This document shows, piece by piece, positions 1 through 64,000 of a stretch of 64,000 bases of DNA (positions within the stretch are counted from its first letter, which is position 1; each line of letters opens with the position of its first letter). A program made the translations under genes and the position numbers. Origin of the DNA: a virus. The stretch spans positions 1 to 64,000 of the IMG/VR virus record IMGVR_UViG_3300042197_000642; one strand, written 5' to 3'. The notes under the pieces are model-generated. The model made no database searches. It saw only the letters and a list, made by a program, of their open reading frames with translations, and was not told the DNA's origin.

Positions 1-2
1 CA

Positions 3-467
3 CAAGCCGTTCATCAAAGTGATGAGTGGCAAGCCAACCTATGTATGGGCATTACTCGTGCCTATATGGAAGGGATACATAACGATAGCAACCATGAACC
101 TAATGCTGACCAACTATCAGGACTAGGACTTGCTATCTACCTATCTTGGCTCAATAGTCAGATGTATGCGGTTATCAAGTTAATGGCTCTATTAGGGGGC
201 ACTACTGAGGACACCGATACATTGAAAGGTTTGGGTTTTATCCACAGACTATTTGCCCCACCCCCAGTAGCAATAGCCTTAAAGAACGCATATCTTAACC
301 TTAATACATTGGAACTTATGGAGAAAGATGTTGATGTATTCGAGGTATTAAAGACACAGATTAACTCTATGAGTATGAACGACTTCCGTAAGGTAATGGA
401 AAAAGAAGGCGTTTCGTTTGATGTTAATGATGTTCCCAACTTCCTAAAGGAGAAGGGTAATGGATAG
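3..467 (+). CDS. Hypothetical phage protein, probably 5'-truncated by the window edge
   Basis: The first ATG in frame is at 45 (140 aa), but the frame is open back to position 3 with no stop, so the gene may start outside the window. I do not recognise the family. The protein looks soluble and mostly helical, with a hydrophobic stretch around residues 40-55 (counted from the ATG) that is too short and interrupted to be a confident membrane span. Its stop codon overlaps the start of the next small gene (ATGGATAG at 460), and a purine-rich AAGGAGAAG near its 3' end can serve as the ribosome site for that gene. This indicates a tightly packed operon. Confidence 0.6.
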   Translation, partial: QAVHQSDEWQANLCMGITRAYMEGIHNDSNHEPNADQLSGLGLAIYLSWLNSQMYAVIKLMALLGGTTEDTDTLKGLGFIHRLFAPPPVAIALKNAYLNLNTLELMEKDVDVFEVLKTQINSMSMNDFRKVMEKEGVSFDVNDVPNFLKEKGNG

Positions 468-561
468 AGATATAGAGCAGGAAATACTAGAAATCGAGTT
501 AAACGCATGGCGCGAACTCGGTGAGCAACGCAGAAAAGAAAGAGAGGCAAATGGTGAGTAA
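460..561 (+). CDS. Small hypothetical protein (33 aa)
   Basis: A 33-codon frame starts at ATG 460, eight bases inside the previous gene, and ends at TAA 561, overlapping the next start at 551. A good ribosome site (AAGGAG) lies just upstream. The product is a highly charged single helix rich in Glu and Arg. Overlaps at both ends and the strong ribosome site favour a real micro-gene. No function can be assigned. Confidence 0.5.
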   Translation: MDRDIEQEILEIELNAWRELGEQRRKEREANGE

Positions 562-778
562 GCCAAGCCTATCAATCTCAATAGACGAATACACAAGGGG
601 AGAGCCAATCCTATTTCGTATAGACGGCAATCCAGTTGTTAATCTTACTATTGACGAAGCCACAGAGTTGCGCGACCAGTTAGAGTTCGGTATTGTCCTC
701 TACAAGCAAGAACGCCGTAAAGTATTGACCCAAAAGATAGAGGAATACACGAAGGAGTTATCAGAAACCAATGTCTAG
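551..778 (+). CDS. Small hypothetical protein (75 aa)
   Basis: A GTG start at 521 is possible, but ATG 551 is preferred: it is preceded by the purine-rich AAAGAGAGGC and leaves only a short overlap with the preceding micro-gene. The product is small and hydrophilic, with a beta-like N-terminal half and a charged helical C-terminus that looks coiled-coil-like. Its stop overlaps the start of the zinc-ribbon gene at 771. The family is not recognised. Confidence 0.6.
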   Translation: MVSKPSLSISIDEYTRGEPILFRIDGNPVVNLTIDEATELRDQLEFGIVLYKQERRKVLTQKIEEYTKELSETNV

Positions 779-992
779 AGCCGAGCCCTCAATGGGGAAG
801 GTTGTTCCTTCCCACGCATGTCCCCGTTGTGGGCAAAGCAAAGATGTTATATATACGAGGCCTAGCATTAAGTATGGAAATGTATATTTCTGCCAGCCTT
901 GTGATGAAGGTGGCCCCACACCTGAGAGGCCTAACAGAAGCGACGGACACTTCTATGTAGGCAAAAGAGGGCTAACAACAGAGCGTTGGTAA
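771..992 (+). CDS. Small zinc-ribbon protein (73 aa)
   Basis: This 73-aa protein has two CxxC knuckles: CPRC near residue 18 and CQPC near residue 42, separated by a short beta-like stretch. That is the arrangement of a zinc ribbon, and the fold probably binds one Zn and contacts nucleic acid or protein. The start at 771 overlaps the previous stop by eight bases, indicating translational coupling. The specific family is not recognised, and zinc binding is inferred from the cysteine spacing. Confidence 0.6.
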   Translation: MSRAEPSMGKVVPSHACPRCGQSKDVIYTRPSIKYGNVYFCQPCDEGGPTPERPNRSDGHFYVGKRGLTTERW

Positions 993-1025
993 TTAACGCT
1001 ATACAGAGAGATAGGATTACCACAC

Positions 1026-1145
1026 ATGAAATGCCAAGCAAAATGCGAGTTTGATTTAGATATGGACGGCCAAGTAACCTGTGTAATGTGTGGCGCAAGA
1101 ACCCCAGAGTGGGGCCAACAACCTCCTGTTGAGTTCGAGGAGTAA
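1026..1145 (+). CDS. Tiny zinc-ribbon-like protein (39 aa)
   Basis: A 39-codon frame (ATG 1026 to TAA 1145) encodes a protein with Cys at residues 3 and 7 and a CVMC knuckle at about 19-22, a minimal four-cysteine metal site. It follows the other zinc-ribbon gene on the same strand after a 33-base gap that contains an AGAGAGATAGGA ribosome site. The acidic C-terminus ends in FEE. It is the last gene before the 425-base non-coding control region. The function is unknown. Confidence 0.5.
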   Translation: MKCQAKCEFDLDMDGQVTCVMCGARTPEWGQQPPVEFEE

Positions 1146-1231
1146 TTTGTTTGTGTTGACCCACCCACCCACTACCTGAAAAAGACAAGCAGAAGCAGCT
1201 AAAGCTGCTACCCAACACAAACTCGCGCTCA

Positions 1232-1255
1232 GTTTTGTCCTATCCTTGACAAAAC
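1232..1255. repeat. 8-bp inverted repeat GTTTTGTC/GACAAAAC
   Basis: The two arms, 1232-1239 and 1248-1255, are exact reverse complements separated by 8 bases. The size and spacing suit a dimeric repressor operator. The right arm overlaps the only TTGACA-like hexamer in the region. Confidence 0.5.
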
Positions 1256-1259
1256 GCCA

Positions 1260-1292
1260 AAATGAGAGTAATGGGGCGCAAATGAGAGTAAT
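1260..1292 (+). repeat. Two direct copies of a 13-mer AAATGAGAGTAAT, 20-bp period
   Basis: The copies lie at 1260-1272 and 1280-1292 and are identical. The 20-bp period is close to two helical turns, which would place bound proteins on the same face of the DNA. This resembles a pair of regulator sites or a very short iteron array. Only two copies are visible. Confidence 0.5.
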
Positions 1293-1570
1293 AAGACCCA
1301 CAGATAGAAGCTAATCGATCCGACAAGGGTCAAAGCGCATGCCAATTCGGCTACTGCCCACAAGCAGAGAGAGGTCATAGGCGCACAGCCACTCCTACAC
1401 GCTCTCCCTGCCCTACCTAGCAGATATAAGCCCCTTCCCCCTCTATATATAGGCAGAGAGAGATGAGTGCTTGCGCCCCGACCCGACACGCTTGCGCTCT
1501 CGTTGCTTCCAATGGTGTTATTCGATAGTATCGCCCTTACCCAAATGGGTATATACGAAAGGGAAAACAA

Positions 1571-2938
1571 ATGCTCGCAATATGTATAGAAACACAGGAA
1601 GCAGAGGCACGACTTCAAACTATCGTGTTCCCTACTTCCAATGATGTGTCCATACTCCACCGCACTTTTACAGGTGAACGAGGTCGAGGACAGACATGGC
1701 GTAAGACAGAGGTAGAAAACCTACCTACCGCACCAATAACTAAATCACCATGCGCCGTAGTAATTACAGGCAGGGATATGGAATTGGTCGCTCAAAACCA
1801 ATTCACTAATCTAGGTGTTCGTGCTACTTCCGCACTAGATACCGCCCAAGAAATATCCGTAGAAAAATCTCACAAAGAGGTGGTCGAGGAGTTTATTGGT
1901 CGTCTATTCGAGGGCGATATGAGCCTCAATGATTACCTAGTAGATAAGCGATACTCAAATGGGGTCGCTATCAAACCTATACAAAAATCCGCAGTAATGG
2001 AAATACCAACTAATCAAAGCGCACCAACTATCAGGGCTACCAATTATGAAGTTAGCAATATAAATGAAATGGTAGTAGTTCCTGATATTAAATGGAGTAA
2101 GGAATATGTAAATCGTAAAGTCGGCGGAATTAAGGAGTTCGATATTTACGATAAAGCCATGATGAACCATGAGAATATCCTTATCGAAGGTCATGCTGGA
2201 AGTGGTAAGACCATGAGTGTTATCGCCTACGCAAGTGCGAGAGGGTATCGCTACTACAATGTATCTAGCCATATTGGATTAGAAGCAAGCCAATTATTCG
2301 GCAAGTGGATACCAACCGCAGACGGACACTTTAAGTGGCAAGACGGCGCAGTTAGCGAGATAGTTCGTAATGGTGGTGTATTACTACTTAACGAAATCAA
2401 CTTCATACCTGAACGAGTATCAACAGTATTATTCTCACTATTAGACGATAGACGAGAAATACAACTAATGGATAATGGTGGCGAAGTAATTAAGGCTCAC
2501 ACCGACCTACTAATCGTGGGCGATATGAACCCTAACTATCGTGGCACTCGACCAATGAACCAAGCATGGAAAGACCGCTTCCACCATGTATTAGAGTTCC
2601 CTTATGAAGTATCTATCGAACGCAAGTTATTAAAATCAAATGCGCTAATTACAATGGCTAATCAACTACGAACTCAATTTGAGAACGAGGAAATTACAAC
2701 TCCAATATCAACTCGTTCGTTAGTATCGCTAGTAAGAAACGCAAAGCAATTCGGTATCGAATACGCACTTTACAGTTATACAAATAAGTTCGATATACAT
2801 GAACGCAACGCAGTTAAGTTAGTATGCGATACACACAAAGTAAATATCTGCCAAGACTTAGATATTGAAATAGCGATACCTCAAACTCAATTAGAGGAAA
2901 CAACTATTGAAGTAATTACAAGTGAGGCGATTAACTAA
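1571..2938 (+). CDS. MoxR/CobS-like AAA+ ATPase
   Basis: This AAA+ ATPase of the MoxR/CobS type (455 aa) has Walker A GHAGSGKT at residues 207-214, Walker B around 270-275 with catalytic Glu275, and the sensor-1 segment GDMNPN at about 318-322 followed by conserved arginines. The first 180 residues are poorly conserved and may be a substrate-adaptor region. The start at 1571 has an AAAGGGAAAACA ribosome site. Its stop overlaps the ATG of the CobT-like VWA gene (TAATG), the classic ATPase/VWA operon. Family members act as chaperone-like metal-insertion or remodelling machines, and in cobalamin synthesis CobS partners CobT in the cobaltochelatase. No CobN subunit is present here, so a chelatase role is not established. 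Confidence 0.85.
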   Translation: MLAICIETQEAEARLQTIVFPTSNDVSILHRTFTGERGRGQTWRKTEVENLPTAPITKSPCAVVITGRDMELVAQNQFTNLGVRATSALDTAQEISVEKSHKEVVEEFIGRLFEGDMSLNDYLVDKRYSNGVAIKPIQKSAVMEIPTNQSAPTIRATNYEVSNINEMVVVPDIKWSKEYVNRKVGGIKEFDIYDKAMMNHENILIEGHAGSGKTMSVIAYASARGYRYYNVSSHIGLEASQLFGKWIPTADGHFKWQDGAVSEIVRNGGVLLLNEINFIPERVSTVLFSLLDDRREIQLMDNGGEVIKAHTDLLIVGDMNPNYRGTRPMNQAWKDRFHHVLEFPYEVSIERKLLKSNALITMANQLRTQFENEEITTPISTRSLVSLVRNAKQFGIEYALYSYTNKFDIHERNAVKLVCDTHKVNICQDLDIEIAIPQTQLEETTIEVITSEAIN

Positions 2939-4857
2939 TGAAGTTCAAAAACTCTGAATTATTAGATATGGAGTTCCGTCAATTATGGAACGAAACTCCT
3001 GAGGAGTTATCAGAACGCCATGATGAGAAGCAACAACATATTGCTGAACTCAACAGTATTGCCAATGTATATACAAAGGCAGACCGCATATTGGTAGGTA
3101 ATGAAATTACTTGCCATGTAGTCGAGAACGAGGAATACAAAGAAGCCATGCCAACAGGGGCGTGGTCTGACGGCAAAAATATCTACTTCAATTCTGACTT
3201 AATAGATGAAGTAGATGAAGCCTCACTCGTATCGCTTCATGGACTTAATTACCATGAACTTGCTCATGTATTATATTCACCAAGAAGTTCAAGTGAAATA
3301 ACTCAATGGGCTAAGATTAACAATTACGGAAAGTCTTTCAATGTATTAGAGGAAGCGAGAATTGAAACTTTACTTACAACAAAGTATCCAAGCACTCGTA
3401 TATTCCTAGAAGCAACAACACTTCAATATCTATTAGACCGACCAAAAGATGAGTGGGCAGACGCTTACCCAATTATGGTGGGTAGAAAATATGTAGATAT
3501 AGAGTGGCGTGAAATCACAGGAAATCTATTCTCTCGTAAATATGGATTACCACTAGCAATAGAAATTACCGATATAGTAAATAAATATCGAACACTCGTA
3601 TTCCCCGACGATTACGCTATTGCTAAAACTCTAATCGAAAGATTAGGGCAGATAATCAACGGCAACCTTCAACTACCTGAAACCAAAACATGCGTATCAC
3701 GACCAAGTATGGACAAGGGCAGACCTGAGGGAAAGCGTGAGCAACAACGCTTACAAGATATGGCAAAAGGTAAATCTGAAACTGACCCACAACTAAATGG
3801 GGAAGGCGCAGATAAAGGTAAAGGCGAGGAATTAAATCCTAATACCGAATTAGATAGCAAAGATATTAACGCTGGACTATCTGATAACGAAAAGGAATTG
3901 CTGAAGCAGAAGTTAGAAAAGATAATTAACTCCAAAGATGTAAAGAACGAGTTAAAGAATACGCAAAAAGCAATAAGCAAAGCCTCACACAGAAACTCAT
4001 TACCAAAGGCAGGACTAACTCATAACGCAACTCCAACTACTGAAATGCGTGGCGTAGCAAAACGCTTCGCTGACGAATTGGAAAGATTACGAGTAGAAGC
4101 CGACCCTTCATGGGAACAAGAAACTCCAAGTGGTAGGCTTAACATAGGTCGAGCCATGAAGCGAGATATAAATAACCTTAATCGAGTATTCGATAGGTGG
4201 GAGTTCAATTCAGATAATACGGATATAGAAGCAGTAATCCTATTAGATAGAAGTGGCTCAATGTGGAATATGAAGTCGGTGTGTGAAAGCGCATGGGCTA
4301 TCAAGCGAGCAGTAGAAAGAATAAATGGGAAAGTAGCAATTTATTCCTTCAACCACAATAGCCGAACTCTCTATCGTGCTGACGAAAAAGCAAATCCAAA
4401 TGTAGTTAGAGCGATACAAAGTAATGGTGGCACAGACCCATATCAAGGGCTACTGGAAGCCGAACGAGTATTCAACGCAACTACCGCCCCGACCAAGTTA
4501 TTGTTTATCCTAACAGACGGCGAGTGGGCTAATGATGAAGCGTGTGATACTACTATCAAACGCCTAAACCAAAATGATGTCGAAAGTATTGTGGTGTATC
4601 TAGGAACGCTAGATGTAGCCATGACCTACGAACAATGGAGTGAACACCAATTAAGGTGGGTAGATAAAAACAATGCTGAGGCAGTAGCGGAAGCCACCAA
4701 AGATATAAATGAAACTAAATATCAAGAATACAAATCGTATTATGATATTAACAGATACAAACATAACGCTAAATACTTCCGAGCGATTACAAAACCCACA
4801 GACTTAGTTCAAGTAGCGAGGGATATAACTAAGTCAAAACTAAAGGTCGCTCGGTAA
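2938..4857 (+). CDS. CobT-like protein: HExxH domain plus C-terminal VWA domain
   Basis: This 639-aa partner of the AAA+ ATPase is coupled to it through TAATG. The N-terminal half carries an HELAH motif (His106, Glu107, His110) and a downstream EEAR motif (138-141), as in gluzincin-type metal sites seen in CobT-like proteins. The middle (about 250-360) is charged and probably disordered. The C-terminal VWA domain has the MIDAS signature DRSGS (Asp437, Ser439, Ser441) and a later GGTDP loop. CobT-family VWA proteins are docked by their AAA+ partner and recruit the substrate. Whether this one works in cobalt insertion, proteolysis or virion remodelling cannot be read from the sequence. Confidence 0.8.
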   Translation: MKFKNSELLDMEFRQLWNETPEELSERHDEKQQHIAELNSIANVYTKADRILVGNEITCHVVENEEYKEAMPTGAWSDGKNIYFNSDLIDEVDEASLVSLHGLNYHELAHVLYSPRSSSEITQWAKINNYGKSFNVLEEARIETLLTTKYPSTRIFLEATTLQYLLDRPKDEWADAYPIMVGRKYVDIEWREITGNLFSRKYGLPLAIEITDIVNKYRTLVFPDDYAIAKTLIERLGQIINGNLQLPETKTCVSRPSMDKGRPEGKREQQRLQDMAKGKSETDPQLNGEGADKGKGEELNPNTELDSKDINAGLSDNEKELLKQKLEKIINSKDVKNELKNTQKAISKASHRNSLPKAGLTHNATPTTEMRGVAKRFADELERLRVEADPSWEQETPSGRLNIGRAMKRDINNLNRVFDRWEFNSDNTDIEAVILLDRSGSMWNMKSVCESAWAIKRAVERINGKVAIYSFNHNSRTLYRADEKANPNVVRAIQSNGGTDPYQGLLEAERVFNATTAPTKLLFILTDGEWANDEACDTTIKRLNQNDVESIVVYLGTLDVAMTYEQWSEHQLRWVDKNNAEAVAEATKDINETKYQEYKSYYDINRYKHNAKYFRAITKPTDLVQVARDITKSKLKVAR

Positions 4858-5054
4858 TGAAAGTGAGGCGTGGCTTATTCCCTTCGTATAGTTATCTGCC
4901 ACGCCTCACCCTATTTGATAAGCCTAATACTTCCACTCTATTAGGCTTATCACTTCCCTATCTCTTAGCCTTATCACACAGAATAGGCTTGCCAACACAA
5001 ACAAACCAAACGCTCTACGGAAAGGGCATAGTAAAGGTTGAGGGTGGAAAGTGA
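4857..5054 (+). CDS. Doubtful 65-aa ORF across the hairpin region
   Basis: The frame is coupled at both ends: its ATG overlaps the CobT-like stop (TAATGA) and its TGA overlaps the next GTG start (GTGA). That favours translation. Against it, the sequence is largely made of two strong inverted repeats (4863-4909 and 4917-4951), so the protein would be a by-product of an RNA structure, and its composition (rich in Leu, Pro and Ser) resembles no family I know. Confidence 0.3.
   Translation: MKVRRGLFPSYSYLPRLTLFDKPNTSTLLGLSLPYLLALSHRIGLPTQTNQTLYGKGIVKVEGGK
4863..4951 (+). repeat. Two tandem perfect stem-loops after the CobT-like gene
   Basis: Hairpin 1 has a perfect 12-bp stem (4863-4874 with 4898-4909) around a 23-base loop. 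Hairpin 2 has a perfect 13-bp stem (4917-4929 with 4939-4951) around a 9-base loop. A degenerate further AGCCT/AGGCT pair follows at about 4968-4989. Neither stem is followed by a clear T-run, so simple intrinsic termination is not obvious. Possible roles are mRNA 3'-end protection, a processing site, a small structured RNA, or attenuation between the CobS/CobT-like genes and the small genes downstream. Confidence 0.65.
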
Positions 5055-5290
5055 TAGAAACAATTACGACAATAGCAGGTTCAATTACCATAACCTTAAT
5101 TGGAGTGGGGATTTACAACAGATTTAAGCAAAGCGCAATAATTAAAAACAACGAACTTATGAAAGGCGTTAAAGGCTGGCAGAACTTTTATGAGAAAGCA
5201 GAAGCAATAAGAAGGAAAACTGAGTTAGAGAGGAGAGAAAAAGAGAGAGGCAGGTCGGAGAGGTTAGATGAACTTACGAGAGAGTTGTGA
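5051..5290 (+). CDS. Small membrane-anchored coiled-coil protein (79 aa)
   Basis: The start is GTG at 5051, preceded by AGGGTGGAAA. Residues about 4-22 are a hydrophobic, uncharged segment that fits a single membrane span. The remainder is a long, highly charged helix rich in Glu, Arg and Lys that is likely a cytoplasmic coiled coil. The topology (one N-terminal span plus a helical tail) occurs in phage spanin-like and other membrane accessory proteins, but no lysis gene is adjacent, so the role is open. Confidence 0.6.
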   Translation: MIETITTIAGSITITLIGVGIYNRFKQSAIIKNNELMKGVKGWQNFYEKAEAIRRKTELERREKERGRSERLDELTREL

Positions 5291-5302
5291 GAGTATTCGC
5301 CC

Positions 5303-5491
5303 ATGCCTTTATTTCATATTAGCCGAGAGGAAAGACATATTTACTATTTAAGTATTGAAGCAGATAGTAAAGAGGAAGCACTACTTGAAGCGGATACAGA
5401 TTTTATGTATTATGAGCCAAACGAGATTATGCCCGACAACACCAATGTTAGGTATATAGCACAGGAAGTAGTCAAACTAGATGAATTGTAA
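5303..5491 (+). CDS. Small hypothetical protein (62 aa)
   Basis: This small acidic protein starts at ATG 5303, 12 bases after the previous stop. Its pattern of a beta strand followed by KEEALLEAD-type helices resembles the DUF-like small phage proteins that read xYxVxVxAxSxxEAxxxA. The 51-aa product at 6343 has the same layout, so the two may be distant relatives. The stop overlaps the next start by about 11 bases. The function is unknown. Confidence 0.55.
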   Translation: MPLFHISREERHIYYLSIEADSKEEALLEADTDFMYYEPNEIMPDNTNVRYIAQEVVKLDEL

Positions 5492-5720
5492 AAACCACGA
5501 TATTAACGAGTGCGAGGCTTGCTATTCCCCTGAAACAGAAGCCAATGAAAATGCGACTTATCTAATTACAGAGCAGAAGCAGACCGCTAGTAATCGTGAG
5601 TATTATGGCAAGTTAATGCGTAAGCACCTTGCCGACCTACAAGAAAAGTATTCTGACCATGCTGAGATAAAGCATGAGTTAGATGTAATAGCAGACTATC
5701 TATTCTATTTATACGAATAG
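5481..5720 (+). CDS. Small hypothetical protein with N-terminal Cys/His cluster (79 aa)
   Basis: The N-terminus contains Cys3, His6, Cys12 and Cys15, a spacing suitable for a small metal site. The rest is helical and acidic. It overlaps the previous gene by 11 bases and is followed 24 bases later by the MGLDMYL gene. The family is not recognised. Metal binding is an inference from the residues present. Confidence 0.55.
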   Translation: MNCKNHDINECEACYSPETEANENATYLITEQKQTASNREYYGKLMRKHLADLQEKYSDHAEIKHELDVIADYLFYLYE

Positions 5721-5744
5721 ACTACACAGAGAGAAGGAAAACAA

Positions 5745-6335
5745 ATGGGGCTAGACATGTATCTATATGCTGAAAAGTATATATCATCATCAGACGCTTT
5801 CAAAAAAGACGACCCAAAGAAATACCAAGCAATACTGGAAACCGCAGAAATGGATAATTTGCCAAAGAGCGATTATGGAAACATAATGGTTAAATCACAA
5901 GTTGGATACTGGCGCAAGGCTAATGCTATTCATGGTTGGTTCGTTCGTGAGTGTGCCAATGGTGTAGATGAGTGCCAAGAAATATATGTAAGTGCTGAGA
6001 AGTTAATTGAACTTAGAGATGAGTGCGTTAAAGCGTTAGCCAATAGGCACAATGCTACCAAGCCAATAGAAGCCGATTATGTTCATAAGTTAGACGGAGA
6101 AAACTCTGAGGACATTATGAAACTTATTGTTGATAGTATGAAACGGCAAAGTGAGAAATCAAATACAAAGTTAGAGGACACACTAGACCCACTAGCACCG
6201 ACCACAGGGTTCTTTTTCGGTAGTGCTGAGAAAGATGAATACTATTACAAAGACCTTGAATATACAGTTGAACTAGTTAATTCCTTATTAACGAATAAAG
6301 ACGACTATTCTTTTATTTACAGAGCAAGTTGGTAA
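5745..6335 (+). CDS. Conserved phage protein of the MGLDMYL type (196 aa)
   Basis: The N-terminus MGLDMYLYAEKY, followed by a VGYWRKANAIHGWFV segment at about residues 50-65, is characteristic of a widespread phage and bacterial hypothetical family with no known biochemical role. A GAGAGAAGGAAAAC ribosome site precedes ATG 5745. The C-terminal third contains aromatic-rich YYY segments and a final FIYRASW, also typical of the family. It is free-standing between small genes of the plus-strand operon. The call as a conserved hypothetical is firm. The function is unknown. Confidence 0.75.
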   Translation: MGLDMYLYAEKYISSSDAFKKDDPKKYQAILETAEMDNLPKSDYGNIMVKSQVGYWRKANAIHGWFVRECANGVDECQEIYVSAEKLIELRDECVKALANRHNATKPIEADYVHKLDGENSEDIMKLIVDSMKRQSEKSNTKLEDTLDPLAPTTGFFFGSAEKDEYYYKDLEYTVELVNSLLTNKDDYSFIYRASW

Positions 6336-6342
6336 GCCTCAA

Positions 6343-6498
6343 ATGAAACGCTACGGGGTTCAAACCAAAATCGTTATGGAAAGTGAGTGGGTTGCTGAAA
6401 CCCCTGAGGAAGCGGTAGCCTTAGCAGACGAGTGGCTTAGAGATACCTATGGAGATATAAACTACAAAGCCAATTACTTCGCAAGGGAGTTATCTTAA
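6343..6498 (+). CDS. Small hypothetical protein (51 aa)
   Basis: ATG 6343 to TAA 6498 lies directly behind the MGLDMYL gene, 7 bases after its stop. The protein begins with a beta-strand pattern followed by a TPEEAVALADEWL helix, the same architecture as the 62-aa product at 5303. The reading frame is uninterrupted and its codon use is like its neighbours. The function is unknown. Confidence 0.5.
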   Translation: MKRYGVQTKIVMESEWVAETPEEAVALADEWLRDTYGDINYKANYFARELS

Positions 6499-6597
6499 TT
6501 CAAACCCGATATTGACGACACGCTTCCCTACTATTGGGCTTCCAAGCAACAAGTAGTAGGATAAGCACTAATCCGCAAGTCTAGACAAGGAGAGCAA

Positions 6598-6906
6598 ATG
6601 GCAAGAAAAGTAAATAAGCGTTTCAAGGCAGACCTGACCTTGAACAAAGAGCGCGGTGGCGCATGGCTCGCCACGATTTGTTTGTGTAGGGTCGCAGTTG
6701 ATGAAATGGGTTCTCCCAATGAAATAACTGAGATAGCCTCTGTAAGCGCATGGAAAAATGCGTCTGCTGGAAAGAAATACATTAAGGCAAAAGTTCAAGA
6801 ATTAACACCACGCAAGAGCGTGAAACTTGTTGCTGGCAACGAAACTAACGAGAAAGGTAAGCCTATCGCTTTTAGCGGTAGCCTAGACTTCAGAGTAGAG
6901 GCGTAA
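6598..6906 (+). CDS. Small hypothetical protein (102 aa)
   Basis: A strong ribosome site, AAGGAGAGC, precedes ATG 6598. The protein is basic at the N-terminus and largely beta-like, with a central DEMGSPNEITEIASVSAW segment and a C-terminal strand. It is preceded by a 99-base gap containing a 7-bp inverted repeat (CCTACTA 6527-6533, TAGTAGG 6554-6560), a candidate regulatory element. The stop codon overlaps the next start (TAATG). The family is not recognised. Confidence 0.6.
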   Translation: MARKVNKRFKADLTLNKERGGAWLATICLCRVAVDEMGSPNEITEIASVSAWKNASAGKKYIKAKVQELTPRKSVKLVAGNETNEKGKPIAFSGSLDFRVEA

Positions 6907-7004
6907 TGGAGAGAGATAGTTTTGACCCAAAGATAGTCCCTTCAATTCCTGATGAGGAGATTTGGGAAGAAGAAGATGATGAGGAACTATGGGAAGATGA
7001 TTAG
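6906..7004 (+). CDS. Tiny acidic protein (32 aa)
   Basis: ATG 6906 overlaps the previous TAA, a coupling pattern that is standard in this genome. The C-terminal half is almost entirely Glu and Asp with two Trp residues, a low-complexity acidic tail of the kind found in DNA-mimic or protein-binding micro-proteins. The function is unknown. Confidence 0.45.
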   Translation: MERDSFDPKIVPSIPDEEIWEEEDDEELWEDD

Positions 7005-7012
7005 GAGAGTTA

Positions 7013-7111
7013 ATGATTAACGCCATGTGGCAATTACAAATACTAGTTCAAGAATTAGAGTTTTGGAAGTTAGTATTAGAAATCTTTACACAGTTAAATA
7101 TAACGCTATAA
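7013..7111 (+). CDS. Tiny amphipathic-helix protein (32 aa)
   Basis: ATG 7013 is preceded by GGAGAGTTA, a good ribosome site, eight bases after the previous stop. The product is one long hydrophobic/amphipathic helix (Leu, Ile, Val and Trp rich with a few charges), possibly membrane-associated. It is the last plus-strand gene before the terminator. Confidence 0.4.
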   Translation: MINAMWQLQILVQELEFWKLVLEIFTQLNITL

Positions 7112-7131
7112 GACTTCCATAAGGAAGATAA

Positions 7132-7175
7132 GGGGAAGCCCCTGCCACTCTCTCTGTTGGCAGGGGCTTTTACTT
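7132..7175 (+). terminator. Intrinsic terminator at the strand switch
   Basis: A perfect 12-bp GC-rich stem (7136-7147 with 7158-7169) with a 10-base loop is followed by TTTTACTTT on the plus strand. It ends the plus-strand operon. The minus-strand adenosyltransferase gene converges on it and ends at 7170, so the hairpin may also limit transcripts from the opposite side, although the T-run lies on the plus side. Confidence 0.85.
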
Positions 7176-7733
7176 TCCTGGAAGCCAAAGCGTATCGCCT
7201 TGTTCTCTATTCTCATATCGGGCTAACACAAATAACAAATCGGATAGTCGGTTTAAGTATTTTGCTGTTAAAGGATTTACACCTTCACCAAAGCCGTTAA
7301 TTGCTTGCCAAGCCCTTCGCTCTGCTCTGCGAACAATGGTTCTGGCTACATGGAGATGGGAAGATGCTGCCGAGCCTGAAGGGAGTATGAAAGAGCGTAA
7401 AGATTCTAGATTTGAATTGTATATATCGATTTGATTTTCAAGATAATCTATTTGTTCTTGTGTAATTCTAAGGGGAACTATCTCTGGAGCTTCAACAACC
7501 GGAGTGGAGAGGTCAGCCCCAATATCGAACATATTGTTCTGTATTGTGAGTAGTAATTTCCTAATATCCGAATTGGTTATATGGAGAAGTGCTACCCCAA
7601 TGTAAGAGTTTGCTTCATCCACTGTGGCAAACGCTTCAAGACGAGTATCTGTTTTAGAAGTTCGACTCATGTCTCCAAGAGAGGTTGTTCCATCATCGCC
7701 TGTCTTTGTGTATATACGAGTTAGATGAACCAT
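7170..7733 (-). CDS. pduO: PduO-type cob(I)alamin adenosyltransferase
   Basis: This enzyme transfers the adenosyl group of ATP to cob(I)alamin, giving adenosylcobalamin. The N-terminal ATP site TKTGDDGTTSL (residues 9-19) is intact, as are the LEAFATVDEANSYIG helix, GADLS, the PSGS...HVARTIVRRAERR arginine helix and the C-terminal YLNRLSDLLFVLARYEN signature. The length of 187 aa is normal for the family. An upstream TTG (7757) would add 8 residues, but ATG 7733 gives the canonical MVHLTRIYTKTGDDG start. The AT-rich gap 7758-7863 could hold its own promoter. It lies downstream of the adenosylcobalamin-dependent reductase, its obvious cofactor user. Confidence 0.93.
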   Translation of the reverse strand: MVHLTRIYTKTGDDGTTSLGDMSRTSKTDTRLEAFATVDEANSYIGVALLHITNSDIRKLLLTIQNNMFDIGADLSTPVVEAPEIVPLRITQEQIDYLENQIDIYNSNLESLRSFILPSGSAASSHLHVARTIVRRAERRAWQAINGFGEGVNPLTAKYLNRLSDLLFVLARYENREQGDTLWLPGK

Positions 7734-7863
7734 TAGTGCCCAGTCAAGGAACGCCAAATGTCTATTGTTTTAGCGTTGGCTATATATAAACATAATAGGG
7801 TTAAAGAAAGTTGAACTATTACTTTGTAAGAAGACTTTTGTTCTACATGTTTATCTAATAGTT

Positions 7864-8319
7864 TCATGGGAACTTTAACTCTCCTTTAGGACCAGTCCAA
7901 ACTAACCCTATTGAATCTCCAGGATTTAAGTATTGTTGGTCTATAGCAAGTTGTCCCCAACCCCATTCTTTTCTTGGAAATGGTATAACTTGTTTTTCTT
8001 TAATAATGATTGCCCAGTATGCTTCGGCTGGCGGCATGACTTCACAGGATTCAACAGTTTCATTTGGTAATCCATTTACTCGACAGATAACGCCATTACC
8101 ATACTTTTTTGTGCCTTCAATTTGAAGGTTGGCTTCTTTTAATACCTCTAAAGCATTTGTTTTAGTAGATGTATCAACACAAGTTGTTAACTTTGTATTG
8201 TTATCTAGTTGACCATAATCAACATACAAATTTACACATGAATCATTTGAGGAGTTTGTCGAAGACCAGACTCCGATCACAAGACCCGTGGCTATAACGA
8301 ATAGTAGTCCTTTTTTCAT
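7864..8319 (-). CDS. Secreted DUF4430 / transcobalamin-like C-terminal domain protein
   Basis: The 151-aa protein begins with a typical signal peptide or membrane anchor (MKK, then a hydrophobic core to about residue 18). The mature part fits the transcobalamin-like C-terminal (DUF4430) fold: an opening strand, a TNALEVLKEAN helix, a strand with YGNGVICRVNG, the key AYWAIIIKE strand (about 100-108) and a closing LNPGDSIGLVW strand (131-141). Four cysteines (28, 47, 79, 92) could form two extracellular disulfides. In human transcobalamin and intrinsic factor this fold covers the bound corrinoid. The gene starts 2 bases after the class II reductase stop. A role in capturing extracellular cobalamin is inferred from fold and neighbours. 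Confidence 0.7.
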   Translation of the reverse strand: MKKGLLFVIATGLVIGVWSSTNSSNDSCVNLYVDYGQLDNNTKLTTCVDTSTKTNALEVLKEANLQIEGTKKYGNGVICRVNGLPNETVESCEVMPPAEAYWAIIIKEKQVIPFPRKEWGWGQLAIDQQYLNPGDSIGLVWTGPKGELKFP

Positions 8320-8321
8320 AA

Positions 8322-10367
8322 TTAAACCTTACTCTCGGATTTGATTAACTTTATCTCACATGCGTCTGTTGTGCAATAGGCTTCCCCGATAGCATCAGCC
8401 GCCAGACCTGCGTAAACTCCTGAGAAGTCAATAGGGAATAATTTAAATCGGTAATCCTCATACTCTTCGGCAGTTATTTGGGTATATGGTAATTGAGGAT
8501 AAACAAAGTTGCCCATAGGTAAGAAGGAAACAGTTTTGAGCTGTCCGTCATACATATGGAGAGCAGTTCCTACGGCATCCTTTTCTTTTTCAATATCAAA
8601 GGAAATGGTAACGGAGACAGAGTTATCACTCCAATGGCGTTGTGCCGTAGAAGCAAGAGACATCTTCTCGTATATAGAAACATCTTTCTCAGAACGTTTT
8701 GCTTTTGATTTAATAGGGAAAAACACTACGGAAGTAGTTTCAGGGCTTTCAACCGCAGGCTCTACTCGATAGTTAGCCATTTTGAATAAAGGAAGCATAG
8801 GGTCACTGTTGCCAAATCGAATAGCCCGCAGGAAGTATTCTCCACCTGGAGTCCAGTGAACGCCAGGAGACTCTCCAGCAAGAATAGATACAGTTCCACT
8901 AGGTTTAATTGTGGTTGTCTTAATTGATTCCCGAATACCTAGCCACTCTGAGTATGATTTGTCGTAGTTTTGAACTACAGCGTAACCAGCATCCATCCAC
9001 TCACGCAATACAGGGAGACCTACTCGGTCAGCAAAATTAGCTACACCAGACACAGAAGTTCCAATACGGCGGTTTCTTTGCATGATGGCATTGGTTTCTT
9101 CCCAGTGCGTAGGAAGTAATGTAACAGTCTTGGCATATAGGTAAGCAAACTTAAGAGTTCTCTTAAAGTCATCTAGGTTGTCATGTCGTCCTATATAGGT
9201 TTCGACTAGGGTGCAACACTCAAAGGATTCTAGAGTTTGCTCAGCGCATGGGTTATACCCAGAGGCTCGCCAGTCTTTATTGTTTGGTGGGTCAATCAAA
9301 CGACCATACTTACGGCTAACATCCATCCATACAACACCAGGCTCACCATTTAAAGCAATACCTTCTACGATATGGGAGAGGTCGTCACCTACTTCAACCG
9401 ATACAGAGTTGTTAGACATCCAAGCCCAACCAGGAGCGTCAGGGTCATATGAGTTACGCTCAGGAAAGACCGCAGAGTTCTTTAGGTTTAAAAAGTCTTT
9501 ATCATCTAAGCGTCCGATCAAAAGCTCAGCGGATCTACGTACGTTACCGGAGACAACGCATACGCCTATTAAATTACCAATATCGGCAATATCAATTCGG
9601 GTTAAAGCATTTCCTTCTCTTCCATTGAATATCTTACGGATATAGTTGTGCAGCTTAATCAAAGGCTCTGGCCCTGCAGCTATACCGCCAAAGGTTTTAA
9701 TGACCTCTCCTGCTGGTCTAATTTGTGAATAATCGAATTGAATTGCTTTTTGATCTGGTTTTAAATAAGAGTTAATTAGGGCCCCGACAGATTCGACCCA
9801 TCCCTCCCTAGTATCTGGGATTACAACTGGTGCGTCTTCATTGGCTTCTGGTTTATAAATTAAAAACTCTTTATCTGCACCTTTGTCGTCAAACCCTACG
9901 CCTACCCCAAGCATTGAGGCTTCCATCAGGAAAGTAAATGGTTTAGAAGGATTTAATTTAGTCATAGACTCTGTAGAAACAAACGCACAGTTTTGAAGAG
10001 CCGCCGAGTTACGTTGTTCATTTACTATGGGCGTTCCCATTACCCACAGACCTCTGCCTGGTGGTGTCCACTTTAAATTGAATAGACGGTCAAATGCCTC
10101 TTTAGCCGAAGCCTGGGCTTTGGCATCATTCCAAGGAAGTCTATTGGTTTTGGCATGTTCTTTTTGTAGGGAGTACATGCCGTTGATAACTCGTTCACAT
10201 ACATCAACCCAAGTTTCCTTTGTGCCATCTGACTTTAACCTTGAGTATGTTCGTAAAAAGGTAATTTCTCCTACGGAGTTTCCACCTGCGTCGGAGTACC
10301 CCCATGGAACTTTCTTTTCTTTGTAACCTGTTACGAAGTCATCTGCAAGCTTAAATGAAAATGGCAT
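8322..10367 (-). CDS. nrdJ: Adenosylcobalamin-dependent class II ribonucleotide reductase
   Basis: It reduces ribonucleotides to deoxyribonucleotides using a thiyl radical generated by adenosylcobalamin. It resembles the monomeric Lactobacillus leichmannii-type enzyme: active-site Cys127 (in NCAFVS), the NPCAE motif with radical Cys374 and Glu376, a partner cysteine at 384/385, the TTIKPSGTVSILAG phosphate loop, and the C-terminal redox pair Cys665 and Cys670 with the family's four-residue spacing. The length of 681 aa is slightly shorter than the 739-aa reference. No class I small subunit or class III activase is present nearby. A GGGGAAAGTA ribosome site precedes the ATG. It heads the DUF4430-adenosyltransferase cluster and supplies dNTPs for phage replication. 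Confidence 0.95.
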   Translation of the reverse strand: MPFSFKLADDFVTGYKEKKVPWGYSDAGGNSVGEITFLRTYSRLKSDGTKETWVDVCERVINGMYSLQKEHAKTNRLPWNDAKAQASAKEAFDRLFNLKWTPPGRGLWVMGTPIVNEQRNSAALQNCAFVSTESMTKLNPSKPFTFLMEASMLGVGVGFDDKGADKEFLIYKPEANEDAPVVIPDTREGWVESVGALINSYLKPDQKAIQFDYSQIRPAGEVIKTFGGIAAGPEPLIKLHNYIRKIFNGREGNALTRIDIADIGNLIGVCVVSGNVRRSAELLIGRLDDKDFLNLKNSAVFPERNSYDPDAPGWAWMSNNSVSVEVGDDLSHIVEGIALNGEPGVVWMDVSRKYGRLIDPPNNKDWRASGYNPCAEQTLESFECCTLVETYIGRHDNLDDFKRTLKFAYLYAKTVTLLPTHWEETNAIMQRNRRIGTSVSGVANFADRVGLPVLREWMDAGYAVVQNYDKSYSEWLGIRESIKTTTIKPSGTVSILAGESPGVHWTPGGEYFLRAIRFGNSDPMLPLFKMANYRVEPAVESPETTSVVFFPIKSKAKRSEKDVSIYEKMSLASTAQRHWSDNSVSVTISFDIEKEKDAVGTALHMYDGQLKTVSFLPMGNFVYPQLPYTQITAEEYEDYRFKLFPIDFSGVYAGLAADAIGEAYCTTDACEIKLIKSESKV

Positions 10368-10509
10368 TACTTTCCCCTGTTCTGGTATTAGATTGTTTAA
10401 GAAGACCTAATAGTACCTGTAGCGCACCCTACACCATCTGCCTCAACTTAAACCAAATTGAGGAGATACAAGTTCACGTAGATTGCACCCTTTATATCAG
10501 ATATAAAAA
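10368..10509 (-). promoter_or_regulatory. 142-base leader of the reductase cluster
   Basis: This non-coding stretch between the upstream 490-aa gene and nrdJ (minus strand) contains a perfect palindrome TTTATATC-A-GATATAAA at 10491-10507, just after the upstream stop, and a CCTCAA/TTGAGG stem-loop at 10441-10463. I looked for cobalamin-riboswitch features, in particular the conserved B12 box, and did not find them. The leader is also shorter than a full riboswitch. It more likely holds a promoter or operator, or a weak terminator. Confidence 0.45.
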
Positions 10510-11982
10510 CTATTGATTTTCTTCTATTGCACCCTTAATTATCTGGGTAGTTTCTTCTTCGTTTAGGCCGTTGTTAGGTAGTTCTCGAAGCACATTTGCC
10601 TTGTCTCCAAATATCTGAGAAAGCACTCCAGCGCTACCTTGGCGCTCTACGGTCATACGAATAAACTCTCTAGAATCATCTAATTCTTTAACTGTTTTAA
10701 TTAACTTAAATAAACGGTCTATTTCTTGAGATACGTTAGGATCGGCGTATCCACCGTTCATTTCTTCACTAAAACGCATAAAAGCAACGCGTTGTCCCTG
10801 CATTTCAATGATTGCATTGATAAGGGATTTAAGTTGTTCTTTGGTCTTTACCTCTACTGGTAACTTAAAAGCACAAGCATTATTAGGTTTAAAAGCAGGG
10901 CAATTTGCTGCAACAAAGCAAGTGTTACACTGCCTTAAAGTACCCGCTTGGGATTGAATAACTTGTACTTCTTTAATGACCCCATCAGCATCAACTTCTG
11001 TTTTTGTATCGTATCCAAACACCGGTAAATTGATAATTTCATCAGGATTTCTTGGTATAAGTTTCCGCTCTTGTACCCCCTTTGTATCAGCATTGTCGAG
11101 GGTAGTTTCCGCAGTTGTAGCAGGTACATTTTCACTGCTTATATCTGATATAAACTCTTCTTCATCATATGGTCCCACGGTGTTTATCCTATCTTCTAAT
11201 CGTTCGTATGACCATACTGCTAACTTACATACCTCTTTAGGGTCATCTTCAATAATCTTATCAAAGTCTATACCAGCCTTATCGTATATATGTCTATACC
11301 TAGAACGGGCTTGGTCTTTCATTCTCTTTGGGTATCTAACTATTCTAGAACCGTCCCAAATTATGGTTTCACCGTGCATCATTGGGGAAAGCCAGGACAT
11401 AGTGCTTGCGGTCTCACACTGTATAGACCTTAGATTGTCAGGCTTAGCACACGCAATAGCGTGAAATCTAGTACCCCTACGTCGAACAAATGTACGAGTA
11501 GCTGCAGCTAGGAAGCTATAGGCTTCTATATCTTGACCTGATATTCCTACATCTAAATACGAATCTACTAATTTATTAAGGCCAGCTTGACCTGTTGGAG
11601 AGTGCCATACAGGCAAAAACTTACCGGGTGGAACCTCGGCCCAGCAAGTGCGTCTTTGGGTTTCTATAAACTCTTGGGTTAATAATGGGTGATCCAATTC
11701 GGTAAATAGGGTTATACGGTCCATATTATTGGCTATAAACTCTTCATACTCAGCTGCAAAGCTCTCAAGCTCAGCTTGATCCAGGTTTGCGTCCTTTGGT
11801 ATACCGCCATGAACATAAATACTATTATCCGATTTAAAATGGTCCGATAATAGGTAGTTCTTTCGCTTAGGAAGACCGCGTTTTGTTAATCTCCAAAAGC
11901 TTACCCCTATGCTAGTAGCTGTAGTAGTTTCCAATAAGGTCCGATTGCTCGGAACCTCTGCGCCCAAATATATGATTTTCAT
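10510..11982 (-). CDS. Phage protein resembling tRNA-guanine transglycosylase/DpdA TIM-barrel proteins
   Basis: The 490-aa protein opens with MKIIYLGAEVPSNR and has an ELDHPLL segment, a PVWH motif, DVGISGQDIEA, an FHAIACAKPDNLRSI segment and STMSWLS...GETIIWDG. This order of motifs is reminiscent of TGT-like TIM barrels that phages use as DpdA enzymes to exchange guanine for a 7-deazaguanine in DNA. The C-terminal third adds a cysteine cluster (CNTC...C...C around residues 354-372) that could bind metal, then a helical tail. I saw no 7-deazaguanine biosynthesis genes in the window. The assignment is tentative. The alternative is an unrelated phage protein of unknown function. Confidence 0.4.
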   Translation of the reverse strand: MKIIYLGAEVPSNRTLLETTTATSIGVSFWRLTKRGLPKRKNYLLSDHFKSDNSIYVHGGIPKDANLDQAELESFAAEYEEFIANNMDRITLFTELDHPLLTQEFIETQRRTCWAEVPPGKFLPVWHSPTGQAGLNKLVDSYLDVGISGQDIEAYSFLAAATRTFVRRRGTRFHAIACAKPDNLRSIQCETASTMSWLSPMMHGETIIWDGSRIVRYPKRMKDQARSRYRHIYDKAGIDFDKIIEDDPKEVCKLAVWSYERLEDRINTVGPYDEEEFISDISSENVPATTAETTLDNADTKGVQERKLIPRNPDEIINLPVFGYDTKTEVDADGVIKEVQVIQSQAGTLRQCNTCFVAANCPAFKPNNACAFKLPVEVKTKEQLKSLINAIIEMQGQRVAFMRFSEEMNGGYADPNVSQEIDRLFKLIKTVKELDDSREFIRMTVERQGSAGVLSQIFGDKANVLRELPNNGLNEEETTQIIKGAIEENQ

Positions 11983-12107
11983 GTGTCTTGTTTAGGTAAC
12001 ATCTCCTGCCACCATTTAATCCAAGCATCGTATTGTTCAAATGGTTTTTGGCTCTTTAGTTCTTCTTCAGTGAACCCACCGTCTCTTGGTGTAATCTCGT
12101 GGTTCAT
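11979..12107 (-). CDS. Small hypothetical protein (42 aa)
   Basis: A short frame from ATG 12107 to TGA 11979. Both ends overlap neighbours by exactly four bases (ATGA with the HAD-like gene upstream and ATGA with the 490-aa gene downstream). That arrangement strongly supports a real, translationally coupled gene. The product is acidic at its start and has a WIKWWQEM helix. The function is unknown. Confidence 0.6.
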   Translation of the reverse strand: MNHEITPRDGGFTEEELKSQKPFEQYDAWIKWWQEMLPKQDT

Positions 12108-12559
12108 ACTCTTGAATCTTCTATAAATAAACCAAGTTGGCGGTCGTATTCTTTTTCAATTTCTGCCCAAGGCTTTACACCTTCAGGTGCATCAGGTCTA
12201 AACTCTGGACGTAGGTACAATGGATGTAAAAATAAAAGTGTGTTGTATCCGGCTTCCAATAATTGTTTTGCTAATTCCATGTTAGATGTAACTACAAATT
12301 CTATTTTACCTTTTGAACGCAAAGATTGACATTGTGCAAACTCATCTTTACCATGTGTAATACTTGAGTTTTCTAATATGTCATCAAAGTCAATTTTGTG
12401 TGAACGTAACCAATGTTCTGTTTTATCACGTTGGTCTGGGCCAACTACTACAATTGAATTCTTTTCTTTTATAGATTTGTAAAGGACTACACCTTCAAGA
12501 ATTGGTTGTTTGTTCAGCTGATTCCTCAGCACTCCGTCCATAAAGACGATAACGCTCAT
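12104..12559 (-). CDS. HAD-like protein lacking the usual nucleophile (151 aa)
   Basis: The N-terminal VIVFMDGVL resembles HAD motif I (normally DxDGxL), but the first Asp is replaced by Phe, so a phosphoaspartate cannot form at that position. A central IVVVGPDQRDKTEHWL matches the motif II region, followed by cap-less Rossmann-like alternation and a VTSNMELAKQLLEAG segment. This suggests a catalytically dead or repurposed HAD fold, which phages often carry next to nucleotide-handling enzymes. The ribosome site GAGG precedes ATG 12559. Confidence in the fold is moderate. The function is unknown. Confidence 0.45.
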   Translation of the reverse strand: MSVIVFMDGVLRNQLNKQPILEGVVLYKSIKEKNSIVVVGPDQRDKTEHWLRSHKIDFDDILENSSITHGKDEFAQCQSLRSKGKIEFVVTSNMELAKQLLEAGYNTLLFLHPLYLRPEFRPDAPEGVKPWAEIEKEYDRQLGLFIEDSRV

Positions 12560-12626
12560 CTAATACCTCATGTCCTAATACCCACGCCCAACCGTTTTGG
12601 CAAGGCTTGCAAGTGCATCTATCCAT
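12495..12626 (-). CDS. Possible overlapping Cys-rich micro-protein (43 aa)
   Basis: The frame starts at ATG 12626, eight bases inside the end of the nucleotidyltransferase gene, and runs 65 bases into the HAD-like gene in another frame. The N-terminus has a CTCKPC cluster typical of small metal-binding peptides. The long out-of-frame overlap and weak ribosome site argue against it, while the coupled start and cysteine cluster argue for it. Confidence 0.3.
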   Translation of the reverse strand: MDRCTCKPCQNGWAWVLGHEVLDERYRLYGRSAEESAEQTTNS

Positions 12627-13551
12627 TTTGGGTTAATGCCCTACGGACGAGAAGACTAGCATCTGGAAGCTCCATTCCGTAAGTATGCGACTCAAATTCT
12701 TTTCGTGTCTGCGTTGATATTTCTTTCATTCGTTTTAATGCTGGTATAACTCCTGAGGCTTTGCCGGACTGCCACCTATAATTAGCATAATCTTCGTATC
12801 CTTGACCTTCTGGGGTAAAGGCAGAACTTCGTCCTTTATGTATAGAATCAAATAAGGCGGCACCTTGATCTACCGCTAACTTTAAAGCAGCTTCGGCATT
12901 TCTTCTAGCAGCATCATTTTTAGCTGCTTCTACTCCATAGTAAGCGTTGTTATATCTTTGAAGAATCTCTAATGCCATAGTTTTATCTTTTTCTAATTTA
13001 GGTTCCCAGTCCTTACGGAACGATGCACCCTCTTCTGCGGGCTCTACAGTCCAAGAATCTGAAGTTAAGGAGTAAGCGGCATAGGGTTTAATCTTTGTTA
13101 TATCTGACACGACATTGACATAAAAAGTAAGTTCAAACACATTAAGAAACTCTTCTGTATTTGGGTGTAAGTTTTCTCTAAACCCTTCATTTAAGGTTTG
13201 AGCAATTTCTCTGTCGCTTAAAGTTGCATACCTTTGGTTAGCTTGTCTAAATTTAATGTAATCAATTCCTATTAAACAGTCTAAATCTGCTGGCTCACGC
13301 TGAGCAGCCCATTGATAGCTGACTCCTGATCCAGCTAACCATACATGTGTATAATCTTCAGGGCTGTAAAATCTATCTTTTAAGTGCCCAAATAAGATAC
13401 TAAGAATTGCGTTACGAACGCTAGGAATTAACTTTCCATTTATAAATAGTCTTGGATCTAAACCACCGGCTAATTTACTAAAATATGAAGTATCTGAAGG
13501 TTCTAAGTTAATTGGTGTAGATTGTTGCACTAATGCGTCATAGTAATTCAT
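12619..13551 (-). CDS. Nucleotidyltransferase-fold protein (310 aa)
   Basis: The polymerase-beta-like nucleotidyltransferase signature is visible around residues 71-95: a GSG turn followed by a DLDCLIGID strand holding two carboxylates in DxD spacing, with a further acidic or strand position in the FELTFYVNVV segment. Similar single-domain proteins are common in actinobacterial phages and are annotated as nucleotidyltransferases without a known substrate. The C-terminal half is helical with an Ala-rich region, probably a substrate or partner domain. It is part of the minus-strand run upstream of the reductase cluster. Confidence 0.65.
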   Translation of the reverse strand: MNYYDALVQQSTPINLEPSDTSYFSKLAGGLDPRLFINGKLIPSVRNAILSILFGHLKDRFYSPEDYTHVWLAGSGVSYQWAAQREPADLDCLIGIDYIKFRQANQRYATLSDREIAQTLNEGFRENLHPNTEEFLNVFELTFYVNVVSDITKIKPYAAYSLTSDSWTVEPAEEGASFRKDWEPKLEKDKTMALEILQRYNNAYYGVEAAKNDAARRNAEAALKLAVDQGAALFDSIHKGRSSAFTPEGQGYEDYANYRWQSGKASGVIPALKRMKEISTQTRKEFESHTYGMELPDASLLVRRALTQNG

Positions 13552-13566
13552 GTGTACTATGATAAC

Positions 13567-13809
13567 TTATATAGATACTCCGCCGTCATCTATGTCCCCC
13601 TCATATTCTTTAAATCTATAATTTGGTTTAATTGACGGGAAATCTAAACGCTTTACTGTTTCAGGTTTATCAGAACGAGTGTTAGCCATATATCCGCACT
13701 GCTTGTGTGCATCAACAAATTGCTGTGCCCATAAAAGTGCTAAATTTGAATCGTCTTCTGCTTCAAATTGGAACGATGCCACGCATGGGCATGTCATTTC
13801 TATGAACAT
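13567..13809 (-). CDS. Small hypothetical protein with N-terminal Cys pair (80 aa)
   Basis: A GGAGGGGTAAAT ribosome site precedes ATG 13809. Residues 7-9 read CPC, and the segment after it (FEAEDDSNLALLWAQQFVDAHKQCGY) is a helix typical of small phage zinc or DNA-binding modules. The C-terminus is acidic. It lies between the nucleotidyltransferase and a small acidic gene. The function is unknown. Confidence 0.55.
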   Translation of the reverse strand: MFIEMTCPCVASFQFEAEDDSNLALLWAQQFVDAHKQCGYMANTRSDKPETVKRLDFPSIKPNYRFKEYEGDIDDGGVSI

Positions 13810-13857
13810 ATTTACCCCTCCGATTGGGTTCCCCTTTAGTATACTCCCAGACTGGGG

Positions 13858-14133
13858 TTAGTTACCCCCTGTTTGAATACTGCTTTTAAAGGCAGAACCC
13901 AGTTTATCTATAACTCCGTTTACTATATCAGCCTTAGTAATAGTGTATTGCAGCTCTTCGCACCCCTGACGTATGTCGTTTAAGGTGGCCACACGGGCTA
14001 TAGAAAAGACCGTAGACAGGTCTGTAATAGCCCTATAACTGCCATCAGGCATCTTTATAGTAATAAATGCGGTAATAGCGTCTGGAGCCTTTTCTTCCTC
14101 TATAGAGGGCTGTGGTGTGACTTCTTCGGTCAT
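13858..14133 (-). CDS. Small hypothetical protein (91 aa)
   Basis: A Pro/Glu-rich N-terminus of about 20 residues is followed by a beta-strand pair (AFITIKMPDGSYRAI) and two helices. The stop of the upstream 182-aa gene overlaps its ATG at 14133, so the two are coupled. No family is recognised. Confidence 0.55.
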   Translation of the reverse strand: MTEEVTPQPSIEEEKAPDAITAFITIKMPDGSYRAITDLSTVFSIARVATLNDIRQGCEELQYTITKADIVNGVIDKLGSAFKSSIQTGGN

Positions 14134-14681
14134 TATTTGTAATATCCCTTTTCTGTATTGTGCTTCATCATATTATAAGACTTAACTGGACAAAAGTCAC
14201 ATAAGTAGGTTTTTGGCATCTTCTTGGTGTCCAGACCTGCTTCTTTTCGGTCTGCGGCGGTATCTGGCTTTAAAACCTTAGTATCGGATTTGTAGTCTGG
14301 GCACTGACCCTTTGGGCGATTGTGGACTCCGTAACAGATCATTGCATCTGAGCTAAAGTTAGCTTTTACATCATAGAAGTCGCCAAGTATATCAAGACCG
14401 ATTGAGCCCTCTAATAATTGTTTCTTTATACCTTGGATAGCTGCTTCTCTACCTTTTGGGGACATCCATAGGAAGGCATCGATATCTATAAGACGACCTT
14501 TACAACCCTTTTGGTCGTGAGGATAAGCTGCTTTTTGAAGGAATGGATTGTCTGTTTGATCCCACAGTCCTTGGTCGTTCTTTCTTACTTTTAAGAACGG
14601 AAGTTCTTCAATTGACTTACAACTGTAACAAAGTAATAAAAGTGTTTTCTCGTCGTCTTGCTTGGGAAGTGCTGTACTCAT
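14133..14681 (-). CDS. Cysteine-rich hypothetical protein (182 aa)
   Basis: Metal-site candidates are CYSC at about 18-21, a His/Cys pair near 55-60 (HDQKGC), a lone CYG and a CPDY in the middle, and CDFCPVK near 161-164. This pattern suggests one or two zinc or iron-sulfur sites. The protein otherwise has no recognisable domain. It is coupled to the downstream 91-aa gene. The cysteine set and the length are compatible with a phage DNA- or RNA-binding accessory protein, but this is inference. Confidence 0.5.
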   Translation of the reverse strand: MSTALPKQDDEKTLLLLCYSCKSIEELPFLKVRKNDQGLWDQTDNPFLQKAAYPHDQKGCKGRLIDIDAFLWMSPKGREAAIQGIKKQLLEGSIGLDILGDFYDVKANFSSDAMICYGVHNRPKGQCPDYKSDTKVLKPDTAADRKEAGLDTKKMPKTYLCDFCPVKSYNMMKHNTEKGYYK

Positions 14682-14724
14682 ATAATGCTCCTAATTTAAT
14701 GCCGTAATCCTAACACATCTTGTG

Positions 14725-15039
14725 CTATTTAGACCGTTGTCGGCGTTTCTCCATCATTGCACTCATTTTTCTATAGATAGCGGTATCTACCATTGGCCCT
14801 TCTTCGGTTATAAATATCTTGTTGTGCAGGTCAGTCCGGGAAACCAGCTCTTGATGTATTGGATTAGATGGGTCGTAGTTTAATTTACCCATTGTAGTTC
14901 CTTTTACAGCTTTAAAGGTGGGTTTTTTAAACTGACGAGTGGGTTCTTTTACGGACTCCCCAGGAGTTTCTGATTTAGGTGCTTTAGTTTTTGCAAGCGT
15001 TTGTTCAAGAGCAACTTGCCAGTTGTATTTCTTAGCCAC
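14725..15039 (-). CDS. Small basic hypothetical protein (104 aa)
   Basis: A lysine-rich, probably disordered N-terminal half is followed by a YDPSNPIHQELVSRTDLHN segment and a basic helical C-terminus. It starts 2 bases after the stop of the 114-aa gene and belongs to a run of seven small genes of similar character (14725-16919). I recognise no family. Presence in the virion or a chaperone role is possible but unsupported. Confidence 0.5.
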   Translation of the reverse strand: MAKKYNWQVALEQTLAKTKAPKSETPGESVKEPTRQFKKPTFKAVKGTTMGKLNYDPSNPIHQELVSRTDLHNKIFITEEGPMVDTAIYRKMSAMMEKRRQRSK

Positions 15040-15041
15040 AA

Positions 15042-15386
15042 CTACTCTTTACTTGGGTTTGTATTAATCTTAACTGGTTCGTCTTTTGGAAAAGCTCTTA
15101 AACCATGTGCGGCACGAAACTCTCTTGTTGAAGCGACGTAAGCCGCTGCTTTCCCTAATTTGCGCATATTAACTAAATCAGTACTTTTTTGATTATATTC
15201 TTCTTTAGGCAAAGCAGAAATAACACCATTTCCAGGTTCTAAAACTTTTACATTTTGTGAAAACTTTGTTACTTTATGGCCAGCTAAAGCAGCAGATGAA
15301 AATGAATTTACAGTTTCGGGTAGCTCAATTCCTCGATGTTGAAAACTTTTTAAGCTTTTGGGAAATTGAGATTCATTTGAGTCCAT
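15042..15386 (-). CDS. Small hypothetical protein (114 aa)
   Basis: A soluble, mixed-composition protein with a basic helix pair in the C-terminal half (LVNMRKLGKAAAYVASTREFRAAHG). Its ATG at 15386 overlaps the upstream stop. No domain is recognised. It is part of the small-gene run. Confidence 0.5.
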   Translation of the reverse strand: MDSNESQFPKSLKSFQHRGIELPETVNSFSSAALAGHKVTKFSQNVKVLEPGNGVISALPKEEYNQKSTDLVNMRKLGKAAAYVASTREFRAAHGLRAFPKDEPVKINTNPSKE

Positions 15387-15589
15387 TAAGCTTCCTTTGC
15401 TTGACGGTCGTGCTCTGCTTGTGCGGCGCGATACTCGTCATAAGTGTCTGCGTACTTTCCAAACATCTTAGACTGATGCTCATCGTAATCATCTTTTGAC
15501 ATTTGATTAACAGCCCAAGTCAATGGCTCTGGTGTGTTTAACACCTGTTTCATTTGACGGTTTGAGTCGTTCTCTCTACGCTTAGCCAT
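15386..15589 (-). CDS. Small charged helical protein (67 aa)
   Basis: The product is almost entirely helical and highly charged, with a MSKDDYDEHQ segment in the middle and an EYRAAQAEHDRQAKEA C-terminus that reads as a coiled coil. Its stop overlaps the start of the next gene. The function is unknown. Confidence 0.5.
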   Translation of the reverse strand: MAKRRENDSNRQMKQVLNTPEPLTWAVNQMSKDDYDEHQSKMFGKYADTYDEYRAAQAEHDRQAKEA

Positions 15590-15600
15590 TTAATTAATCC

Positions 15601-15807
15601 TTAAGCTCCTGGGTTTACTTTTGATGGTTCTTCTGAATTAATAAATCCATAATTCATATATGGGTGCAAACCTGCACGGTTTTGAACCATTTTTTCGTCG
15701 CCCACACCTGGAGCAACGGTTGTATTAGGACGACGCTTACGGTATTTACCGTCTGTTGCGCCTTCCAACATATCTGCGTTTTGTAAACGCGCCTTGCGAA
15801 CGGTCAT
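15601..15807 (-). CDS. Small hypothetical protein (68 aa)
   Basis: A basic, Gly/Pro-containing and probably extended protein. The start overlaps the stop of the upstream zinc-ribbon gene by four bases (ATGA-type). No family is recognised. Confidence 0.5.
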   Translation of the reverse strand: MTVRKARLQNADMLEGATDGKYRKRRPNTTVAPGVGDEKMVQNRAGLHPYMNYGFINSEEPSKVNPGA

Positions 15808-16013
15808 GCCATTCTGCCTTTCACTAGTTTAACTGCCCTTGATCTATTACATCCTGGACAATACTCTGAATTTAGCTTTTGTAAAGGGTTCAGTACGGAC
15901 TTACATCCTTTACATAATGCTGAACCATTGTACCAAGTTCCTAAAGCCACGTCAGTAGCACCCGGCATACCTTCACCAGTGTTATCTGTAAATAAACCTG
16001 GATCTTCGTTCAT
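15804..16013 (-). CDS. Small zinc-ribbon protein (69 aa)
   Basis: Two CxxC knuckles (CKGC at about 34-37 and CPGC at about 52-55) about 14 residues apart define a zinc ribbon. The first 30 residues are acidic and Gly-rich and the C-terminus is basic. The four-base overlaps with both neighbours indicate coupling. A likely role is nucleic acid or protein binding. Confidence 0.55.
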   Translation of the reverse strand: MNEDPGLFTDNTGEGMPGATDVALGTWYNGSALCKGCKSVLNPLQKLNSEYCPGCNRSRAVKLVKGRMA

Positions 16014-16384
16014 ACGCTGTTTCCTAACGTGTTTCGGCTAGAGCTTTGTTGAGTATTTGGGGTCTGACTAAAGTCAGTCTCAACTCTTTGTTGTACTCTA
16101 GATGGTAGATCAATTATGTCTTCAATTCCAAGTTCTGACGTCTCATACCCATAACGAGCTGGAAACATGTCTATTTGTGGAAGGTTAGGACGCACATATT
16201 CTTGTATTTCAGCAGCACTCATTTGCCCAACCTCTAACGCTTGGGTCAATAATCGTTCTTGATTGCTAGCAAACGGACCAATGTACGCTTGTGGAGGGTA
16301 GGCCGCTTCTGCCGGCCAAGTCATTCCAGGGTTGTCTTTGTTCCAAGGTTTACGGCTGTACACGCCATCAGGAGTATTAGGCAT
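16010..16384 (-). CDS. Small hypothetical protein (124 aa)
   Basis: The Pro/Trp/Tyr-rich N-terminus is followed by a helical central part (NQERLLTQALEVGQMSAAEIQEYV) and a Ser/Thr/Gln-rich tail. It overlaps the zinc-ribbon gene by four bases. Several proteins of this run share Pro/Gly-rich extended N-termini, as if they bind along another surface. The family is unknown. Confidence 0.5.
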   Translation of the reverse strand: MPNTPDGVYSRKPWNKDNPGMTWPAEAAYPPQAYIGPFASNQERLLTQALEVGQMSAAEIQEYVRPNLPQIDMFPARYGYETSELGIEDIIDLPSRVQQRVETDFSQTPNTQQSSSRNTLGNSV

Positions 16385-16385
16385 C

Positions 16386-16919
16386 TTATCTCCAACTAGG
16401 AACTAATGACTTTAATTGATTAACACGTACTTGATTTATTTCACCAGGTGAAGTACTTCTTAAATTTGATTTACCATCATTTTGTAAATGTGGGGCAGGT
16501 ACCAACTTTTGGTTTTCTGCATTACGTTTAGCTAAGTATACGTTGCCGTTGTATGAAGCTTTCATTTGTCTTTTAATACCACGATCTGGTTCTAATCCCT
16601 CTGGGTAATAATAATCTTGTTGGTCAATTCGTTCGCCACGATGCACACCTCTTTGATACGCACGTTGGTTAACTCTTCCTTTTACACCTTTAAGAACTTT
16701 ATCAGAAACACTTGAAGGACGACCTCTGTCGTCTCGTCTTGTTCTGATAGTGCCTAAATACCCATCAGGATATTCAGCGGATGGTTGACGTCCTACGCCA
16801 ATTCGTAAGAAGTCAAGCTCAGAGCGAGCAACAGGTACACCACCACCACCATATGTTGTTGTGGTTCCATACATACCCCCAGCACCGAGGTTTTGTATGT
16901 TCTGATGGGTATTTGGCAT
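16386..16919 (-). CDS. Basic, low-complexity hypothetical protein (177 aa)
   Basis: A Gly-rich N-terminus (YGGGGVPVARSEL) is followed by a strongly Arg- and Tyr-rich middle (RTRRDDRGRPSSVSDKVLKG...). The protein is very basic and mostly predicted disordered, which suggests nucleic acid binding or a virion-internal role. No conserved domain is recognised. It sits immediately downstream of the metallophosphoesterase. Confidence 0.5.
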   Translation of the reverse strand: MPNTHQNIQNLGAGGMYGTTTTYGGGGVPVARSELDFLRIGVGRQPSAEYPDGYLGTIRTRRDDRGRPSSVSDKVLKGVKGRVNQRAYQRGVHRGERIDQQDYYYPEGLEPDRGIKRQMKASYNGNVYLAKRNAENQKLVPAPHLQNDGKSNLRSTSPGEINQVRVNQLKSLVPSWR

Positions 16920-16942
16920 AACCCCATCATATTCCTATTTAA

Positions 16943-18148
16943 TTAAGAATTGGCTCTAAACTCAGTTCCTTGGTAGATAGCAGTACCGTCAATTATATTA
17001 ACGGCTTCTATTGCAAATCTTCCACTCTCTTCGTTATACCAAACAATGCCTACGCCCTGTTGCCAATTCTCATAATGCTTTCCTGGGCGTCCATCTGAGC
17101 CAACACCAGAATTAGTTGAAGGCACAGCGCCGTCTACCCTGCACAAACATCCCGGAGTAAACGCCACGCTTCTAATTGGACCGTCAGCATCAAATGTAGT
17201 TCTGTATTGCATTTCGATTCTATGAATATGTCCAAAGATTGTAGACAAATGGGGTGTGTCATTTGTGTAAGCAACTGCAGTATTACCTGAACTTCGAACT
17301 TTATTACCGTGCATAACACGTAAGTACTTACCTAACCATATTTGAGATTCTTGAGAAGGATACTTATCATAGAACTCAACATTTAATTCTTTTAGACATA
17401 AAAGGTTTTGAACACTTAATACTGGATCTGCATCTAAACTGTCAGCTTTCTTTAATCCGTATGAAGCATTGGCGTTTCTTGTTGCATATAAATTTAATCT
17501 ATTATCGTGGTTACCCTCTAACAAAGCAACTCTTGCGTTTGGACTAATAGCACGTTGTTTAGCAAGGAACTCATATCCGTAGTTAATTGCTGCTTGAGTG
17601 GTATTTGCAAAAGACGCTTCTTGTACGTATTTACTGTGTTCTTGTAGATCTAAGAAGTCTCCTAAATTGATAACAATATCAACTCCATACTTTTCTTGAA
17701 GGTATGCTTGAATTTGTAATGCTACATCAATAGCTTGAGTATCATGGAACGGGTCCATAGTTCCATCTTCGTATCTACGATAACCAATTTGAGGATCTGG
17801 AAGAATGAAGGCGCACTTCATATCTTTTTCTGTTTTTAGATGTTCTGTAGGAGTCCACGGAATACTAACGTTTACTGGAGTAGCAGGTCTTACAATATCC
17901 CACTTTGGTCCTTCTTCCCAAACGGGAGATAAAACAACTTTAATAGACTCTAGGTCTGTAACCTCCGGTTCACCATTTTCATTCTTTATAACATTTTGGT
18001 AGCTGCTTACTCTAATCTTATTTATTCTGCCAACTAACTCTGGATCAATGTTTTGGGAACGAAGAAATTCTTCTATCTTTTGTTTGGTTACTGTCGTTTC
18101 TGCTTCTTTTAATGCTTGGTCAATTGGATCTAATTCCGACATCGACAT
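16943..18148 (-). CDS. Calcineurin-like metallophosphoesterase (401 aa)
   Basis: The motifs appear in order: DPQIG (motif I), NLGDFLD (II), EGNHDNR (III), MHGN (IV) and FGHIHR (V). They supply the usual dimetal ligands, although the motif I histidine (DxH) is Gln. The first 110 residues are helical, then beta-like, and resemble the accessory N-terminal domain of phage phosphoesterases linked to DNA processing or repair. An AGGGAAT ribosome site precedes ATG 18148, which overlaps the small helical gene upstream by 19 bases. The substrate cannot be told: nuclease or phosphatase. Confidence 0.8.
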   Translation of the reverse strand: MSMSELDPIDQALKEAETTVTKQKIEEFLRSQNIDPELVGRINKIRVSSYQNVIKNENGEPEVTDLESIKVVLSPVWEEGPKWDIVRPATPVNVSIPWTPTEHLKTEKDMKCAFILPDPQIGYRRYEDGTMDPFHDTQAIDVALQIQAYLQEKYGVDIVINLGDFLDLQEHSKYVQEASFANTTQAAINYGYEFLAKQRAISPNARVALLEGNHDNRLNLYATRNANASYGLKKADSLDADPVLSVQNLLCLKELNVEFYDKYPSQESQIWLGKYLRVMHGNKVRSSGNTAVAYTNDTPHLSTIFGHIHRIEMQYRTTFDADGPIRSVAFTPGCLCRVDGAVPSTNSGVGSDGRPGKHYENWQQGVGIVWYNEESGRFAIEAVNIIDGTAIYQGTEFRANS

Positions 18149-18393
18149 ATTCCCTGTCTGTGCTGGCGCACTATATCCTTTTTAATATCAAATACTTTTT
18201 GTATTAATAATGTAATTTGAGCGTGACTCATTTCTAAGTCAAGTAACTGTTGTACTTTGTTTCTTTTCTCTTCAGGCAATGAATCTAACCACTTACCAAG
18301 CTTGCAACGAATTGCAAGTACATTCCTTTGTAGACCTGTTTGAAGTAGGGCTTCAAGGTCATCTAGCGAAGGTTCTTGCATTAAGTCCTCCAT
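18130..18393 (-). CDS. Small HTH-like DNA-binding candidate (87 aa)
   Basis: The frame opens at 18411, but ATG 18393 is preceded by AAGGGGAAACTT, a much better ribosome site, so the shorter form is preferred. The all-helical sequence with a C-terminal VRQHRQGICRC motif matches small phage proteins with a helix-turn-helix-like core and a terminal HRxGxCxC tail. The gene follows a terminator and may use the promoter at 18424-18453. It overlaps the metallophosphoesterase and is probably co-translated with it. Confidence 0.5.
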   Translation of the reverse strand: MEDLMQEPSLDDLEALLQTGLQRNVLAIRCKLGKWLDSLPEEKRNKVQQLLDLEMSHAQITLLIQKVFDIKKDIVRQHRQGICRCRN

Positions 18394-18423
18394 AAGTTTC
18401 CCCTTAATCATAGCAGTCTACGT

Positions 18424-18453
18424 AGTATACATAAAAGCTGTGGATATCGCTAA
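18424..18453 (-). promoter_or_regulatory. Candidate promoter for the small HTH/metallophosphoesterase genes
   Basis: On the minus strand a TATACT hexamer (18424-18429) lies 18 bases downstream of a weak TTAGCG (18448-18453). It sits directly after an intrinsic terminator, so a new promoter is expected about here. Confidence 0.3.
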
Positions 18454-18465
18454 TGACACGCCAAC

Positions 18466-18495
18466 AAAAAAACAACCCCCCAAGATGGGGGGTTG
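18466..18495 (-). terminator. Intrinsic terminator
   Basis: On the minus strand, a perfect 10-bp stem (CAACCCCCCA 18473-18482 with TGGGGGGTTG 18486-18495) and a 3-base loop are followed by seven T residues (18472-18466). It ends the transcript carrying the 112-aa gene at 18512. Confidence 0.9.
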
Positions 18496-18511
18496 CTTGT
18501 ATACAAGTAAC

Positions 18512-18850
18512 TTATGGATTAATATCTTTTGCGCCACTATCGAAACCTGAACGGTTTACGGAAGCCTTAAAAATACGTCCGTTTCCTTGAGTTGCTCCAG
18601 CCTCTGGTGCAATTGTCTTTTGAAACTTGACTCGAACTCCATAGCGAGCTCCGCCAGTATTTGTGACAAATGAACGAGAAGGTTTTGCCTGCTTGTAAGG
18701 ATCGGTGCCACCTTTTGCGTTTCCTGAATTCTTTACAAGTGTTCCTTTTTCTGGTTTAGCAGATGGGGTTGTAAAGTTTAAGCCTGATGCGTTTGACGGA
18801 TCAGCGGAAGTAGGCGCAATTGGTGCCGGATTCTTTTTGTTATCTTTCAT
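18512..18850 (-). CDS. Basic disordered hypothetical protein (112 aa)
   Basis: A Pro/Ser/Gly/Lys-rich, probably unstructured N-terminal 60 residues is followed by a short strand-rich GARYGVRVKFQKTI segment. It is the last gene before a strong terminator and could accumulate to a high level. The composition is similar to the small basic proteins at 14725-16919. The function is unknown. Confidence 0.5.
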   Translation of the reverse strand: MKDNKKNPAPIAPTSADPSNASGLNFTTPSAKPEKGTLVKNSGNAKGGTDPYKQAKPSRSFVTNTGGARYGVRVKFQKTIAPEAGATQGNGRIFKASVNRSGFDSGAKDINP

Positions 18851-18914
18851 TATTTAGTGTCCTTTGGCCTAAGGGTTTATATAAATGTAGTTCATTTAAG
18901 CTAAAAAGACAGGC

Positions 18915-19196
18915 TTAACTGCTAGAAACAATTGAAAACACAATAGCCGATATTTGGCCGTCATGGCTTTCAATACTTGCAAATCCTGGTATACACATTA
19001 AATCTAAACCTCTTGGGGCCGTGTACCCACGAGCAATAGCGATGGCTTTTACAGCTTGATTTACAGCTCCAGCGCCAACGGCTCGTACTTTGCATGATTG
19101 TTTTTCATAAATAGCATGGGCAATAGCAGATGCCACAGCTTGGGGGTTGCTTCCAGCACCCACACGTAATACGTCTTCTGTTGATTCGGTAGTCAT
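18915..19196 (-). CDS. spoVS: SpoVS-family (Alba-like) protein
   Basis: The 93-aa protein matches stage V sporulation protein S along its length: an RVGAGSNPQAVASAIAHAI opening, the hallmark VRAVGAGAVNQAVKAIAIARGY core (residues about 38-59) and the LDLMCIPGF segment. The bacterial family has an Alba-like fold and acts in sporulation or septation control through nucleic-acid or protein contacts not fully known. A CGAGGAAAA ribosome site precedes the ATG. In a phage it may modulate host cell cycle or nucleoid state, or bind phage nucleic acid (inference). It lies downstream of the recombination genes. Confidence 0.88.
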   Translation of the reverse strand: MTTESTEDVLRVGAGSNPQAVASAIAHAIYEKQSCKVRAVGAGAVNQAVKAIAIARGYTAPRGLDLMCIPGFASIESHDGQISAIVFSIVSSS

Positions 19197-19250
19197 TTTT
19201 CCTCGTTGTAGTCGGTTAGTCTCTCGTACGACAATTACAGCAAAATAACC

Positions 19251-19445
19251 TTAATTAGTCTCCCTATAGTCGATAGGAGTTGGAGCGGTAGCCAATGCCC
19301 CACAAAGGGCGCATTCCATGTCTAACATGTATAACGAAACTTCACCATCCTCAAACATAGCTTGAACTTTCCATAAAGTTGACCCACAAATGCACACATG
19401 CAACGGGTTGTCTTTATCCCTTAAATCTATCAATCCTTGCCCCAA
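19251..19445 (-). CDS. Small zinc-ribbon protein (64 aa)
   Basis: Two knuckles, CICG (about 18-21) and CALCG (about 45-49), are separated by two beta strands: a standard zinc ribbon. The start overlaps the FmdB-like gene upstream by 16 bases. It is probably a nucleic-acid or protein-binding accessory of the neighbouring recombination operon. Confidence 0.6.
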   Translation of the reverse strand: MGQGLIDLRDKDNPLHVCICGSTLWKVQAMFEDGEVSLYMLDMECALCGALATAPTPIDYRETN

Positions 19446-19597
19446 CCGCTACCTTTAAAGATTAAACCTGGAGCGGAATATACTTTTTCCATAAAAGTGT
19501 TACAACGTGGGCATCGCATAGTTATTGTTTCGTGCATAGACGCCGTTACTGTACCAGTGGCAGAGCACTCACTACATTGAAACTCATAAGTTGGCAT
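19430..19597 (-). CDS. FmdB-family zinc-ribbon protein (55 aa)
   Basis: The 55-aa frame begins MPTYEFQCSEC, has a second CPRC knuckle at residues 29-32 and ends GLIFKGSGWGKD, all hallmarks of the FmdB putative regulatory zinc-ribbon family. The ATG overlaps the RuvC-like stop (TAATG). FmdB-like proteins occur widely in Actinobacteria and their phages. The role is unproven. Confidence 0.75.
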   Translation of the reverse strand: MPTYEFQCSECSATGTVTASMHETITMRCPRCNTFMEKVYSAPGLIFKGSGWGKD

Positions 19598-20130
19598 TAT
19601 CGTTCCCTAAACTTTGGATCCTGAAGCTTAGTATATACCTCTTTTTCGTAACTAAGGGAATGCGTGCCCGCTACTAAACGAGCTAAAGAATAAGCATCTG
19701 CAGCGTTATCATCTGGAATTTCAACTCCCCACTTTTTATACACATATAAAAGAATATGACTTTTAGGCACTCCAGTTCCTTTTCCGCACACATACTTTTT
19801 TAAATTAGTTGGAGGAACAATTAATGGGTATATACCAAAATCTCTTAATGTAAGTTTTACCATTCCGCCAAGTTCACCTAACATATTAGCCATTTGTGAA
19901 CCAAAAGCATAACCTTCCATTGCTACATCTATAATTTCATATTTTACTAAAGCATCTATTAAATGAGATTGAAGGTCTTTAAGTCTATCTATTCCACTAC
20001 TTTCAGGTTTAAAAACAGTAATAAAATAACCTTCTTCATTTATGGCTGCTATAGCAAACCCTGTGTAAGACTGATCTATACCTAAGTAGACCCTTTTGTT
20101 TTTTAAGGGCTCACCGTACTGTTTTATCAT
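19597..20130 (-). CDS. RuvC-like Holliday-junction resolvase
   Basis: This 177-aa RNase H-fold nuclease has a LGIDQSYTGFAI strand with catalytic Asp19, an AMEGYAFGS segment with Glu72, and a DDNAADAYSLA helix with the C-terminal acidic residues (Asp141, Asp145). These give the four-carboxylate site of RuvC-type resolvases. Length and motif order fit phage RuvC homologues. It should cut branched recombination intermediates before packaging. It overlaps the UvsY-like gene by four bases and is followed by the FmdB-like gene. Confidence 0.85.
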   Translation of the reverse strand: MIKQYGEPLKNKRVYLGIDQSYTGFAIAAINEEGYFITVFKPESSGIDRLKDLQSHLIDALVKYEIIDVAMEGYAFGSQMANMLGELGGMVKLTLRDFGIYPLIVPPTNLKKYVCGKGTGVPKSHILLYVYKKWGVEIPDDNAADAYSLARLVAGTHSLSYEKEVYTKLQDPKFRER

Positions 20131-20618
20131 GGAATAAGGGTACGCGTCCGAGCGCTAAATCCTCCAGAAGATGTTCTACGTGTTAGCTCTCTACTAAGCA
20201 AAGCAGAATCTTTAGATAAACTAGAAGCAATAACTTCCATTAGTTTTCTATAAGCCATCCTAGTTAATAGGGTATCTTGAAGCTTTTCTATTTCTGGATT
20301 AGTAATAATCTTTGCTTTTCTACTGGATGCAGTTTGTTTAAGTTCTTTAGGCATACTTAGTTCAAGTTTAGCCATCTCTAATTCTAAATTCTTTTCAGCA
20401 TACTTTTCATCTATTTGAGCACAAGCCACTTGGGTTGAAACAAAGTCTGAGTAAGCACTAACCTTTGCCCAAAGCTCCATAAGCTGATCGTCATCAATAC
20501 CAGTAATGTCATGGGGTATGTGTGGCCTTTCAATAGACCCTCTTGTAGAAAAAACTAAGTTGTTATTTTGTAGTTCTGTAATAATCTTTAAACTTTCATT
20601 ACCCTGTAGGCTGGTCAT
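20127..20618 (-). CDS. All-helical protein, candidate UvsY-like recombination mediator (163 aa)
   Basis: A longer frame opens at 20699, but ATG 20618 has a GGAGGATACA ribosome site and avoids a 100-base overlap, so it is preferred. The sequence is two long charged helices (about 45-90) followed by a compact helical C-terminal part (TLLTRMAYRKLMEVI...LLSRELTRR). That order, length and position beside RecA, Cas4-like and RuvC-like genes recall T4 UvsY, the mediator that loads recombinase onto ssDNA. No sequence signature proves it. A generic coiled-coil protein is the alternative. Confidence 0.4.
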   Translation of the reverse strand: MTSLQGNESLKIITELQNNNLVFSTRGSIERPHIPHDITGIDDDQLMELWAKVSAYSDFVSTQVACAQIDEKYAEKNLELEMAKLELSMPKELKQTASSRKAKIITNPEIEKLQDTLLTRMAYRKLMEVIASSLSKDSALLSRELTRRTSSGGFSARTRTLIP

Positions 20619-21486
20619 TGTATCCTCCACACTCTCCGCACCATTGTGCGCCTCCCATATTACACTTAGGTGGTGTTTTATTGTCAACTGCTTCTGCAAT
20701 CATCTTTGCTGCTTCTAACAAATGACTTATTGAGAAATCACTTTTAGGAACAATAAACTCTTTATACTCTTGATTTGCCTTTAACTCATAAATAAAACAA
20801 GCCTCTTGAGGTTGGATTTCTAAATCCATTAGCTCACACAACTTCATATACATCTGAGCTTGATTTATATGTTTCATAAATGGCTTGTCTAAGCCTGCCC
20901 ACATTCTAAATAAATCGTGGTCATGCATTTTTGCGTACTCTGGATCTTCCCATACAAATGTACCTTGACCTATAGATTTAATCTCCAGGAGAAGGGGAGA
21001 CTCATACCCAACTAAAATACCATCTGCATGCCCAGCTATTTTATAAGGTCCATAGTTTAATGGAACTTCTTTATAAACAATCTTATCGTTCTTACCACAA
21101 GTTGTACATTCAGTTGGCGAAAGCCCAACCATAAAAGTAGTACATCTAGTGCATATCCATCTTCCATACAAAGTTCCGCATTCATAGAACACTTCTTGCC
21201 ACTTTCTATGAATAGCATGTCCCTCTTCAAATATCAAACGTTTCTTTAAGTTTACGCCTCTATCTTTTGGAGTTGTAGGAGCCTGTCCAATTAGTTTAAA
21301 GTATTGAGCTCTATGACACCAGGTATCGCTTACCATTTCAGAAGGGTGAATGACGTCTTGTCTACGGTCATCAGCCTTAGGCTTAGCAATAAAGTGCCGC
21401 TCTACTGAGCTAAGTACTCTAGTATTTTTATCTACTTTGAGAAACTTCTTTAGAGCTCCTGATGGTTTAAACTTAATCTCTGACAA
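20599..21486 (-). CDS. Cas4/RecB-like PD-(D/E)XK nuclease with Fe-S and zinc cysteines
   Basis: Nuclease motifs are visible: EEGHAIHRKW, GHADGIL (motif II Asp), then LLLEIKSI (E-x-K). Cys57 (WCHRAQY) and the C-terminal Cys275, Cys283 and Cys286 form the one-plus-three pattern of the Cas4/AddB iron-sulfur cluster. An inserted zinc ribbon (CTRC...CTTC, about 113-131) is an elaboration. It probably resects DNA ends to give ssDNA for RecA. The length is 295 aa. Its 3' end contains the ribosome site of the UvsY-like gene. Confidence 0.85.
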   Translation of the reverse strand: MSEIKFKPSGALKKFLKVDKNTRVLSSVERHFIAKPKADDRRQDVIHPSEMVSDTWCHRAQYFKLIGQAPTTPKDRGVNLKKRLIFEEGHAIHRKWQEVFYECGTLYGRWICTRCTTFMVGLSPTECTTCGKNDKIVYKEVPLNYGPYKIAGHADGILVGYESPLLLEIKSIGQGTFVWEDPEYAKMHDHDLFRMWAGLDKPFMKHINQAQMYMKLCELMDLEIQPQEACFIYELKANQEYKEFIVPKSDFSISHLLEAAKMIAEAVDNKTPPKCNMGGAQWCGECGGYNDQPTG

Positions 21487-21801
21487 TTAGTGCTCCATAA
21501 TCCATTGCTTTAGTGTTTTTCCTTGTTTCTTTGCTTTTCTTTTTAATGCATTACGCTCTCTGTGAGACATACCGCCCCAGATCCCATGTTGCTCGTCCAT
21601 GTGATCTGCATAGAGCAAACATTCTTTACGGACTTTACATTCTGATTTACCGTCTTTACCGTAACAGACTGCTTTTGAGATATCCGCAATGATTTTATAT
21701 TTAGTTTTGTCTCTGGGCGGATACCAAAGTTCGGTATCGAGTCCTCGACATTTAGCTTCGTAGCGCCAATCATCTATGCGCCCTGCGCCTTCTTCTGACA
21801 C
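21487..21801 (-). CDS. whiB: WhiB-family iron-sulfur regulator with enlarged Cys spacing
   Basis: WhiB proteins are [4Fe-4S] regulators found in Actinobacteria and their phages. Here the four cysteines are 18, 46, 55 and 61, followed by the defining GIWGGMS turn (73-79) and a basic ERNALKRKAKKQGK tail for DNA. The spacing C46-x8-C55-x5-C61 differs from the standard C-x2-C-x5-C by six extra residues (a Gly/Asp/Lys loop). GTG 21801 is chosen because AGGAG lies 5 bases upstream; GTG 21807 is the alternative. The gene sits inside the recombination operon, overlapping the upstream nuclease gene. Confidence 0.9.
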   Translation of the reverse strand: MSEEGAGRIDDWRYEAKCRGLDTELWYPPRDKTKYKIIADISKAVCYGKDGKSECKVRKECLLYADHMDEQHGIWGGMSHRERNALKRKAKKQGKTLKQWIMEH

Positions 21802-22118
21802 GTACACTCCTGAAGGTTCTGGCGTTGTTCTAAGAAGTCATCTTCTGTCATGATGACATAGTTTTCATTATTTAAACTAATGCCAAAAACAGGAATGCGA
21901 CTGTCAAGAATTGCTTCTGTAACAATCTTTTCTAAAACTTTCGCCTTGATAGTGAAGGAGGCTTTGCCAGTCCACTTGTGTTCTATTAACAAGTCCTTAG
22001 ACCGAACATCACCTTTTCGACTCCAGAATGCACCGCTCCCAGCGTTTCGCTTTCCATCTACTTTCTTAGCGAGTCGTACCTCATGCTTCTTCGATTCTTT
22101 CTGCCCCTTACTCCGCAT
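21774..22118 (-). CDS. PD-(D/E)XK nuclease, Hjc/Mrr-like (114 aa)
   Basis: The small nuclease has Glu13, then GDV with Asp37 and IEHK with Glu46 and Lys48, the PD-(D/E)XK core of archaeal-type Holliday-junction or Mrr-like endonucleases, preceded by a GSGAFWSRKGD basic loop. A strand-helix-strand pattern completes the fold and a CTC tail ends the protein. It begins 1 base after RecA and overlaps WhiB. It probably cuts branched or damaged DNA, alongside or redundant with the RuvC-like enzyme. Confidence 0.65.
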   Translation of the reverse strand: MRSKGQKESKKHEVRLAKKVDGKRNAGSGAFWSRKGDVRSKDLLIEHKWTGKASFTIKAKVLEKIVTEAILDSRIPVFGISLNNENYVIMTEDDFLEQRQNLQECTCQKKAQGA

Positions 22119-22119
22119 G

Positions 22120-23160
22120 TTAGACCCCGGCTAACTTTGAGCTAGCCTTTATAGAATCTAAAACATCGCGTTCAAAGGTCTCTCGAAGATCTACCTCTTC
22201 CCGTATAGAGCTAAGCATAGCATCTGCCCCTTGCCACTGTCGATCTGCATACCTGTAGTAAGCACCGGCTCTAGTAATAACTTTATTTAGAATACCCATA
22301 GCAACGATTTCTTTAGCAAAATCGTATTCTCCTTTAGAGACACTTCCGCCATCAGCAAAATAAAAGTCCATAAATGCCGTTTGAGAAGGAGGGGCTGACT
22401 TGTTTTTAATTGTCCTTACTTTAATTGTTTGGCCAATTCTGTGCTTTTCTTGGCCAGTTCCTACCTCAATCCACTCATCTCTTTTTACTTCTATTCTTGT
22501 AAAGTATGAGTAGTCCTTGCCCAACCCACCAGGTGTAGTACGTGGGTCTCCGTACATAACACCGATCTTAGAACGCCATTGGTTAATCATTAATCCAATA
22601 AACGGGCGTTCGGCATCTACTAAAGACCTCTTAGATGCCTTTCCAATCTTTCTAAAAAACTTGTTTGTCAACAAGGCTCCACGGCCTACGGTTGACTCAT
22701 CCATTTCTTTCTCATCCTCCGAGGTAGGAACAAGAGCGGGAAGACTATCAATAACAATACAATCAACATCTTTCGTTTCAACAACCTTGACAACCGCTTC
22801 ATAAGCCTCCTCCATTACATTTGTAGAAACAACATACACTCTTGATACATCTACGCCACACATAGCAGCGTACTCAGGAACCCATTGCTCAGCAGCCACC
22901 CAAAGGGTGGTGAACTTTGGATCTTTCTTTTGGTTTGCTGCAATAGTTTTTAAAGCAATTGCTGTCTTACCATTACTAGCTTCACCAATAATCTCATGCC
23001 ATTGGTTTACTGGCCAACCTCCGCCTAGTATCACGTCTAAAGATACTGAACCAGTTGTAAATCTTTCCATTAAGTCATCACGTATTTCACTTCCAAGTAC
23101 AATAGTGTTTTCGCCAATAGACTTGTTTATCTTTTCAATTGTCTTTGCTAGTAATGACAT
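22120..23160 (-). CDS. recA: RecA/UvsX-like recombinase (346 aa)
   Basis: Strand-exchange ATPase with Walker A GEASNGKT, Walker B-like CIVIDSLPAL and an INQWRSKIGVMYGDP...TPGG segment equivalent to RecA loops L1/L2. A longer frame begins at 23295, but those 45 residues overlap the upstream zinc-ribbon gene and do not look like RecA. ATG 23160 overlaps the upstream TAA (TAATG) and gives the usual RecA N-terminus with TIEKINKSIGENTIVLG. It works with the adjacent Cas4-like, UvsY-like and resolvase genes in recombination-dependent replication and repair. Confidence 0.92.
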   Translation of the reverse strand: MSLLAKTIEKINKSIGENTIVLGSEIRDDLMERFTTGSVSLDVILGGGWPVNQWHEIIGEASNGKTAIALKTIAANQKKDPKFTTLWVAAEQWVPEYAAMCGVDVSRVYVVSTNVMEEAYEAVVKVVETKDVDCIVIDSLPALVPTSEDEKEMDESTVGRGALLTNKFFRKIGKASKRSLVDAERPFIGLMINQWRSKIGVMYGDPRTTPGGLGKDYSYFTRIEVKRDEWIEVGTGQEKHRIGQTIKVRTIKNKSAPPSQTAFMDFYFADGGSVSKGEYDFAKEIVAMGILNKVITRAGAYYRYADRQWQGADAMLSSIREEVDLRETFERDVLDSIKASSKLAGV

Positions 23161-23507
23161 TAAATGTGTCCTATGATTCCTTGAGGGTTGAAGTTGTTTT
23201 CTGTAGAAACTTGTTTTGCTGCTTGAGTTGGCCCTTCTAATGGAACTGAAACACCGGCGGTGCCTGAACCAGTTTGTTGAATTGGGTAACCGCAATCATA
23301 ACACCTTGGTCTAGTGTCACCAGTTCCGCCATAGTTTTGACTAGAACAGTTAGGACATCTAGACGCAGAGGTTGCACTTGCAGGTAATTTATGGTCTCTA
23401 ACTTCTGGTGGAATGTAAGCGGGTTGTGTAGTCACTGGGGGAACCGAAGATTGAATAGGATTAGGATTGTTACTTAGTTTATTTGCCCACCAATTAGAAC
23501 TCATCAT
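23160..23507 (-). CDS. Zinc-ribbon protein with disordered flanks (115 aa)
   Basis: A CPNC...CYDCG pair (about 51-73) forms a zinc ribbon between Pro/Thr/Gln-rich low-complexity flanks. GGAGG lies just before two possible ATGs (23507 and 23504). It is coupled to RecA by TAATG and to the upstream 159-aa gene by a 14-base overlap. It is likely a DNA- or recombinase-associated accessory. The role is unknown. Confidence 0.6.
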   Translation of the reverse strand: MMSSNWWANKLSNNPNPIQSSVPPVTTQPAYIPPEVRDHKLPASATSASRCPNCSSQNYGGTGDTRPRCYDCGYPIQQTGSGTAGVSVPLEGPTQAAKQVSTENNFNPQGIIGHI

Positions 23508-23973
23508 ATTCCTCCACTATTTTAGAAACGTCTTTACCTTCTGATAGCTGAACTATACCAAGTTCTACTGCTGTAGAAAAAGCACTGGTAATGGCAGCGT
23601 GTCCTATTACCCTATAAAACTCAGATATAATTGCTTCAGAATCAGACAGCTTAGTGCCACCATTATAGTCCTCCATATGCATTACTTGCGTAGCGGCTAC
23701 CGCTCTTGCATTAATATCGGCAATAGCGCCAATAAATGGGTATAGACTAAAAATCTTATCTATCCGTTTATCACTATCCTGCATTTCTTTTTCATGGCCT
23801 TCTTCGCTTACTAGGCTCATACCTAACTTGGGAGCAACCTTATTTGGTTCTTCTAAATCTGTGTCATAAAGGTACCACCTAGCTAGAGTAGTTAAAGGAA
23901 TTATGTTATTTCGATCTAAAGCCACATGAATTTTATTATTATGTTTCTTTTTGCGTTTTCTAAACCATTTCAT
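23494..23973 (-). CDS. Hypothetical phage protein (159 aa)
   Basis: The N-terminus MKWFRKRKKKHNNK is strongly basic, followed by a helical body with acidic patches and an EEYDEF end. It overlaps the DNA polymerase stop by four bases and the zinc-ribbon gene by 14. The protein is conserved in position between polymerase and recombinase, but I recognise no domain. Confidence 0.55.
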   Translation of the reverse strand: MKWFRKRKKKHNNKIHVALDRNNIIPLTTLARWYLYDTDLEEPNKVAPKLGMSLVSEEGHEKEMQDSDKRIDKIFSLYPFIGAIADINARAVAATQVMHMEDYNGGTKLSDSEAIISEFYRVIGHAAITSAFSTAVELGIVQLSEGKDVSKIVEEYDEF

Positions 23974-25934
23974 TTGGCCTCACCCCACCTCTTAACAACC
24001 TTTACATCAGCAGTTAAAGGAACTTTAAGTAAAGATATATCTTCCATAGCACTCCTTATTGCTTCTTTTGCTTCTTCTACAATATTATCCGCAGCAATAG
24101 TTATTAATTCATCATGAACGGTAAGTAAAAGAGAAGCGCCCTCTGGCAACATAGCATGAGCCCTAACCATTGCCATTTTCATAATATCGGCAGCAGACCC
24201 TTGTATTTTAGTATTAAAAGCTTGTCTTTCGGCGCTAGAGCGAAGTTTTATATCTCTTGAAACAATATCGGGTAAAAACCTTTTTCTACCAGCTAACGTT
24301 GTTACGTATAAGTTGTTTCTAGTTGCTCCAATAACTCTATATCTATAGTGGTCGATAGCTGGAAACTCTTTTGAAAATCGATTTAAAAGAGCTTTTGCTT
24401 CTTGTAAAGAACAATCAATTTGTTTAGCAATCTTATCTGGCCCAACACCATAAGCCATTGCTAACACTAATACTTTTCCTGCTTTTCTATCTACACCCAT
24501 AGTTTCACCCACAGTTGTATATATGTCTTTTCCTTCAGCGTAATTAGATAACATAATTGGATCTTCAGAGAATGAAGCAATAACCCTAGGTTCTATTTGG
24601 CTATAGTCAGCAACAATTAATTTGTAACCATTTGGAGCACAAAATAGATTTCTAATCGCCTTTCCATGGTCTGTATGTGGGGCTGGAACATTTTGTAAGT
24701 TTGGATTACGACTAGAAAACCGTCCAGTTTCCGCACCATGCTGCAATAAGTCACAATAGATTTTATCGTTTATTAATAAACTTTCTCTATATTTAACTTT
24801 GGCAATACCGCGTACGGTAGTTGTTACGTCTCCACCCATGTATGGCACTACATAAGTTGTTAATAACTTATTTAAATCTTGATAATCTAATAAAGCTTTA
24901 ACAAATGGGTCTTTATCTCTATACGCAACAATTGCCTCTTCAGAGACTGAGTAATCTGTATATACTCTTTCGTCTTCATCTTTTTCAGCTCCTTTAAGAG
25001 TTAATATTTTACCTTTTAACCCTCTACCACCTTCAGATTTTGGTCCAAAAAGAATAGCCTTACGTTCATTATTAGAGTTAATATTAAATACACGACCAGC
25101 AATTCTGTATATGTCAGATCTTGCTACTTCAATCTCGTTATGTAACTTACTGTGTAGTTCAGTTAAGGCAACCATGTCTATTGGAGTACCAGCAAGCTTC
25201 ATATGACAAAGCACATAAAGAACTTGCATTTCAAGTTTAAATACCTTTTCTACGTCATTATCTATCAACTTTTGTTTTAAAATCTTTGATAGTAAAAAAG
25301 TGTATTTAGAATCTAAATAAGAGTATTTAGCTACATCATCAAAAGAGTTAAGTTCTACCTCTTTACCAACCCCTTTTTCCATACTGTAACCCAGCTCTCT
25401 CTGCAGGCAATCATCTAAACCTAGTTTGTTCCTATTACGGTTACTGTATATAAAACTAGCAATCATAGTGTCAAAAAACGGACCGTTAGGGATTCTGTTA
25501 TCAAAATACTTTGCTACTGATGAACAATCAAATACTAAATTGTGGCCTATTTTTAACTTATCGCTAAACATTAAAGGCTCTAACGCTTTAAATACTTCTG
25601 CTGGATATAGTTGTTTAGGTGGACTAGTAAACACTCTTTTAGACTTCTTTTTATCTTTAGAGTAATCAATATCTCTAAGAGGTAAACCCTCTGCTTTTCT
25701 CTTCTCTCCCACAGCGGTCAGAGGGTAAATGTATTCTACTAAATCACCATTTGGATGCCCTAAAGGAATTACATCACCGCGTCCGTGAGTTGCAAACGAT
25801 ATCCATAAAACTTCGTTTGCTACAGGCATACCCCTACGGTCTCCTACAGTTTCAACATCAAATGCAAATGAGTCTTGTTTAAGATAAAACGCAACCATTT
25901 CATCAAGTTGTTCAATAGTTGTAATGATGTTCAT
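23970..25934 (-). CDS. polA: Family A DNA polymerase with 3'-5' exonuclease
   Basis: Replicative Pol I-type polymerase, 654 aa, without a 5'-3' exonuclease domain. The exonuclease carboxylates are Asp26/Glu28 (FDVET), Asp136 (HNLVFD) and Asp209 (YSYLD). Polymerase motif A is DYSQIEPR with Asp443. Motif B runs R483 to Y495 with Lys487. Motif C is HDE at 607-609. The residue equivalent to E. coli Phe762 is Leu491, a variant common in environmental phage polymerases. An AAAGGGG ribosome site precedes the ATG, and a hairpin (25954-25983) stands just upstream. It overlaps the 159-aa gene by four bases. Confidence 0.95.
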   Translation of the reverse strand: MNIITTIEQLDEMVAFYLKQDSFAFDVETVGDRRGMPVANEVLWISFATHGRGDVIPLGHPNGDLVEYIYPLTAVGEKRKAEGLPLRDIDYSKDKKKSKRVFTSPPKQLYPAEVFKALEPLMFSDKLKIGHNLVFDCSSVAKYFDNRIPNGPFFDTMIASFIYSNRNRNKLGLDDCLQRELGYSMEKGVGKEVELNSFDDVAKYSYLDSKYTFLLSKILKQKLIDNDVEKVFKLEMQVLYVLCHMKLAGTPIDMVALTELHSKLHNEIEVARSDIYRIAGRVFNINSNNERKAILFGPKSEGGRGLKGKILTLKGAEKDEDERVYTDYSVSEEAIVAYRDKDPFVKALLDYQDLNKLLTTYVVPYMGGDVTTTVRGIAKVKYRESLLINDKIYCDLLQHGAETGRFSSRNPNLQNVPAPHTDHGKAIRNLFCAPNGYKLIVADYSQIEPRVIASFSEDPIMLSNYAEGKDIYTTVGETMGVDRKAGKVLVLAMAYGVGPDKIAKQIDCSLQEAKALLNRFSKEFPAIDHYRYRVIGATRNNLYVTTLAGRKRFLPDIVSRDIKLRSSAERQAFNTKIQGSAADIMKMAMVRAHAMLPEGASLLLTVHDELITIAADNIVEEAKEAIRSAMEDISLLKVPLTADVKVVKRWGEAK

Positions 25935-25953
25935 ACATCCCCTTTGAGACTGA

Positions 25954-25983
25954 CAGGGCCGATTAAGGGGGAAACCGGCCCTG
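25954..25983 (-). promoter_or_regulatory. Stem-loop just upstream of the DNA polymerase ribosome site
   Basis: A perfect 8-bp GC-rich stem (CAGGGCCG 25954-25961 with CGGCCCTG 25976-25983) encloses a 14-base loop. It ends about 9 bases before the AAAGGGG ribosome site of the polymerase. No T-run follows, so a translational operator or attenuator is more likely than a plain terminator. T4 polymerase is known to repress its own translation through a hairpin at its ribosome site, but the parallel here is inference. Confidence 0.55.
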
Positions 25984-26004
25984 CAGCCGTTCTAGTGCGT
26001 GGTG

Positions 26005-26673
26005 TTAGCTTAGCTCTTGTGCTACACGAAGTAGGTCATCGTAAGATGACATATGCAAATCTGCAACAGTAAAACATTGCATTTTTGCTATTTCAGCTTC
26101 AGCTGCTACGGGATCAATTCCGTAGTCTTCCATCAAGTCACGCTGCTTGATTGGAGTTAGGTGATAAACAGTTGATTGCATCTTACCTGTTCGGCTTAAC
26201 GCCCAATACATTGGTCGCTCTTCAGTACCTTGTAAAGGACCTTGTGCGGAAAAATGTGATGCATGTAGTGTTTTAAATAAACGTACTGAAGCAATTAACA
26301 TTTGTCGCTTAGTAGGTTTTTCACTTAAATTAGCAATGGTAAATCCACGCTTGTCTTCTGCACGACTTCCAAGAAGTGTTTGCAGTGGGTCGCTTGGACC
26401 AGATCCGTCCCAGATGTAAGAACGCTTTCCTGTTTTGTTTAAGAAGTGTTGCTTGTAAACGGCAAATGGGCCGGTTTGATCAAGGAACTTAATTATTTGT
26501 GGTTCTTCTGAGCATTTAAACTCAGAAGCGTATTCACGATCTGATTTAATTAAAGCAACAGCGGCATCCCATCCGGATGACACTGCTGAAGCGCCATTTG
26601 TTGGTCTTGCAGATAAAGCGTCATCTGCTACAACAAATTCGTTTACATCTGGCATTGTTTTTTGTATTGACAT
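26005..26673 (-). CDS. Possible phage single-strand-DNA-binding-type protein (222 aa)
   Basis: The segment IIKFLDQTGPFAVYKQHFLNKTGKRSYIWDG (two parts, residues about 61-90), followed by a FTIANLS strand, recalls an actinophage family proposed to act as gp32-like ssDNA-binding proteins in which a zinc knuckle often follows; here the Cys are missing. It stands directly upstream of the polymerase and downstream of a HTH gene, the expected neighbourhood for an SSB. No other SSB is recognisable in the window. Confidence 0.4.
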   Translation of the reverse strand: MSIQKTMPDVNEFVVADDALSARPTNGASAVSSGWDAAVALIKSDREYASEFKCSEEPQIIKFLDQTGPFAVYKQHFLNKTGKRSYIWDGSGPSDPLQTLLGSRAEDKRGFTIANLSEKPTKRQMLIASVRLFKTLHASHFSAQGPLQGTEERPMYWALSRTGKMQSTVYHLTPIKQRDLMEDYGIDPVAAEAEIAKMQCFTVADLHMSSYDDLLRVAQELS

Positions 26674-26675
26674 TA

Positions 26676-27185
26676 TTAGCTGTACCTTTCATTAGTTTCA
26701 TCGATTTCATTAGTTTCGTTCATTGTTTCTTTGGCACGGATTTTATCCCATGCCTCGCTTAACTCTTGTGAGAGTTTTCGATTCACGGCCCAATTTATTC
26801 TAGATTTCTCTAGTAAACCGGACCGAGAAAACAATTCTACAGTAACCTCGACCATTTGACGCGTATACAGGCGTCTGCCGGCAATTACTGCCCCATTTTT
26901 CCCTGTTGTGTCAGGCAAACGGTATGGAGAGGTTGGCAGGTAGCCTGCGTCCATCCATTGGTAAAGAGTAACAATAGGTCTGCCCAAAGCCTTAGACAAC
27001 GCGCCGATAGTAAACATTTCTACTTCTTTACCGTTTGGCAGCGTTTTCTTATATGGCTTTGAGTCCCATGCAAGCTTTTGTTCTCGTATCTTTTCTTCCT
27101 GCACCAAAGACTTCTTTTTACGTTTGCTTCCTGGGTAAAAGTCGTCTAGTCCAACAAAAGACTTTTCTATAAAATCAGACGTCAT
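26676..27185 (-). CDS. Helix-turn-helix (MerR/HTH_17-like) DNA-binding protein (169 aa)
   Basis: Residues about 58-85 (FTIGALSKALGRPIVTLYQWMDAGYLP) form a MerR-like or excisionase-like winged HTH, followed by a GRRLYTRQMVEVTVELF wing and helix. The basic KRKKKS stretch near residue 20 and an Asn/Glu-repeat C-terminus (NETNEIDETNE) flank it. It may regulate the replication operon or act at an origin. The HTH call is firm, the target unknown. Confidence 0.7.
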   Translation of the reverse strand: MTSDFIEKSFVGLDDFYPGSKRKKKSLVQEEKIREQKLAWDSKPYKKTLPNGKEVEMFTIGALSKALGRPIVTLYQWMDAGYLPTSPYRLPDTTGKNGAVIAGRRLYTRQMVEVTVELFSRSGLLEKSRINWAVNRKLSQELSEAWDKIRAKETMNETNEIDETNERYS

Positions 27186-27186
27186 A

Positions 27187-27597
27187 TTATTTCTTTGCTA
27201 AAAAGGCGTACGTCACTTTAGTAGGAAACATAGAATCAATATCTTCTTCAGTTAACGCTCCATCATAAAATGCTGCCATAATTGCATCTTCGTTTAACGT
27301 AGGAACCATAGTTATACATTTATCATAAATGTTCTTTTCGTGTAGTAACTTTTCAGCGCGTTCTATATCAAAACCCTTTAAGGTTTTACGTTGTTTAATT
27401 ATTTGAGTAATACCTGTAGAATCATCACCTAAATCTATAATCCTGTGGCCTTTGCCATCAGTTTCACCGTACTCATCTAAAGCATCCATAAGTCTGGTTT
27501 TAAGTTCTGTTTGACGAGTAGTTAACATCTCTAATTGATCTTTAATAACAACGTACTGTTTTACAGCGCTTTTTACGTCTTCTATTGGAAAACTCAT
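27187..27597 (-). CDS. Conserved actinophage hypothetical protein (136 aa)
   Basis: An N-terminal coiled-coil helix (KDQLEMLTTRQTELKTRLMDAL) is followed by GKGHRIIDLGD strands, an IIKQRKTLKGFD segment and the terminal LTEEDIDSMFPTKVTYAF motif. This layout recurs in small proteins near SNF2 helicase and polymerase genes of actinobacterial phages. No biochemical role is known to me. Confidence 0.6.
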   Translation of the reverse strand: MSFPIEDVKSAVKQYVVIKDQLEMLTTRQTELKTRLMDALDEYGETDGKGHRIIDLGDDSTGITQIIKQRKTLKGFDIERAEKLLHEKNIYDKCITMVPTLNEDAIMAAFYDGALTEEDIDSMFPTKVTYAFLAKK

Positions 27598-27626
27598 ATA
27601 TCCCCTTAGCCTTTACTTAGTTAATC

Positions 27627-27770
27627 TTACTCTTTACCTACGTATTTATTAAGAGCCGAGAGTATCACACTTGTCACTGTAACTTTTTCTGCAGCTGCTT
27701 TCTTTTTAACCTCAGCCCATAAAGAGTCTGAAACTCTAATAGTCTTTGTTGGTGTTTTGGCTTTTCCCAT
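27627..27770 (-). CDS. Ribbon-helix-helix DNA-binding protein (47 aa)
   Basis: A 47-aa frame: a basic strand (KTPTKTIRVSDSLW), then two helices (WAEVKKKAAAEKV and VTSVILSALNKYV), a full CopG/Arc-type ribbon-helix-helix. It overlaps the SNF2 stop by one base (TAATG). It probably forms a dimer that represses or organises promoters of the replication block. Confidence 0.75.
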   Translation of the reverse strand: MGKAKTPTKTIRVSDSLWAEVKKKAAAEKVTVTSVILSALNKYVGKE

Positions 27771-29359
27771 TACACAACCGCCTTTCTTAAAAAAGAGTTT
27801 AGGCTCTCTACGGTTAGAGCAACCCCACCCCTATCATCTATGCCTTGACCATCCATAACAGCGTTAGCAACAGCGTTCTTTTGTTGTAAAGCTTCGTGTT
27901 GGCGTACTTCAATCGAACCTGCTACAAGTATATCTTGTATAACAATAGAAGGCCAGGTTGACGAGGCGCGTTTTATTCTTCCGTTTCGTTGAGTCGCTGT
28001 GCCGCTACTCCAAGGGAGGTCAAAGTTAACCAAAAGATTAGCTGCAGGTAGGTCAACCCCATAACCACCAGCGTCACTAGAAATAAGGACCCGTATATTA
28101 GGATCGGTGTTAAATTGGACTTTATTAAGTTCTTTAGTTTTTGCATCTAACTTACCAGAGTACTTTCTACACATTTCTGCGCCTAGTGCTTCTTCTATTT
28201 TGTCTAGCATATCAACATAAGTAGCAAATATAACAACTTTATTTAAATCGTTTTGATCTAAAAAGTCTTTTACATAAGAAACTAAATAATCTAATTTTGC
28301 AGAAGCGTTAACCCCTTCTAATAATCCTTCTTCCATTAACTGATGAGCGTAAGCAGAGCCCTCTCCCATTAATTGTTTAAACTTATTACTACTAGTTTTT
28401 AGTAAGTCTGAATGAGAACACAGCATTTTTAATGCTCCAATTTTAGACATAATCTTTCCACGCATTTCATCCTCAGGGCCACCAGTGGCACGTTCTAACC
28501 CATAGTGCGAAAACACATTAAAACCAGAACCAAACATTTGCTGTGCATCATCTAAGTCTTGTTGTAAATCTTTTACTATTCTTACGTAAAGCTTAGCTCC
28601 CTTTCTATCTAAAGGAATAAATACTGGTTCTTTATGTATAGTATCTGGAAGATAGGGAGCAACATCATCATCTTTTTGTGTTTTCCGAACAGATGCTTCT
28701 TTAATTCGCTCATGAAGTACTGGAAGGTTTCTGTAACGATCTACGCCACCCCATTGATTTCTAACAATAAAAGCTTTATCAAAGATATCAAATCTGCCTA
28801 GTAAGTTTGCATCAACAAACTGCATAATGCTGTAAAGCTCTTCTGGTTTACCGTTCTCTATAGGCGTGCCAGTTAAAGCAAAACGATACTTAGAGTCTGT
28901 TAGTTTTTTGACTGCTCTTGATCTTTTTGATCTAAATGATTTGATTGCAGTGGCTTCGTCAATAACAACAAATCCCCTAGGAAGGTTGGCGACGTGTTTC
29001 CAATCGTTAACAACTTGTTCATAATTGAGGATAATGTAATCGGTGTTGCTTTCTTGCCAATTTCTAGCAAGGTCGTATTGCTCTGCTCTTTTCTTTGGTG
29101 TTCCATCAATAACCAAAGCTTGTGAAGATCCATTTGTAAACTTCTCAATCTGGTTTGCCCATTGGTATTTTAAACTTGACAAACATATTATAAGCCCAGG
29201 TTCTTTAATTTTACGCTCATCCATAAGTTGCTCTATAGCTGCAATGGTTATCACCGTTTTTCCTAAACCTAGGTCGTAGGCAACAAGCATCTTTTGTCGC
29301 TCTATCATTTTAGTTACAGCCTCTGGCTGATAAGGTAAGAGAGTTCCAACAAAACTCAT
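27770..29359 (-). CDS. SNF2-family DNA helicase/translocase
   Basis: The 529-aa superfamily 2 protein has Q-like LPYQPEAV, motif I DLGLGKT, motif II VIDEATAIK (DEAT), motif III LTGTPIEN, and C-terminal motifs VIFATYVDMLDKIEE, SSDAGGYGVDLPAANLLVNFDLPW and TQRNGRIKRA. These are standard SNF2 elements, as in phage DNA translocases acting on replication or recombination intermediates. It overlaps the dNMP kinase by four bases and is followed by a coupled RHH gene. Confidence 0.92.
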   Translation of the reverse strand: MSFVGTLLPYQPEAVTKMIERQKMLVAYDLGLGKTVITIAAIEQLMDERKIKEPGLIICLSSLKYQWANQIEKFTNGSSQALVIDGTPKKRAEQYDLARNWQESNTDYIILNYEQVVNDWKHVANLPRGFVVIDEATAIKSFRSKRSRAVKKLTDSKYRFALTGTPIENGKPEELYSIMQFVDANLLGRFDIFDKAFIVRNQWGGVDRYRNLPVLHERIKEASVRKTQKDDDVAPYLPDTIHKEPVFIPLDRKGAKLYVRIVKDLQQDLDDAQQMFGSGFNVFSHYGLERATGGPEDEMRGKIMSKIGALKMLCSHSDLLKTSSNKFKQLMGEGSAYAHQLMEEGLLEGVNASAKLDYLVSYVKDFLDQNDLNKVVIFATYVDMLDKIEEALGAEMCRKYSGKLDAKTKELNKVQFNTDPNIRVLISSDAGGYGVDLPAANLLVNFDLPWSSGTATQRNGRIKRASSTWPSIVIQDILVAGSIEVRQHEALQQKNAVANAVMDGQGIDDRGGVALTVESLNSFLRKAVV

Positions 29360-29898
29360 AGTAAACCCTGCATTCGACTAATTACTAAGGTTTTTAAATC
29401 TTCTATTGACCCTTTGTTAGCAAAGATTTGGTCTACTTTATATCCGTCTAATTCAGTTTCTGAAACATGAGCATTAATAGCTTCTACGTTAGGACGCTTA
29501 ATTCTCCATATAGTTCCACCCATTGCTTTGATTTTAGAAGCCTCATTAATAAATCTAACATCTGTTATTACTACGTTTTCATTTGGAGATATATCTTTTA
29601 GAGCCGCATCTACCCAAGTGTCTAATCCAAGGTTGTTACGAATAGCCACGCCTAACTTTTGTAATAAAGCACGTACTTCTTTATTCTTCTTTGCGTCATC
29701 CCAACCTTCGTCATTTACAAGGTCTCTTACAGTTATATCTTTATAATTAACATCTATCATAACTACAGGGTCTAACTCGTATAGTATTTTTCTTATTTTA
29801 TCTGCAAAGGCAATACGTTTAAACTCATAGTCTTTAATTAGTATTTTTGCCACTTCGTCTTTACCAGAACCCGCATACCCAGATAACCCTATAATCAT
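29356..29898 (-). CDS. Deoxynucleoside monophosphate kinase
   Basis: P-loop GYAGSGKDEVA at the N-terminus, a lid-like KDITVRDLVNDEGW region, the VVITDVRFINEA strand and a C-terminal VSETELDGYKVD segment match the T4 gene 1-type dNMP kinase family (180 aa). It phosphorylates dNMPs to feed dNTP pools, complementing the class II reductase. It overlaps the primase and SNF2 genes by four bases each. Confidence 0.85.
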   Translation of the reverse strand: MIIGLSGYAGSGKDEVAKILIKDYEFKRIAFADKIRKILYELDPVVMIDVNYKDITVRDLVNDEGWDDAKKNKEVRALLQKLGVAIRNNLGLDTWVDAALKDISPNENVVITDVRFINEASKIKAMGGTIWRIKRPNVEAINAHVSETELDGYKVDQIFANKGSIEDLKTLVISRMQGLL

Positions 29899-30833
29899 AA
29901 GATTGCCTTTATTCCTCGTACATAATGTTTTGCAGAGTCCATGCCAATAAGTATTTCTTCTTTACTCATAGCCCCAACGTCTTTCATGTCGGTATTAGAG
30001 TAATTAAAAAACTTACCATCAATGCCCATACTTTTACATGCGTTTAAAAGATCTAATGAAGATTTACGCCCCGCATCATCGTTGTCTAGTGCAAATAAAA
30101 CCTCTTTAGCTGACCTAATAAGATTAATTTGATGTGCAGAAACTATAGCTCCGTAAGTGCTTACACCACCAAATATACCAACTGATAAAAGCCGAGCAAC
30201 ATCTAATGGAGACTCTACAACAACCATGCGGTATAAACCTTGTTCCACAAATTGTTTGTAACCAAATAAAGATTTACTCTTTTGAACACCAGTAGGCCAA
30301 TTCTTAAAATATCTAGTACCGTGACCTTTTTCCTGCCAACCTAATAAACTTTTAGTTATTGGGTCTCGTATTACTGTAATCCAAGATTTAGATTGTTCAG
30401 ACCATTTGATTTCATAGTGTTGAGCAGCTGCTAAAGAAATACCTCTATCAGATAAAGCCTCTTGAGGAGGGTCTACAAACGCAGCTAACATAGACTCTGT
30501 AATTGGTTGGTTTTGTGTTTTAACTTCTTTTTCTACTTTAAGAGCTTTTGCTAATCTTTCGTTTAAATCGTTGTAACCTTTGTTAATCCAAGTTTGTGCT
30601 TCGTCATAATTAATGCCCTGTACATGTTCAATTAAAGTACTTAGTCCACCTTTAAAACCACAGGAAAAACAAATGTGCATACCGGTTTCAGAGTTAATCC
30701 ACCAAGAAGGATTTCTATCTTCTTTTCCAGTTCTTGATAAATGAGCTGGGCAGTGGCAAAGATACTCATCATTGTTTTCACGAATAATATCTATGTTTAA
30801 ACGTGCTAATAAATCTTCAATATTAGAGCTCAT
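29895..30833 (-). CDS. dnaG: DnaG-like primase (CHC2 zinc finger plus TOPRIM)
   Basis: The N-terminal zinc-binding CHC2 site uses Cys28, His31, Cys55 and Cys58. The TOPRIM part has VVVESPLD (catalytic Glu), a GAIVS loop and VLFALDNDDAGRK (DxD). At 312 aa it is compact, lacking the DnaG helicase-interaction C-terminus, as many phage primases do. It overlaps the DnaB-like gene by about 11 bases, forming a primase-helicase pair. Confidence 0.9.
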   Translation of the reverse strand: MSSNIEDLLARLNIDIIRENNDEYLCHCPAHLSRTGKEDRNPSWWINSETGMHICFSCGFKGGLSTLIEHVQGINYDEAQTWINKGYNDLNERLAKALKVEKEVKTQNQPITESMLAAFVDPPQEALSDRGISLAAAQHYEIKWSEQSKSWITVIRDPITKSLLGWQEKGHGTRYFKNWPTGVQKSKSLFGYKQFVEQGLYRMVVVESPLDVARLLSVGIFGGVSTYGAIVSAHQINLIRSAKEVLFALDNDDAGRKSSLDLLNACKSMGIDGKFFNYSNTDMKDVGAMSKEEILIGMDSAKHYVRGIKAIL

Positions 30834-32070
30834 ACGGCAACACCTGCTCTATTAAACCATCACCAACCATTTCAGCAAAAAGCCCTTGGTTCCAATCAAA
30901 GTCTAATGACACTTCTGCTCTTGGACAGTTACGGCTTTCTAATATCTTAAGAATACGAGTTGTATCTAAATCCTCTGCTTCTTTTTGTAGACCTAACACA
31001 ACATCTGCGTCCTGTACGAAAGATGAAGAGTAACCAATGGAATCGGAAGTAACTTGACCTTTCTTTGCTTTCCAAGGAAGAGTTTGTGTTGTAATGAATA
31101 TAGGTTTATTCATTCTTTGAGCTAAACGTTTTAAAGACCTAGTTATATTAGTTAAAGCCTGTGGTGTATTAGCCTCACCTGTTTGTTCATCGATCATTAA
31201 ATAAACACCATCAATAAATACAACATCGGGTTGAAGAGTTTGTATCTTGCCAGCAATGCCTGTAATCGTTGATCCAGCTGCAGAATCAACTAACCAAAAC
31301 TTATGTTGTTCTTCCATATTTCTTAATATAGTTTTATATCTAGACTCTTCTTCTTTAGTTAGCGCTCCATCTAAAAGTCTTCGATGAGACACCTTTGCTT
31401 TCATTGAATCAAATCTAGATTCTTGTTCGGTATTGCTCATTTCAAAAGATTGAAACATAGGAACTTGGCCAGCTTTGTGCATGTTTAAAGCAATTTGTAA
31501 TGCAAGAGTTGATTTACCTGTTTTAGGAGGAGCAACCAAAACAATTAATTGACCGTTTTGAATACCACCAGTTGCTTGGTCAATTCTTGAAAATCCGGTT
31601 GGTACACCGCGTAATCCTGGGTTAAATTTCCTATGTAAGTATTCATCCCAACGATTAAGAGGGGTGTTAGTAATATCTAAATCACTACTTAGAGATAAAC
31701 CAGATTCTTCAATTCGTATTAAACCGGCCTGTAAAGATAATAAAGCTGAGTCATGGTCTTGATTTTCAATTCCTTTAATTGCTTCTTGAACAATTGATAC
31801 TGTTGCAGCTTTTCTTCTTTGATCTAATAAGGTGTCTAAATAAAACTCTAATTTATCTGGAGCCTCTATTAAAGTGTAGTTAGGGTAGTTAGATCTAATT
31901 GTTTCTAAACTTGGTGTTTCTCCATACTTTTTATAGTGGTCGCACACAAAAGTAAATAACTTCTTTTCATTTGGATCTGCAAACCAATTACTATTTACGT
32001 TCTTTGTAAGAACATGCGCAAGAGACTTTTCTTGAATGATCTTACTTAAAAGTAATGATTCATTATTCAT
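30823..32070 (-). CDS. dnaB: DnaB-like replicative helicase
   Basis: The 415-aa RecA-fold hexameric helicase has an N-terminal helical domain, then GVPTGFSRIDQATGGIQNG, Walker A APPKTGKST, QSFEMS (H1a-like), DVVFIDGVYLM (Walker B) and TTQTL plus a GYSSSFVQDADVVLGL segment at the end. It unwinds the fork and is loaded by the DnaC-like ATPase encoded upstream at 32789. It overlaps its neighbours on both sides. Confidence 0.92.
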   Translation of the reverse strand: MNNESLLLSKIIQEKSLAHVLTKNVNSNWFADPNEKKLFTFVCDHYKKYGETPSLETIRSNYPNYTLIEAPDKLEFYLDTLLDQRRKAATVSIVQEAIKGIENQDHDSALLSLQAGLIRIEESGLSLSSDLDITNTPLNRWDEYLHRKFNPGLRGVPTGFSRIDQATGGIQNGQLIVLVAPPKTGKSTLALQIALNMHKAGQVPMFQSFEMSNTEQESRFDSMKAKVSHRRLLDGALTKEEESRYKTILRNMEEQHKFWLVDSAAGSTITGIAGKIQTLQPDVVFIDGVYLMIDEQTGEANTPQALTNITRSLKRLAQRMNKPIFITTQTLPWKAKKGQVTSDSIGYSSSFVQDADVVLGLQKEAEDLDTTRILKILESRNCPRAEVSLDFDWNQGLFAEMVGDGLIEQVLPYEL

Positions 32071-32474
32071 AATTGCGAAAAGTCCATTCCCCAGTGCCCA
32101 TATCTCAATAAGCGAGTCGGTAAATCTAGCACACCTATAACCTCTGGCCTATAAGGCAACTCTTGAACTAGATGGTCAATTGCCTCATAAGCTGTAAAAT
32201 ACCTAAATGGATTAGTTCCTTTTTTATCTAATTTATTAATTAAATCTTCTAATTGTTCCTCTGTATGAGAAAAAGAAATAAGTTCTAAAGTATATCCAAC
32301 ACGCTGAGAAAAGACGTAAAGACGGCTTAAAGTAGACCTATTAAAGGTTTCTACCTTTTTTGAAACAGGAATGATTTTAAATTGTTTCTTGACCTGCACA
32401 TCAATGTCAATAAACGTGTCAACAACAACGATTACTCTTTTTGGTAATTCGTTGCTTATGTCCCCCTTAAGCAT
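32067..32474 (-). CDS. Hypothetical protein of the replication operon (135 aa)
   Basis: The alternating strand-helix pattern (RVIVVVDTFIDI, then FKIIPVS, then YTLELISFS) suggests a small Rossmann-like alpha/beta fold with an acidic VVDTFID that may be an active site. I cannot assign a family. It overlaps the helicase by four bases and follows the SWIM protein, so it is embedded in the replication operon. Confidence 0.55.
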   Translation of the reverse strand: MLKGDISNELPKRVIVVVDTFIDIDVQVKKQFKIIPVSKKVETFNRSTLSRLYVFSQRVGYTLELISFSHTEEQLEDLINKLDKKGTNPFRYFTAYEAIDHLVQELPYRPEVIGVLDLPTRLLRYGHWGMDFSQL

Positions 32475-32477
32475 TAT

Positions 32478-32792
32478 TTATAAAACCTCTATTTTTCCAT
32501 ACCTTATAACAAAGTCTCTAAAAGTAGAATTAGATTCTTGTGCTTTTTCTGCATCTTCTCTAGATGCTTTTGTTGAGATTTCTAAAGGGTAAGTACCGCC
32601 GTTTGTTTCTATACGAGCTTTTACAAACTTAACATGTTTACAAAAGTTACGACCACGGAAACCAGCGCATGTGCAATAAAGGTTATCTTCTTTATCAGTA
32701 CTTACTTCAAAAATGCTTGGTCCAGGAGTTTGCTGTTGAGTTAGAAAAACTTGAATAAGTCTTAACTCTTCTGACACGAAGGCCTCTTTCAT
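32478..32792 (-). CDS. SWIM zinc-finger protein (104 aa)
   Basis: The SWIM signature CxCx(n)CxH is clear: Cys40, Cys42, Cys51 and His53 in YCTCAGFRGRNFCKHVKF. SWIM domains bind DNA or proteins, often beside recombinases and SNF2 enzymes. It lies between the helicase loader (four-base overlap) and the 135-aa gene. Confidence 0.75.
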   Translation of the reverse strand: MKEAFVSEELRLIQVFLTQQQTPGPSIFEVSTDKEDNLYCTCAGFRGRNFCKHVKFVKARIETNGGTYPLEISTKASREDAEKAQESNSTFRDFVIRYGKIEVL

Positions 32793-33484
32793 AGTTTACG
32801 AAGGTCTCCTTTCTGGCTATCCCATCGTATCTCAGCAAAAGCTTCTTTTGCAAAGCTTGCTGTTGATTCACCGTATTCGGATGGCCAAGCAGAAAGACCG
32901 TAGTTAGTGGTAACTATGGTAGGCAATCCTTTTGAATGGCGTGTGCGCAACACATGATGAAACATGTTTTTCTGCCAACCCGATGCCGAAGTGTGTTCTT
33001 TTCCTAAATCATCAATTACTAAGATCCTTATGTTGTAGCCATCGTCTTTAGCCTCACCAAATATGCCGGCAAGTAATAGGTTATCTTCTGAATTTGGGTC
33101 TGATTCCATGGTTCGACCTTTTAAGTCTAACAATTCAGCAAAAGTAATAAAATGCACAGGTCGGACTAAAACTGACCCAGACTTAGAGGCAAAGTTCTCC
33201 ATTGAGAAGGTTCTAATCATGTCCTGTATCGCAGCTGCTGCTATGGTGGTTTTGCCATGTCCGGGGTGGCCTGAAATTAATAACCCTTTGCCACTAGAAG
33301 CCTTTCCAGAGGCTCGAATGATGTCTCCCTTGACCACATCCTCAATCCAGCCTCTAATGCGGTTTAAACCGGTTTTAGAGGCATCCTGGCAGTCGTCTAA
33401 AGTCCACCCTAGGTATTGATTTGGAATACCAGCGATTTGCAGCCACGTACGGCGTCTTATAGGTAAATCCGTTGGGGTGTACAC
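32789..33484 (-). CDS. dnaC: DnaC-like helicase loader AAA+ ATPase
   Basis: Walker A GHPGHGKTT, Walker B ILVIDDLGKE, a LPTIVTTNY sensor-1 strand and an N-terminal PNQYLGWTLDDC motif match DnaC/DnaI-type loaders (231 aa). It places DnaB on ssDNA together with the winged-helix protein encoded immediately upstream. It overlaps the SWIM gene by four bases. Confidence 0.88.
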   Translation of the reverse strand: MYTPTDLPIRRRTWLQIAGIPNQYLGWTLDDCQDASKTGLNRIRGWIEDVVKGDIIRASGKASSGKGLLISGHPGHGKTTIAAAAIQDMIRTFSMENFASKSGSVLVRPVHFITFAELLDLKGRTMESDPNSEDNLLLAGIFGEAKDDGYNIRILVIDDLGKEHTSASGWQKNMFHHVLRTRHSKGLPTIVTTNYGLSAWPSEYGESTASFAKEAFAEIRWDSQKGDLRKL

Positions 33485-34357
33485 CTACAATCCCCTTTCG
33501 GTCCAGTATTTATCATCTTCTTCTTCAGCAGACTCTTGGATTGACCTTGAGGCTATTGATCCGAGCCTAGCATCACTTAGAAGCATTGGGAACATCTTTA
33601 AGAAAAGACGCCATAGGTGCTCTGGCTCTGAGTACTTTGATAAGTCTATGCGTAGAAAGAATCTTTCCATAACCTGCATCTCGATCTCGCCATTGGTTCC
33701 ATATTTGTTTCTAGTGTTCCCCATAGCCTTTACAAATTGGCTAGCGTTAACGTTCCAAGGCTTGATATGCATGGTCCAAATGCGATTTGAGAACTCCTGA
33801 CAGACGTGCTTAGGCTTCCATTGGCTAACTGGAATCTCGCTTCTGTATAGGTTGTTTTTTTCAACCTTTTGAGCCTTTTGCTCTTCATACTTTTCTTTGC
33901 TTTTACGTAAAGCTTTCTCAGACTCCTTAAGATACTCGTCTTTATCTATAGAGTTCTCGGAACTAAATAAGTTGTCCCAACCTCCCATACTTACCTCCAA
34001 TACTTTTGTTTCTTCTTTCTCTCGAACTTCAGTTCGAGTATTTGCAAAACTATTAATACAATTAGTAATTAAGCTATAAGGATTATTAGCTAATTGGCTA
34101 TTGGGCTTGCACTGCTGTAAAGGGAGTGCGGTTTCAGCACTCCCAGAATAGCACTCCACAACCTCAGATATTGTAATTAGGTTACTACCAAACCTTCTAG
34201 TAGTAGTCTTTATTAATCCTAAAGTTCTAAGTTCTTTTAGGGCAGCTAGCATACCCCTTCTACCATCTTTAAATACCTCAGCCAACCTATCAGCCGATAT
34301 TGGGATGTTAGTTGCAACTAAGTACATGTATATCCCAAATGCCTTACCTGAAATCAC
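33485..34357 (-). CDS. Winged-helix replication initiator-like protein (290 aa)
   Basis: GTG 34357 overlaps the upstream stop by four bases and is preceded by AAGGGCAA. Residues 1-65 form a winged-helix module (GKAFGIYMYLVATN...LAEVFKDGRRGMLAALKELRTLGLIKTTTRRFGSN), as in phage DnaD/O-like initiators. A charged linker and a helical C-terminal domain with QFVKAMGNTRNKYG follow. Its position ahead of the loader and helicase fits an initiator role at the origin. Confidence 0.65.
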   Translation of the reverse strand: MISGKAFGIYMYLVATNIPISADRLAEVFKDGRRGMLAALKELRTLGLIKTTTRRFGSNLITISEVVECYSGSAETALPLQQCKPNSQLANNPYSLITNCINSFANTRTEVREKEETKVLEVSMGGWDNLFSSENSIDKDEYLKESEKALRKSKEKYEEQKAQKVEKNNLYRSEIPVSQWKPKHVCQEFSNRIWTMHIKPWNVNASQFVKAMGNTRNKYGTNGEIEMQVMERFFLRIDLSKYSEPEHLWRLFLKMFPMLLSDARLGSIASRSIQESAEEEDDKYWTERGL

Positions 34358-35004
34358 TTGCCCTTGTCCTTCTTCATTTCTTTGACTACTTCTCTAGCAA
34401 TAACTTTTGCAAGTAAGGTTATGGACTCTGCTATAGTGAACGTGTCATCATCTACCTCTTCAAACTCTTCATCTGAAGGCTCTTCTTCATCTTCCTCATT
34501 TTCTTCAAATAACGAAGGATGATCTGATTTAGCAGTCGTGCTTTCTACTTCTGGCATCTTTGGTGTTTCAACCTTTTGTATATCTTTAGAAGCCTCAATT
34601 TTCGTAAGGCCGTCAGTTAAATCAAACGCAGGAATACCTGCTTCAGATACATAACCAATGATGTTAGCGGTTTCCATATCTTCATCAGACCAAAGCATAA
34701 AAACGGTAGAGTCAGAGCCCTTAAAGGATGAAATAGCATCTTTTATTGGATTGTCTGAATGACTAACTGTTGCTTGTGGTAAACCTTCTGATATAAAGCC
34801 TTCATTAGCAAATACTAATAAATCTTTATTATTATCTTTTGCAAACTGAGCTGCAAAAACTTGCCCTTGACTTGCTTGTCTATTAAATGCTAATACAATT
34901 ACGTACTTATCTTTTTTATTAAAAAAGTAGTCGTCTAGTAAAGCATCTACATTTGCTCTGCTGGTTTCTCCAGATCCCAGAACTAGTATATGTTTTGTTG
35001 GCAT
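34354..35004 (-). CDS. Rossmann-like acidic-tail phage protein (216 aa)
   Basis: A frame from 35034 adds ten residues, but ATG 35004 has a perfect AAGGGAGGGCAT ribosome site. The N-terminal half alternates strands and helices (KHILVLGSGETS, YVIVLAFN, STVFMLWSDED), like a nucleotide-binding or DUF-type Rossmann fold. The middle is strongly Glu/Asp rich (about 155-180) and a helical basic C-terminus follows. The protein may be a DNA-mimic or scaffolding factor. The function is unknown. Confidence 0.55.
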   Translation of the reverse strand: MPTKHILVLGSGETSRANVDALLDDYFFNKKDKYVIVLAFNRQASQGQVFAAQFAKDNNKDLLVFANEGFISEGLPQATVSHSDNPIKDAISSFKGSDSTVFMLWSDEDMETANIIGYVSEAGIPAFDLTDGLTKIEASKDIQKVETPKMPEVESTTAKSDHPSLFEENEEDEEEPSDEEFEEVDDDTFTIAESITLLAKVIAREVVKEMKKDKGK

Positions 35005-35035
35005 ATGCCCTCCCTTAGAGGGAATAGCATACACA

Positions 35036-35323
35036 TTATTCTCTATCTGGTTTAACAGCCCTAACTATGGCGGGTTGGTATGTCGAAATACGAGACCCAA
35101 TAGCTACAAGCAAGGCTGAGACAAAAGCCCCCGCCACCGTATAAATTACGAATACACGAATTGATTCAATACCTAGTAGCCATGCGCCGCCAGATGATAA
35201 GCCTAACGCTGTCAAAGCTTTAATTAGCCTAAGGTTAATATAGTTTTCTATTATTTCAAATATCTGATCTAGTACTGCAAGCCAAAATGAAGCAAAACAT
35301 GCAATAAGAATTAAGTCCAGCAT
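35036..35323 (-). CDS. Small membrane protein, holin-like (95 aa)
   Basis: Hydrophobic segments at about residues 2-20, 40-52 and 55-75 suggest two or three membrane spans, with a charged C-terminus (VKPDRE). Position between the tail cluster and the replication cluster, and size, fit a holin. No endolysin is seen in the window, so the lysis role is unproven. Confidence 0.5.
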   Translation of the reverse strand: MLDLILIACFASFWLAVLDQIFEIIENYINLRLIKALTALGLSSGGAWLLGIESIRVFVIYTVAGAFVSALLVAIGSRISTYQPAIVRAVKPDRE

Positions 35324-35336
35324 AGCTGGAAGTATA

Positions 35337-37814
35337 CTACGTTTTTGGCTGAGCTAAGTAAATAGTAAAAGTTGTGCCTGATGTCAAAAACTCGGGTAAA
35401 GCAGTTTTTAATCTAGATTCAATTGCTACTCTATTGGTGTATAGGTGGGATCTCGCACCATTAGCTATTCCGCCTTCCCAATACAGCTCTTCATCAGTTG
35501 CTGGGCCTTGGTTACCATCAAAGTACGGAAGCAAAAATGGAGTGTTTTCAAGCAATGCGTGGTCTATTGCCAACTCTGCCCCAGGTGTAGCGGGAATCCA
35601 TAAAAACTCCACTTTTGCATTAACTGCATTTTCTGGAGATATTCCAGTTACATAAACTCTAGTCCAGTCTGTAGTTATATTAGTGCTAACTCCTATAGAT
35701 TCATTAATTAAAATATCATTAGAGTCATACCAATATATAGTGCAGATACCTGTTTGGCTACCGCTGTAAGATTTTGTATATATGCTAAAAGTGTAAGAGG
35801 AACCGGGATAATATATAGGAATTAAAACAGATGTCCCTGTAGTTGATTCTACGTTTACTGGCGTAGTAGAGGGTGCTGTAAGTTTTATTACTGATCCAGA
35901 TTTAGCAACCGTTCCAGATACAGTTGTTAATGGTACATTTCCAGTTGTTAAACTAAAAGTAATAGTATTTTCAGTAACTACAGACACAGTGTGTTGTCCG
36001 TCTACTGTCACGTTAATGCCACTTACATTTATAACATCTCCAACTTTAATTTCATGACGTAAAGTAGTGTTTAACTCAACTAAATTAGTTTGTATAAAGT
36101 AAGAATTAACCTGATATGTTGGATCGTCTGGATCCGGGGTTTCAGCGTCTGTAACGTATGTAGCGTTTAAGATGTTCCAAGGCGCTAAAGATCCAGCAAA
36201 ATTTGGATTTATTAACTCATTAATTCTACTTGCTTTTAAAGTAATATGTAAGTTTCTAGCTTCATCAAACTCGGTAACTGCAGCAGATTGCTCAAACTGA
36301 GCTGCGTCAAAATAATGGTGCTCTCCGCTTGCGGCGTTTGCTACAGAAGCAATAGAAATGATAGGAACAGCATAATAAGCAGTAGCTGGAGCAGTTCCAG
36401 TTACAGTAGGTCTTACCGTAAAGATTCCAGTGTTTCCATTTGGCGTAGCGGTTCCGTTAGTTGTAGAAATAGACGTACCAAATCGGTTATACCAATGAAT
36501 ACTTAATGTAACACTTCTAGAGGTAGAGCCAACTGAATAAATGCTAAATGTGTAAGGCAGACCAGCTGTTACTGGTATGCCTGAGCCAATAGGATCTGAC
36601 TCAGCAGCAGAAATAGATACTGTTCCAGCACTGGCGCTTGAGTTAGAGATCCTTAATATTCCACTTTGTTTATTTGGATATCCATTAATAGTAGTTGGTT
36701 CATCCCAAGGAACTGGAAAAGACGATAATACACCTGTTGTTTCTGTTGTAGCAATATCATAAAACGTTTTAGCAAACGACACGGTGTTTGTAGTTACAGC
36801 CGTTAAAGTGACTGGAGAAGTTGTATTTATTAATGGTATAGGTGACCCTGAAATGTTTACTTGGTCTCCAATACTGTAACCGTGTGCGGTATCTAAAGTT
36901 ATAATTAATACGTTTGAGGCTACTTGGTAGTGGGTAACATTGCATGTAGTAAGTGCTTTTAAGACAGCATTAGACTTGCTTTCCCAAAGACCTGTAGACT
37001 CTTCAAAAGAAGAAGAATTGTAATCAAGCATTAAGTTATGGCTCACTACAATACCGTTAACCCCAGGGTTTGGTAAAGACGTATCTGGGTCAGGTACCGC
37101 GTATCCGCTAAACGCTTTTATAAATTCTCTAATACCTTGATTACTACCTTTTTCTTTGTATAACTGAACAGCGTCACGTACAAGGACTCTAGACTGTTGT
37201 AATCCAATTTCTGGTTCAAACTTTAATCCAAACTCTTCTAAAAGAGTAGGGAGTATTGCACCGTTACTAACACTTAAATCGTATCTTTTTGTTGAGTTTT
37301 CTATAAAAGTTCTATATTTATCTAACTCAAACCCAAAAATACTTAAAAACTTATACAAACTTTGATTTGTTTCGTTACTTTTAGCCGAAGACAAACTTGT
37401 ATATTTATAAGGTTCTGGAATGTATTTATATAATAAATTAGCAGTTTTAAAGTCTTTTACTGCTAAAGCTGATACGTCACCTGCTTTAACCCAAACATAT
37501 TGTGAAATATCATAAACAAATAAAGAATAATAATAGAATCTTCCAGTAATTATATCGTTGTCGTCTAATAAAGAAGCAGGATCAAATCCGTAATATCTGT
37601 CTAAAAGTTCTTTTCCTTCAAAAGCACTAGTAGGAAATCCATAAGTTCCTCTAACTAAACGAATTCTATTCCAAGAGCCGCTAGGGCTAGTCCAATTTAA
37701 CTTTATTTGCCCATGACCATACGGTACTGCTGTAAAATCAGTTACAATATAATCAACTAAAGCTGGTTGACCATAAAATGCTGAACCGTAATAATTAATA
37801 CCGTAACGGGACAT
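35337..37814 (-). CDS. Large baseplate/tail protein with gpI-like region (825 aa)
   Basis: Residues about 1-120 look like an FN3-type module (IKLNWTSPSGSWNRIRLVRG). Residues 140-250 match the tail protein I (P2 gpI-like) wedge: YKFLSIFGFELDKYRTFIE and LREF-type motifs including LQQSRVLVRDAVQLYKEKG and GIREFIKAFSGY. The rest is beta-rich, with two copies of an Ig-like module (T-AHGYSIGDQVNISG and RHEIKVGDVINVSG) also present in other tail proteins here. It follows the J-like wedge and fibre-like gene, as expected at the end of a contractile baseplate operon. It probably bridges baseplate and fibres. Confidence 0.75.
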   Translation of the reverse strand: MSRYGINYYGSAFYGQPALVDYIVTDFTAVPYGHGQIKLNWTSPSGSWNRIRLVRGTYGFPTSAFEGKELLDRYYGFDPASLLDDNDIITGRFYYYSLFVYDISQYVWVKAGDVSALAVKDFKTANLLYKYIPEPYKYTSLSSAKSNETNQSLYKFLSIFGFELDKYRTFIENSTKRYDLSVSNGAILPTLLEEFGLKFEPEIGLQQSRVLVRDAVQLYKEKGSNQGIREFIKAFSGYAVPDPDTSLPNPGVNGIVVSHNLMLDYNSSSFEESTGLWESKSNAVLKALTTCNVTHYQVASNVLIITLDTAHGYSIGDQVNISGSPIPLINTTSPVTLTAVTTNTVSFAKTFYDIATTETTGVLSSFPVPWDEPTTINGYPNKQSGILRISNSSASAGTVSISAAESDPIGSGIPVTAGLPYTFSIYSVGSTSRSVTLSIHWYNRFGTSISTTNGTATPNGNTGIFTVRPTVTGTAPATAYYAVPIISIASVANAASGEHHYFDAAQFEQSAAVTEFDEARNLHITLKASRINELINPNFAGSLAPWNILNATYVTDAETPDPDDPTYQVNSYFIQTNLVELNTTLRHEIKVGDVINVSGINVTVDGQHTVSVVTENTITFSLTTGNVPLTTVSGTVAKSGSVIKLTAPSTTPVNVESTTGTSVLIPIYYPGSSYTFSIYTKSYSGSQTGICTIYWYDSNDILINESIGVSTNITTDWTRVYVTGISPENAVNAKVEFLWIPATPGAELAIDHALLENTPFLLPYFDGNQGPATDEELYWEGGIANGARSHLYTNRVAIESRLKTALPEFLTSGTTFTIYLAQPKT

Positions 37815-37818
37815 TTAA

Positions 37819-38295
37819 TTACTCAAATGCTAATAAAGCGTTAACGTTGTCTACTTCTTGAGAGGTAGGGGATACTAAAGCACCACTTGCGTTAATATAA
37901 GTAGTTGGTGTATTAGATCCGCTAGGGCGCCATTCTTGCAAATTAGCAGTTTGTCCAACTTTAGCTTTAACAATTATTCCTATGTTATCGTTAGCAGCTG
38001 GAGTAATAAGATTTTGAGAGTCTGCTGACTTCTTTAAATATTGAGTGTGAGTGTCTGCAACAATGCCGGTTTCAATGTTAGCTAGTCTAGCTCCTACAGT
38101 TGAAAACGTTTGAGAAGACGCACTAAAAGAGCCAACTGAAGACGGTGTTGTTGAAACATTTGGATTAACACCAAGCACTGACTCAATTGCTAATACTTCT
38201 TCTTGTAATGTGTTAGGGTGCGAAGCATCAATAACGTCTGTAACGTTAGTTTTAGACGTAAAGACCTTAACCGAACCTGGATAACTTGCTGCCAT
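37819..38295 (-). CDS. Tail-associated protein with fibre-like N-terminus (158 aa)
   Basis: It begins MAASYPGSVKVFTSKTNVTDVIDASHPNTLQEEVLAIE, an N-terminal module recurring at the start of aquatic and actinophage tail appendage proteins. The remainder is Ser/Thr rich and beta-like. It sits between two baseplate genes with 2-4-base spacing. A small fibre or baseplate tip role is plausible. Confidence 0.6.
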   Translation of the reverse strand: MAASYPGSVKVFTSKTNVTDVIDASHPNTLQEEVLAIESVLGVNPNVSTTPSSVGSFSASSQTFSTVGARLANIETGIVADTHTQYLKKSADSQNLITPAANDNIGIIVKAKVGQTANLQEWRPSGSNTPTTYINASGALVSPTSQEVDNVNALLAFE

Positions 38296-38297
38296 GA

Positions 38298-39992
38298 TTA
38301 ACCTGCTATTCCGCCTGAGGCATTGATTGTAAGTACTCCTACTTCAGGTAGCTCATTAAACTCGCAGGTTACATCGGATATAACCACGCCAGTTGCTGTT
38401 CCTGAAGGAGAAACCGCTGTTGATGGTACGTTAGTAGCTGTTAAATTATATGAAAATGTATTTGAACTTGTTGCAGTAATATAGTATCTACCATTAAACA
38501 CAGTATCAACACCAGTAATGCTTACAGTTTCTCCAACTAAAAAGTTATGAGCAACACTAGTAGTAAGAGTAGCCACTCCTGTAGTTAAAACTTTATTAGT
38601 TATAGAAGAAGTTTTAACCGCTGTTTGTTTTGATAATAAAACTGGTGTTACTTGTAAAACACCGCTTATGCTTGATACCGTTTCTAAAACATCACTTAGT
38701 TTAATGGTATCGCCAAACACAACATTGTCTATATCTAATAGTAAATTTAAATCATTTTCTATTTGAGTTCTAATTGCAGAAGTCTTATACTGAGGGGCAA
38801 CCGTTACGTCTACCGTTATATCAATTTTTGCATAAGATGGTGGTTGCACTGTTACAGTAGTATTTGGAGGACATTTATCTATATAGTACTCTAATAATCT
38901 ATTAGCAATTGTATTAAATATAGCTGTCGGATTTAGTGAACCATCAATACCACGATCACCAAATAAAGAAATATATACAGTTACATTAGAATAAACATTT
39001 GCTTTAGCAACAGCTTTTGATATACCTGTTACTTGCAAGGCTAAGCTTGCGTAATCTGCTAAAGATACCGCTCTGTTTAATGCTTTTAAACTAGCAGGAG
39101 CATTAATTCTAATTGAGTCTGTAGACTCTTCGTCAGCCCCCGCTACAGCCGCAGACTGATTATTAACCGATAATCCTGCATTTGAGTTAGTAACAATATA
39201 AGTAAGGGTATTAGCAGAAACGTTTCCTGAATCTCCACCGCCAACTCTGTAAGACGCATATATTTCCGCACCAGAAGGCGGTATTCTTCCACTAACGTTG
39301 TCGCCAAAAGACACATAAGTAATACCATCAGCATCTGTGTTTATAACAAATACTGGGTCACTTCCAGCGTAATCAATTATATAAGGAACTTGATTATAGG
39401 TAATTCCGTTAACACTTATTGAGACGCTACTTTCAATAATTGAAGTTTCTGAAAGTTCAAAAGTTTGACCAGAAGCTCCGTTTGAAGTGCCAATTAATTC
39501 ATCAAATATACTTTCGCCTTGAGTGGCGACAACTGTTGCGCTTCCGTTTACTGTTCCTACTTTAGCTGGAACAGATATAGATGCAGCGGTTTCAAATATG
39601 ATTTGCGTAGACTCTCCATTAACTATAGAAGTAGTTGCTACTTGAGTAAGGGCGGGTACAGTTATTGTACCCGAACTACTATTTTGAAAAGTTAACTCAA
39701 CAAGAGCTGCTGTTTTTTGTGTTGGTACATACCCTAATAGCGATGCAATTTGCAATACGCTGTTTCTTTGACTTGCTGTAGTAATAAAAGACTCATTAGT
39801 AGATCTATCAATATTGTAATTAAGTAAGTCGCCTACGTAAGAAAACAATTCTAATAAAACAATACCAAAGTCTGCAGCATTTCGTGAGGACCACTCTGGG
39901 GCATAGAGCGGGATTAAATCAAGCAAATCTTGTCTAATAGACGTGTAGTCTCTAGATGTATAATTTACTTGAGGAATAAAATTAGTACTCAC
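38298..39992 (-). CDS. Baseplate J-like wedge protein
   Basis: Phage Mu/P2 gpJ (T4 gp6-like) family, 564 aa: SRDYTSIRQDLLDLIP, FGIVLLELFSYVGDLLNYNIDR, SLLGYVPTQKTAALVEL, then the conserved ADYASLALQVTGISKAVA. A C-terminal extra Ig-like module (SVAHNFLVGETVSITG...FNGRYYI) is shared with other tail proteins of this phage. It forms the wedge ring around the hub with the gp25-like protein, whose gene overlaps it by 11 bases. Confidence 0.92.
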   Translation of the reverse strand: MSTNFIPQVNYTSRDYTSIRQDLLDLIPLYAPEWSSRNAADFGIVLLELFSYVGDLLNYNIDRSTNESFITTASQRNSVLQIASLLGYVPTQKTAALVELTFQNSSSGTITVPALTQVATTSIVNGESTQIIFETAASISVPAKVGTVNGSATVVATQGESIFDELIGTSNGASGQTFELSETSIIESSVSISVNGITYNQVPYIIDYAGSDPVFVINTDADGITYVSFGDNVSGRIPPSGAEIYASYRVGGGDSGNVSANTLTYIVTNSNAGLSVNNQSAAVAGADEESTDSIRINAPASLKALNRAVSLADYASLALQVTGISKAVAKANVYSNVTVYISLFGDRGIDGSLNPTAIFNTIANRLLEYYIDKCPPNTTVTVQPPSYAKIDITVDVTVAPQYKTSAIRTQIENDLNLLLDIDNVVFGDTIKLSDVLETVSSISGVLQVTPVLLSKQTAVKTSSITNKVLTTGVATLTTSVAHNFLVGETVSITGVDTVFNGRYYITATSSNTFSYNLTATNVPSTAVSPSGTATGVVISDVTCEFNELPEVGVLTINASGGIAG

Positions 39993-40389
39993 TTAGTCCC
40001 TCCAAAATAGCGTCTCCACTTCTTGTAAACAAACCATACTTTATACTTACTACATCATCTTCATTTGTTGGAAGTTTGTAAGTTACAGTAAACTCAAGTG
40101 TACCATCTTCTGGTTTTAAAACTTCTACTTTGTTTAACACTAAATCGGGAAGCCACTTAGAAAACCCGGCTCTTACCTCTGAAACAACTATAGATTCGGC
40201 TTCTGATTCAGTTTCAAAAACGGAAGTTCTGGCTGCAGTTCCAAATGTAGGTACCATAACCCTTTCGTTGTATAGGCTCATAATTACACTTATGACCCTA
40301 TCTTGGTATATCTTTTTGTAATCTGTTGTATACCCAACTTCACCTGCAGCGGTAAAAGTAAAAGGCAAAGCAATGCATCTTTGCGACAT
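39982..40389 (-). CDS. gp25/gpW-like baseplate wedge protein
   Basis: At 135 aa, with an N-terminal LPFTFTAAGEVGYTTDYKKIYQDRVISVIMSLYNERVMVPTFGTA-type sequence (long helix, then PxFG), it matches the T4 gp25/GpW lysozyme-like wedge family. It joins J-like protein and sheath in the contractile baseplate. It overlaps the J-like gene, and the upstream spike gene by one base. Confidence 0.85.
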   Translation of the reverse strand: MSQRCIALPFTFTAAGEVGYTTDYKKIYQDRVISVIMSLYNERVMVPTFGTAARTSVFETESEAESIVVSEVRAGFSKWLPDLVLNKVEVLKPEDGTLEFTVTYKLPTNEDDVVSIKYGLFTRSGDAILEGLSEY

Positions 40390-41072
40390 TACTCAGCTCC
40401 TATCCATACGGGAAAGTTAGGGTCTCCTGCTATAAACATTACCCAAACTATGGTTCCTGGTTGTGGTTTCCATTTTCCTATTAAGTTTATAGTAGCAATA
40501 ATTCCTGGAGTTGCCGGCCCAATCCCTGCATTATCATGGCTTAAAAAGGTGTTGCTGTTACTTGCAGACGAGACAAATTGTATGTAATCCCCAGCATCTA
40601 AGTCTAAAATTAATGATACGGTCATCGTTATTTCAGCGCCGCTTCCGGCTAATGTAATTTTGGTGTTGCTATCTGGAATGTCTATTCCGTTCTTTCTGTA
40701 CCACATATTAGCAGTTCCAGTATTAGCGCTTGATTTAGTAAACATGCAAGAAAACTGAGCAAAGTAATCTCCTGTCTCTTCTACATAAATACGAGTTCCA
40801 TCTAAGTAAGTTTTACTAGTGTCAAGCTCAAACCAGTTATTAACTACTGTAGGAGTATTAACCCCAATAGCTTGGTCTGCTATTGTGTAAAAAGTTCCAT
40901 AAGGGTATTTAGACTGTCCAATACTTCCACTAGATGCCCTGACCCAATCAGTTACATTGTTGCCAAACAGTTGAGGAACTTTAATTCTTACACGCCCTTG
41001 ACTTTCGGGGTCGTTAGAGTCAACAACTAAACCTTCGTATAATCCGTAATACCTGCGATCTGCATCTATCAT
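40389..41072 (-). CDS. Baseplate spike/gpV-like OB-fold protein
   Basis: A frame to 41159 exists, but ATG 41072 makes a four-base overlap (ATGA) with the hub gene and gives the natural MIDADRRYYGLYEGLV start. The N-terminal YYGLYEGLVVDSNDPESQGRVRIKVPQLFG is the OB-fold of gpV/gp5-type spikes. The middle (residues 75-185) carries an inserted beta domain, TNF-like in pattern, and the OB fold seems to close with GTIVWVMFIAGDPNFPVWIG at the end. It forms the membrane-piercing spike. Confidence 0.8.
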   Translation of the reverse strand: MIDADRRYYGLYEGLVVDSNDPESQGRVRIKVPQLFGNNVTDWVRASSGSIGQSKYPYGTFYTIADQAIGVNTPTVVNNWFELDTSKTYLDGTRIYVEETGDYFAQFSCMFTKSSANTGTANMWYRKNGIDIPDSNTKITLAGSGAEITMTVSLILDLDAGDYIQFVSSASNSNTFLSHDNAGIGPATPGIIATINLIGKWKPQPGTIVWVMFIAGDPNFPVWIGAE

Positions 41073-42394
41073 TTTTTCAATAACCTTTTTATTACAACCG
41101 GTGGTTTGTAGGAACTTGTAGGTTGAACTACTCTTAAGTCTCTTAAAGTACTGCTCCATTTAGGAGACATTGTTTGAGCCTTTTTATTATTTAGTTTGTT
41201 TAAAGATGAGTTAGATGTCTTTTTATAAAAACCGCTAACTTTTAATTTAGTTTTGTTTTTAGTTTTTGTGTTTCTAACATTTGGTTTTATAATTCTTTTT
41301 TCCTCAGAACTTGGGTTTTCAATTAATCCGAATCGATCCCAGTTGTTAGACTTTCCTAGAGCGTCAATACCTAATTCTAAAACTGTTGTATATACTAAAG
41401 TGTTTATTCCTGTTCTTTCAATCTTATGTTCTAGCGATAAGATTACCCAGTACCCGCTATATTCAGAACCAACGCCAGAAAGGTATATAGGTAAATCTGG
41501 TCTAAGATCTGGACTTCCTATTACTTCCGCATAACCTCGGTATCCAAAGCGTTGTCTTTCTTCAGCAGCTTTTGTTTCCCACATAGCAACTTCAGAGTTA
41601 GAAACTACTGTATTAACAGAAAATCTATCAAACTGTTCGGGAACAACATTCTTTCTAGAAGACCTTTTACTTTTTTGTTTTACATACTGAAGTTCAATTT
41701 TAGAAAACCTATCAACTCCGGCATAAGATAACGCAGATTTAGCATCATCTTCTTCATCTCCAAATTGTAGACTTTCTCCAATAATAGGTCTAAAACTATA
41801 AGTGTCTGTTCCTCCTAAAGTTTCAACAGTGCTCATAGTAAATCTTTTTGCATAAGCTCTATTTTCAGAATAGTCTTTTGATAATGGATAGAAGTATAAA
41901 GACGTGTTTTCTGCTCTTAAGGTATATCCTATTTTTTTAGCTAACCACACAAGCAATTGCCAGTCAGTTCTTCCGGCTTGAGCTATTTGAGAAAACACTC
42001 TTTTATGAGGTTCAACAAAGTAAGAAAACTCATATTTACGAGCAATCTTTTTAAGAACTTGGTCTGCAGTTACATTTGTATAAATAGTTTGAGATGTATT
42101 TTTCATAACGTAAGACGCTCCAATAATATGTACTTCTACACTTCGCTCTCCTGGAGAATATATTGGTTTTATATGATGTACATACCCGTTAAACGTTTTA
42201 GTAGATGAACCAAGAGTATTTAAAGTAATTACTACTGGAGACATAGGTTTTACGTCGTAATAGTCTACTTCCCAATCTTTAAATAATATTATTGTGTATT
42301 CATGCTCATATCTTGCTTGTTTTAAATTAAACTCGTATACTAAACTAGGTCCTGACACACTATATGGAAAGTCTACAGTTACATATTTAAACAT
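41069..42394 (-). CDS. gpD/gp27-like baseplate hub protein
   Basis: The 441-aa protein has the late control gpD/gp27 pattern: a beta-barrel N-terminus (YTIILFKDWEVDYYDVKPMSPVVITL), TADQVLKKIARKYEFSY, then SQIAQAGRTDWQLLVWLAKKIGYTLRAE and a VGSEYSGYWVILSLEHKIERTGINTLVYTTVLELGID-type second barrel. It forms the trimeric hub beneath the tube. A basic C-terminal tail ends it. It is coupled to the LysM and spike genes. Confidence 0.85.
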   Translation of the reverse strand: MFKYVTVDFPYSVSGPSLVYEFNLKQARYEHEYTIILFKDWEVDYYDVKPMSPVVITLNTLGSSTKTFNGYVHHIKPIYSPGERSVEVHIIGASYVMKNTSQTIYTNVTADQVLKKIARKYEFSYFVEPHKRVFSQIAQAGRTDWQLLVWLAKKIGYTLRAENTSLYFYPLSKDYSENRAYAKRFTMSTVETLGGTDTYSFRPIIGESLQFGDEEDDAKSALSYAGVDRFSKIELQYVKQKSKRSSRKNVVPEQFDRFSVNTVVSNSEVAMWETKAAEERQRFGYRGYAEVIGSPDLRPDLPIYLSGVGSEYSGYWVILSLEHKIERTGINTLVYTTVLELGIDALGKSNNWDRFGLIENPSSEEKRIIKPNVRNTKTKNKTKLKVSGFYKKTSNSSLNKLNNKKAQTMSPKWSSTLRDLRVVQPTSSYKPPVVIKRLLKK

Positions 42395-42671
42395 TTAACA
42401 AAATCTTTACTTTAGTACCCGCAGGTATAGTTAAAGTGTCTTTAATTTGAGGATTAAGCTCTGGTATTAACCACCATAATTTAGGGCTTTTATAAAATCT
42501 ATTAGCTATTTGGTCTAACCTTTCGTCTTCTACCACAGTATGTTCTAAGTATTGAATAATTCCAAATGTAGAAAACTCATAGAAAACTACCGGTAACGCA
42601 TCTCCATTAACCTCAGTAGTAACAAAATCTACCAATGCGTTATCGTATCTAGACCCTCTATAAATTGCCAT
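42387..42671 (-). CDS. LysM-containing baseplate protein (gpX/gp53-like)
   Basis: At 94 aa, the second half is a LysM module: HTVVEDERLDQIANRFYKSPKLWWLIPELNPQIKDTLTIPAGTKVKI (shown here in parts as HTVVEDERLDQIA and WWLIPELNP). LysM proteins of this size sit in contractile baseplates between the tube and hub. It overlaps the hub gene by 8 bases. Confidence 0.85.
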   Translation of the reverse strand: MAIYRGSRYDNALVDFVTTEVNGDALPVVFYEFSTFGIIQYLEHTVVEDERLDQIANRFYKSPKLWWLIPELNPQIKDTLTIPAGTKVKILLNV

Positions 42672-42686
42672 ATGTAACTCTCTTTT

Positions 42687-43871
42687 CTACTCTTTGTTTT
42701 CTAGACCAAAACCTGTGTAAATCCACAAATCAAAAGCAAGTTCTGTTCTTAATGGAATCATATTAGTATTAAAAGCAGTGTGTTTAATTGAAACCGATTG
42801 CAACCAACCTACATAAGATAATGGCTTTAAAGATGTTGAAGAGGGCCCAAATTCAACTGCAGTTAACGCAGGATACAAATAACCCAAATCATAAGTTTCT
42901 CTACCTAACGGATTGACTGGTTGTTTATTTTCAAGTAGAGTACCAGCGTTTATCATTCTAAAAATGTATTCAATATCATGCATTGTGCCGTATTCCATTA
43001 AGTTTTTTAACTTTTTACCAAATGGCGTTCCAGTGTCTGAGTTTAATCCTTGTTTGTAGTAACCTTTATAATTTGTTTCTAGTTGGCTTTGATCACCGTT
43101 ATTTTCAATGTAAGACCTATAAATAGCCGCAAAGTCATTTGTTCTATCTATCATTAAACTAAAGGTTAAATGCTCTTGGCTTGGAAAAATACCAGCCACA
43201 GCCCTAAATCGGTCTCCCGCGTCTGGAACAATGTCCATTTTTGTTGCAACTTGAAGTTGAATCTCCTGTGGATTCCATAAGAATTGAAAACCGGCTGGCT
43301 TATAAAACGTTATTGCATTTCTTGCCTGATCGCCTCCTCCTAAGTTTTCTGTACTTTTAAGTTGGTTTTCTCTAGTTCTTGCAGTTTGGCCACTTGGCAG
43401 ACTGCGACCACCTTCAGTGTTTGTGTTGGGTGTTTGAGTATTAGACGTTGTACTTTCTTCTACCCCAGCAATGTCAGAGTACAGCCACATTTTTCCTCTA
43501 CGTCTAGAGTGGGCTGCTGTAACATCTGAAAGGTTATCTAAATTACTTGGGTTTAAAGGTAAACTCCATTCGTGTGGAGGTAAATTAAACTCAACACCAT
43601 CTGTTGTAAGCTTTCCTTCAGATTGAGGGTATTCTTTTTTAAGACCTCTTACATATTTTCTATTTCTTACTTTTTCATCAATAGGTTTATCTGGTAACGG
43701 TAGATTAAAGTTATTAGTAAAGTTGTCAGGACGTAAAGGTTGAAACGCTGGCACTTGAACAAGAGTTGGTACACCGTTTATTAATACAGTTGTAGTTGTT
43801 GTTGGGGCTTGGAAACTTGATTTAACTGATTTACTAATATTTCTATTTGTGTTAGATGGTCCGACACCCAT
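42687..43871 (-). CDS. Baseplate/tube-extension protein, CIS-type (394 aa)
   Basis: The first 170 residues are Pro/Thr/Asn rich and probably extended. The C-terminal 220 residues contain FLWNPQEIQLQVAT and end YVGWLQSVSIKHTAFNTNMIPLRTELAFDLWIYTG, which resembles contractile-injection-system tube-initiator proteins related to T4 gp48/gp54. It lies between the tape measure (one-base overlap) and the LysM gene, the expected position for a tube-cap or hub-connecting protein. Confidence 0.6.
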   Translation of the reverse strand: MGVGPSNTNRNISKSVKSSFQAPTTTTTVLINGVPTLVQVPAFQPLRPDNFTNNFNLPLPDKPIDEKVRNRKYVRGLKKEYPQSEGKLTTDGVEFNLPPHEWSLPLNPSNLDNLSDVTAAHSRRRGKMWLYSDIAGVEESTTSNTQTPNTNTEGGRSLPSGQTARTRENQLKSTENLGGGDQARNAITFYKPAGFQFLWNPQEIQLQVATKMDIVPDAGDRFRAVAGIFPSQEHLTFSLMIDRTNDFAAIYRSYIENNGDQSQLETNYKGYYKQGLNSDTGTPFGKKLKNLMEYGTMHDIEYIFRMINAGTLLENKQPVNPLGRETYDLGYLYPALTAVEFGPSSTSLKPLSYVGWLQSVSIKHTAFNTNMIPLRTELAFDLWIYTGFGLENKE

Positions 43872-45856
43872 TATTGTGTCCTCGCTTTGCTCTGTAATGC
43901 TTTATCATTTAAAGATCTTTCAAGGTCATTAGCTAAAGACTTACCATCAAAAGAAGACCCTTTAGGTATAATGATTTCTACTTTTACTCCACCATAATTA
44001 ATTACACTACCAGAAGCTGATCCAGACATGCTTCTAAACAAATTTGGAAATATAGAGGTTAATCTAGAAAAGAAACCACCTCCGCTATCAGAATCTGAGC
44101 TTCTAACCGTATTTACAACAGAATTACCAGAAGATGTGTTTAGTCCAAGCTTTTTAGAAGTATTCCACCAAGCATCCCAATCGGTTCCTTGGTTTGACAT
44201 TTCATAACCAATCATTGCATTTTTTAATGGATCATAAAGAATATCATTACTAGAAAGACCAAACTTCTTTCTACGAGCTGGCCCTAAGTCTCCAAGCATA
44301 TTAATTTGAAATAAACCGTATGATAAATCTCCAGTACTTGCATCTGGGTTTAACTCACCAGGTTTTCTTGCAGACTCTTGTCCAATAACTCTCATAGCTG
44401 TTCCAATTTGGCTTCCTTTAAAACCAACATGGGCTAATATTTCTTTAACTTTTGCAGAATTCATTCTTCCTTCAGAATCTAAATCTTTATTAGACCATTC
44501 AGGGTGTGGGTGTTGGTGGACGTAACCGCCTTCGTGTCTAGCTCCTGCCATACGTAAATCATTATTAGAAACAACATACCCAGAAGCATTTGGAATAAAT
44601 AACTCAGGACCAGCTTCTCCTACAAGATAAGCATTTTTAGAATTAGCAGAGCCGCCTTTAGCTCTAGGCGCTATGCTATCAGTAACACCCGCAAGCACTG
44701 CTGGTAGAGTAGCAAACCCAAGCAAGGCATTTAATCTTGCTAAACTTTCAGCAAGAACTCCTGCAGCTTCATTAGCTTTTGATAATCCATATGTTTCAGC
44801 TCTAGCTGTTGATTGAACCATGCCCATATCAGCAGCAGCACGGTTTGAGGCGCTAAGCATTCCTTCTGTAGTAAATCCAAGTTTTAATAAATTTGATTTA
44901 GTGCTTACATCGTAAGCTGAAGCTCCGCCAGACATTGCTTTTGCTATTAAAATTGAAGCAATAATGTTACGAGCTAGTGAGTCGTCGCCAATAAGTTGAT
45001 TTAATAAAGAATCAAGTGATCGACCTGGAAGTAAGCCACGTTGTATATCTTCTTTAGTTATAGGACTACTACCTATTTTTTGACTATTTATTCTGTTCCA
45101 AATTTGATCTGCTATTGTTCTAGGATCTTTTGGTCTTCCAGTTTCTGGGTCTGTAACAGAAAGGCCCATCATTCTTGCTCTATTTTGGTTTGAAGGTTGC
45201 ATAATCGAATTAAATAAAGATGTTGCTGTTTTTTCAAAACCAGCTCCTGGAACTAGATTTGACATAGCTCCAGCACCTTGTAAAAAGGAACTAGCGTTTA
45301 CATCACCCATAATGCCAAAGTTACTTCTGTAAGATAACTGGCCAATACCAGCGTACACATCCATTGGGTTAGTTATTGTTGAGTTTCGTGCTATCTCTCT
45401 TGTGAATTGGCTAGCCGCGTTGTATCGTCCTGTAAGGCCAGTTCCGTCAACATCTCTAGCAGGCATAGTCATTCCAAACAAGCCAGGTTGACCTTGCGCA
45501 CCTGGTGAAAACATTCCGGCTAACCTAGTATTTGAATAATTAACAAAGTTAGCCTGAGTAGCGCCCGGCATTAAAGACATCGCTCCAGCAAGGCCTGAGA
45601 CAGCTAACCCAGTAAATGAAGGTCTTCCGTTTTGGCTACCACCATTTGCAAATGGCGGATTAACTACATTTTGCGCTCCGTATGGTGGCACGCCTGCGCC
45701 ACCATCAGTTTGAGTTAAATTAGTAAAGGTAGGCTTAGGCATAACAGTGTTAGAGCTGTTAACAATTGCTCCACCACTGCCCCCTCCACCAACGTCTTGT
45801 AGGCCAGCTTTAACTGCGTTAGCAATTAAACGTCCTAAATCATTGACGTTTGCCAT
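43871..45856 (-). CDS. Tape measure protein with C-terminal transglycosylase-like domain
   Basis: An excellent ribosome site (AGGAGGTGAC) precedes ATG 45856. The 661-aa protein has a Gly/Ala-rich, helical and hydrophobic N-terminal two thirds, a GEAGPELFIPNASGYVVSN motif typical of tape measures, and a soluble-lytic-transglycosylase-like part (residues about 460-560) with RVIGQESA...DLSYGLFQINM. It sets tail length and probably digests murein at infection. For a myovirus it is short, suggesting a short tail. It is preceded by the frameshifting chaperone gene. Confidence 0.88.
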   Translation of the reverse strand: MANVNDLGRLIANAVKAGLQDVGGGGSGGAIVNSSNTVMPKPTFTNLTQTDGGAGVPPYGAQNVVNPPFANGGSQNGRPSFTGLAVSGLAGAMSLMPGATQANFVNYSNTRLAGMFSPGAQGQPGLFGMTMPARDVDGTGLTGRYNAASQFTREIARNSTITNPMDVYAGIGQLSYRSNFGIMGDVNASSFLQGAGAMSNLVPGAGFEKTATSLFNSIMQPSNQNRARMMGLSVTDPETGRPKDPRTIADQIWNRINSQKIGSSPITKEDIQRGLLPGRSLDSLLNQLIGDDSLARNIIASILIAKAMSGGASAYDVSTKSNLLKLGFTTEGMLSASNRAAADMGMVQSTARAETYGLSKANEAAGVLAESLARLNALLGFATLPAVLAGVTDSIAPRAKGGSANSKNAYLVGEAGPELFIPNASGYVVSNNDLRMAGARHEGGYVHQHPHPEWSNKDLDSEGRMNSAKVKEILAHVGFKGSQIGTAMRVIGQESARKPGELNPDASTGDLSYGLFQINMLGDLGPARRKKFGLSSNDILYDPLKNAMIGYEMSNQGTDWDAWWNTSKKLGLNTSSGNSVVNTVRSSDSDSGGGFFSRLTSIFPNLFRSMSGSASGSVINYGGVKVEIIIPKGSSFDGKSLANDLERSLNDKALQSKARTQ

Positions 45857-45864
45857 GTCACCTC

Positions 45865-46801
45865 CTACTTACGCTTTGCTCGGTCTAACCAATTAAATCT
45901 ATCTCTTCTAGATAGTCCTCGTATATCTGACAAAGACCATCCAGTAAATATTCTGGACAATACCTCGTATTGATCCATTAAATCTCTATAGTTGTTTTCA
46001 CTATACTCGAAACAAGTCGGCCAGGTTCAACGGAAGACTCATCTTTTCTCCGCATGCCTCACAGACCTTTTTCACCTCCCCAAGGCGTGGACCTGGAAGG
46101 TTGTTCATTATGTTATTTAATAGAGTTTCTCTATCAATAATTCCTAGTTTAAGTACAGTAGAAGCTCCAGCAGATGGAGTACCGTTTATAGATAGTAGGC
46201 ATCCTGCAATAATAATTGTGTTTAATTCAGCAGTAGTCTTATCCAAGTTCTCCATAATCTTTCTTTGTAAAGCACCATTTGGAAGAGTGATTACGGCAAT
46301 CTTTTCATCTTTAAGCTCTACGGTCCAAGTTCTTCCATTAGACTCATCAAACTCTTTTATTGGAACGTCATCTACTAAATGAATAGACACATCTTTTGTG
46401 TCATTACAGCTTCCACAAGTTACGTTTAAATTAATTGTTTCTCCAAACGTTACTCGTCTAATACCAAGAAGAATAGCGTCTCTATCTCCAGACACTAAAG
46501 AGTCTAAATCTTCTTTAGTTACTGAGGTATCTCCTAAAGATACAAGTCCTCTTTGTAGTATGACATTTAATGCTTTTCCAGAAGATCCGGCTTTAGATAT
46601 AGCCTCTTCGTCTACACCATTTAATTCTCTAACTTCAGCTATTTTAATTACTTCTCCTGTTTTATTAAGAAACCCAGTAACTAAAGATACTTCGTTTTTG
46701 GCAGGGGCCCGCGTGTTAATAACAGAGGCGGGCTCCTCCATAGCTTTACTTGCAAATCTTGATACCAATTCTGCATCGGTTATGATCTGAGGTTGTGTCA
46801 C
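45865..46801 (-). other. Probable +1-frameshift fusion of the tail-assembly chaperone (about 311 aa)
   Basis: The second frame is open from 46026 to TAG 45865 and overlaps the last codons of the 266-aa gene. Reading TTT (46012-46010) then slipping one base past C gives ...ADLF-EYSENNYRDLM-DQYEVL..., a smooth join. The 37-aa ATG frame inside it (45978-45865) lacks a good ribosome site, and homologous-looking text (YRDLM) lies upstream of that ATG, so a fusion is favoured. The slip site TTT-CGA lets tRNA-Phe move from UUU to UUC, with Arg CGA as the slow codon. Its place directly ahead of the tape measure is where phages usually make frameshifted chaperones. Confidence 0.6.
46001..46801 (-). 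CDS. Tail-assembly/baseplate chaperone, T4 gp26-like (266 aa)
   Basis: The N-terminal region is helical, followed by a KEDLDSLVSGDRDAILLGIRRVTFGETI segment and a CGSC...CEAC zinc-ribbon pair (about 128-250), the layout of T4 gp26-type baseplate hub chaperones. It lies between the tube gene and the tape measure, so it also occupies the slot of tail-assembly chaperones. The unshifted product ends LFRV at TAG 46003-46001. A longer shifted product is likely (see the fusion entry). Confidence 0.7.
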   Translation of the reverse strand: MTQPQIITDAELVSRFASKAMEEPASVINTRAPAKNEVSLVTGFLNKTGEVIKIAEVRELNGVDEEAISKAGSSGKALNVILQRGLVSLGDTSVTKEDLDSLVSGDRDAILLGIRRVTFGETINLNVTCGSCNDTKDVSIHLVDDVPIKEFDESNGRTWTVELKDEKIAVITLPNGALQRKIMENLDKTTAELNTIIIAGCLLSINGTPSAGASTVLKLGIIDRETLLNNIMNNLPGPRLGEVKKVCEACGEKMSLPLNLADLFRV

Positions 46802-46829
46802 CTTTTATACTCCTTATATATTAATTAGA

Positions 46830-47468
46830 TTACTTTATTGGGGTAAAGTCGTTCTTTACAAAGAATGCTGACAAGCCCTCATGGACTAGCGTCATATTCT
46901 CAAATAAGATTTCCCCAGCTCCTGCGTTTAAGTCAGAATAGTTTAATGAACTAATCCAAGCGTTATGTACTTTAAATCCAACACGAGGAACATCGTCTAC
47001 AGCATTTAATGCGGTTACAGAGTTTCCTGCGTTTGGGTGATCTAACACGTATAGATTTACATCTACACGGAAGCTCTTGTTAGGGCCTGTAGCTAAACCA
47101 TTTCCAGCAGCTGCTGCAAATAGACCACGTACCCAAGTCATTGCTTGATCATTTCCGTACATAACACCTCTTTGGAAACTGACTGGTGAAAATGTAGTCA
47201 TTCCAGGAATTTGATGTACGGTTGTGTTGTATCCGCCTTCACGGTATGTGAGGGCTTGAATGTTTGTAGATAAACCAGCTACAGATGTAAAACCACCAAA
47301 CCAACCGGTTGATTTACCGGATACTGGTGGCGTTTTTGAAGCTGAGGCGCTAGTGATACGACTATCAAACGCACCCCCATCAACTGCATTGAACTCCGCA
47401 TAGAAGCGAAAGCTTCTAATTGGGTCAGTAGCAATGCTGGAGAATCTATTGATTATGCTTTCAGTCAT
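46830..47468 (-). CDS. Tail tube protein (gp19-like)
   Basis: The 212-aa protein opens with a DPIRSFRFYAEF strand, has a VAGLSTNIQALTYREGGYNTTVHQIPG segment and a VSFQRGVMYG strand, and closes with ENMTLVHEGLSAF. This is the gp19/T4 tube-like signature. It polymerises inside the sheath. It is located directly downstream of the sheath gene. Confidence 0.92.
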   Translation of the reverse strand: MTESIINRFSSIATDPIRSFRFYAEFNAVDGGAFDSRITSASASKTPPVSGKSTGWFGGFTSVAGLSTNIQALTYREGGYNTTVHQIPGMTTFSPVSFQRGVMYGNDQAMTWVRGLFAAAAGNGLATGPNKSFRVDVNLYVLDHPNAGNSVTALNAVDDVPRVGFKVHNAWISSLNYSDLNAGAGEILFENMTLVHEGLSAFFVKNDFTPIK

Positions 47469-47482
47469 TGGTTGTTTTCTCC

Positions 47483-48973
47483 TTACGCCGTAGTGACGGT
47501 GGTTCCGCCATCATACTGACCAATTTTAATGATTACGAACTCAGCTGGTCGCTGTAATGCTACACCAATCTCTATATTAACTTCTCCGTTATCAATAGAA
47601 GTTTGTGAGTTTGTAGTTGCGTCACACTTAACAAAGAAAGCTGCATCTGGTGAAGAACCGGCTAACCCGCCTTGTCCCCAGAACTGTGTTAAGAATGAAG
47701 CACAAGTATTAGTAATTTGACGCCACAATCTAGAGTCGTTTGGCTCAAAGACTGCAAACTTAGTTAAGTCACTTAATGATTTGCTTAAGTAAATTAAAGT
47801 TCTACGAACTGGAATGTATTTGTCAACATAACCTGGCTTTAAGGTTTTAGCACCCATTACAACGATACCAGCGCCTGGTATTGCTCTAATAGCATTAACT
47901 GGTGCTGCGGCTGAGTTTAAACTATCTAATTCAGAATTAGATAATGGGTTAACTCCAGTAGACCCAGCAATACGAGCGCTTAATCCCGCTGGAGCTTTAA
48001 ATACACCTCGTGAAGCATCAGTTGAAGCGTATAAACCAGCAACTGCAGCTCCTACGTTACCTGAAGTTGACGCATTTGCAATAATTGGATCTGGTATTCC
48101 AATATTTGGATAGTAAACAGCTGCGTAAGAGCTAGATGTGTAAGATGCTGCTCTAGTTAATTGATTTGCAACTGTATCGTTTAATCCATCAATAATTAAG
48201 AAACCATCTTTTCTTTCTTCGCAATACTGGATTAAAGTATTTACAGTAGAGGCATCTACATATCCTGGAGCATTAAACAATAAAGAAGATTGAATTAAAT
48301 CAAACTCTTCAAAAGAAGCTAATACGTTAGCTCCAGTTATTGCAGATCCATTTAAACCACCAGTTAATGGTTGATTAGTAATAACAGCTGGGTTTTTAGT
48401 AGCTCCTGTACTTGAAGAAGCAGAATCAATTAAAAGAAGATAATTTGATTTGCTGTTAATAAAGTTAGGCGCGTATCTAGCATCTGGATATGACATAGTT
48501 AAATCTGTATATCTTTCAACAATATTAACAGGGTCTGTGCCACCAAAGTAAACTGTTAAATCAAAAAGCCCTGTAGTTGATGAGTTAGATACACTTATGT
48601 TTATGCTATTACCCCAAGTTCCACTGTTTTTAGCATTAACTACCATTGTGTCATCTGGAGTTGACGCTCTATCTAATAAAGTTCTAGCAGCCGGGGCAGC
48701 GCCAGATCCAATAGTTCTATTTACATAGCAAGCTCCTCCACCATTTTGGAAGAATAGATTTACTGCTATATGTAGGTTTAAATTGCTTGAATTCTCTAAA
48801 TAAGTTCCATAGAGATTTACAAACTGAGTCCAAGACGTTATTAATGTTGGAACGCCTGGACCTCTAACGGCACTTCCAACAAACGCAGCTATAGTGTTTG
48901 CGTTTGGTCCAACTACTGATTGGACTGGGTTTAGCGTTTCTTCAACGTATACACCCGGACGTAGGTATGTCAT
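47483..48973 (-). CDS. Tail sheath protein
   Basis: At 496 aa it starts MTYLRPGVYVEE, the invariant sheath N-terminus, has the QFVNLYGTY...HIAVNLFFQNGGGACYVNR-type early segment, and ends with INIEIGVALQRPAEFVIIKIGQ-like strands used in the extended handshake between subunits. It makes the tail contractile, so the phage is a myovirus. The order sheath, tube, chaperone, tape measure is the standard one. Confidence 0.95.
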   Translation of the reverse strand: MTYLRPGVYVEETLNPVQSVVGPNANTIAAFVGSAVRGPGVPTLITSWTQFVNLYGTYLENSSNLNLHIAVNLFFQNGGGACYVNRTIGSGAAPAARTLLDRASTPDDTMVVNAKNSGTWGNSINISVSNSSTTGLFDLTVYFGGTDPVNIVERYTDLTMSYPDARYAPNFINSKSNYLLLIDSASSSTGATKNPAVITNQPLTGGLNGSAITGANVLASFEEFDLIQSSLLFNAPGYVDASTVNTLIQYCEERKDGFLIIDGLNDTVANQLTRAASYTSSSYAAVYYPNIGIPDPIIANASTSGNVGAAVAGLYASTDASRGVFKAPAGLSARIAGSTGVNPLSNSELDSLNSAAAPVNAIRAIPGAGIVVMGAKTLKPGYVDKYIPVRRTLIYLSKSLSDLTKFAVFEPNDSRLWRQITNTCASFLTQFWGQGGLAGSSPDAAFFVKCDATTNSQTSIDNGEVNIEIGVALQRPAEFVIIKIGQYDGGTTVTTA

Positions 48974-48988
48974 TTTGTCTCCTTTTCG

Positions 48989-49624
48989 TTATACCTGGAT
49001 AGTTGTAGTGATCGGAGTTAGGTCGGTAGGGATATGAGTCGGGTTTGTGTTGATGTTTACCTGCTCTACTCGTCTAGATATCTCCTCAGCATAGTTTGGA
49101 GGCATCTCAGACACGATGAGTAAGGTAAACACTGTTCTAAATAAACGACGACCATCTTCAATGGTGTCTTTCTTTTTAATTTCTTCTAAAAACATATGAC
49201 GCCATACACTGTCAGTTTCTGTTTCATTAGATACTAATATGTAACCAAACTTTCCTGGAAAATCTTGTAAAAACTGATGTGTTATTTCCCTTTCATGGCG
49301 TGGATGTCGAGAATATGCAGTTACTTGATATATTAAATCGTATGCAACTGGAAAATGGTATTTATAGCTTGTTATTGAGTCCCCAGTGGTTGTTCCAGCA
49401 AAATCATTATCATATAAATAACCATAAGCCTGACGTTGGTCATCAGGTTCAATTCCTATTAAATCAATAGTCATAAATGGAAAAGTCTGTTGCCTTAACT
49501 CAACGTCTGGGTAGCCAAACCATACCGGCACAGTTCGAGTTGCATTCTTTTCATCTGTTACTTCAAAACTTTGTAAGTAAGATTTTAATGCCGTGTCTTC
49601 GGCAATCATCATTTTTAAAGTCAT
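48989..49624 (-). CDS. Neck/tail-terminator-like protein (211 aa)
   Basis: It contains VPVWFGYPDVELRQQTFPFMTIDLIGIEPD and HPVHEREITHQFLQDFPGKFGYILVSN-like text and an RRLFRTVFTLLIVSEMP strand, a pattern found in contractile-phage tail terminator or neck proteins upstream of the sheath. The gene order (connector, then this, then sheath) supports a tail-completion or tail-terminator role. The exact T4 equivalent (gp15-like) is inferred from position. Confidence 0.55.
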   Translation of the reverse strand: MTLKMMIAEDTALKSYLQSFEVTDEKNATRTVPVWFGYPDVELRQQTFPFMTIDLIGIEPDDQRQAYGYLYDNDFAGTTTGDSITSYKYHFPVAYDLIYQVTAYSRHPRHEREITHQFLQDFPGKFGYILVSNETETDSVWRHMFLEEIKKKDTIEDGRRLFRTVFTLLIVSEMPPNYAEEISRRVEQVNINTNPTHIPTDLTPITTTIQV

Positions 49625-49944
49625 AGCGCTAGCAGAGCTCCTAACGGATTTTCATTTATTTCTCTATGAACAATGTCTGTAGCTTTTCTTTCTAAATTCC
49701 TTTTAAAGTGTCTAATTACAGAGGAAGGAGGCTGGTTTTGATTTCCATATTCTACAAGCTCAACCTCATCAGATAGCGACTCTGGGTAGTGCACATCTAT
49801 TACTTTTCCGGTTACTCTCACAGATAAAACATCAATCAAATGCTCAGGCCAGCCTTGAGTAGAGGCTAAGGCTTTAAGCTCAATAGTTAATTCGTCTTCA
49901 ATAGACGTAGATACGGTGGAAGTAAAGTTATTTGCGTTTTCCAC
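49621..49944 (-). CDS. Small structural-cluster protein (107 aa)
   Basis: A DELTIELKALASTQGWPEHLIDVLSVRVTGKVIDVHYPE segment, then a charged helix near the end, resembles small head-to-tail joining proteins, but no clear family is recognised. It overlaps the neck-like gene by four bases, and the 53-aa gene by 17. Confidence 0.55.
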   Translation of the reverse strand: MENANNFTSTVSTSIEDELTIELKALASTQGWPEHLIDVLSVRVTGKVIDVHYPESLSDEVELVEYGNQNQPPSSVIRHFKRNLERKATDIVHREINENPLGALLAL

Positions 49945-50089
49945 GTTTTAGCGCTTTCCTAAATCCATATACCGCCACTGCAGCTGCTAAGACTCTTGCG
50001 CCCGTAGATTTACCACCTTGTTGTGCCGCTCGGATCATTGCATCCATAAAGTCATCCGATGACGGTCCATCAACCCGATTAGAGGGCAT
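49928..50089 (-). CDS. Small basic protein (53 aa)
   Basis: ATG 50089 has a clear AAGGAGACTTGCT ribosome site. The product has a GKSTGARVLAAAVAVYGF helix and a lysine/arginine-rich end (RKALKRGKRK), like a small membrane- or DNA-associated peptide. The stop overlaps the next gene by 17 bases. Too small for the usual annotation cutoff, but well supported by the ribosome site. Confidence 0.6.
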   Translation of the reverse strand: MPSNRVDGPSSDDFMDAMIRAAQQGGKSTGARVLAAAVAVYGFRKALKRGKRK

Positions 50090-50174
50090 AGCAAGTCTCC
50101 TTCTGGAGTGGCAAAGTAAAGCGCATTTGTCTTACCGTAGAAACCGCATGGCTTCTACATACACAGGATAAAGC

Positions 50175-50197
50175 AAAAGGCCCCCTTGCGGGGGCCT
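50175..50197 (-). terminator. Intrinsic terminator
   Basis: On the minus strand an 8-bp GC-only stem (AGGCCCCC 50178-50185 with GGGGGCCT 50190-50197) and a 4-base loop are followed by a short T-tract. It follows the four tiny basic genes and separates them from the neck/tail operon. Confidence 0.8.
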
Positions 50198-50237
50198 AAA
50201 GACTAATCTTTCTTTGACTTCTTTTCTTTCTTTTCTT

Positions 50238-50378
50238 TTACTTTTTCTTTCTTACCATAGAAGACTTCTTCTTATTTGCAGGAGCACCCTTCTTTGCAGC
50301 AAACTTCTTGTTCGCTGCCTTCAGAGTCTTCATCCCGTGCTTGTCTTTTGGACGACCACAACCGCAAGTCGCGCACAT
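50238..50378 (-). CDS. Tiny Cys/Lys-rich protein, third MCAxCGC copy (46 aa)
   Basis: Begins MCATCGCGRPKDKHGMKT, so it has three cysteines in the first seven residues, and ends in a lysine-rich basic tail. The ATG overlaps the stop of the second copy (TAATG). Same N-terminus as the two upstream frames, so these are tandem paralogues. Metal and nucleic-acid binding is inferred. Confidence 0.6.
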   Translation of the reverse strand: MCATCGCGRPKDKHGMKTLKAANKKFAAKKGAPANKKKSSMVRKKK

Positions 50379-50515
50379 TACTTCTTCTTTTTCTTCTTGG
50401 CTTTACAATTTTTGCAAGTACAATTCTTACCTTTGGTGCATTTAGAAGTATTTGCTGCTGGAGCCTTTTTTGCAACCTTTTTAATGTTTCCCATACAGCC
50501 GCAAGTAGCGCACAT
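50378..50515 (-). CDS. Tiny Cys/Lys-rich protein, second MCAxCGC copy (45 aa)
   Basis: Begins MCATCGCMGNIKK and has a second cysteine cluster (C...CTCKNC at about 26-37) before a run of six lysines. Seven cysteines in 45 residues suggest a metallothionein- or zinc-knuckle-like metal site with a DNA- or RNA-binding tail. The ATG overlaps the stop of the first copy and its own stop overlaps the third copy. Confidence 0.6.
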   Translation of the reverse strand: MCATCGCMGNIKKVAKKAPAANTSKCTKGKNCTCKNCKAKKKKKK

Positions 50516-50703
50516 TATTTCTTCTTCTTTCCACGTAGGGCAGCAAAATCAGAGCCCTCTAACTTGCCGTCTTTGTCTACATCTAACTTCTTTTGCTTAG
50601 ACGACATGCCTTTTGAAGCAGACTTCTTAGCAGCTTTCTTCTTAGGTCCTTTGCCAAATCCTGGTTGACCTTTCTTTTTACCACAGCCACACATTGCGCA
50701 CAT
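50515..50703 (-). CDS. Tiny Cys/Lys-rich protein with EF-hand-like loop, first MCAxCGC copy (62 aa)
   Basis: Begins MCAMCGCGKKKGQ, then Lys/Ala/Gly-rich histone-like text, then DVDKDGKLEGSD (residues about 41-52), a perfect 12-residue EF-hand calcium loop with acidic positions 1, 3, 5 and 12 and Gly6. It ends RGKKKK. The combination of Cys cluster, basic stretch and EF-hand loop is unusual. It is coupled to the other two copies by TAATG overlaps. Confidence 0.6.
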   Translation of the reverse strand: MCAMCGCGKKKGQPGFGKGPKKKAAKKSASKGMSSKQKKLDVDKDGKLEGSDFAALRGKKKK

Positions 50704-50705
50704 AG

Positions 50706-50876
50706 TTACTTTCCTGTTCTCTTGTATCGGATAGTTGCTTTTGGTTTTCTAACGATTCCACCTTTTTTACGGCGAACCTTTGCTCCACCTGTATCGTACT
50801 TACTTCCGGTTAGAGCAATACTGACTGCCTTAGTAGGTTGTTTACCCACTGATTGACCAATTCGTTTTTTAGCCAT
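50706..50876 (-). CDS. Small very basic protein (56 aa)
   Basis: Starts at ATG 50876 after a GAAAGGTTAC ribosome site. Lys/Arg/Gly-rich throughout, with motifs such as KVRRKKGGIVRKPKATIRY. It resembles ribosomal-protein-like or DNA-condensing peptides. It heads the series of tiny basic genes and is probably part of the same small operon. The function is unknown. Confidence 0.55.
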   Translation of the reverse strand: MAKKRIGQSVGKQPTKAVSIALTGSKYDTGGAKVRRKKGGIVRKPKATIRYKRTGK

Positions 50877-50886
50877 TGTAACCTTT

Positions 50887-51399
50887 CTAAACTTGTGCGT
50901 AACTTAAAAACTGAGCGTCATTAACCATTTCATCAGGCATTACCTGTTGCATATCAACTGTAACAATAGTATATCTTTCAGAAACAATACCGGCGTTCTG
51001 AACTTTAAATGGACGGTATACCTGTCCTTTCCAGATCACACGGTCTCGTGTAGTTGCGTCTGTTGATGCAATAATTCCAGGGTTCATGCGCTCTAAGTCG
51101 TCTACGTTCATTGTTAGATGTAAAGTATCAGTATTGTAGAAACCGCGATCACTTTGTAAGACTTGACCTTGTGTAATAGTAGCTCTAATTACTGGAACTT
51201 TAACTGGAGATTTCCATACACGACCAGCTCCTACAGCCTCAACATCATAAAGAGAATCTTTTGTAGAAACGTCAGGCCTGTACACCCACCAGTCTGCCAC
51301 AGTACCAGCAGGATTAGTTAAGTCTGAGGTAATACCATCACTAATTGAATCTAATTCAAAATCAGAATCAAAACGACCACCAGGGGTGTACCCACGCAT
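50887..51399 (-). CDS. Head-tail connector/neck-like protein (170 aa)
   Basis: A beta-rich protein with WWVYRPDVSTKDSLYDVEAVG early and VLQSDRGFYNTDTLHLTMN and DRVIWKGQVYRPFKVQNAG later; such text is typical of a phage head-closure or head-tail adaptor beta barrel. It overlaps the glycosyltransferase by one base. The head genes would be expected further to the right, outside the window, except that fibres intervene. Confidence is moderate. Confidence 0.5.
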   Translation of the reverse strand: MRGYTPGGRFDSDFELDSISDGITSDLTNPAGTVADWWVYRPDVSTKDSLYDVEAVGAGRVWKSPVKVPVIRATITQGQVLQSDRGFYNTDTLHLTMNVDDLERMNPGIIASTDATTRDRVIWKGQVYRPFKVQNAGIVSERYTIVTVDMQQVMPDEMVNDAQFLSYAQV

Positions 51400-52463
51400 T
51401 AAATCTCCTCAGCAGTATAGAACTCTAGGTTACGCTTTAATCTTTCATCTGTGGGGTTGAGCTCAATTGCTTTTTTACCGTACTCTAAAGCTTTGTTTCT
51501 ATTACCTAAATGGTATTGGCTTAGCGCAGCAAAGTCGTATGGGTTTGGCCCCCAAGCAAACTCTTCACATAAATAGTCTAAAGGTTTTTCTTTAATACTT
51601 AACGCGGCTTCAGCCATCTTAAGACAAGAACCCCAAATCTCTTCTTTGTAATAAAGTTCCGACAACTCTACTAAAGCTTCTCTTCTTGTTGGGTCTTCAT
51701 TATGCGCTTTTAGTAACCACTCTTCTTTTACCGTAAAATTATCATCCATTTTTGCTATGTACCTCATAGAAGCGGCTCGTTCAGGTTTCCATACAGCTGT
51801 TTGTAAACTTAAATGCCTTTTAAACTCTTTTGTTGATTCTTCGTATTGACCATAGAAATATAGCTCTCTTGCATAATAAAATGCATTTCTATCATTAAAT
51901 GGGTTTTCTATAGTAGACACCTTTAGTAAAGGAAGGTACTGACTTCTAGGTTTTGAGTTATCAGCTTTATGATGTATTTCTAGCTCAGTCCACTCTTGGG
52001 TTTCTACAAAACCATGTGCGGGCGCTACTACTTCATGCACTGGATGCTTCCAAATATAACCAAATCTAGTATGTATCTTTTCTCCACTAAACTGAAGTCC
52101 CGGACTTCCATCTTGATTAAAGTTCCAAGTAAACTTGTATCTTGGTCTTGTAATATTTAACTTAAATACTTTTTCTAACTCCGGTCTCCAACCATCTACC
52201 AATAGCTCATCCATGTCCAAAGCAATACAATAATCAATATCATTAGGTAAAACGGCTAAAGATACGTTTCTAGCAACATCAAATCGCCATGGGTTTATAA
52301 AAGATTTAACTACAACTATTCCTAAGGATTCTGCAATTTCAACTGTTTTGTCTGTAGAACCTGTATCTAGTATTAAATGATAATCTGCATCTTTTGAAGA
52401 CTCATACCAACGTTTAACAAATTGCTCTTCATTTAGAGCTATGGTGTATACGGCTATCTTCAC
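51399..52463 (-). CDS. Family 2 glycosyltransferase with TPR-like C-terminus (354 aa)
   Basis: The N-terminal GT-A domain has IAVYTIALNEEQFVKRWYES, DTGSTDKTVEIA and the metal-binding ALDMDELLVDGW (DxD). C-terminal helices about 235-345 read as tetratricopeptide-like repeats. Enzymes of this kind are scattered through bacterial surface-sugar loci and some phages. Here, inside the structural cluster, it could glycosylate phage virion proteins or alter the host surface. The substrate is unknown. Confidence 0.8.
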   Translation of the reverse strand: MKIAVYTIALNEEQFVKRWYESSKDADYHLILDTGSTDKTVEIAESLGIVVVKSFINPWRFDVARNVSLAVLPNDIDYCIALDMDELLVDGWRPELEKVFKLNITRPRYKFTWNFNQDGSPGLQFSGEKIHTRFGYIWKHPVHEVVAPAHGFVETQEWTELEIHHKADNSKPRSQYLPLLKVSTIENPFNDRNAFYYARELYFYGQYEESTKEFKRHLSLQTAVWKPERAASMRYIAKMDDNFTVKEEWLLKAHNEDPTRREALVELSELYYKEEIWGSCLKMAEAALSIKEKPLDYLCEEFAWGPNPYDFAALSQYHLGNRNKALEYGKKAIELNPTDERLKRNLEFYTAEEI

Positions 52464-52481
52464 GCCGTAAAGTCTATCAGG

Positions 52482-52628
52482 CTATTCTTCTAAGGATGCT
52501 AACTCTTCGTTAGCCGCAGATGGGCTTACGTGGTCGTACCCAATGATTTCATTTGTTTCGCTATCACGAACCTCAAATACCTCGACGCCACTTGGCTCTA
52601 CTCTAATACTTGTTTTTATTACTGACAT
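52482..52628 (-). CDS. Small acidic hypothetical protein (48 aa)
   Basis: ATG 52628 overlaps the stop of the collagen-like fibre gene (TAATG) and has GGAAGGTTCTCATA upstream. A beta-strand N-terminus and an Asp/Glu-rich C-terminus. It sits between the fibre and glycosyltransferase genes. No family recognised. Confidence 0.5.
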   Translation of the reverse strand: MSVIKTSIRVEPSGVEVFEVRDSETNEIIGYDHVSPSAANEELASLEE

Positions 52629-53461
52629 TATGAGAACCTTCCCCAGAAAGCCGTTTGACCGGCGGTTGGTGTTATTGTTGTTGGTAGGTCAGATTGAGAT
52701 GATGCAAAAGAACGAAGTATTGGGTTTAAGCTAACCATAGAAACTGGGATTAAACCCGCACCAGCTAAGTAAGCGTTTCCAGGAGTACCACCTACAACAA
52801 TGATACCTAGGGCGTATCTAAGACCACGTTGAATAGTGTAAGCGGATGGAAAGCCTCCGGTAGTATTAAATGATCTAGTGTAAAGAGTATTTACTGCACT
52901 AAAAATAGTAGTGTCGTTTGCGGTACGTGCTACCAGTGTTAGCTGACCTGTTGTTTCATTTACTGTGTACAAACCAAATCTAATTAGAGATGCACCTGTC
53001 GTTACGACACCAGCTGAAGACACGCTAATATTGCTTACGTTTACTGTGTTCATATGAGTAAAGTATGTAAAATATGCAGTTCCAGATGTAATAAGAGCGT
53101 TACCAGTAGAGTATCTTGGAGTTACATCTACCGCATCGATTCCGTATCCAAGGTTATCTTCTAAGTTTTCTGTTACCACATAGTGTTCATCAAGCGTTGT
53201 TTTTAAAGCATTTACGTCTAAGGCAACTGTTTGTGTTGGGCTATCGTATGTAATTGGTGAAGTTGCTACTGCTATCCCAGCGGGTCCAGTAGGGCCAGTT
53301 GGTCCGGTTGGACCTGTATCACCTATGTCGCCTTGAGGACCTGTTGGTCCAACTGCGCTTGTACGAACAAGACGCCAAGCAGTTCCAGTCCATTGGTATG
53401 TTTGACCTAAATAAGAGTACGTCTGACCACTCGTCGGTGAACTTGGAAAATCAATAGGCAT
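52628..53461 (-). CDS. Tail fibre with short collagen-like segment (277 aa)
   Basis: Opens with MPIDFPSSPTSGQTYSYLGQTYQWTG...WRLV, an anchor module shared with the 96-aa protein at 55139. [20 protein letters not shown] collagen-like stretch (about 38-61) is followed by a beta-rich globular head. Gly-X-Y repeats form trimeric stalks in phage fibres. It is the first of three neighbouring collagen-like genes. Confidence 0.75.
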   Translation of the reverse strand: MPIDFPSSPTSGQTYSYLGQTYQWTGTAWRLVRTSAVGPTGPQGDIGDTGPTGPTGPTGPAGIAVATSPITYDSPTQTVALDVNALKTTLDEHYVVTENLEDNLGYGIDAVDVTPRYSTGNALITSGTAYFTYFTHMNTVNVSNISVSSAGVVTTGASLIRFGLYTVNETTGQLTLVARTANDTTIFSAVNTLYTRSFNTTGGFPSAYTIQRGLRYALGIIVVGGTPGNAYLAGAGLIPVSMVSLNPILRSFASSQSDLPTTITPTAGQTAFWGRFS

Positions 53462-53471
53462 TTATATCTCC

Positions 53472-55138
<1,667 letters not shown>

Positions 55139-55139
<1 letters not shown>

Positions 55140-55429
55140 TAGTCGTTTACCCCTCCACAATCAACTGGGTCTAACCCACCGTATTCACTAGTTGGCGTTC
55201 CAGCATCTACGTTTTGAAACAATGGACCTTGTGCTCCAGTTGGACCAGTTACTCCTTGAGAGCCCGTAGGCCCAGTAGGTCCCTGAGTTCCTTGTGGACC
55301 GGTTGGTCCTGTAGGACCGACAACTTGTGTGGTTTTAATTAACCAAACACTGCCATCCCAATACCATGTATGGGTGCCAACAGTAAACTCTTCATTTAGT
55401 GCTGGACTATTTGGAAAGTCTATTGGCAT
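55139..55429 (-). CDS. Short collagen-like tail protein (96 aa)
   Basis: Begins [18 protein letters not shown]...[11 protein letters not shown], the same anchor as the 277-aa fibre, then [16 protein letters not shown] repeats and a short end with one cysteine (VDCGGVND). It looks like an anchor plus stalk without a head. It follows a terminator on the same strand and is coupled to the long fibre by TAATG. Confidence 0.7.
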
Positions 55430-55445
55430 CGTAATCCTTTAAACA

Positions 55446-55474
55446 ACTAAGGGGAGGAAAGTCCTCCCCTTAAT
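55446..55474 (-). terminator. Hairpin terminator
   Basis: An 11-bp perfect stem (TAAGGGGAGGA 55448-55458 with TCCTCCCCTTA 55462-55472) with a 3-base loop lies between the LamG-like tail protein and the collagen-like genes. The T-run after it is weak, so termination may be partial and set relative fibre levels. Confidence 0.7.
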
Positions 55475-55488
55475 TATAAGCCCATTAT

Positions 55489-57141
55489 TTAGTTAACGTA
55501 GCCGAAGGTACGTTGCTCTTCAGGATATGGCCTTAAGTAGGTTAGAGTTGGCATGTAATGACCGTTTCTATCCTTACCACCAAATCCAAATCTTCTGTTT
55601 ATAAGAATTACTGGCGCTTGTCCAGGAATATCAAAAACTTGCCAGGCTTCAAATAAACTTTGATCTGGGTATTCTGGCTCTAAACAATAGAAGTTTGAGT
55701 AGTACCACTCATCGCTTTTACCAATAAGTGCTGAGTTCCAAACTCGGTATTGTTTCCAAGAAGAAGATCCTCCGGAAAGATCCCAGTTTGTTTCTCTCTG
55801 TATATTTCCAAACTCCGCAAGGTTGAATGCTTTACCAGTATTAGTCTTGTTGTTAGTAATACGAGCACGGATATCTGCGTTACGCCATGATCCATTCCAA
55901 CGACCTGAAAGGTTAGTTGCTTTGATGTAGAAGTTCCAGAATTGGTTCTCTTGGTCATCAGTAACAGCAGCAAACTGAATACGAGAGTCATCTTTCATAT
56001 TAGTTGGAGTTGTTTTTGCTGCATGTGCAATCTGCTCATCATCTGATAATGCAACTTCGTATAGAAGGAACTGTTCAATAGCACCTTCCCAATGGTTTCC
56101 TGGGGTTGCGTCATGCCCTAAGTGTAAGGTGGAGAAAGAGCCACCAGGAGCAGCGTTTGAGCCTGAAGCTGTTGTTACTACAGCTGCACCATTAATTGAA
56201 TAAAACAATTTAATATTAGTTTTACTCATTGTAAAGCCAACCCATAGGTAATCACCTGGGTTTAGATTTACACCGCTTGCGTTAATAGTTCCACCAGAAG
56301 CAGCTAAGCTTAAAGTAGTTGTAGACTTTGAGTAAGTAAGTGTTGCTGTACTAACTCCGGTCATTGCAAATATAGTAGTAATAGGTGCGCCAGTTTGACC
56401 ACCAGAACCTACTCTTGTCCAGAAATTACCTGAAATAGGTACTGGCAATTCAATTGAGCTACCGTGTCCTAAAGTTAAGTTATAAGTTAATTGTCCGGCA
56501 CCATAAGTATAAGTTGTGGTTGTACTGTTTTCGTCATTAAAATCAAGGGCTGTACGAGTTGAGTTAATTAACTCTGCCTGTGACCAGTAGACCTCAACAC
56601 CATTTTGAGTTACAGTACCATCACCAACAACAAGTACAACTTTTCTAAAGTTAGAGCCGGCAAATGTGCTAGTAACATTAATACGTTTTGTTACGTTTGC
56701 GTCTAACGAAATGTTACCGCTATCTGCTGTGTCAAGTACGGTAGTTCCACCGGCGTCAGTTCCTAAAATACGGATAGACACTGTTGTAGCTACGTTAGAT
56801 GTTACATAAACTGAAGCTGATGTAGAGAACGCAGAGCCTAAGTTAATAACATCAGATGTTAAAAGGCCTTGAACTGAGGTTGTTAGAAAACGTGCTGAGT
56901 AGTAACCAGATACTCCGCGCTTACCTTGAGTAACCCAGAATGAACCACCAGAGGCTGTCCAGTATGAACCGTTACGGAAAGCTCCGTTTTGCAGATAATC
57001 GGTGCGGCTAAGCATGGTAACAACACCAGCGTTAAATTTACATGGAAGCATGTTCACACGGGTTGCTGTAGTGGCTTGTGCTTGTCGGTAAAACTCTACC
57101 GGGTACACCCGCATAGTGTTATTTAGGGTACCTTGAGACAT
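55489..57141 (-). CDS. Tail protein with LamG/concanavalin-like domain (550 aa)
   Basis: N-terminal beta regions are followed by a jelly-roll segment (about residues 190-375: FNDENSTTTTYTYGAGQL, LHLGHDATPGNHWEGAIEQFLLYEVALSDDEQIAHA), which is a LamG/concanavalin-like lectin fold used for glycan binding. The C-terminus contains QFAAVTDDQENQFWNFYIKATN and ends in FGYVN. It is located with the other adhesins and ends the upstream operon before a terminator. It is probably a receptor-binding fibre head. Confidence 0.65.
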   Translation of the reverse strand: MSQGTLNNTMRVYPVEFYRQAQATTATRVNMLPCKFNAGVVTMLSRTDYLQNGAFRNGSYWTASGGSFWVTQGKRGVSGYYSARFLTTSVQGLLTSDVINLGSAFSTSASVYVTSNVATTVSIRILGTDAGGTTVLDTADSGNISLDANVTKRINVTSTFAGSNFRKVVLVVGDGTVTQNGVEVYWSQAELINSTRTALDFNDENSTTTTYTYGAGQLTYNLTLGHGSSIELPVPISGNFWTRVGSGGQTGAPITTIFAMTGVSTATLTYSKSTTTLSLAASGGTINASGVNLNPGDYLWVGFTMSKTNIKLFYSINGAAVVTTASGSNAAPGGSFSTLHLGHDATPGNHWEGAIEQFLLYEVALSDDEQIAHAAKTTPTNMKDDSRIQFAAVTDDQENQFWNFYIKATNLSGRWNGSWRNADIRARITNNKTNTGKAFNLAEFGNIQRETNWDLSGGSSSWKQYRVWNSALIGKSDEWYYSNFYCLEPEYPDQSLFEAWQVFDIPGQAPVILINRRFGFGGKDRNGHYMPTLTYLRPYPEEQRTFGYVN

Positions 57142-57551
57142 TAGTTACTCTCCTCTTCTTTAGGGTACTTCTCTTTAACTGCTTTAATTCTAGCGTCAAT
57201 TTCTTTAATTGGCTTGTCATTTCCTTGACGAGCATCATAAAGGGCTGCTAGTTGGTCTGCAGCTGACGGGTACTCCAGAATTCTATCGTTTATAATCATT
57301 TGACCTTTTATTGCTTCTTTTGCTGCTTTTTGGTCTTCAGTCTCTTCAATGTTATAAACTGTAACTGTGATCTCTGGGTCTGTTGGTTCGCCTTGGAATC
57401 CGTATTCACTAGTAACGTTTAGCTCAACGTTCTCTGGTGTTTCTACGTCTTCTGGCTTTTCGCTGTAGATTACTTCTAAAACAGGAGCCTCTACTACCTC
57501 AGGGGCTGGCACAATTGGTGCATCTAATTCATTGTTAATATCTTCTGACAT
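57141..57551 (-). CDS. Acidic tail-cluster protein (136 aa)
   Basis: The first 60 residues are Pro/Glu/Val rich and disordered; the rest is helical (EDQKAAKEAIKGQMIINDRI, ADQLAALYDARQG). It overlaps the lectin-like gene by one base. A fibre-assembly chaperone is conceivable, because such small acidic helical proteins often accompany fibres, but there is no direct evidence. Confidence 0.5.
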   Translation of the reverse strand: MSEDINNELDAPIVPAPEVVEAPVLEVIYSEKPEDVETPENVELNVTSEYGFQGEPTDPEITVTVYNIEETEDQKAAKEAIKGQMIINDRILEYPSAADQLAALYDARQGNDKPIKEIDARIKAVKEKYPKEEESN

Positions 57552-57559
57552 ATTTCCTC

Positions 57560-58306
57560 CTATTTAATTCCGTATATAGCAACCCAAGATTGCGGGTGCA
57601 AATACCCAGATTCAGCTTGAATCCAAATTCTATGAATAGGCCTTGAATTTCTGTTTGAGTCACCTTCGTTAGCTTGGTTCCAACCATAACCATAAGATTG
57701 GTAGCCTATCTCTTCTTGGGTTCTCCAACCTATCCAGTGATGTACGTTTTGTTCTCTACTATAGCCAGGTATATGAATTTCGGTATAGCCTGAGTTGTAG
57801 TTATCAGGGCTATAATATCTACCTATGTAATACCTATCAGCGTTATCTACGTTTTGAGTAGACGTACCCGTGTAAGCCCAACGACTATAATGTCCAGTGT
57901 TACCGCTTCCACTATAGTTATTAAAGCGCATAGAAACCCAGTTAGGGTAAGTACCGCGTTCTCCATAAAACTCACCTTTAATTACTAATGTTCTATAAGT
58001 TTGTGGAATAAAGTTAAACTCCAACTGATGCATGTTATGGCCATCATTAGTTCCGTTTGCTAATCTGTAACCAGCACGGTTGTCAGTATCTAACTTCATA
58101 CTATTTTTTGGATCCCACATAGCTAACAATACGTAATCTTTAGCCTGCCAAGCAAATTGTTTTTCATACGCTTGTTGTTGAGTTTCAGGATACTTTGGGT
58201 CAAGACTTTGCCATGAGTAGTCACCATCTTGGCTTGAGTTCTTTACCAATACATCCCAACGTTTACCGCCGTGCTTTATTGGATCTGGATTAAACGTATT
58301 AGCCAT
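57560..58306 (-). CDS. Tail fibre/adhesin, aromatic-rich (248 aa)
   Basis: A longer frame starts at 58348, but ATG 58306 follows GGAGGTCGCATAAC and begins MANTFNPDPIKHGGKRWDVLV just after the upstream stop. Very rich in Trp, Tyr and Asn, with one beta-sandwich-like domain. The composition is typical of carbohydrate-binding appendage tips. No specific family recognised. Confidence 0.6.
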   Translation of the reverse strand: MANTFNPDPIKHGGKRWDVLVKNSSQDGDYSWQSLDPKYPETQQQAYEKQFAWQAKDYVLLAMWDPKNSMKLDTDNRAGYRLANGTNDGHNMHQLEFNFIPQTYRTLVIKGEFYGERGTYPNWVSMRFNNYSGSGNTGHYSRWAYTGTSTQNVDNADRYYIGRYYSPDNYNSGYTEIHIPGYSREQNVHHWIGWRTQEEIGYQSYGYGWNQANEGDSNRNSRPIHRIWIQAESGYLHPQSWVAIYGIK

Positions 58307-58307
58307 G

Positions 58308-59369
58308 TTATGCGACCTCCGCGCCAAATAGATTAAAGTTAATTTCACCAGAGTCTGCCGCTACATACAATTTATCTCCAGCTGACAAGGTGATTCCTTG
58401 TCCAAGTGTACGGCTTTGACGAGGGGATACCTGCTCATCAAATGCAATAAAGTGGTCTAGTGATAGGTTTTCAAATGATGTTCCAGATGGAAGAATTGCA
58501 ATTCTGTATGGAGAGTTAATTTTTCCTGCATTTGTTACAACAATAGAAGAAACCATTGTTGAAGTCGAGGCTGGAACTGTGTATAGAAGTGTTTGAGGGC
58601 CAGCAAATGAACGGCCTGTATATGACTTATTTACATCTCCCAAGAAGCCATTACGACGCTTATCAAATGGAGCAAGATATGTCATGTCCGGAACATCTGG
58701 GTTAAATGGAGCCTCAGCATACTCTCTGTAACGGCCAAAATATAAATCATCAAACATATGATAGATATTATCTGCTGATGTTTTATAGAAAGCAAAACTT
58801 ACATATGAAGTACGACCATCTGTAGTCATTGTAGTAAATATTCTTTGCCATTTATTAGTACCACCAGTATTAGCGTAATCTGCAGAGAAATCAAGATCAT
58901 TGCCAGTAACATATCTGTAATCTTCATCCCATTGATGAATACGGAAACGGTAGGTAGATGCTGTGTTAGAACTCCAACGCATTAAACTAAATCCATAGTT
59001 GTATTGCTGCTGAGCAGATACTGGAACTAGATCCTCTGGATATGGGCAAAGCGTAGTTTGGTTTACGCCTCTAAATGGATCCCATCCGGTATACAAAGCA
59101 ACAGCACGAGAGTCATCAGCTGAAAATTGTGCACATATATCACTTCCCCAAGTATTTGGGTAAATAGCAGGCTCACTAGTTGAGCTGTTTAGTAACGCCT
59201 CACTTAAATAATATCTAATGTATGGAGTTGAGTTTCTTGAGTCAGTCGTCATTTTCCAACCTTCAATTGAACGTTGTTCAAAAGACGGGTTCTTAACGTA
59301 GTTAATGATTTCAGGAGGACGAGCTGCAGAAGGTCTTACCTGTGCTAATGATTTATAATTAAATGCCAT
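58308..59369 (-). CDS. Tail adhesin, paralogue of the next gene (353 aa)
   Basis: Contains a carbohydrate-binding-module-like N-terminal half (NPSFEQRSIEGW...) and a C-terminal half with DKRRNGFLGDVNKSYTGRSFAGP and ITLSAGDKLYVAADSGEINFNLFGAE. The C-terminal 130 residues are strikingly similar to those of the adjacent 355-aa gene, so the two arose by tandem duplication. It probably works as a receptor-binding or decoration protein. Confidence 0.65.
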   Translation of the reverse strand: MAFNYKSLAQVRPSAARPPEIINYVKNPSFEQRSIEGWKMTTDSRNSTPYIRYYLSEALLNSSTSEPAIYPNTWGSDICAQFSADDSRAVALYTGWDPFRGVNQTTLCPYPEDLVPVSAQQQYNYGFSLMRWSSNTASTYRFRIHQWDEDYRYVTGNDLDFSADYANTGGTNKWQRIFTTMTTDGRTSYVSFAFYKTSADNIYHMFDDLYFGRYREYAEAPFNPDVPDMTYLAPFDKRRNGFLGDVNKSYTGRSFAGPQTLLYTVPASTSTMVSSIVVTNAGKINSPYRIAILPSGTSFENLSLDHFIAFDEQVSPRQSRTLGQGITLSAGDKLYVAADSGEINFNLFGAEVA

Positions 59370-59370
59370 G

Positions 59371-60438
59371 TTAGCTTATCTCCGCTCCAAATAGTTTGAA
59401 GTTTACTTCTCCGCTATCTGCGGCTACATACAACTTATCTCCAGCAGAAAGAGTCATTCCTTGAATCAAAGTTTGACTATTTTGAGGCTTTAACATCTCA
59501 TCAAATCTTAAAAAGTGCTTTAAGGAAAGGTCATTAAGAGTTTCTCCAGATTTAATTAACGCGACTCTTTGTGGAGTTACTATTTTTCCAACATTAGTAG
59601 AAATCAAACTTGAAACAGTAGTTTGAGTTGCGTTAGGAGTTGTATATAACAAAGATAATGGACCAGCATAAGAACGGCCTGTATATGAATTTCCAGGATC
59701 TCCTAAATATCCGTTGCGACGCTTATCAAATGGATAAAGATATGTACAATCAATTGACCCATCTAAGCTAAATGGAGCTTCTGCGTACTCTTTGTACTCA
59801 CCAAAGTAAATATCAGTAATGTAAGGAGATGCGCCGTTTCCGTTAGTAGTTTGAATACTTATGCTAACCCACATACAATCTTGCTGCAGTTCAATAGTAG
59901 AAAAGTATCTTTCAAACTTTGATGCGCCACCGTTCCACGCACCGTTGTTACCAGGGTTGTGGTTCCAATCGTTCCAAGTAATCCAACGCTTATCTCCATC
60001 ATACTGGTACAAACGATACTGTATGTTGTTTGTACTTGAAGTTACCGGCATTTGACTCCAAGCAATATTATATTGTTTATAAGGATTTACTGGAATTAAA
60101 TTATGAGGTTGGTTTGCTGTATTGCTAGTTCGATGGGACATATCATATGGCTCTGACATGTAAATTCCCATTGAAATATCAGCTTCTGAAGTCCAACGAA
60201 GAACGTTTTTGCTACCCCAAGTTGCTGGGTAAGACTGTGGCTCACCACTAACAGTGTCTAGAAGTTGCTCTACCGGATAAATGTTTTGATACCAATGGTA
60301 TCGTCGGTCAGATGCCCATGTATACCAATTATCAAGACCACGCTCAGTAAATGATGGATTTTTAATCCAGTTAAACACTTCAGTCTTTTTAGCCGCAGTT
60401 GGACGGACTGAGCCTAACATCTTATATACTTGAGGCAT
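59371..60438 (-). CDS. Tail adhesin, paralogue of the downstream gene (355 aa)
   Basis: Same architecture as the 353-aa gene: NPSFTERGLDNW at the front, a Trp/Tyr/Asn-rich middle, and the conserved C-terminal DKRRNGYLGDPGNSYTGRSYAGP...SAGDKLYVAADSGEVNFKLFGAE. The two proteins differ mainly in the middle (residues 30-215), where binding specificity would reside. The start lies one base after the duplicate's end in transcription order, so they are co-transcribed. Confidence 0.65.
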   Translation of the reverse strand: MPQVYKMLGSVRPTAAKKTEVFNWIKNPSFTERGLDNWYTWASDRRYHWYQNIYPVEQLLDTVSGEPQSYPATWGSKNVLRWTSEADISMGIYMSEPYDMSHRTSNTANQPHNLIPVNPYKQYNIAWSQMPVTSSTNNIQYRLYQYDGDKRWITWNDWNHNPGNNGAWNGGASKFERYFSTIELQQDCMWVSISIQTTNGNGASPYITDIYFGEYKEYAEAPFSLDGSIDCTYLYPFDKRRNGYLGDPGNSYTGRSYAGPLSLLYTTPNATQTTVSSLISTNVGKIVTPQRVALIKSGETLNDLSLKHFLRFDEMLKPQNSQTLIQGMTLSAGDKLYVAADSGEVNFKLFGAEIS

Positions 60439-60491
60439 TATTTACCCTTTTCTTCCGAAGTAACTATATCACACAGATTCTTGTTCATGGG

Positions 60492-63400
60492 TTATAACGC
60501 CGCCATCATGAATGGGTGAGCAAATGTTACGTTATCTACATAATCTTTTCTAGTAGCGTGTGAGGCTGCGGTTGGAAGCGCATTTGTAATTGAAACAAAT
60601 GGAGCGCTTGCACTAGTTGAAGCTGCAAGGGTTGTAACCTCTGTAGCTCCAGCTTTAAAGGCATCAAAAGTAACACCAGCAAAGTTAATTGTTCCACCAG
60701 TTGGGCGTGTATCTAACTCTGAGAATAGTTTCCACTTACCATCAGTATTATCTTTAGCAAGGCCTGCGTACTTTGGACGATATACGTTTGTAGCGTTTGC
60801 AGCACCTGATAAACCGGTTAAAGTAGTATCAGCAGTTGTTAAGTTAACTGTAATAGATGATGTTCCAACAGCTGCTACGGCATACGTACCATTAAAGGTT
60901 CCGTTTACGCCAGTAATAACTACAGAGTCGTTTACACGGAACTTCTCTTCAGGGAGAACTCCACCTGGGTAAGTAAGTGCAAATGTTGCTAAGTTACTCG
61001 ATACAGAAACTGCTGTAACTGTCGCAGTTGGGTCAATTGTTGTTACAAGTGCATATTCTGCAACTAAACCAAGCTCAAAGTTATTCTGTGGATTATCGGC
61101 ACCTACGAAGATAAGCGGGTCAGTAACAGACAAGTTAGCGGTGCTAACAGTTGTACCAGAACCACCGAATGAAATGGTACCTTGGATGTAGACGTCACCT
61201 TGAATACCTACACCACCAACAACGGTTAATGCACCAGTAGTTGGGCTAATAGAAGCGGTTGGAATCTCAATGTGTATGTTTAAGTCTGGCGTAATAACCA
61301 TTTGAGTGTTATCAGAAGACAGACCGCCAGCAGCAAATACAATTTTGTTTTCAGTTCCGCGACCACCAGTTGCGAATACTAAATTACCGCTACCTGTAGT
61401 TCCTTGTGGTGCATCCATAAAGATGTAACCATCGTTACCACCTGTAATTGTAAACTCTGGATCAGCAAAGTTCTCTGAAGTAATACCCATATCAATATAA
61501 CCAGAGAAGTCATCACCATTGTTTGCATATGCAATAAAGTCAGATGAAGAGTTAGGATCTGTACCAATGTTTTGTACTACTAATTGAGCATAGTCATCTG
61601 CGTCAGCGACAAACACAGCCATTGGATTAGTAAATCCAGGAACTTGAGAAGCAGTTCCTGAAGCAACTACTGTGTTAGCTACTAGAGATCCAGTGCTTGA
61701 ATACGTAAATGTTGTAGCAGTAGGTACATCTATAACTTCAATTTCACCATCAAATGTTGCATCACCAATTGCTACAGTAACTAGCATAAATGGAGCAAAG
61801 TTGTGCGCTGCTGTTGTAGTTAAGGTAGCAACGTTAGATGCATCTCTTGATTTAAAGCTAACAGTCTTTACGTTTGTACCAACGTTTTCTGCTTGCTCTG
61901 GTGCGTCAGCTCCTACAAATAGGGCGTCACGAGCAATAATTCCACCAGACTCAACGCTTAGGTCACCCGCCATAAACATATCACCTTGTACACCAACGCC
62001 TCCAACAATTGTTAGGGCACCGGTAGATGGTGAAGTGGATGGAGTAGCAATCTCAATATGTACATTTTGATCTGGCATAATAGTTACTTGTTCATTACCA
62101 GAAGAAAAACCACCAGCAGCAAATACGATAGCATTTCGTTCTCCGCCATCACCAGTTGCTAGAACTAAATCACCATTTCCATATCCTTGCACCGCTTGAC
62201 CAGATAAGCCTGAGGCTGCAGCAATGTTTGCATTTGTTTTTGCATAGGTAAATGTTGTTGTTGTTGGGGTTCCAGTAATAGTGTAGGTTCCGTTATAAGC
62301 AGACGCTAAACCAGTAATAACAACTGGTAACCCAGATTTAAATCCATGAGCTGCGCTTGTAGTAAGGGTTACTACGTTTGAATTAAGTACTGAGTTTGTT
62401 ACTGTTCTAGTTTTAGATGGGACACCCTGTACAAAGATATAACCATCGTTTGGACCAGTAATTCCAAAAGTCTCGGAATCAAACATGCTGTTGGCGATAC
62501 CTACATCAATAAAGCCTTCGTCATTGTTTCCTTGGTCACTGTAAACAATTATGTCAGCTGAAGACTCAGTTCCTTGTCCTTCATTTTTATAAGCAATTTG
62601 AGTATAGTTAGTTGAAGTGTCAACAAATACCGCAGTTGCATCGGTTAAACCAGCATCTGTTTCAAACTCTTCTGCTGAATCGGCAACAGTAGCTGAGTCG
62701 CTTACATAAAGTTTGTTTACCTCATAGCCCCAGAATGGATCTGTACCATCAGTTCCAAGAATCTTTCCAGCATTACCAACTTGACCAGGTAAGTAATCTG
62801 CTCCTTGAGCAAATAAATCCCACTTAGTAGAATCAGCGGCAATACTTGCGCCTGAAGTAAAGTCCTGGTTTGCAATGTAAGTGTCAACACCGTCAAATGC
62901 TAAATCTCCAGTTAAATAAGGAGTGCTAGCTGTAAAGTCTCCAGTAACACGTATACCACCATTAAAAGCTTGCCACTTTGCTTCAGCAAGATCTGCAGAA
63001 AACGTTCCAGATGATATGTGCGCTAGTAAAGCTATATAAGTTTTACCGCCACGATTTACAACGTCATTTGGGTAGTACTGAGTTGTGCCAGCCCATTCAC
63101 TTCTATAAGATATACCACCACTAAATGCTTGCCAATAGGTTGTATTTGTAGGTACGTTTCCTGTTGTTTCTAAAATACATGTAAAAGTGTTTGCGCCGTA
63201 AGCTACAACATCTCCAGGAACATAATTAGTTCCGTTATTGTAAACACCAGATGCAGCAATACCATCAACAAACTTATCCCAATAAGTTGTATTAGTTGGT
63301 AAGTTACCCGCACCATCAACTTTAGCAATATAAGCTTTTCCGCCGTATTTTACAACGTCATTCTTTTGATAAGTTGTAGAACCGTTGTAAGAACCTTCGT

Positions 63401-63740
63401 ATTGAATACCATCAACAAACTGTGACCAGTATGTAGCATTTGGTGGAGTAATGTTTACGCTGTTTGCAATAGCAATATAAACTTTACCACCATGCGCAAC
63501 ACCATCACCAACTTGATAGCTAGTTCCTGAAACATATGGTCCTTCAAAGTTAATGCCTCTTAGCATTAATGACCAGTAAGCTACATCAGTTGGTAGGTTA
63601 CCAGCAGCTGAAATTACGGAAATGTAAACGTATACGTTACCGCCATACTTTACAACATCGTTAACTTCATATGTAGTTGAGTTGTTATACTCACCGGCAA
63701 AAAAGAAACGCAGTTTGCCTAAATCAATAAGTTGCGGCAT
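60492..63740 (-). CDS. Long tail fibre with six CBM-like repeats (1082 aa)
   Basis: The N-terminal 300 residues contain six tandem ~50-aa repeats of the pattern Y-x-GDxV-x-GGxxYIA...NxPxxxxYW, resembling carbohydrate-binding module family 5/12 repeats. The rest is beta-rich with several Ig-like AHGF/AHNF-x-GxxVxITG modules and paired GGxGxxGD segments, ending in a possible intramolecular chaperone-like AATHATRKDYVDN tail. It is the largest protein of the window and the probable principal long tail fibre. Confidence 0.75.
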   Translation of the reverse strand: MPQLIDLGKLRFFFAGEYNNSTTYEVNDVVKYGGNVYVYISVISAAGNLPTDVAYWSLMLRGINFEGPYVSGTSYQVGDGVAHGGKVYIAIANSVNITPPNATYWSQFVDGIQYEGSYNGSTTYQKNDVVKYGGKAYIAKVDGAGNLPTNTTYWDKFVDGIAASGVYNNGTNYVPGDVVAYGANTFTCILETTGNVPTNTTYWQAFSGGISYRSEWAGTTQYYPNDVVNRGGKTYIALLAHISSGTFSADLAEAKWQAFNGGIRVTGDFTASTPYLTGDLAFDGVDTYIANQDFTSGASIAADSTKWDLFAQGADYLPGQVGNAGKILGTDGTDPFWGYEVNKLYVSDSATVADSAEEFETDAGLTDATAVFVDTSTNYTQIAYKNEGQGTESSADIIVYSDQGNNDEGFIDVGIANSMFDSETFGITGPNDGYIFVQGVPSKTRTVTNSVLNSNVVTLTTSAAHGFKSGLPVVITGLASAYNGTYTITGTPTTTTFTYAKTNANIAAASGLSGQAVQGYGNGDLVLATGDGGERNAIVFAAGGFSSGNEQVTIMPDQNVHIEIATPSTSPSTGALTIVGGVGVQGDMFMAGDLSVESGGIIARDALFVGADAPEQAENVGTNVKTVSFKSRDASNVATLTTTAAHNFAPFMLVTVAIGDATFDGEIEVIDVPTATTFTYSSTGSLVANTVVASGTASQVPGFTNPMAVFVADADDYAQLVVQNIGTDPNSSSDFIAYANNGDDFSGYIDMGITSENFADPEFTITGGNDGYIFMDAPQGTTGSGNLVFATGGRGTENKIVFAAGGLSSDNTQMVITPDLNIHIEIPTASISPTTGALTVVGGVGIQGDVYIQGTISFGGSGTTVSTANLSVTDPLIFVGADNPQNNFELGLVAEYALVTTIDPTATVTAVSVSSNLATFALTYPGGVLPEEKFRVNDSVVITGVNGTFNGTYAVAAVGTSSITVNLTTADTTLTGLSGAANATNVYRPKYAGLAKDNTDGKWKLFSELDTRPTGGTINFAGVTFDAFKAGATEVTTLAASTSASAPFVSITNALPTAASHATRKDYVDNVTFAHPFMMAAL

Positions 63741-64000
63741 TACCTAACCTCCGTAAGCAGGTGAGACTTGTTGGAACTATTCCACTGAAAAGATAAATCA
63801 CGTTTTGTCCAAACCCACTGTTTATAATCATTTGAACTAACAGATGTTTCAGTAGGTAGAGTCACAGGTGATCCGTCATTTATCTCTTCTACTGTAAGTT
63901 TAGCAGTAATAGGGTTATATTTGAACCCGTAAAAGGTCTGATCGCTAACATCATTTATATTAAAAGTATCGACATTTCCCACTAAATCATTGGCACCTGG
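63740..64000 (-). CDS. Tail-associated protein, truncated at the window edge
   Basis: The frame has a GTG at 63982 (80 aa), but the reading frame is open to position 64000 with no stop, so the start is probably further right. The text GFKYNPITAKLTVEEINDGSPVTLP is typical of small repeats in phage fibre proteins. The stop overlaps the ATG of the long fibre by one base (TAATG), so it is the promoter-proximal partner of that gene. Confidence 0.6.
   Translation of the reverse strand, partial: PGANDLVGNVDTFNINDVSDQTFYGFKYNPITAKLTVEEINDGSPVTLPTETSVSSNDYKQWVWTKRDLSFQWNSSNKSHLLTEVR

Follow-up and report, generated by a model that had tools for sequence, protein, structure and literature searches.

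A phage operon linking a predicted transcobalamin-beta-like protein to class II ribonucleotide reductase and cobalamin adenosyltransferase

Why would a freshwater phage encode a protein that resembles transcobalamin? The question is raised by a gene at positions 7864-8319 of a 64-kb window, that is, the whole stretch of DNA analysed here, which comes from a 95.8-kb IMG/VR virus contig. A first-pass annotation had described the product as a secreted, transcobalamin-like (DUF4430) protein encoded by a phage. The contig is indeed a phage, with genes for tail sheath, baseplate, PolA, UvsX and DnaB. It also encodes a tail-fibre protein with collagen-like GPTGPTG repeats (53472-55160, minus strand) and, amid tail and structural genes, a glycosyltransferase (phrog_13126; 51399-52463, minus strand). 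The annotated 151-aa product was likewise borne out, as an ORF occupies exactly these coordinates, though on the minus strand (8319-7864); stops are found throughout the plus strand of the interval, and the frame is intact on the minus strand only. This orientation was absent from the annotation, as were the neighbouring ribonucleotide reductase (RNR) and adenosyltransferase (ATR) genes and a 44-aa partner (SM). The ORF is a real gene and not a chance one, because it has at least 100 viral homologs and a dN/dS of about 0.25 by simple pairwise Nei-Gojobori counts, which give about 0.28 for SM. The sequence features highlighted earlier were all found in the protein, namely AYW at residues 100-102, GDSIGLVW at residues 134-141 and four cysteines (28, 47, 79 and 92). 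Across 22 viral homologs there is little or no variation in any of the four cysteines or in YW, EWGW and GDS.

The N-terminus of this protein, referred to here as DUF, consists of a positively charged start, MKK, followed by a hydrophobic segment at residues 4-22 (mean KD 1.53), with neither a lipobox nor an obvious AxA cleavage site. No lipobox precedes the first cysteine, C28, which belongs to strand 1 of the domain, and LPAM_1 gave one weak match (E 0.47) among the 22 members. Since both a lipobox and an AxA site are missing, the segment resembles a membrane anchor (N-in/C-out, the simplest topology) more than it does a cleaved signal. The signal-peptide-like N-terminus of the annotation survives as a hydrophobic segment, and its secreted protein as a predicted extracytoplasmic one, which from its sequence is more likely to be membrane-anchored than freely secreted.

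Assigning the protein to a family proved less direct. By sequence, searches of Pfam, NCBIfam, PHROGs and the PDB returned nothing usable, and the annotated DUF4430 membership found no backing at the profile level: at its curated cut-off PF14478 (Pfam DUF4430) matched neither the protein nor the record nor any of the 22 members, although the same tool matches it in control genomes. An hhalign comparison with 12 true DUF4430 domains gave a weak, colinear alignment at 31.6% probability, whereas 30 column shuffles reached at most 5.0% and unrelated profiles 0.2%. AlphaFold2 models were obtained with 22 homologs (pLDDT 70, pTM 0.66) and with 31 homologs (pLDDT 78, pTM 0.71). When the latter was searched against the PDB with Foldseek, ranks 1-2 were 3u7z (top E 1.5e-4, prob 1.00) and ranks 3-16 were mammalian transcobalamin, its isolated beta domain or haptocorrin, with E-values of 1.5e-4 to 1.8e-2 over ranks 1-16 and intrinsic factor further down; the pLDDT-70 model gave a similar outcome. 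The structure 3u7z is that of R. gnavus RUMGNA_00854, presumably a DUF4430 protein. Target-normalised TM-scores to transcobalamin beta were moderate (0.63-0.67). From the Foldseek ranks we therefore call the predicted fold DUF4430/transcobalamin-beta, formal PF14478 membership aside, and in this sense the transcobalamin-like description was upheld. A two-domain (alpha plus beta) carrier was not found, the 151-aa protein comprising the beta-like domain only and its neighbours encoding RNR, SM and ATR.

These neighbours form a compact operon with DUF, in the order RNR (10367-8322), DUF (8319-7864), SM (7867-7733) and ATR (7733-7170) on the minus strand. The first gene encodes a class II (adenosylcobalamin-dependent, monomeric RTPR-type) ribonucleoside-triphosphate reductase of 681 aa, which matches TIGR02505 at 363.5 bits (cut-off 340.05) as well as PF17975, PF21995 and phrog_367 and contains the NPCAE motif. 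DUF starts 2 nt past the RNR stop (spacing +2), the SM start overlaps the DUF stop (-4, ATGA), and the ATG of ATR overlaps the SM stop (-1, TAATG). The last gene encodes a 187-aa PduO-type cob(I)alamin adenosyltransferase, with 205.5 bits to PF01923 (cut-off 24), 180 bits to TIGR00636 (cut-off 108) and the motifs TKTGDDG and RRAER. Between DUF and ATR, SM is a 44-aa membrane protein with a short N-terminus, a single hydrophobic helix and a C-terminal tail, IWRSLTGH, predicted to lie outside. It has no Pfam match, and a chromosomal counterpart lies beside host DUF genes; the tail is kept in the form IWR(S/A)(L/M)TGH in all 16 aligned viral copies.

Because DUF lies immediately between RNR and ATR, SM apart, and the window encodes no recognised transporter, one might suppose that it is an intracellular B12-related partner of either enzyme, such as a chaperone or escort for corrinoids, rather than an uptake protein. 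We think this unlikely, given the hydrophobic N-terminal segment, the four conserved cysteines and the existence of a bacterial lipoprotein form beside an ECF transporter. Rfam searches of the phage and of 20 bacterial loci revealed no cobalamin riboswitch. Just upstream of RNR, a gene at 10510-11982 (minus strand) matches phrog_887, queuine tRNA-ribosyltransferase, and possibly encodes a DNA 7-deazaguanine modification enzyme. Elsewhere in the window (1571-4857, plus strand), genes for an AAA_5 ATPase and a VWA protein overlap by 1 nt. The PHROG match of the ATPase is phrog_249 ('porphyrin biosynthesis', CobS-like), yet against the CobS equivalog it scores 22 bits, far under the cut-off of 559, and a cobS label would be doubtful.

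The operon is widely conserved among viruses. One scan recovered 46 viral relatives of DUF and a profile scan at least 100, of which 80, on 80 distinct viral contigs, were kept for neighbourhood counts. RNR was upstream in 67 of the 68 contigs with at least 300 bp of upstream flank, and among the 76 contigs with enough downstream sequence SM followed in every case and ATR in 73. Indeed, this gene order was kept across contigs from many datasets while the wider neighbourhoods differed. Chance carriage of a drifting host gene without function is thus scarcely credible: only a subset of class II RNR phages carries the gene, but the number of viral loci, the low dN/dS, the constant presence of SM and the overlapping reading frames already contradict it. 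The exceptions are informative about the core of the module. For example, one viral locus (L046) has DUF-SM-ATR with no RNR nearby, and two others (L133 and L196) have RNR-DUF-SM without ATR, the pair in L196 (1129-3700) lying behind a divergent class II RNR. Therefore, DUF-SM is the constant core. Class II RNR phages can do without the cassette, because the RNR neighbourhoods of phage DSL-LC01, whose RNR is 77% identical, and of mycobacteriophage Gaia contain no DUF, SM or ATR gene; similarly, a tblastn search of the 50,697 INPHARED records found no DUF homolog.

Exclusion systems are often single-gene membrane proteins. As DUF and SM are likewise predicted to be extracytoplasmic and membrane-anchored, and are homologs of a host surface protein, the pair could instead mimic host DUF-SM so as to occupy or block the host B12 importer against competing phages that use it as a receptor, the link to RNR and ATR being incidental. 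This we judge improbable, because the pair sits in one operon with two AdoCbl enzymes, conserved in contigs from many datasets, and is under strongly purifying rather than diversifying selection.

Homologs in bacteria point to B12 from a different direction. In an Aurantimicrobium MAG, the gene immediately upstream of an ECF transporter gene encodes a lipoprotein homolog (39% identity, BLASTP E 1e-19), and clear homologs occur in 48 of 300 genomes of the MAG's family, two more that lie close to the E-value limit not being counted. In all 30 loci examined the homolog adjoins, and lies upstream of, a fused ECF T-A-A gene. MetH (PF02965) is also present in 48 of the 300 genomes; 44 have both, 4 have the homolog alone, 4 MetH alone and 248 neither (Fisher p 2.7e-43, the genomes not being phylogenetically independent). 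Where homolog and metH share a contig, they are 2.4-5.8 kb apart and convergently arranged in 35 of 37 cases. Complete loci (L314, 876-7376; L315; L316; L318, 5713-12362) run from the DUF lipoprotein through the ECF gene and a likely S component to a convergent metH, an arrangement also seen in Arthrobacter sp. StoSoilB13. The adjacency to ECF and metH is hard to explain otherwise than by B12, even among genomes that are not phylogenetically independent, and the locus is apparently an undescribed actinobacterial one for B12 uptake. Use of AdoCbl was rejected as an explanation of these bacterial loci because ATR (PF01923), unlike MetH, does not co-occur with the homolog (1 of 48, p=0.48). An Embleya plasmid (L317) has two DUF-like copies (7989-8318 and 13352-13681), the second of which closely precedes matches to ECF-like ATPases.

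The bacterial loci also bear on whether the fold might serve some other small-molecule ligand, with its place beside B12 genes a regulatory convenience. Corrinoid binding is a prediction, the TM-scores are moderate and the depositors of 3u7z labelled it a putative metal-binding protein; the family nevertheless turns up beside B12 genes twice independently, with RNR and ATR in phages and with metH in bacteria, and we accordingly give a different ligand a low probability.

A second group of bacterial relatives suggests where the phage pair came from. Among 297 Actinomycetes genomes, the ATRs nearest to that of the phage share 69-73% identity with it (next best, 66%) and belong to genomes of 1.2-2.2 Mb, mostly known members of one family, that of genome G450, which we infer from genome size to resemble freshwater Nanopelagicales. 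A chromosomal DUF gene is present in 6 of 81 genomes of this family, and in each of the five such loci that were read an SM of 53-56 aa comes next, ending in WRFWGGH, WRYWGGHY or WRLWGAC. The DUF proteins of phages and of the G450 family group together (support 0.91), and the ECF-linked lipoproteins fall outside this clade. Such small-genome Actinomycetes are the likely hosts of the phage, since its ATR is closest there and the family carries a DUF-SM pair that groups with the phage proteins; given the joint clade, the phage pair itself was most likely derived from a host pair of this type. Phage and host SM profiles are only weakly similar, 1 of 50 shuffles matching or exceeding the observed score, and their proposed homology rests on gene order, size, an alignment free of gaps and the shared WRxxxG[HC] terminus. 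ATR is present in 74 of the 81 genomes, a search of all 81, run without a positive control, found no match to the phage-type RNR, and no ECF gene was seen near the host pair in the 18-kb locus read.

The predicted fold, the place between an AdoCbl-dependent RNR and ATR, and the bacterial ECF/metH loci all lend good support to the core of the annotation, a predicted extracytoplasmic, transcobalamin-like corrinoid binder that would serve B12 supply. Building on the operon, its conservation, the predicted fold and the bacterial linkage, we favour as probable a reading in which DUF and SM form a membrane-anchored extracytoplasmic pair that captures corrinoid and raises the B12 supply for the phage RNR, the four genes making up an AdoCbl supply-and-use module. 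The N-terminal helix would hold DUF in the host cytoplasmic membrane, with the transcobalamin-beta-like domain outside to bind scarce corrinoid. SM, co-translated and lying beside it with one helix and an external C-terminal histidine, may help to hold the corrinoid or pass it on, and import would then proceed through the host's own importer. The phage adenosyltransferase would convert the imported corrinoid to AdoCbl, which the class II RNR would consume to make dNTPs. We infer that uptake would increase and the phage would benefit in fitness. Counted against this mechanism were the lack of a curated-family match and the hhalign probability to DUF4430 of only 31.6%, the absence of an Rfam cobalamin riboswitch and of a recognised transporter, the DSL-LC01 RNR without a module, the bacterial DUF-ECF loci without ATR co-occurrence, and the host pair without a nearby ECF gene.

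A bolder version is conceivable but doubtful. Here the stand-alone transcobalamin-beta-like receptor and the 44-57-aa membrane protein would form a B12 capture complex in which the C-terminal histidine (His/Cys in host homologs) is an axial cobalt ligand, the complex supplying the host importer or acting as a minimal importer and so controlling AdoCbl flux into viral DNA synthesis. The human transcobalamin beta domain can on its own bind both cyanocobalamin and cobinamide, and its crystal shows the cobinamide cobalt coordinated by a histidine of a neighbouring molecule (PMC5599065); this offers a precedent, not proof, for such a role of the SM histidine.

Enhanced B12 uptake during infection was previously proposed for viruses with class II RTPR, with no gene named (Wu et al. 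2023, PMC10547690), and a partial literature search found no viral B12-uptake gene. The four-gene module is a candidate gene set for this idea, which thereby becomes testable, and suggests that some of these B12-dependent class II RNR phages may bring their own help for obtaining the vitamin. It also points to SM as a family of tiny membrane proteins with an invariant C-terminal histidine (cysteine in one host copy). The abundant Actinomycetes of freshwater are believed to rely on imported B12; there, viral capture of the vitamin, if true, would tie lysis to its flow.

Several known systems can be compared with this module. The beta domains of transcobalamin and haptocorrin (5no0, 5np4, 4kki) resemble the phage protein in its predicted fold, its predicted extracytoplasmic place and its disulfide capability; the beta domain by itself can bind cobalamin (PMC5599065), whereas the phage protein is a predicted binder, has no alpha domain, shares 13-16% identity, is phage-encoded and is probably membrane-bound. 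DUF4430 proteins provide the top fold match, 3u7z, and a weak colinear profile alignment, but the phage family has extra conserved cysteines and EWGW/MPP motifs and no PF14478 match. Like this phage, class II RTPR phages of marine virioplankton and mycobacteria have their own AdoCbl-dependent RNR, discussed as relying on host B12 (PMC10547690), although the RNRs of DSL-LC01 and Gaia lack DUF, SM and ATR neighbours. The lipoproteins of Microbacteriaceae and Arthrobacter are homologous to phage DUF (31-39% identity), with TEGT.YG..VCRVNGLP, E.C..MP..YW, W and G.S in common; they are anchored by a lipobox rather than an N-terminal helix, adjoin a transporter rather than RNR/ATR and, in the loci read, are not directly followed by SM. 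The G450-family pair is chromosomal, lies between gcvT and an aldo/keto reductase gene, has a loop about 11 aa longer and occurs in few genomes, yet it shares with the phage pair the two-gene order, the predicted N-terminal anchor, the WRxxxG[HC] C-terminus of SM and up to 50% DUF identity.
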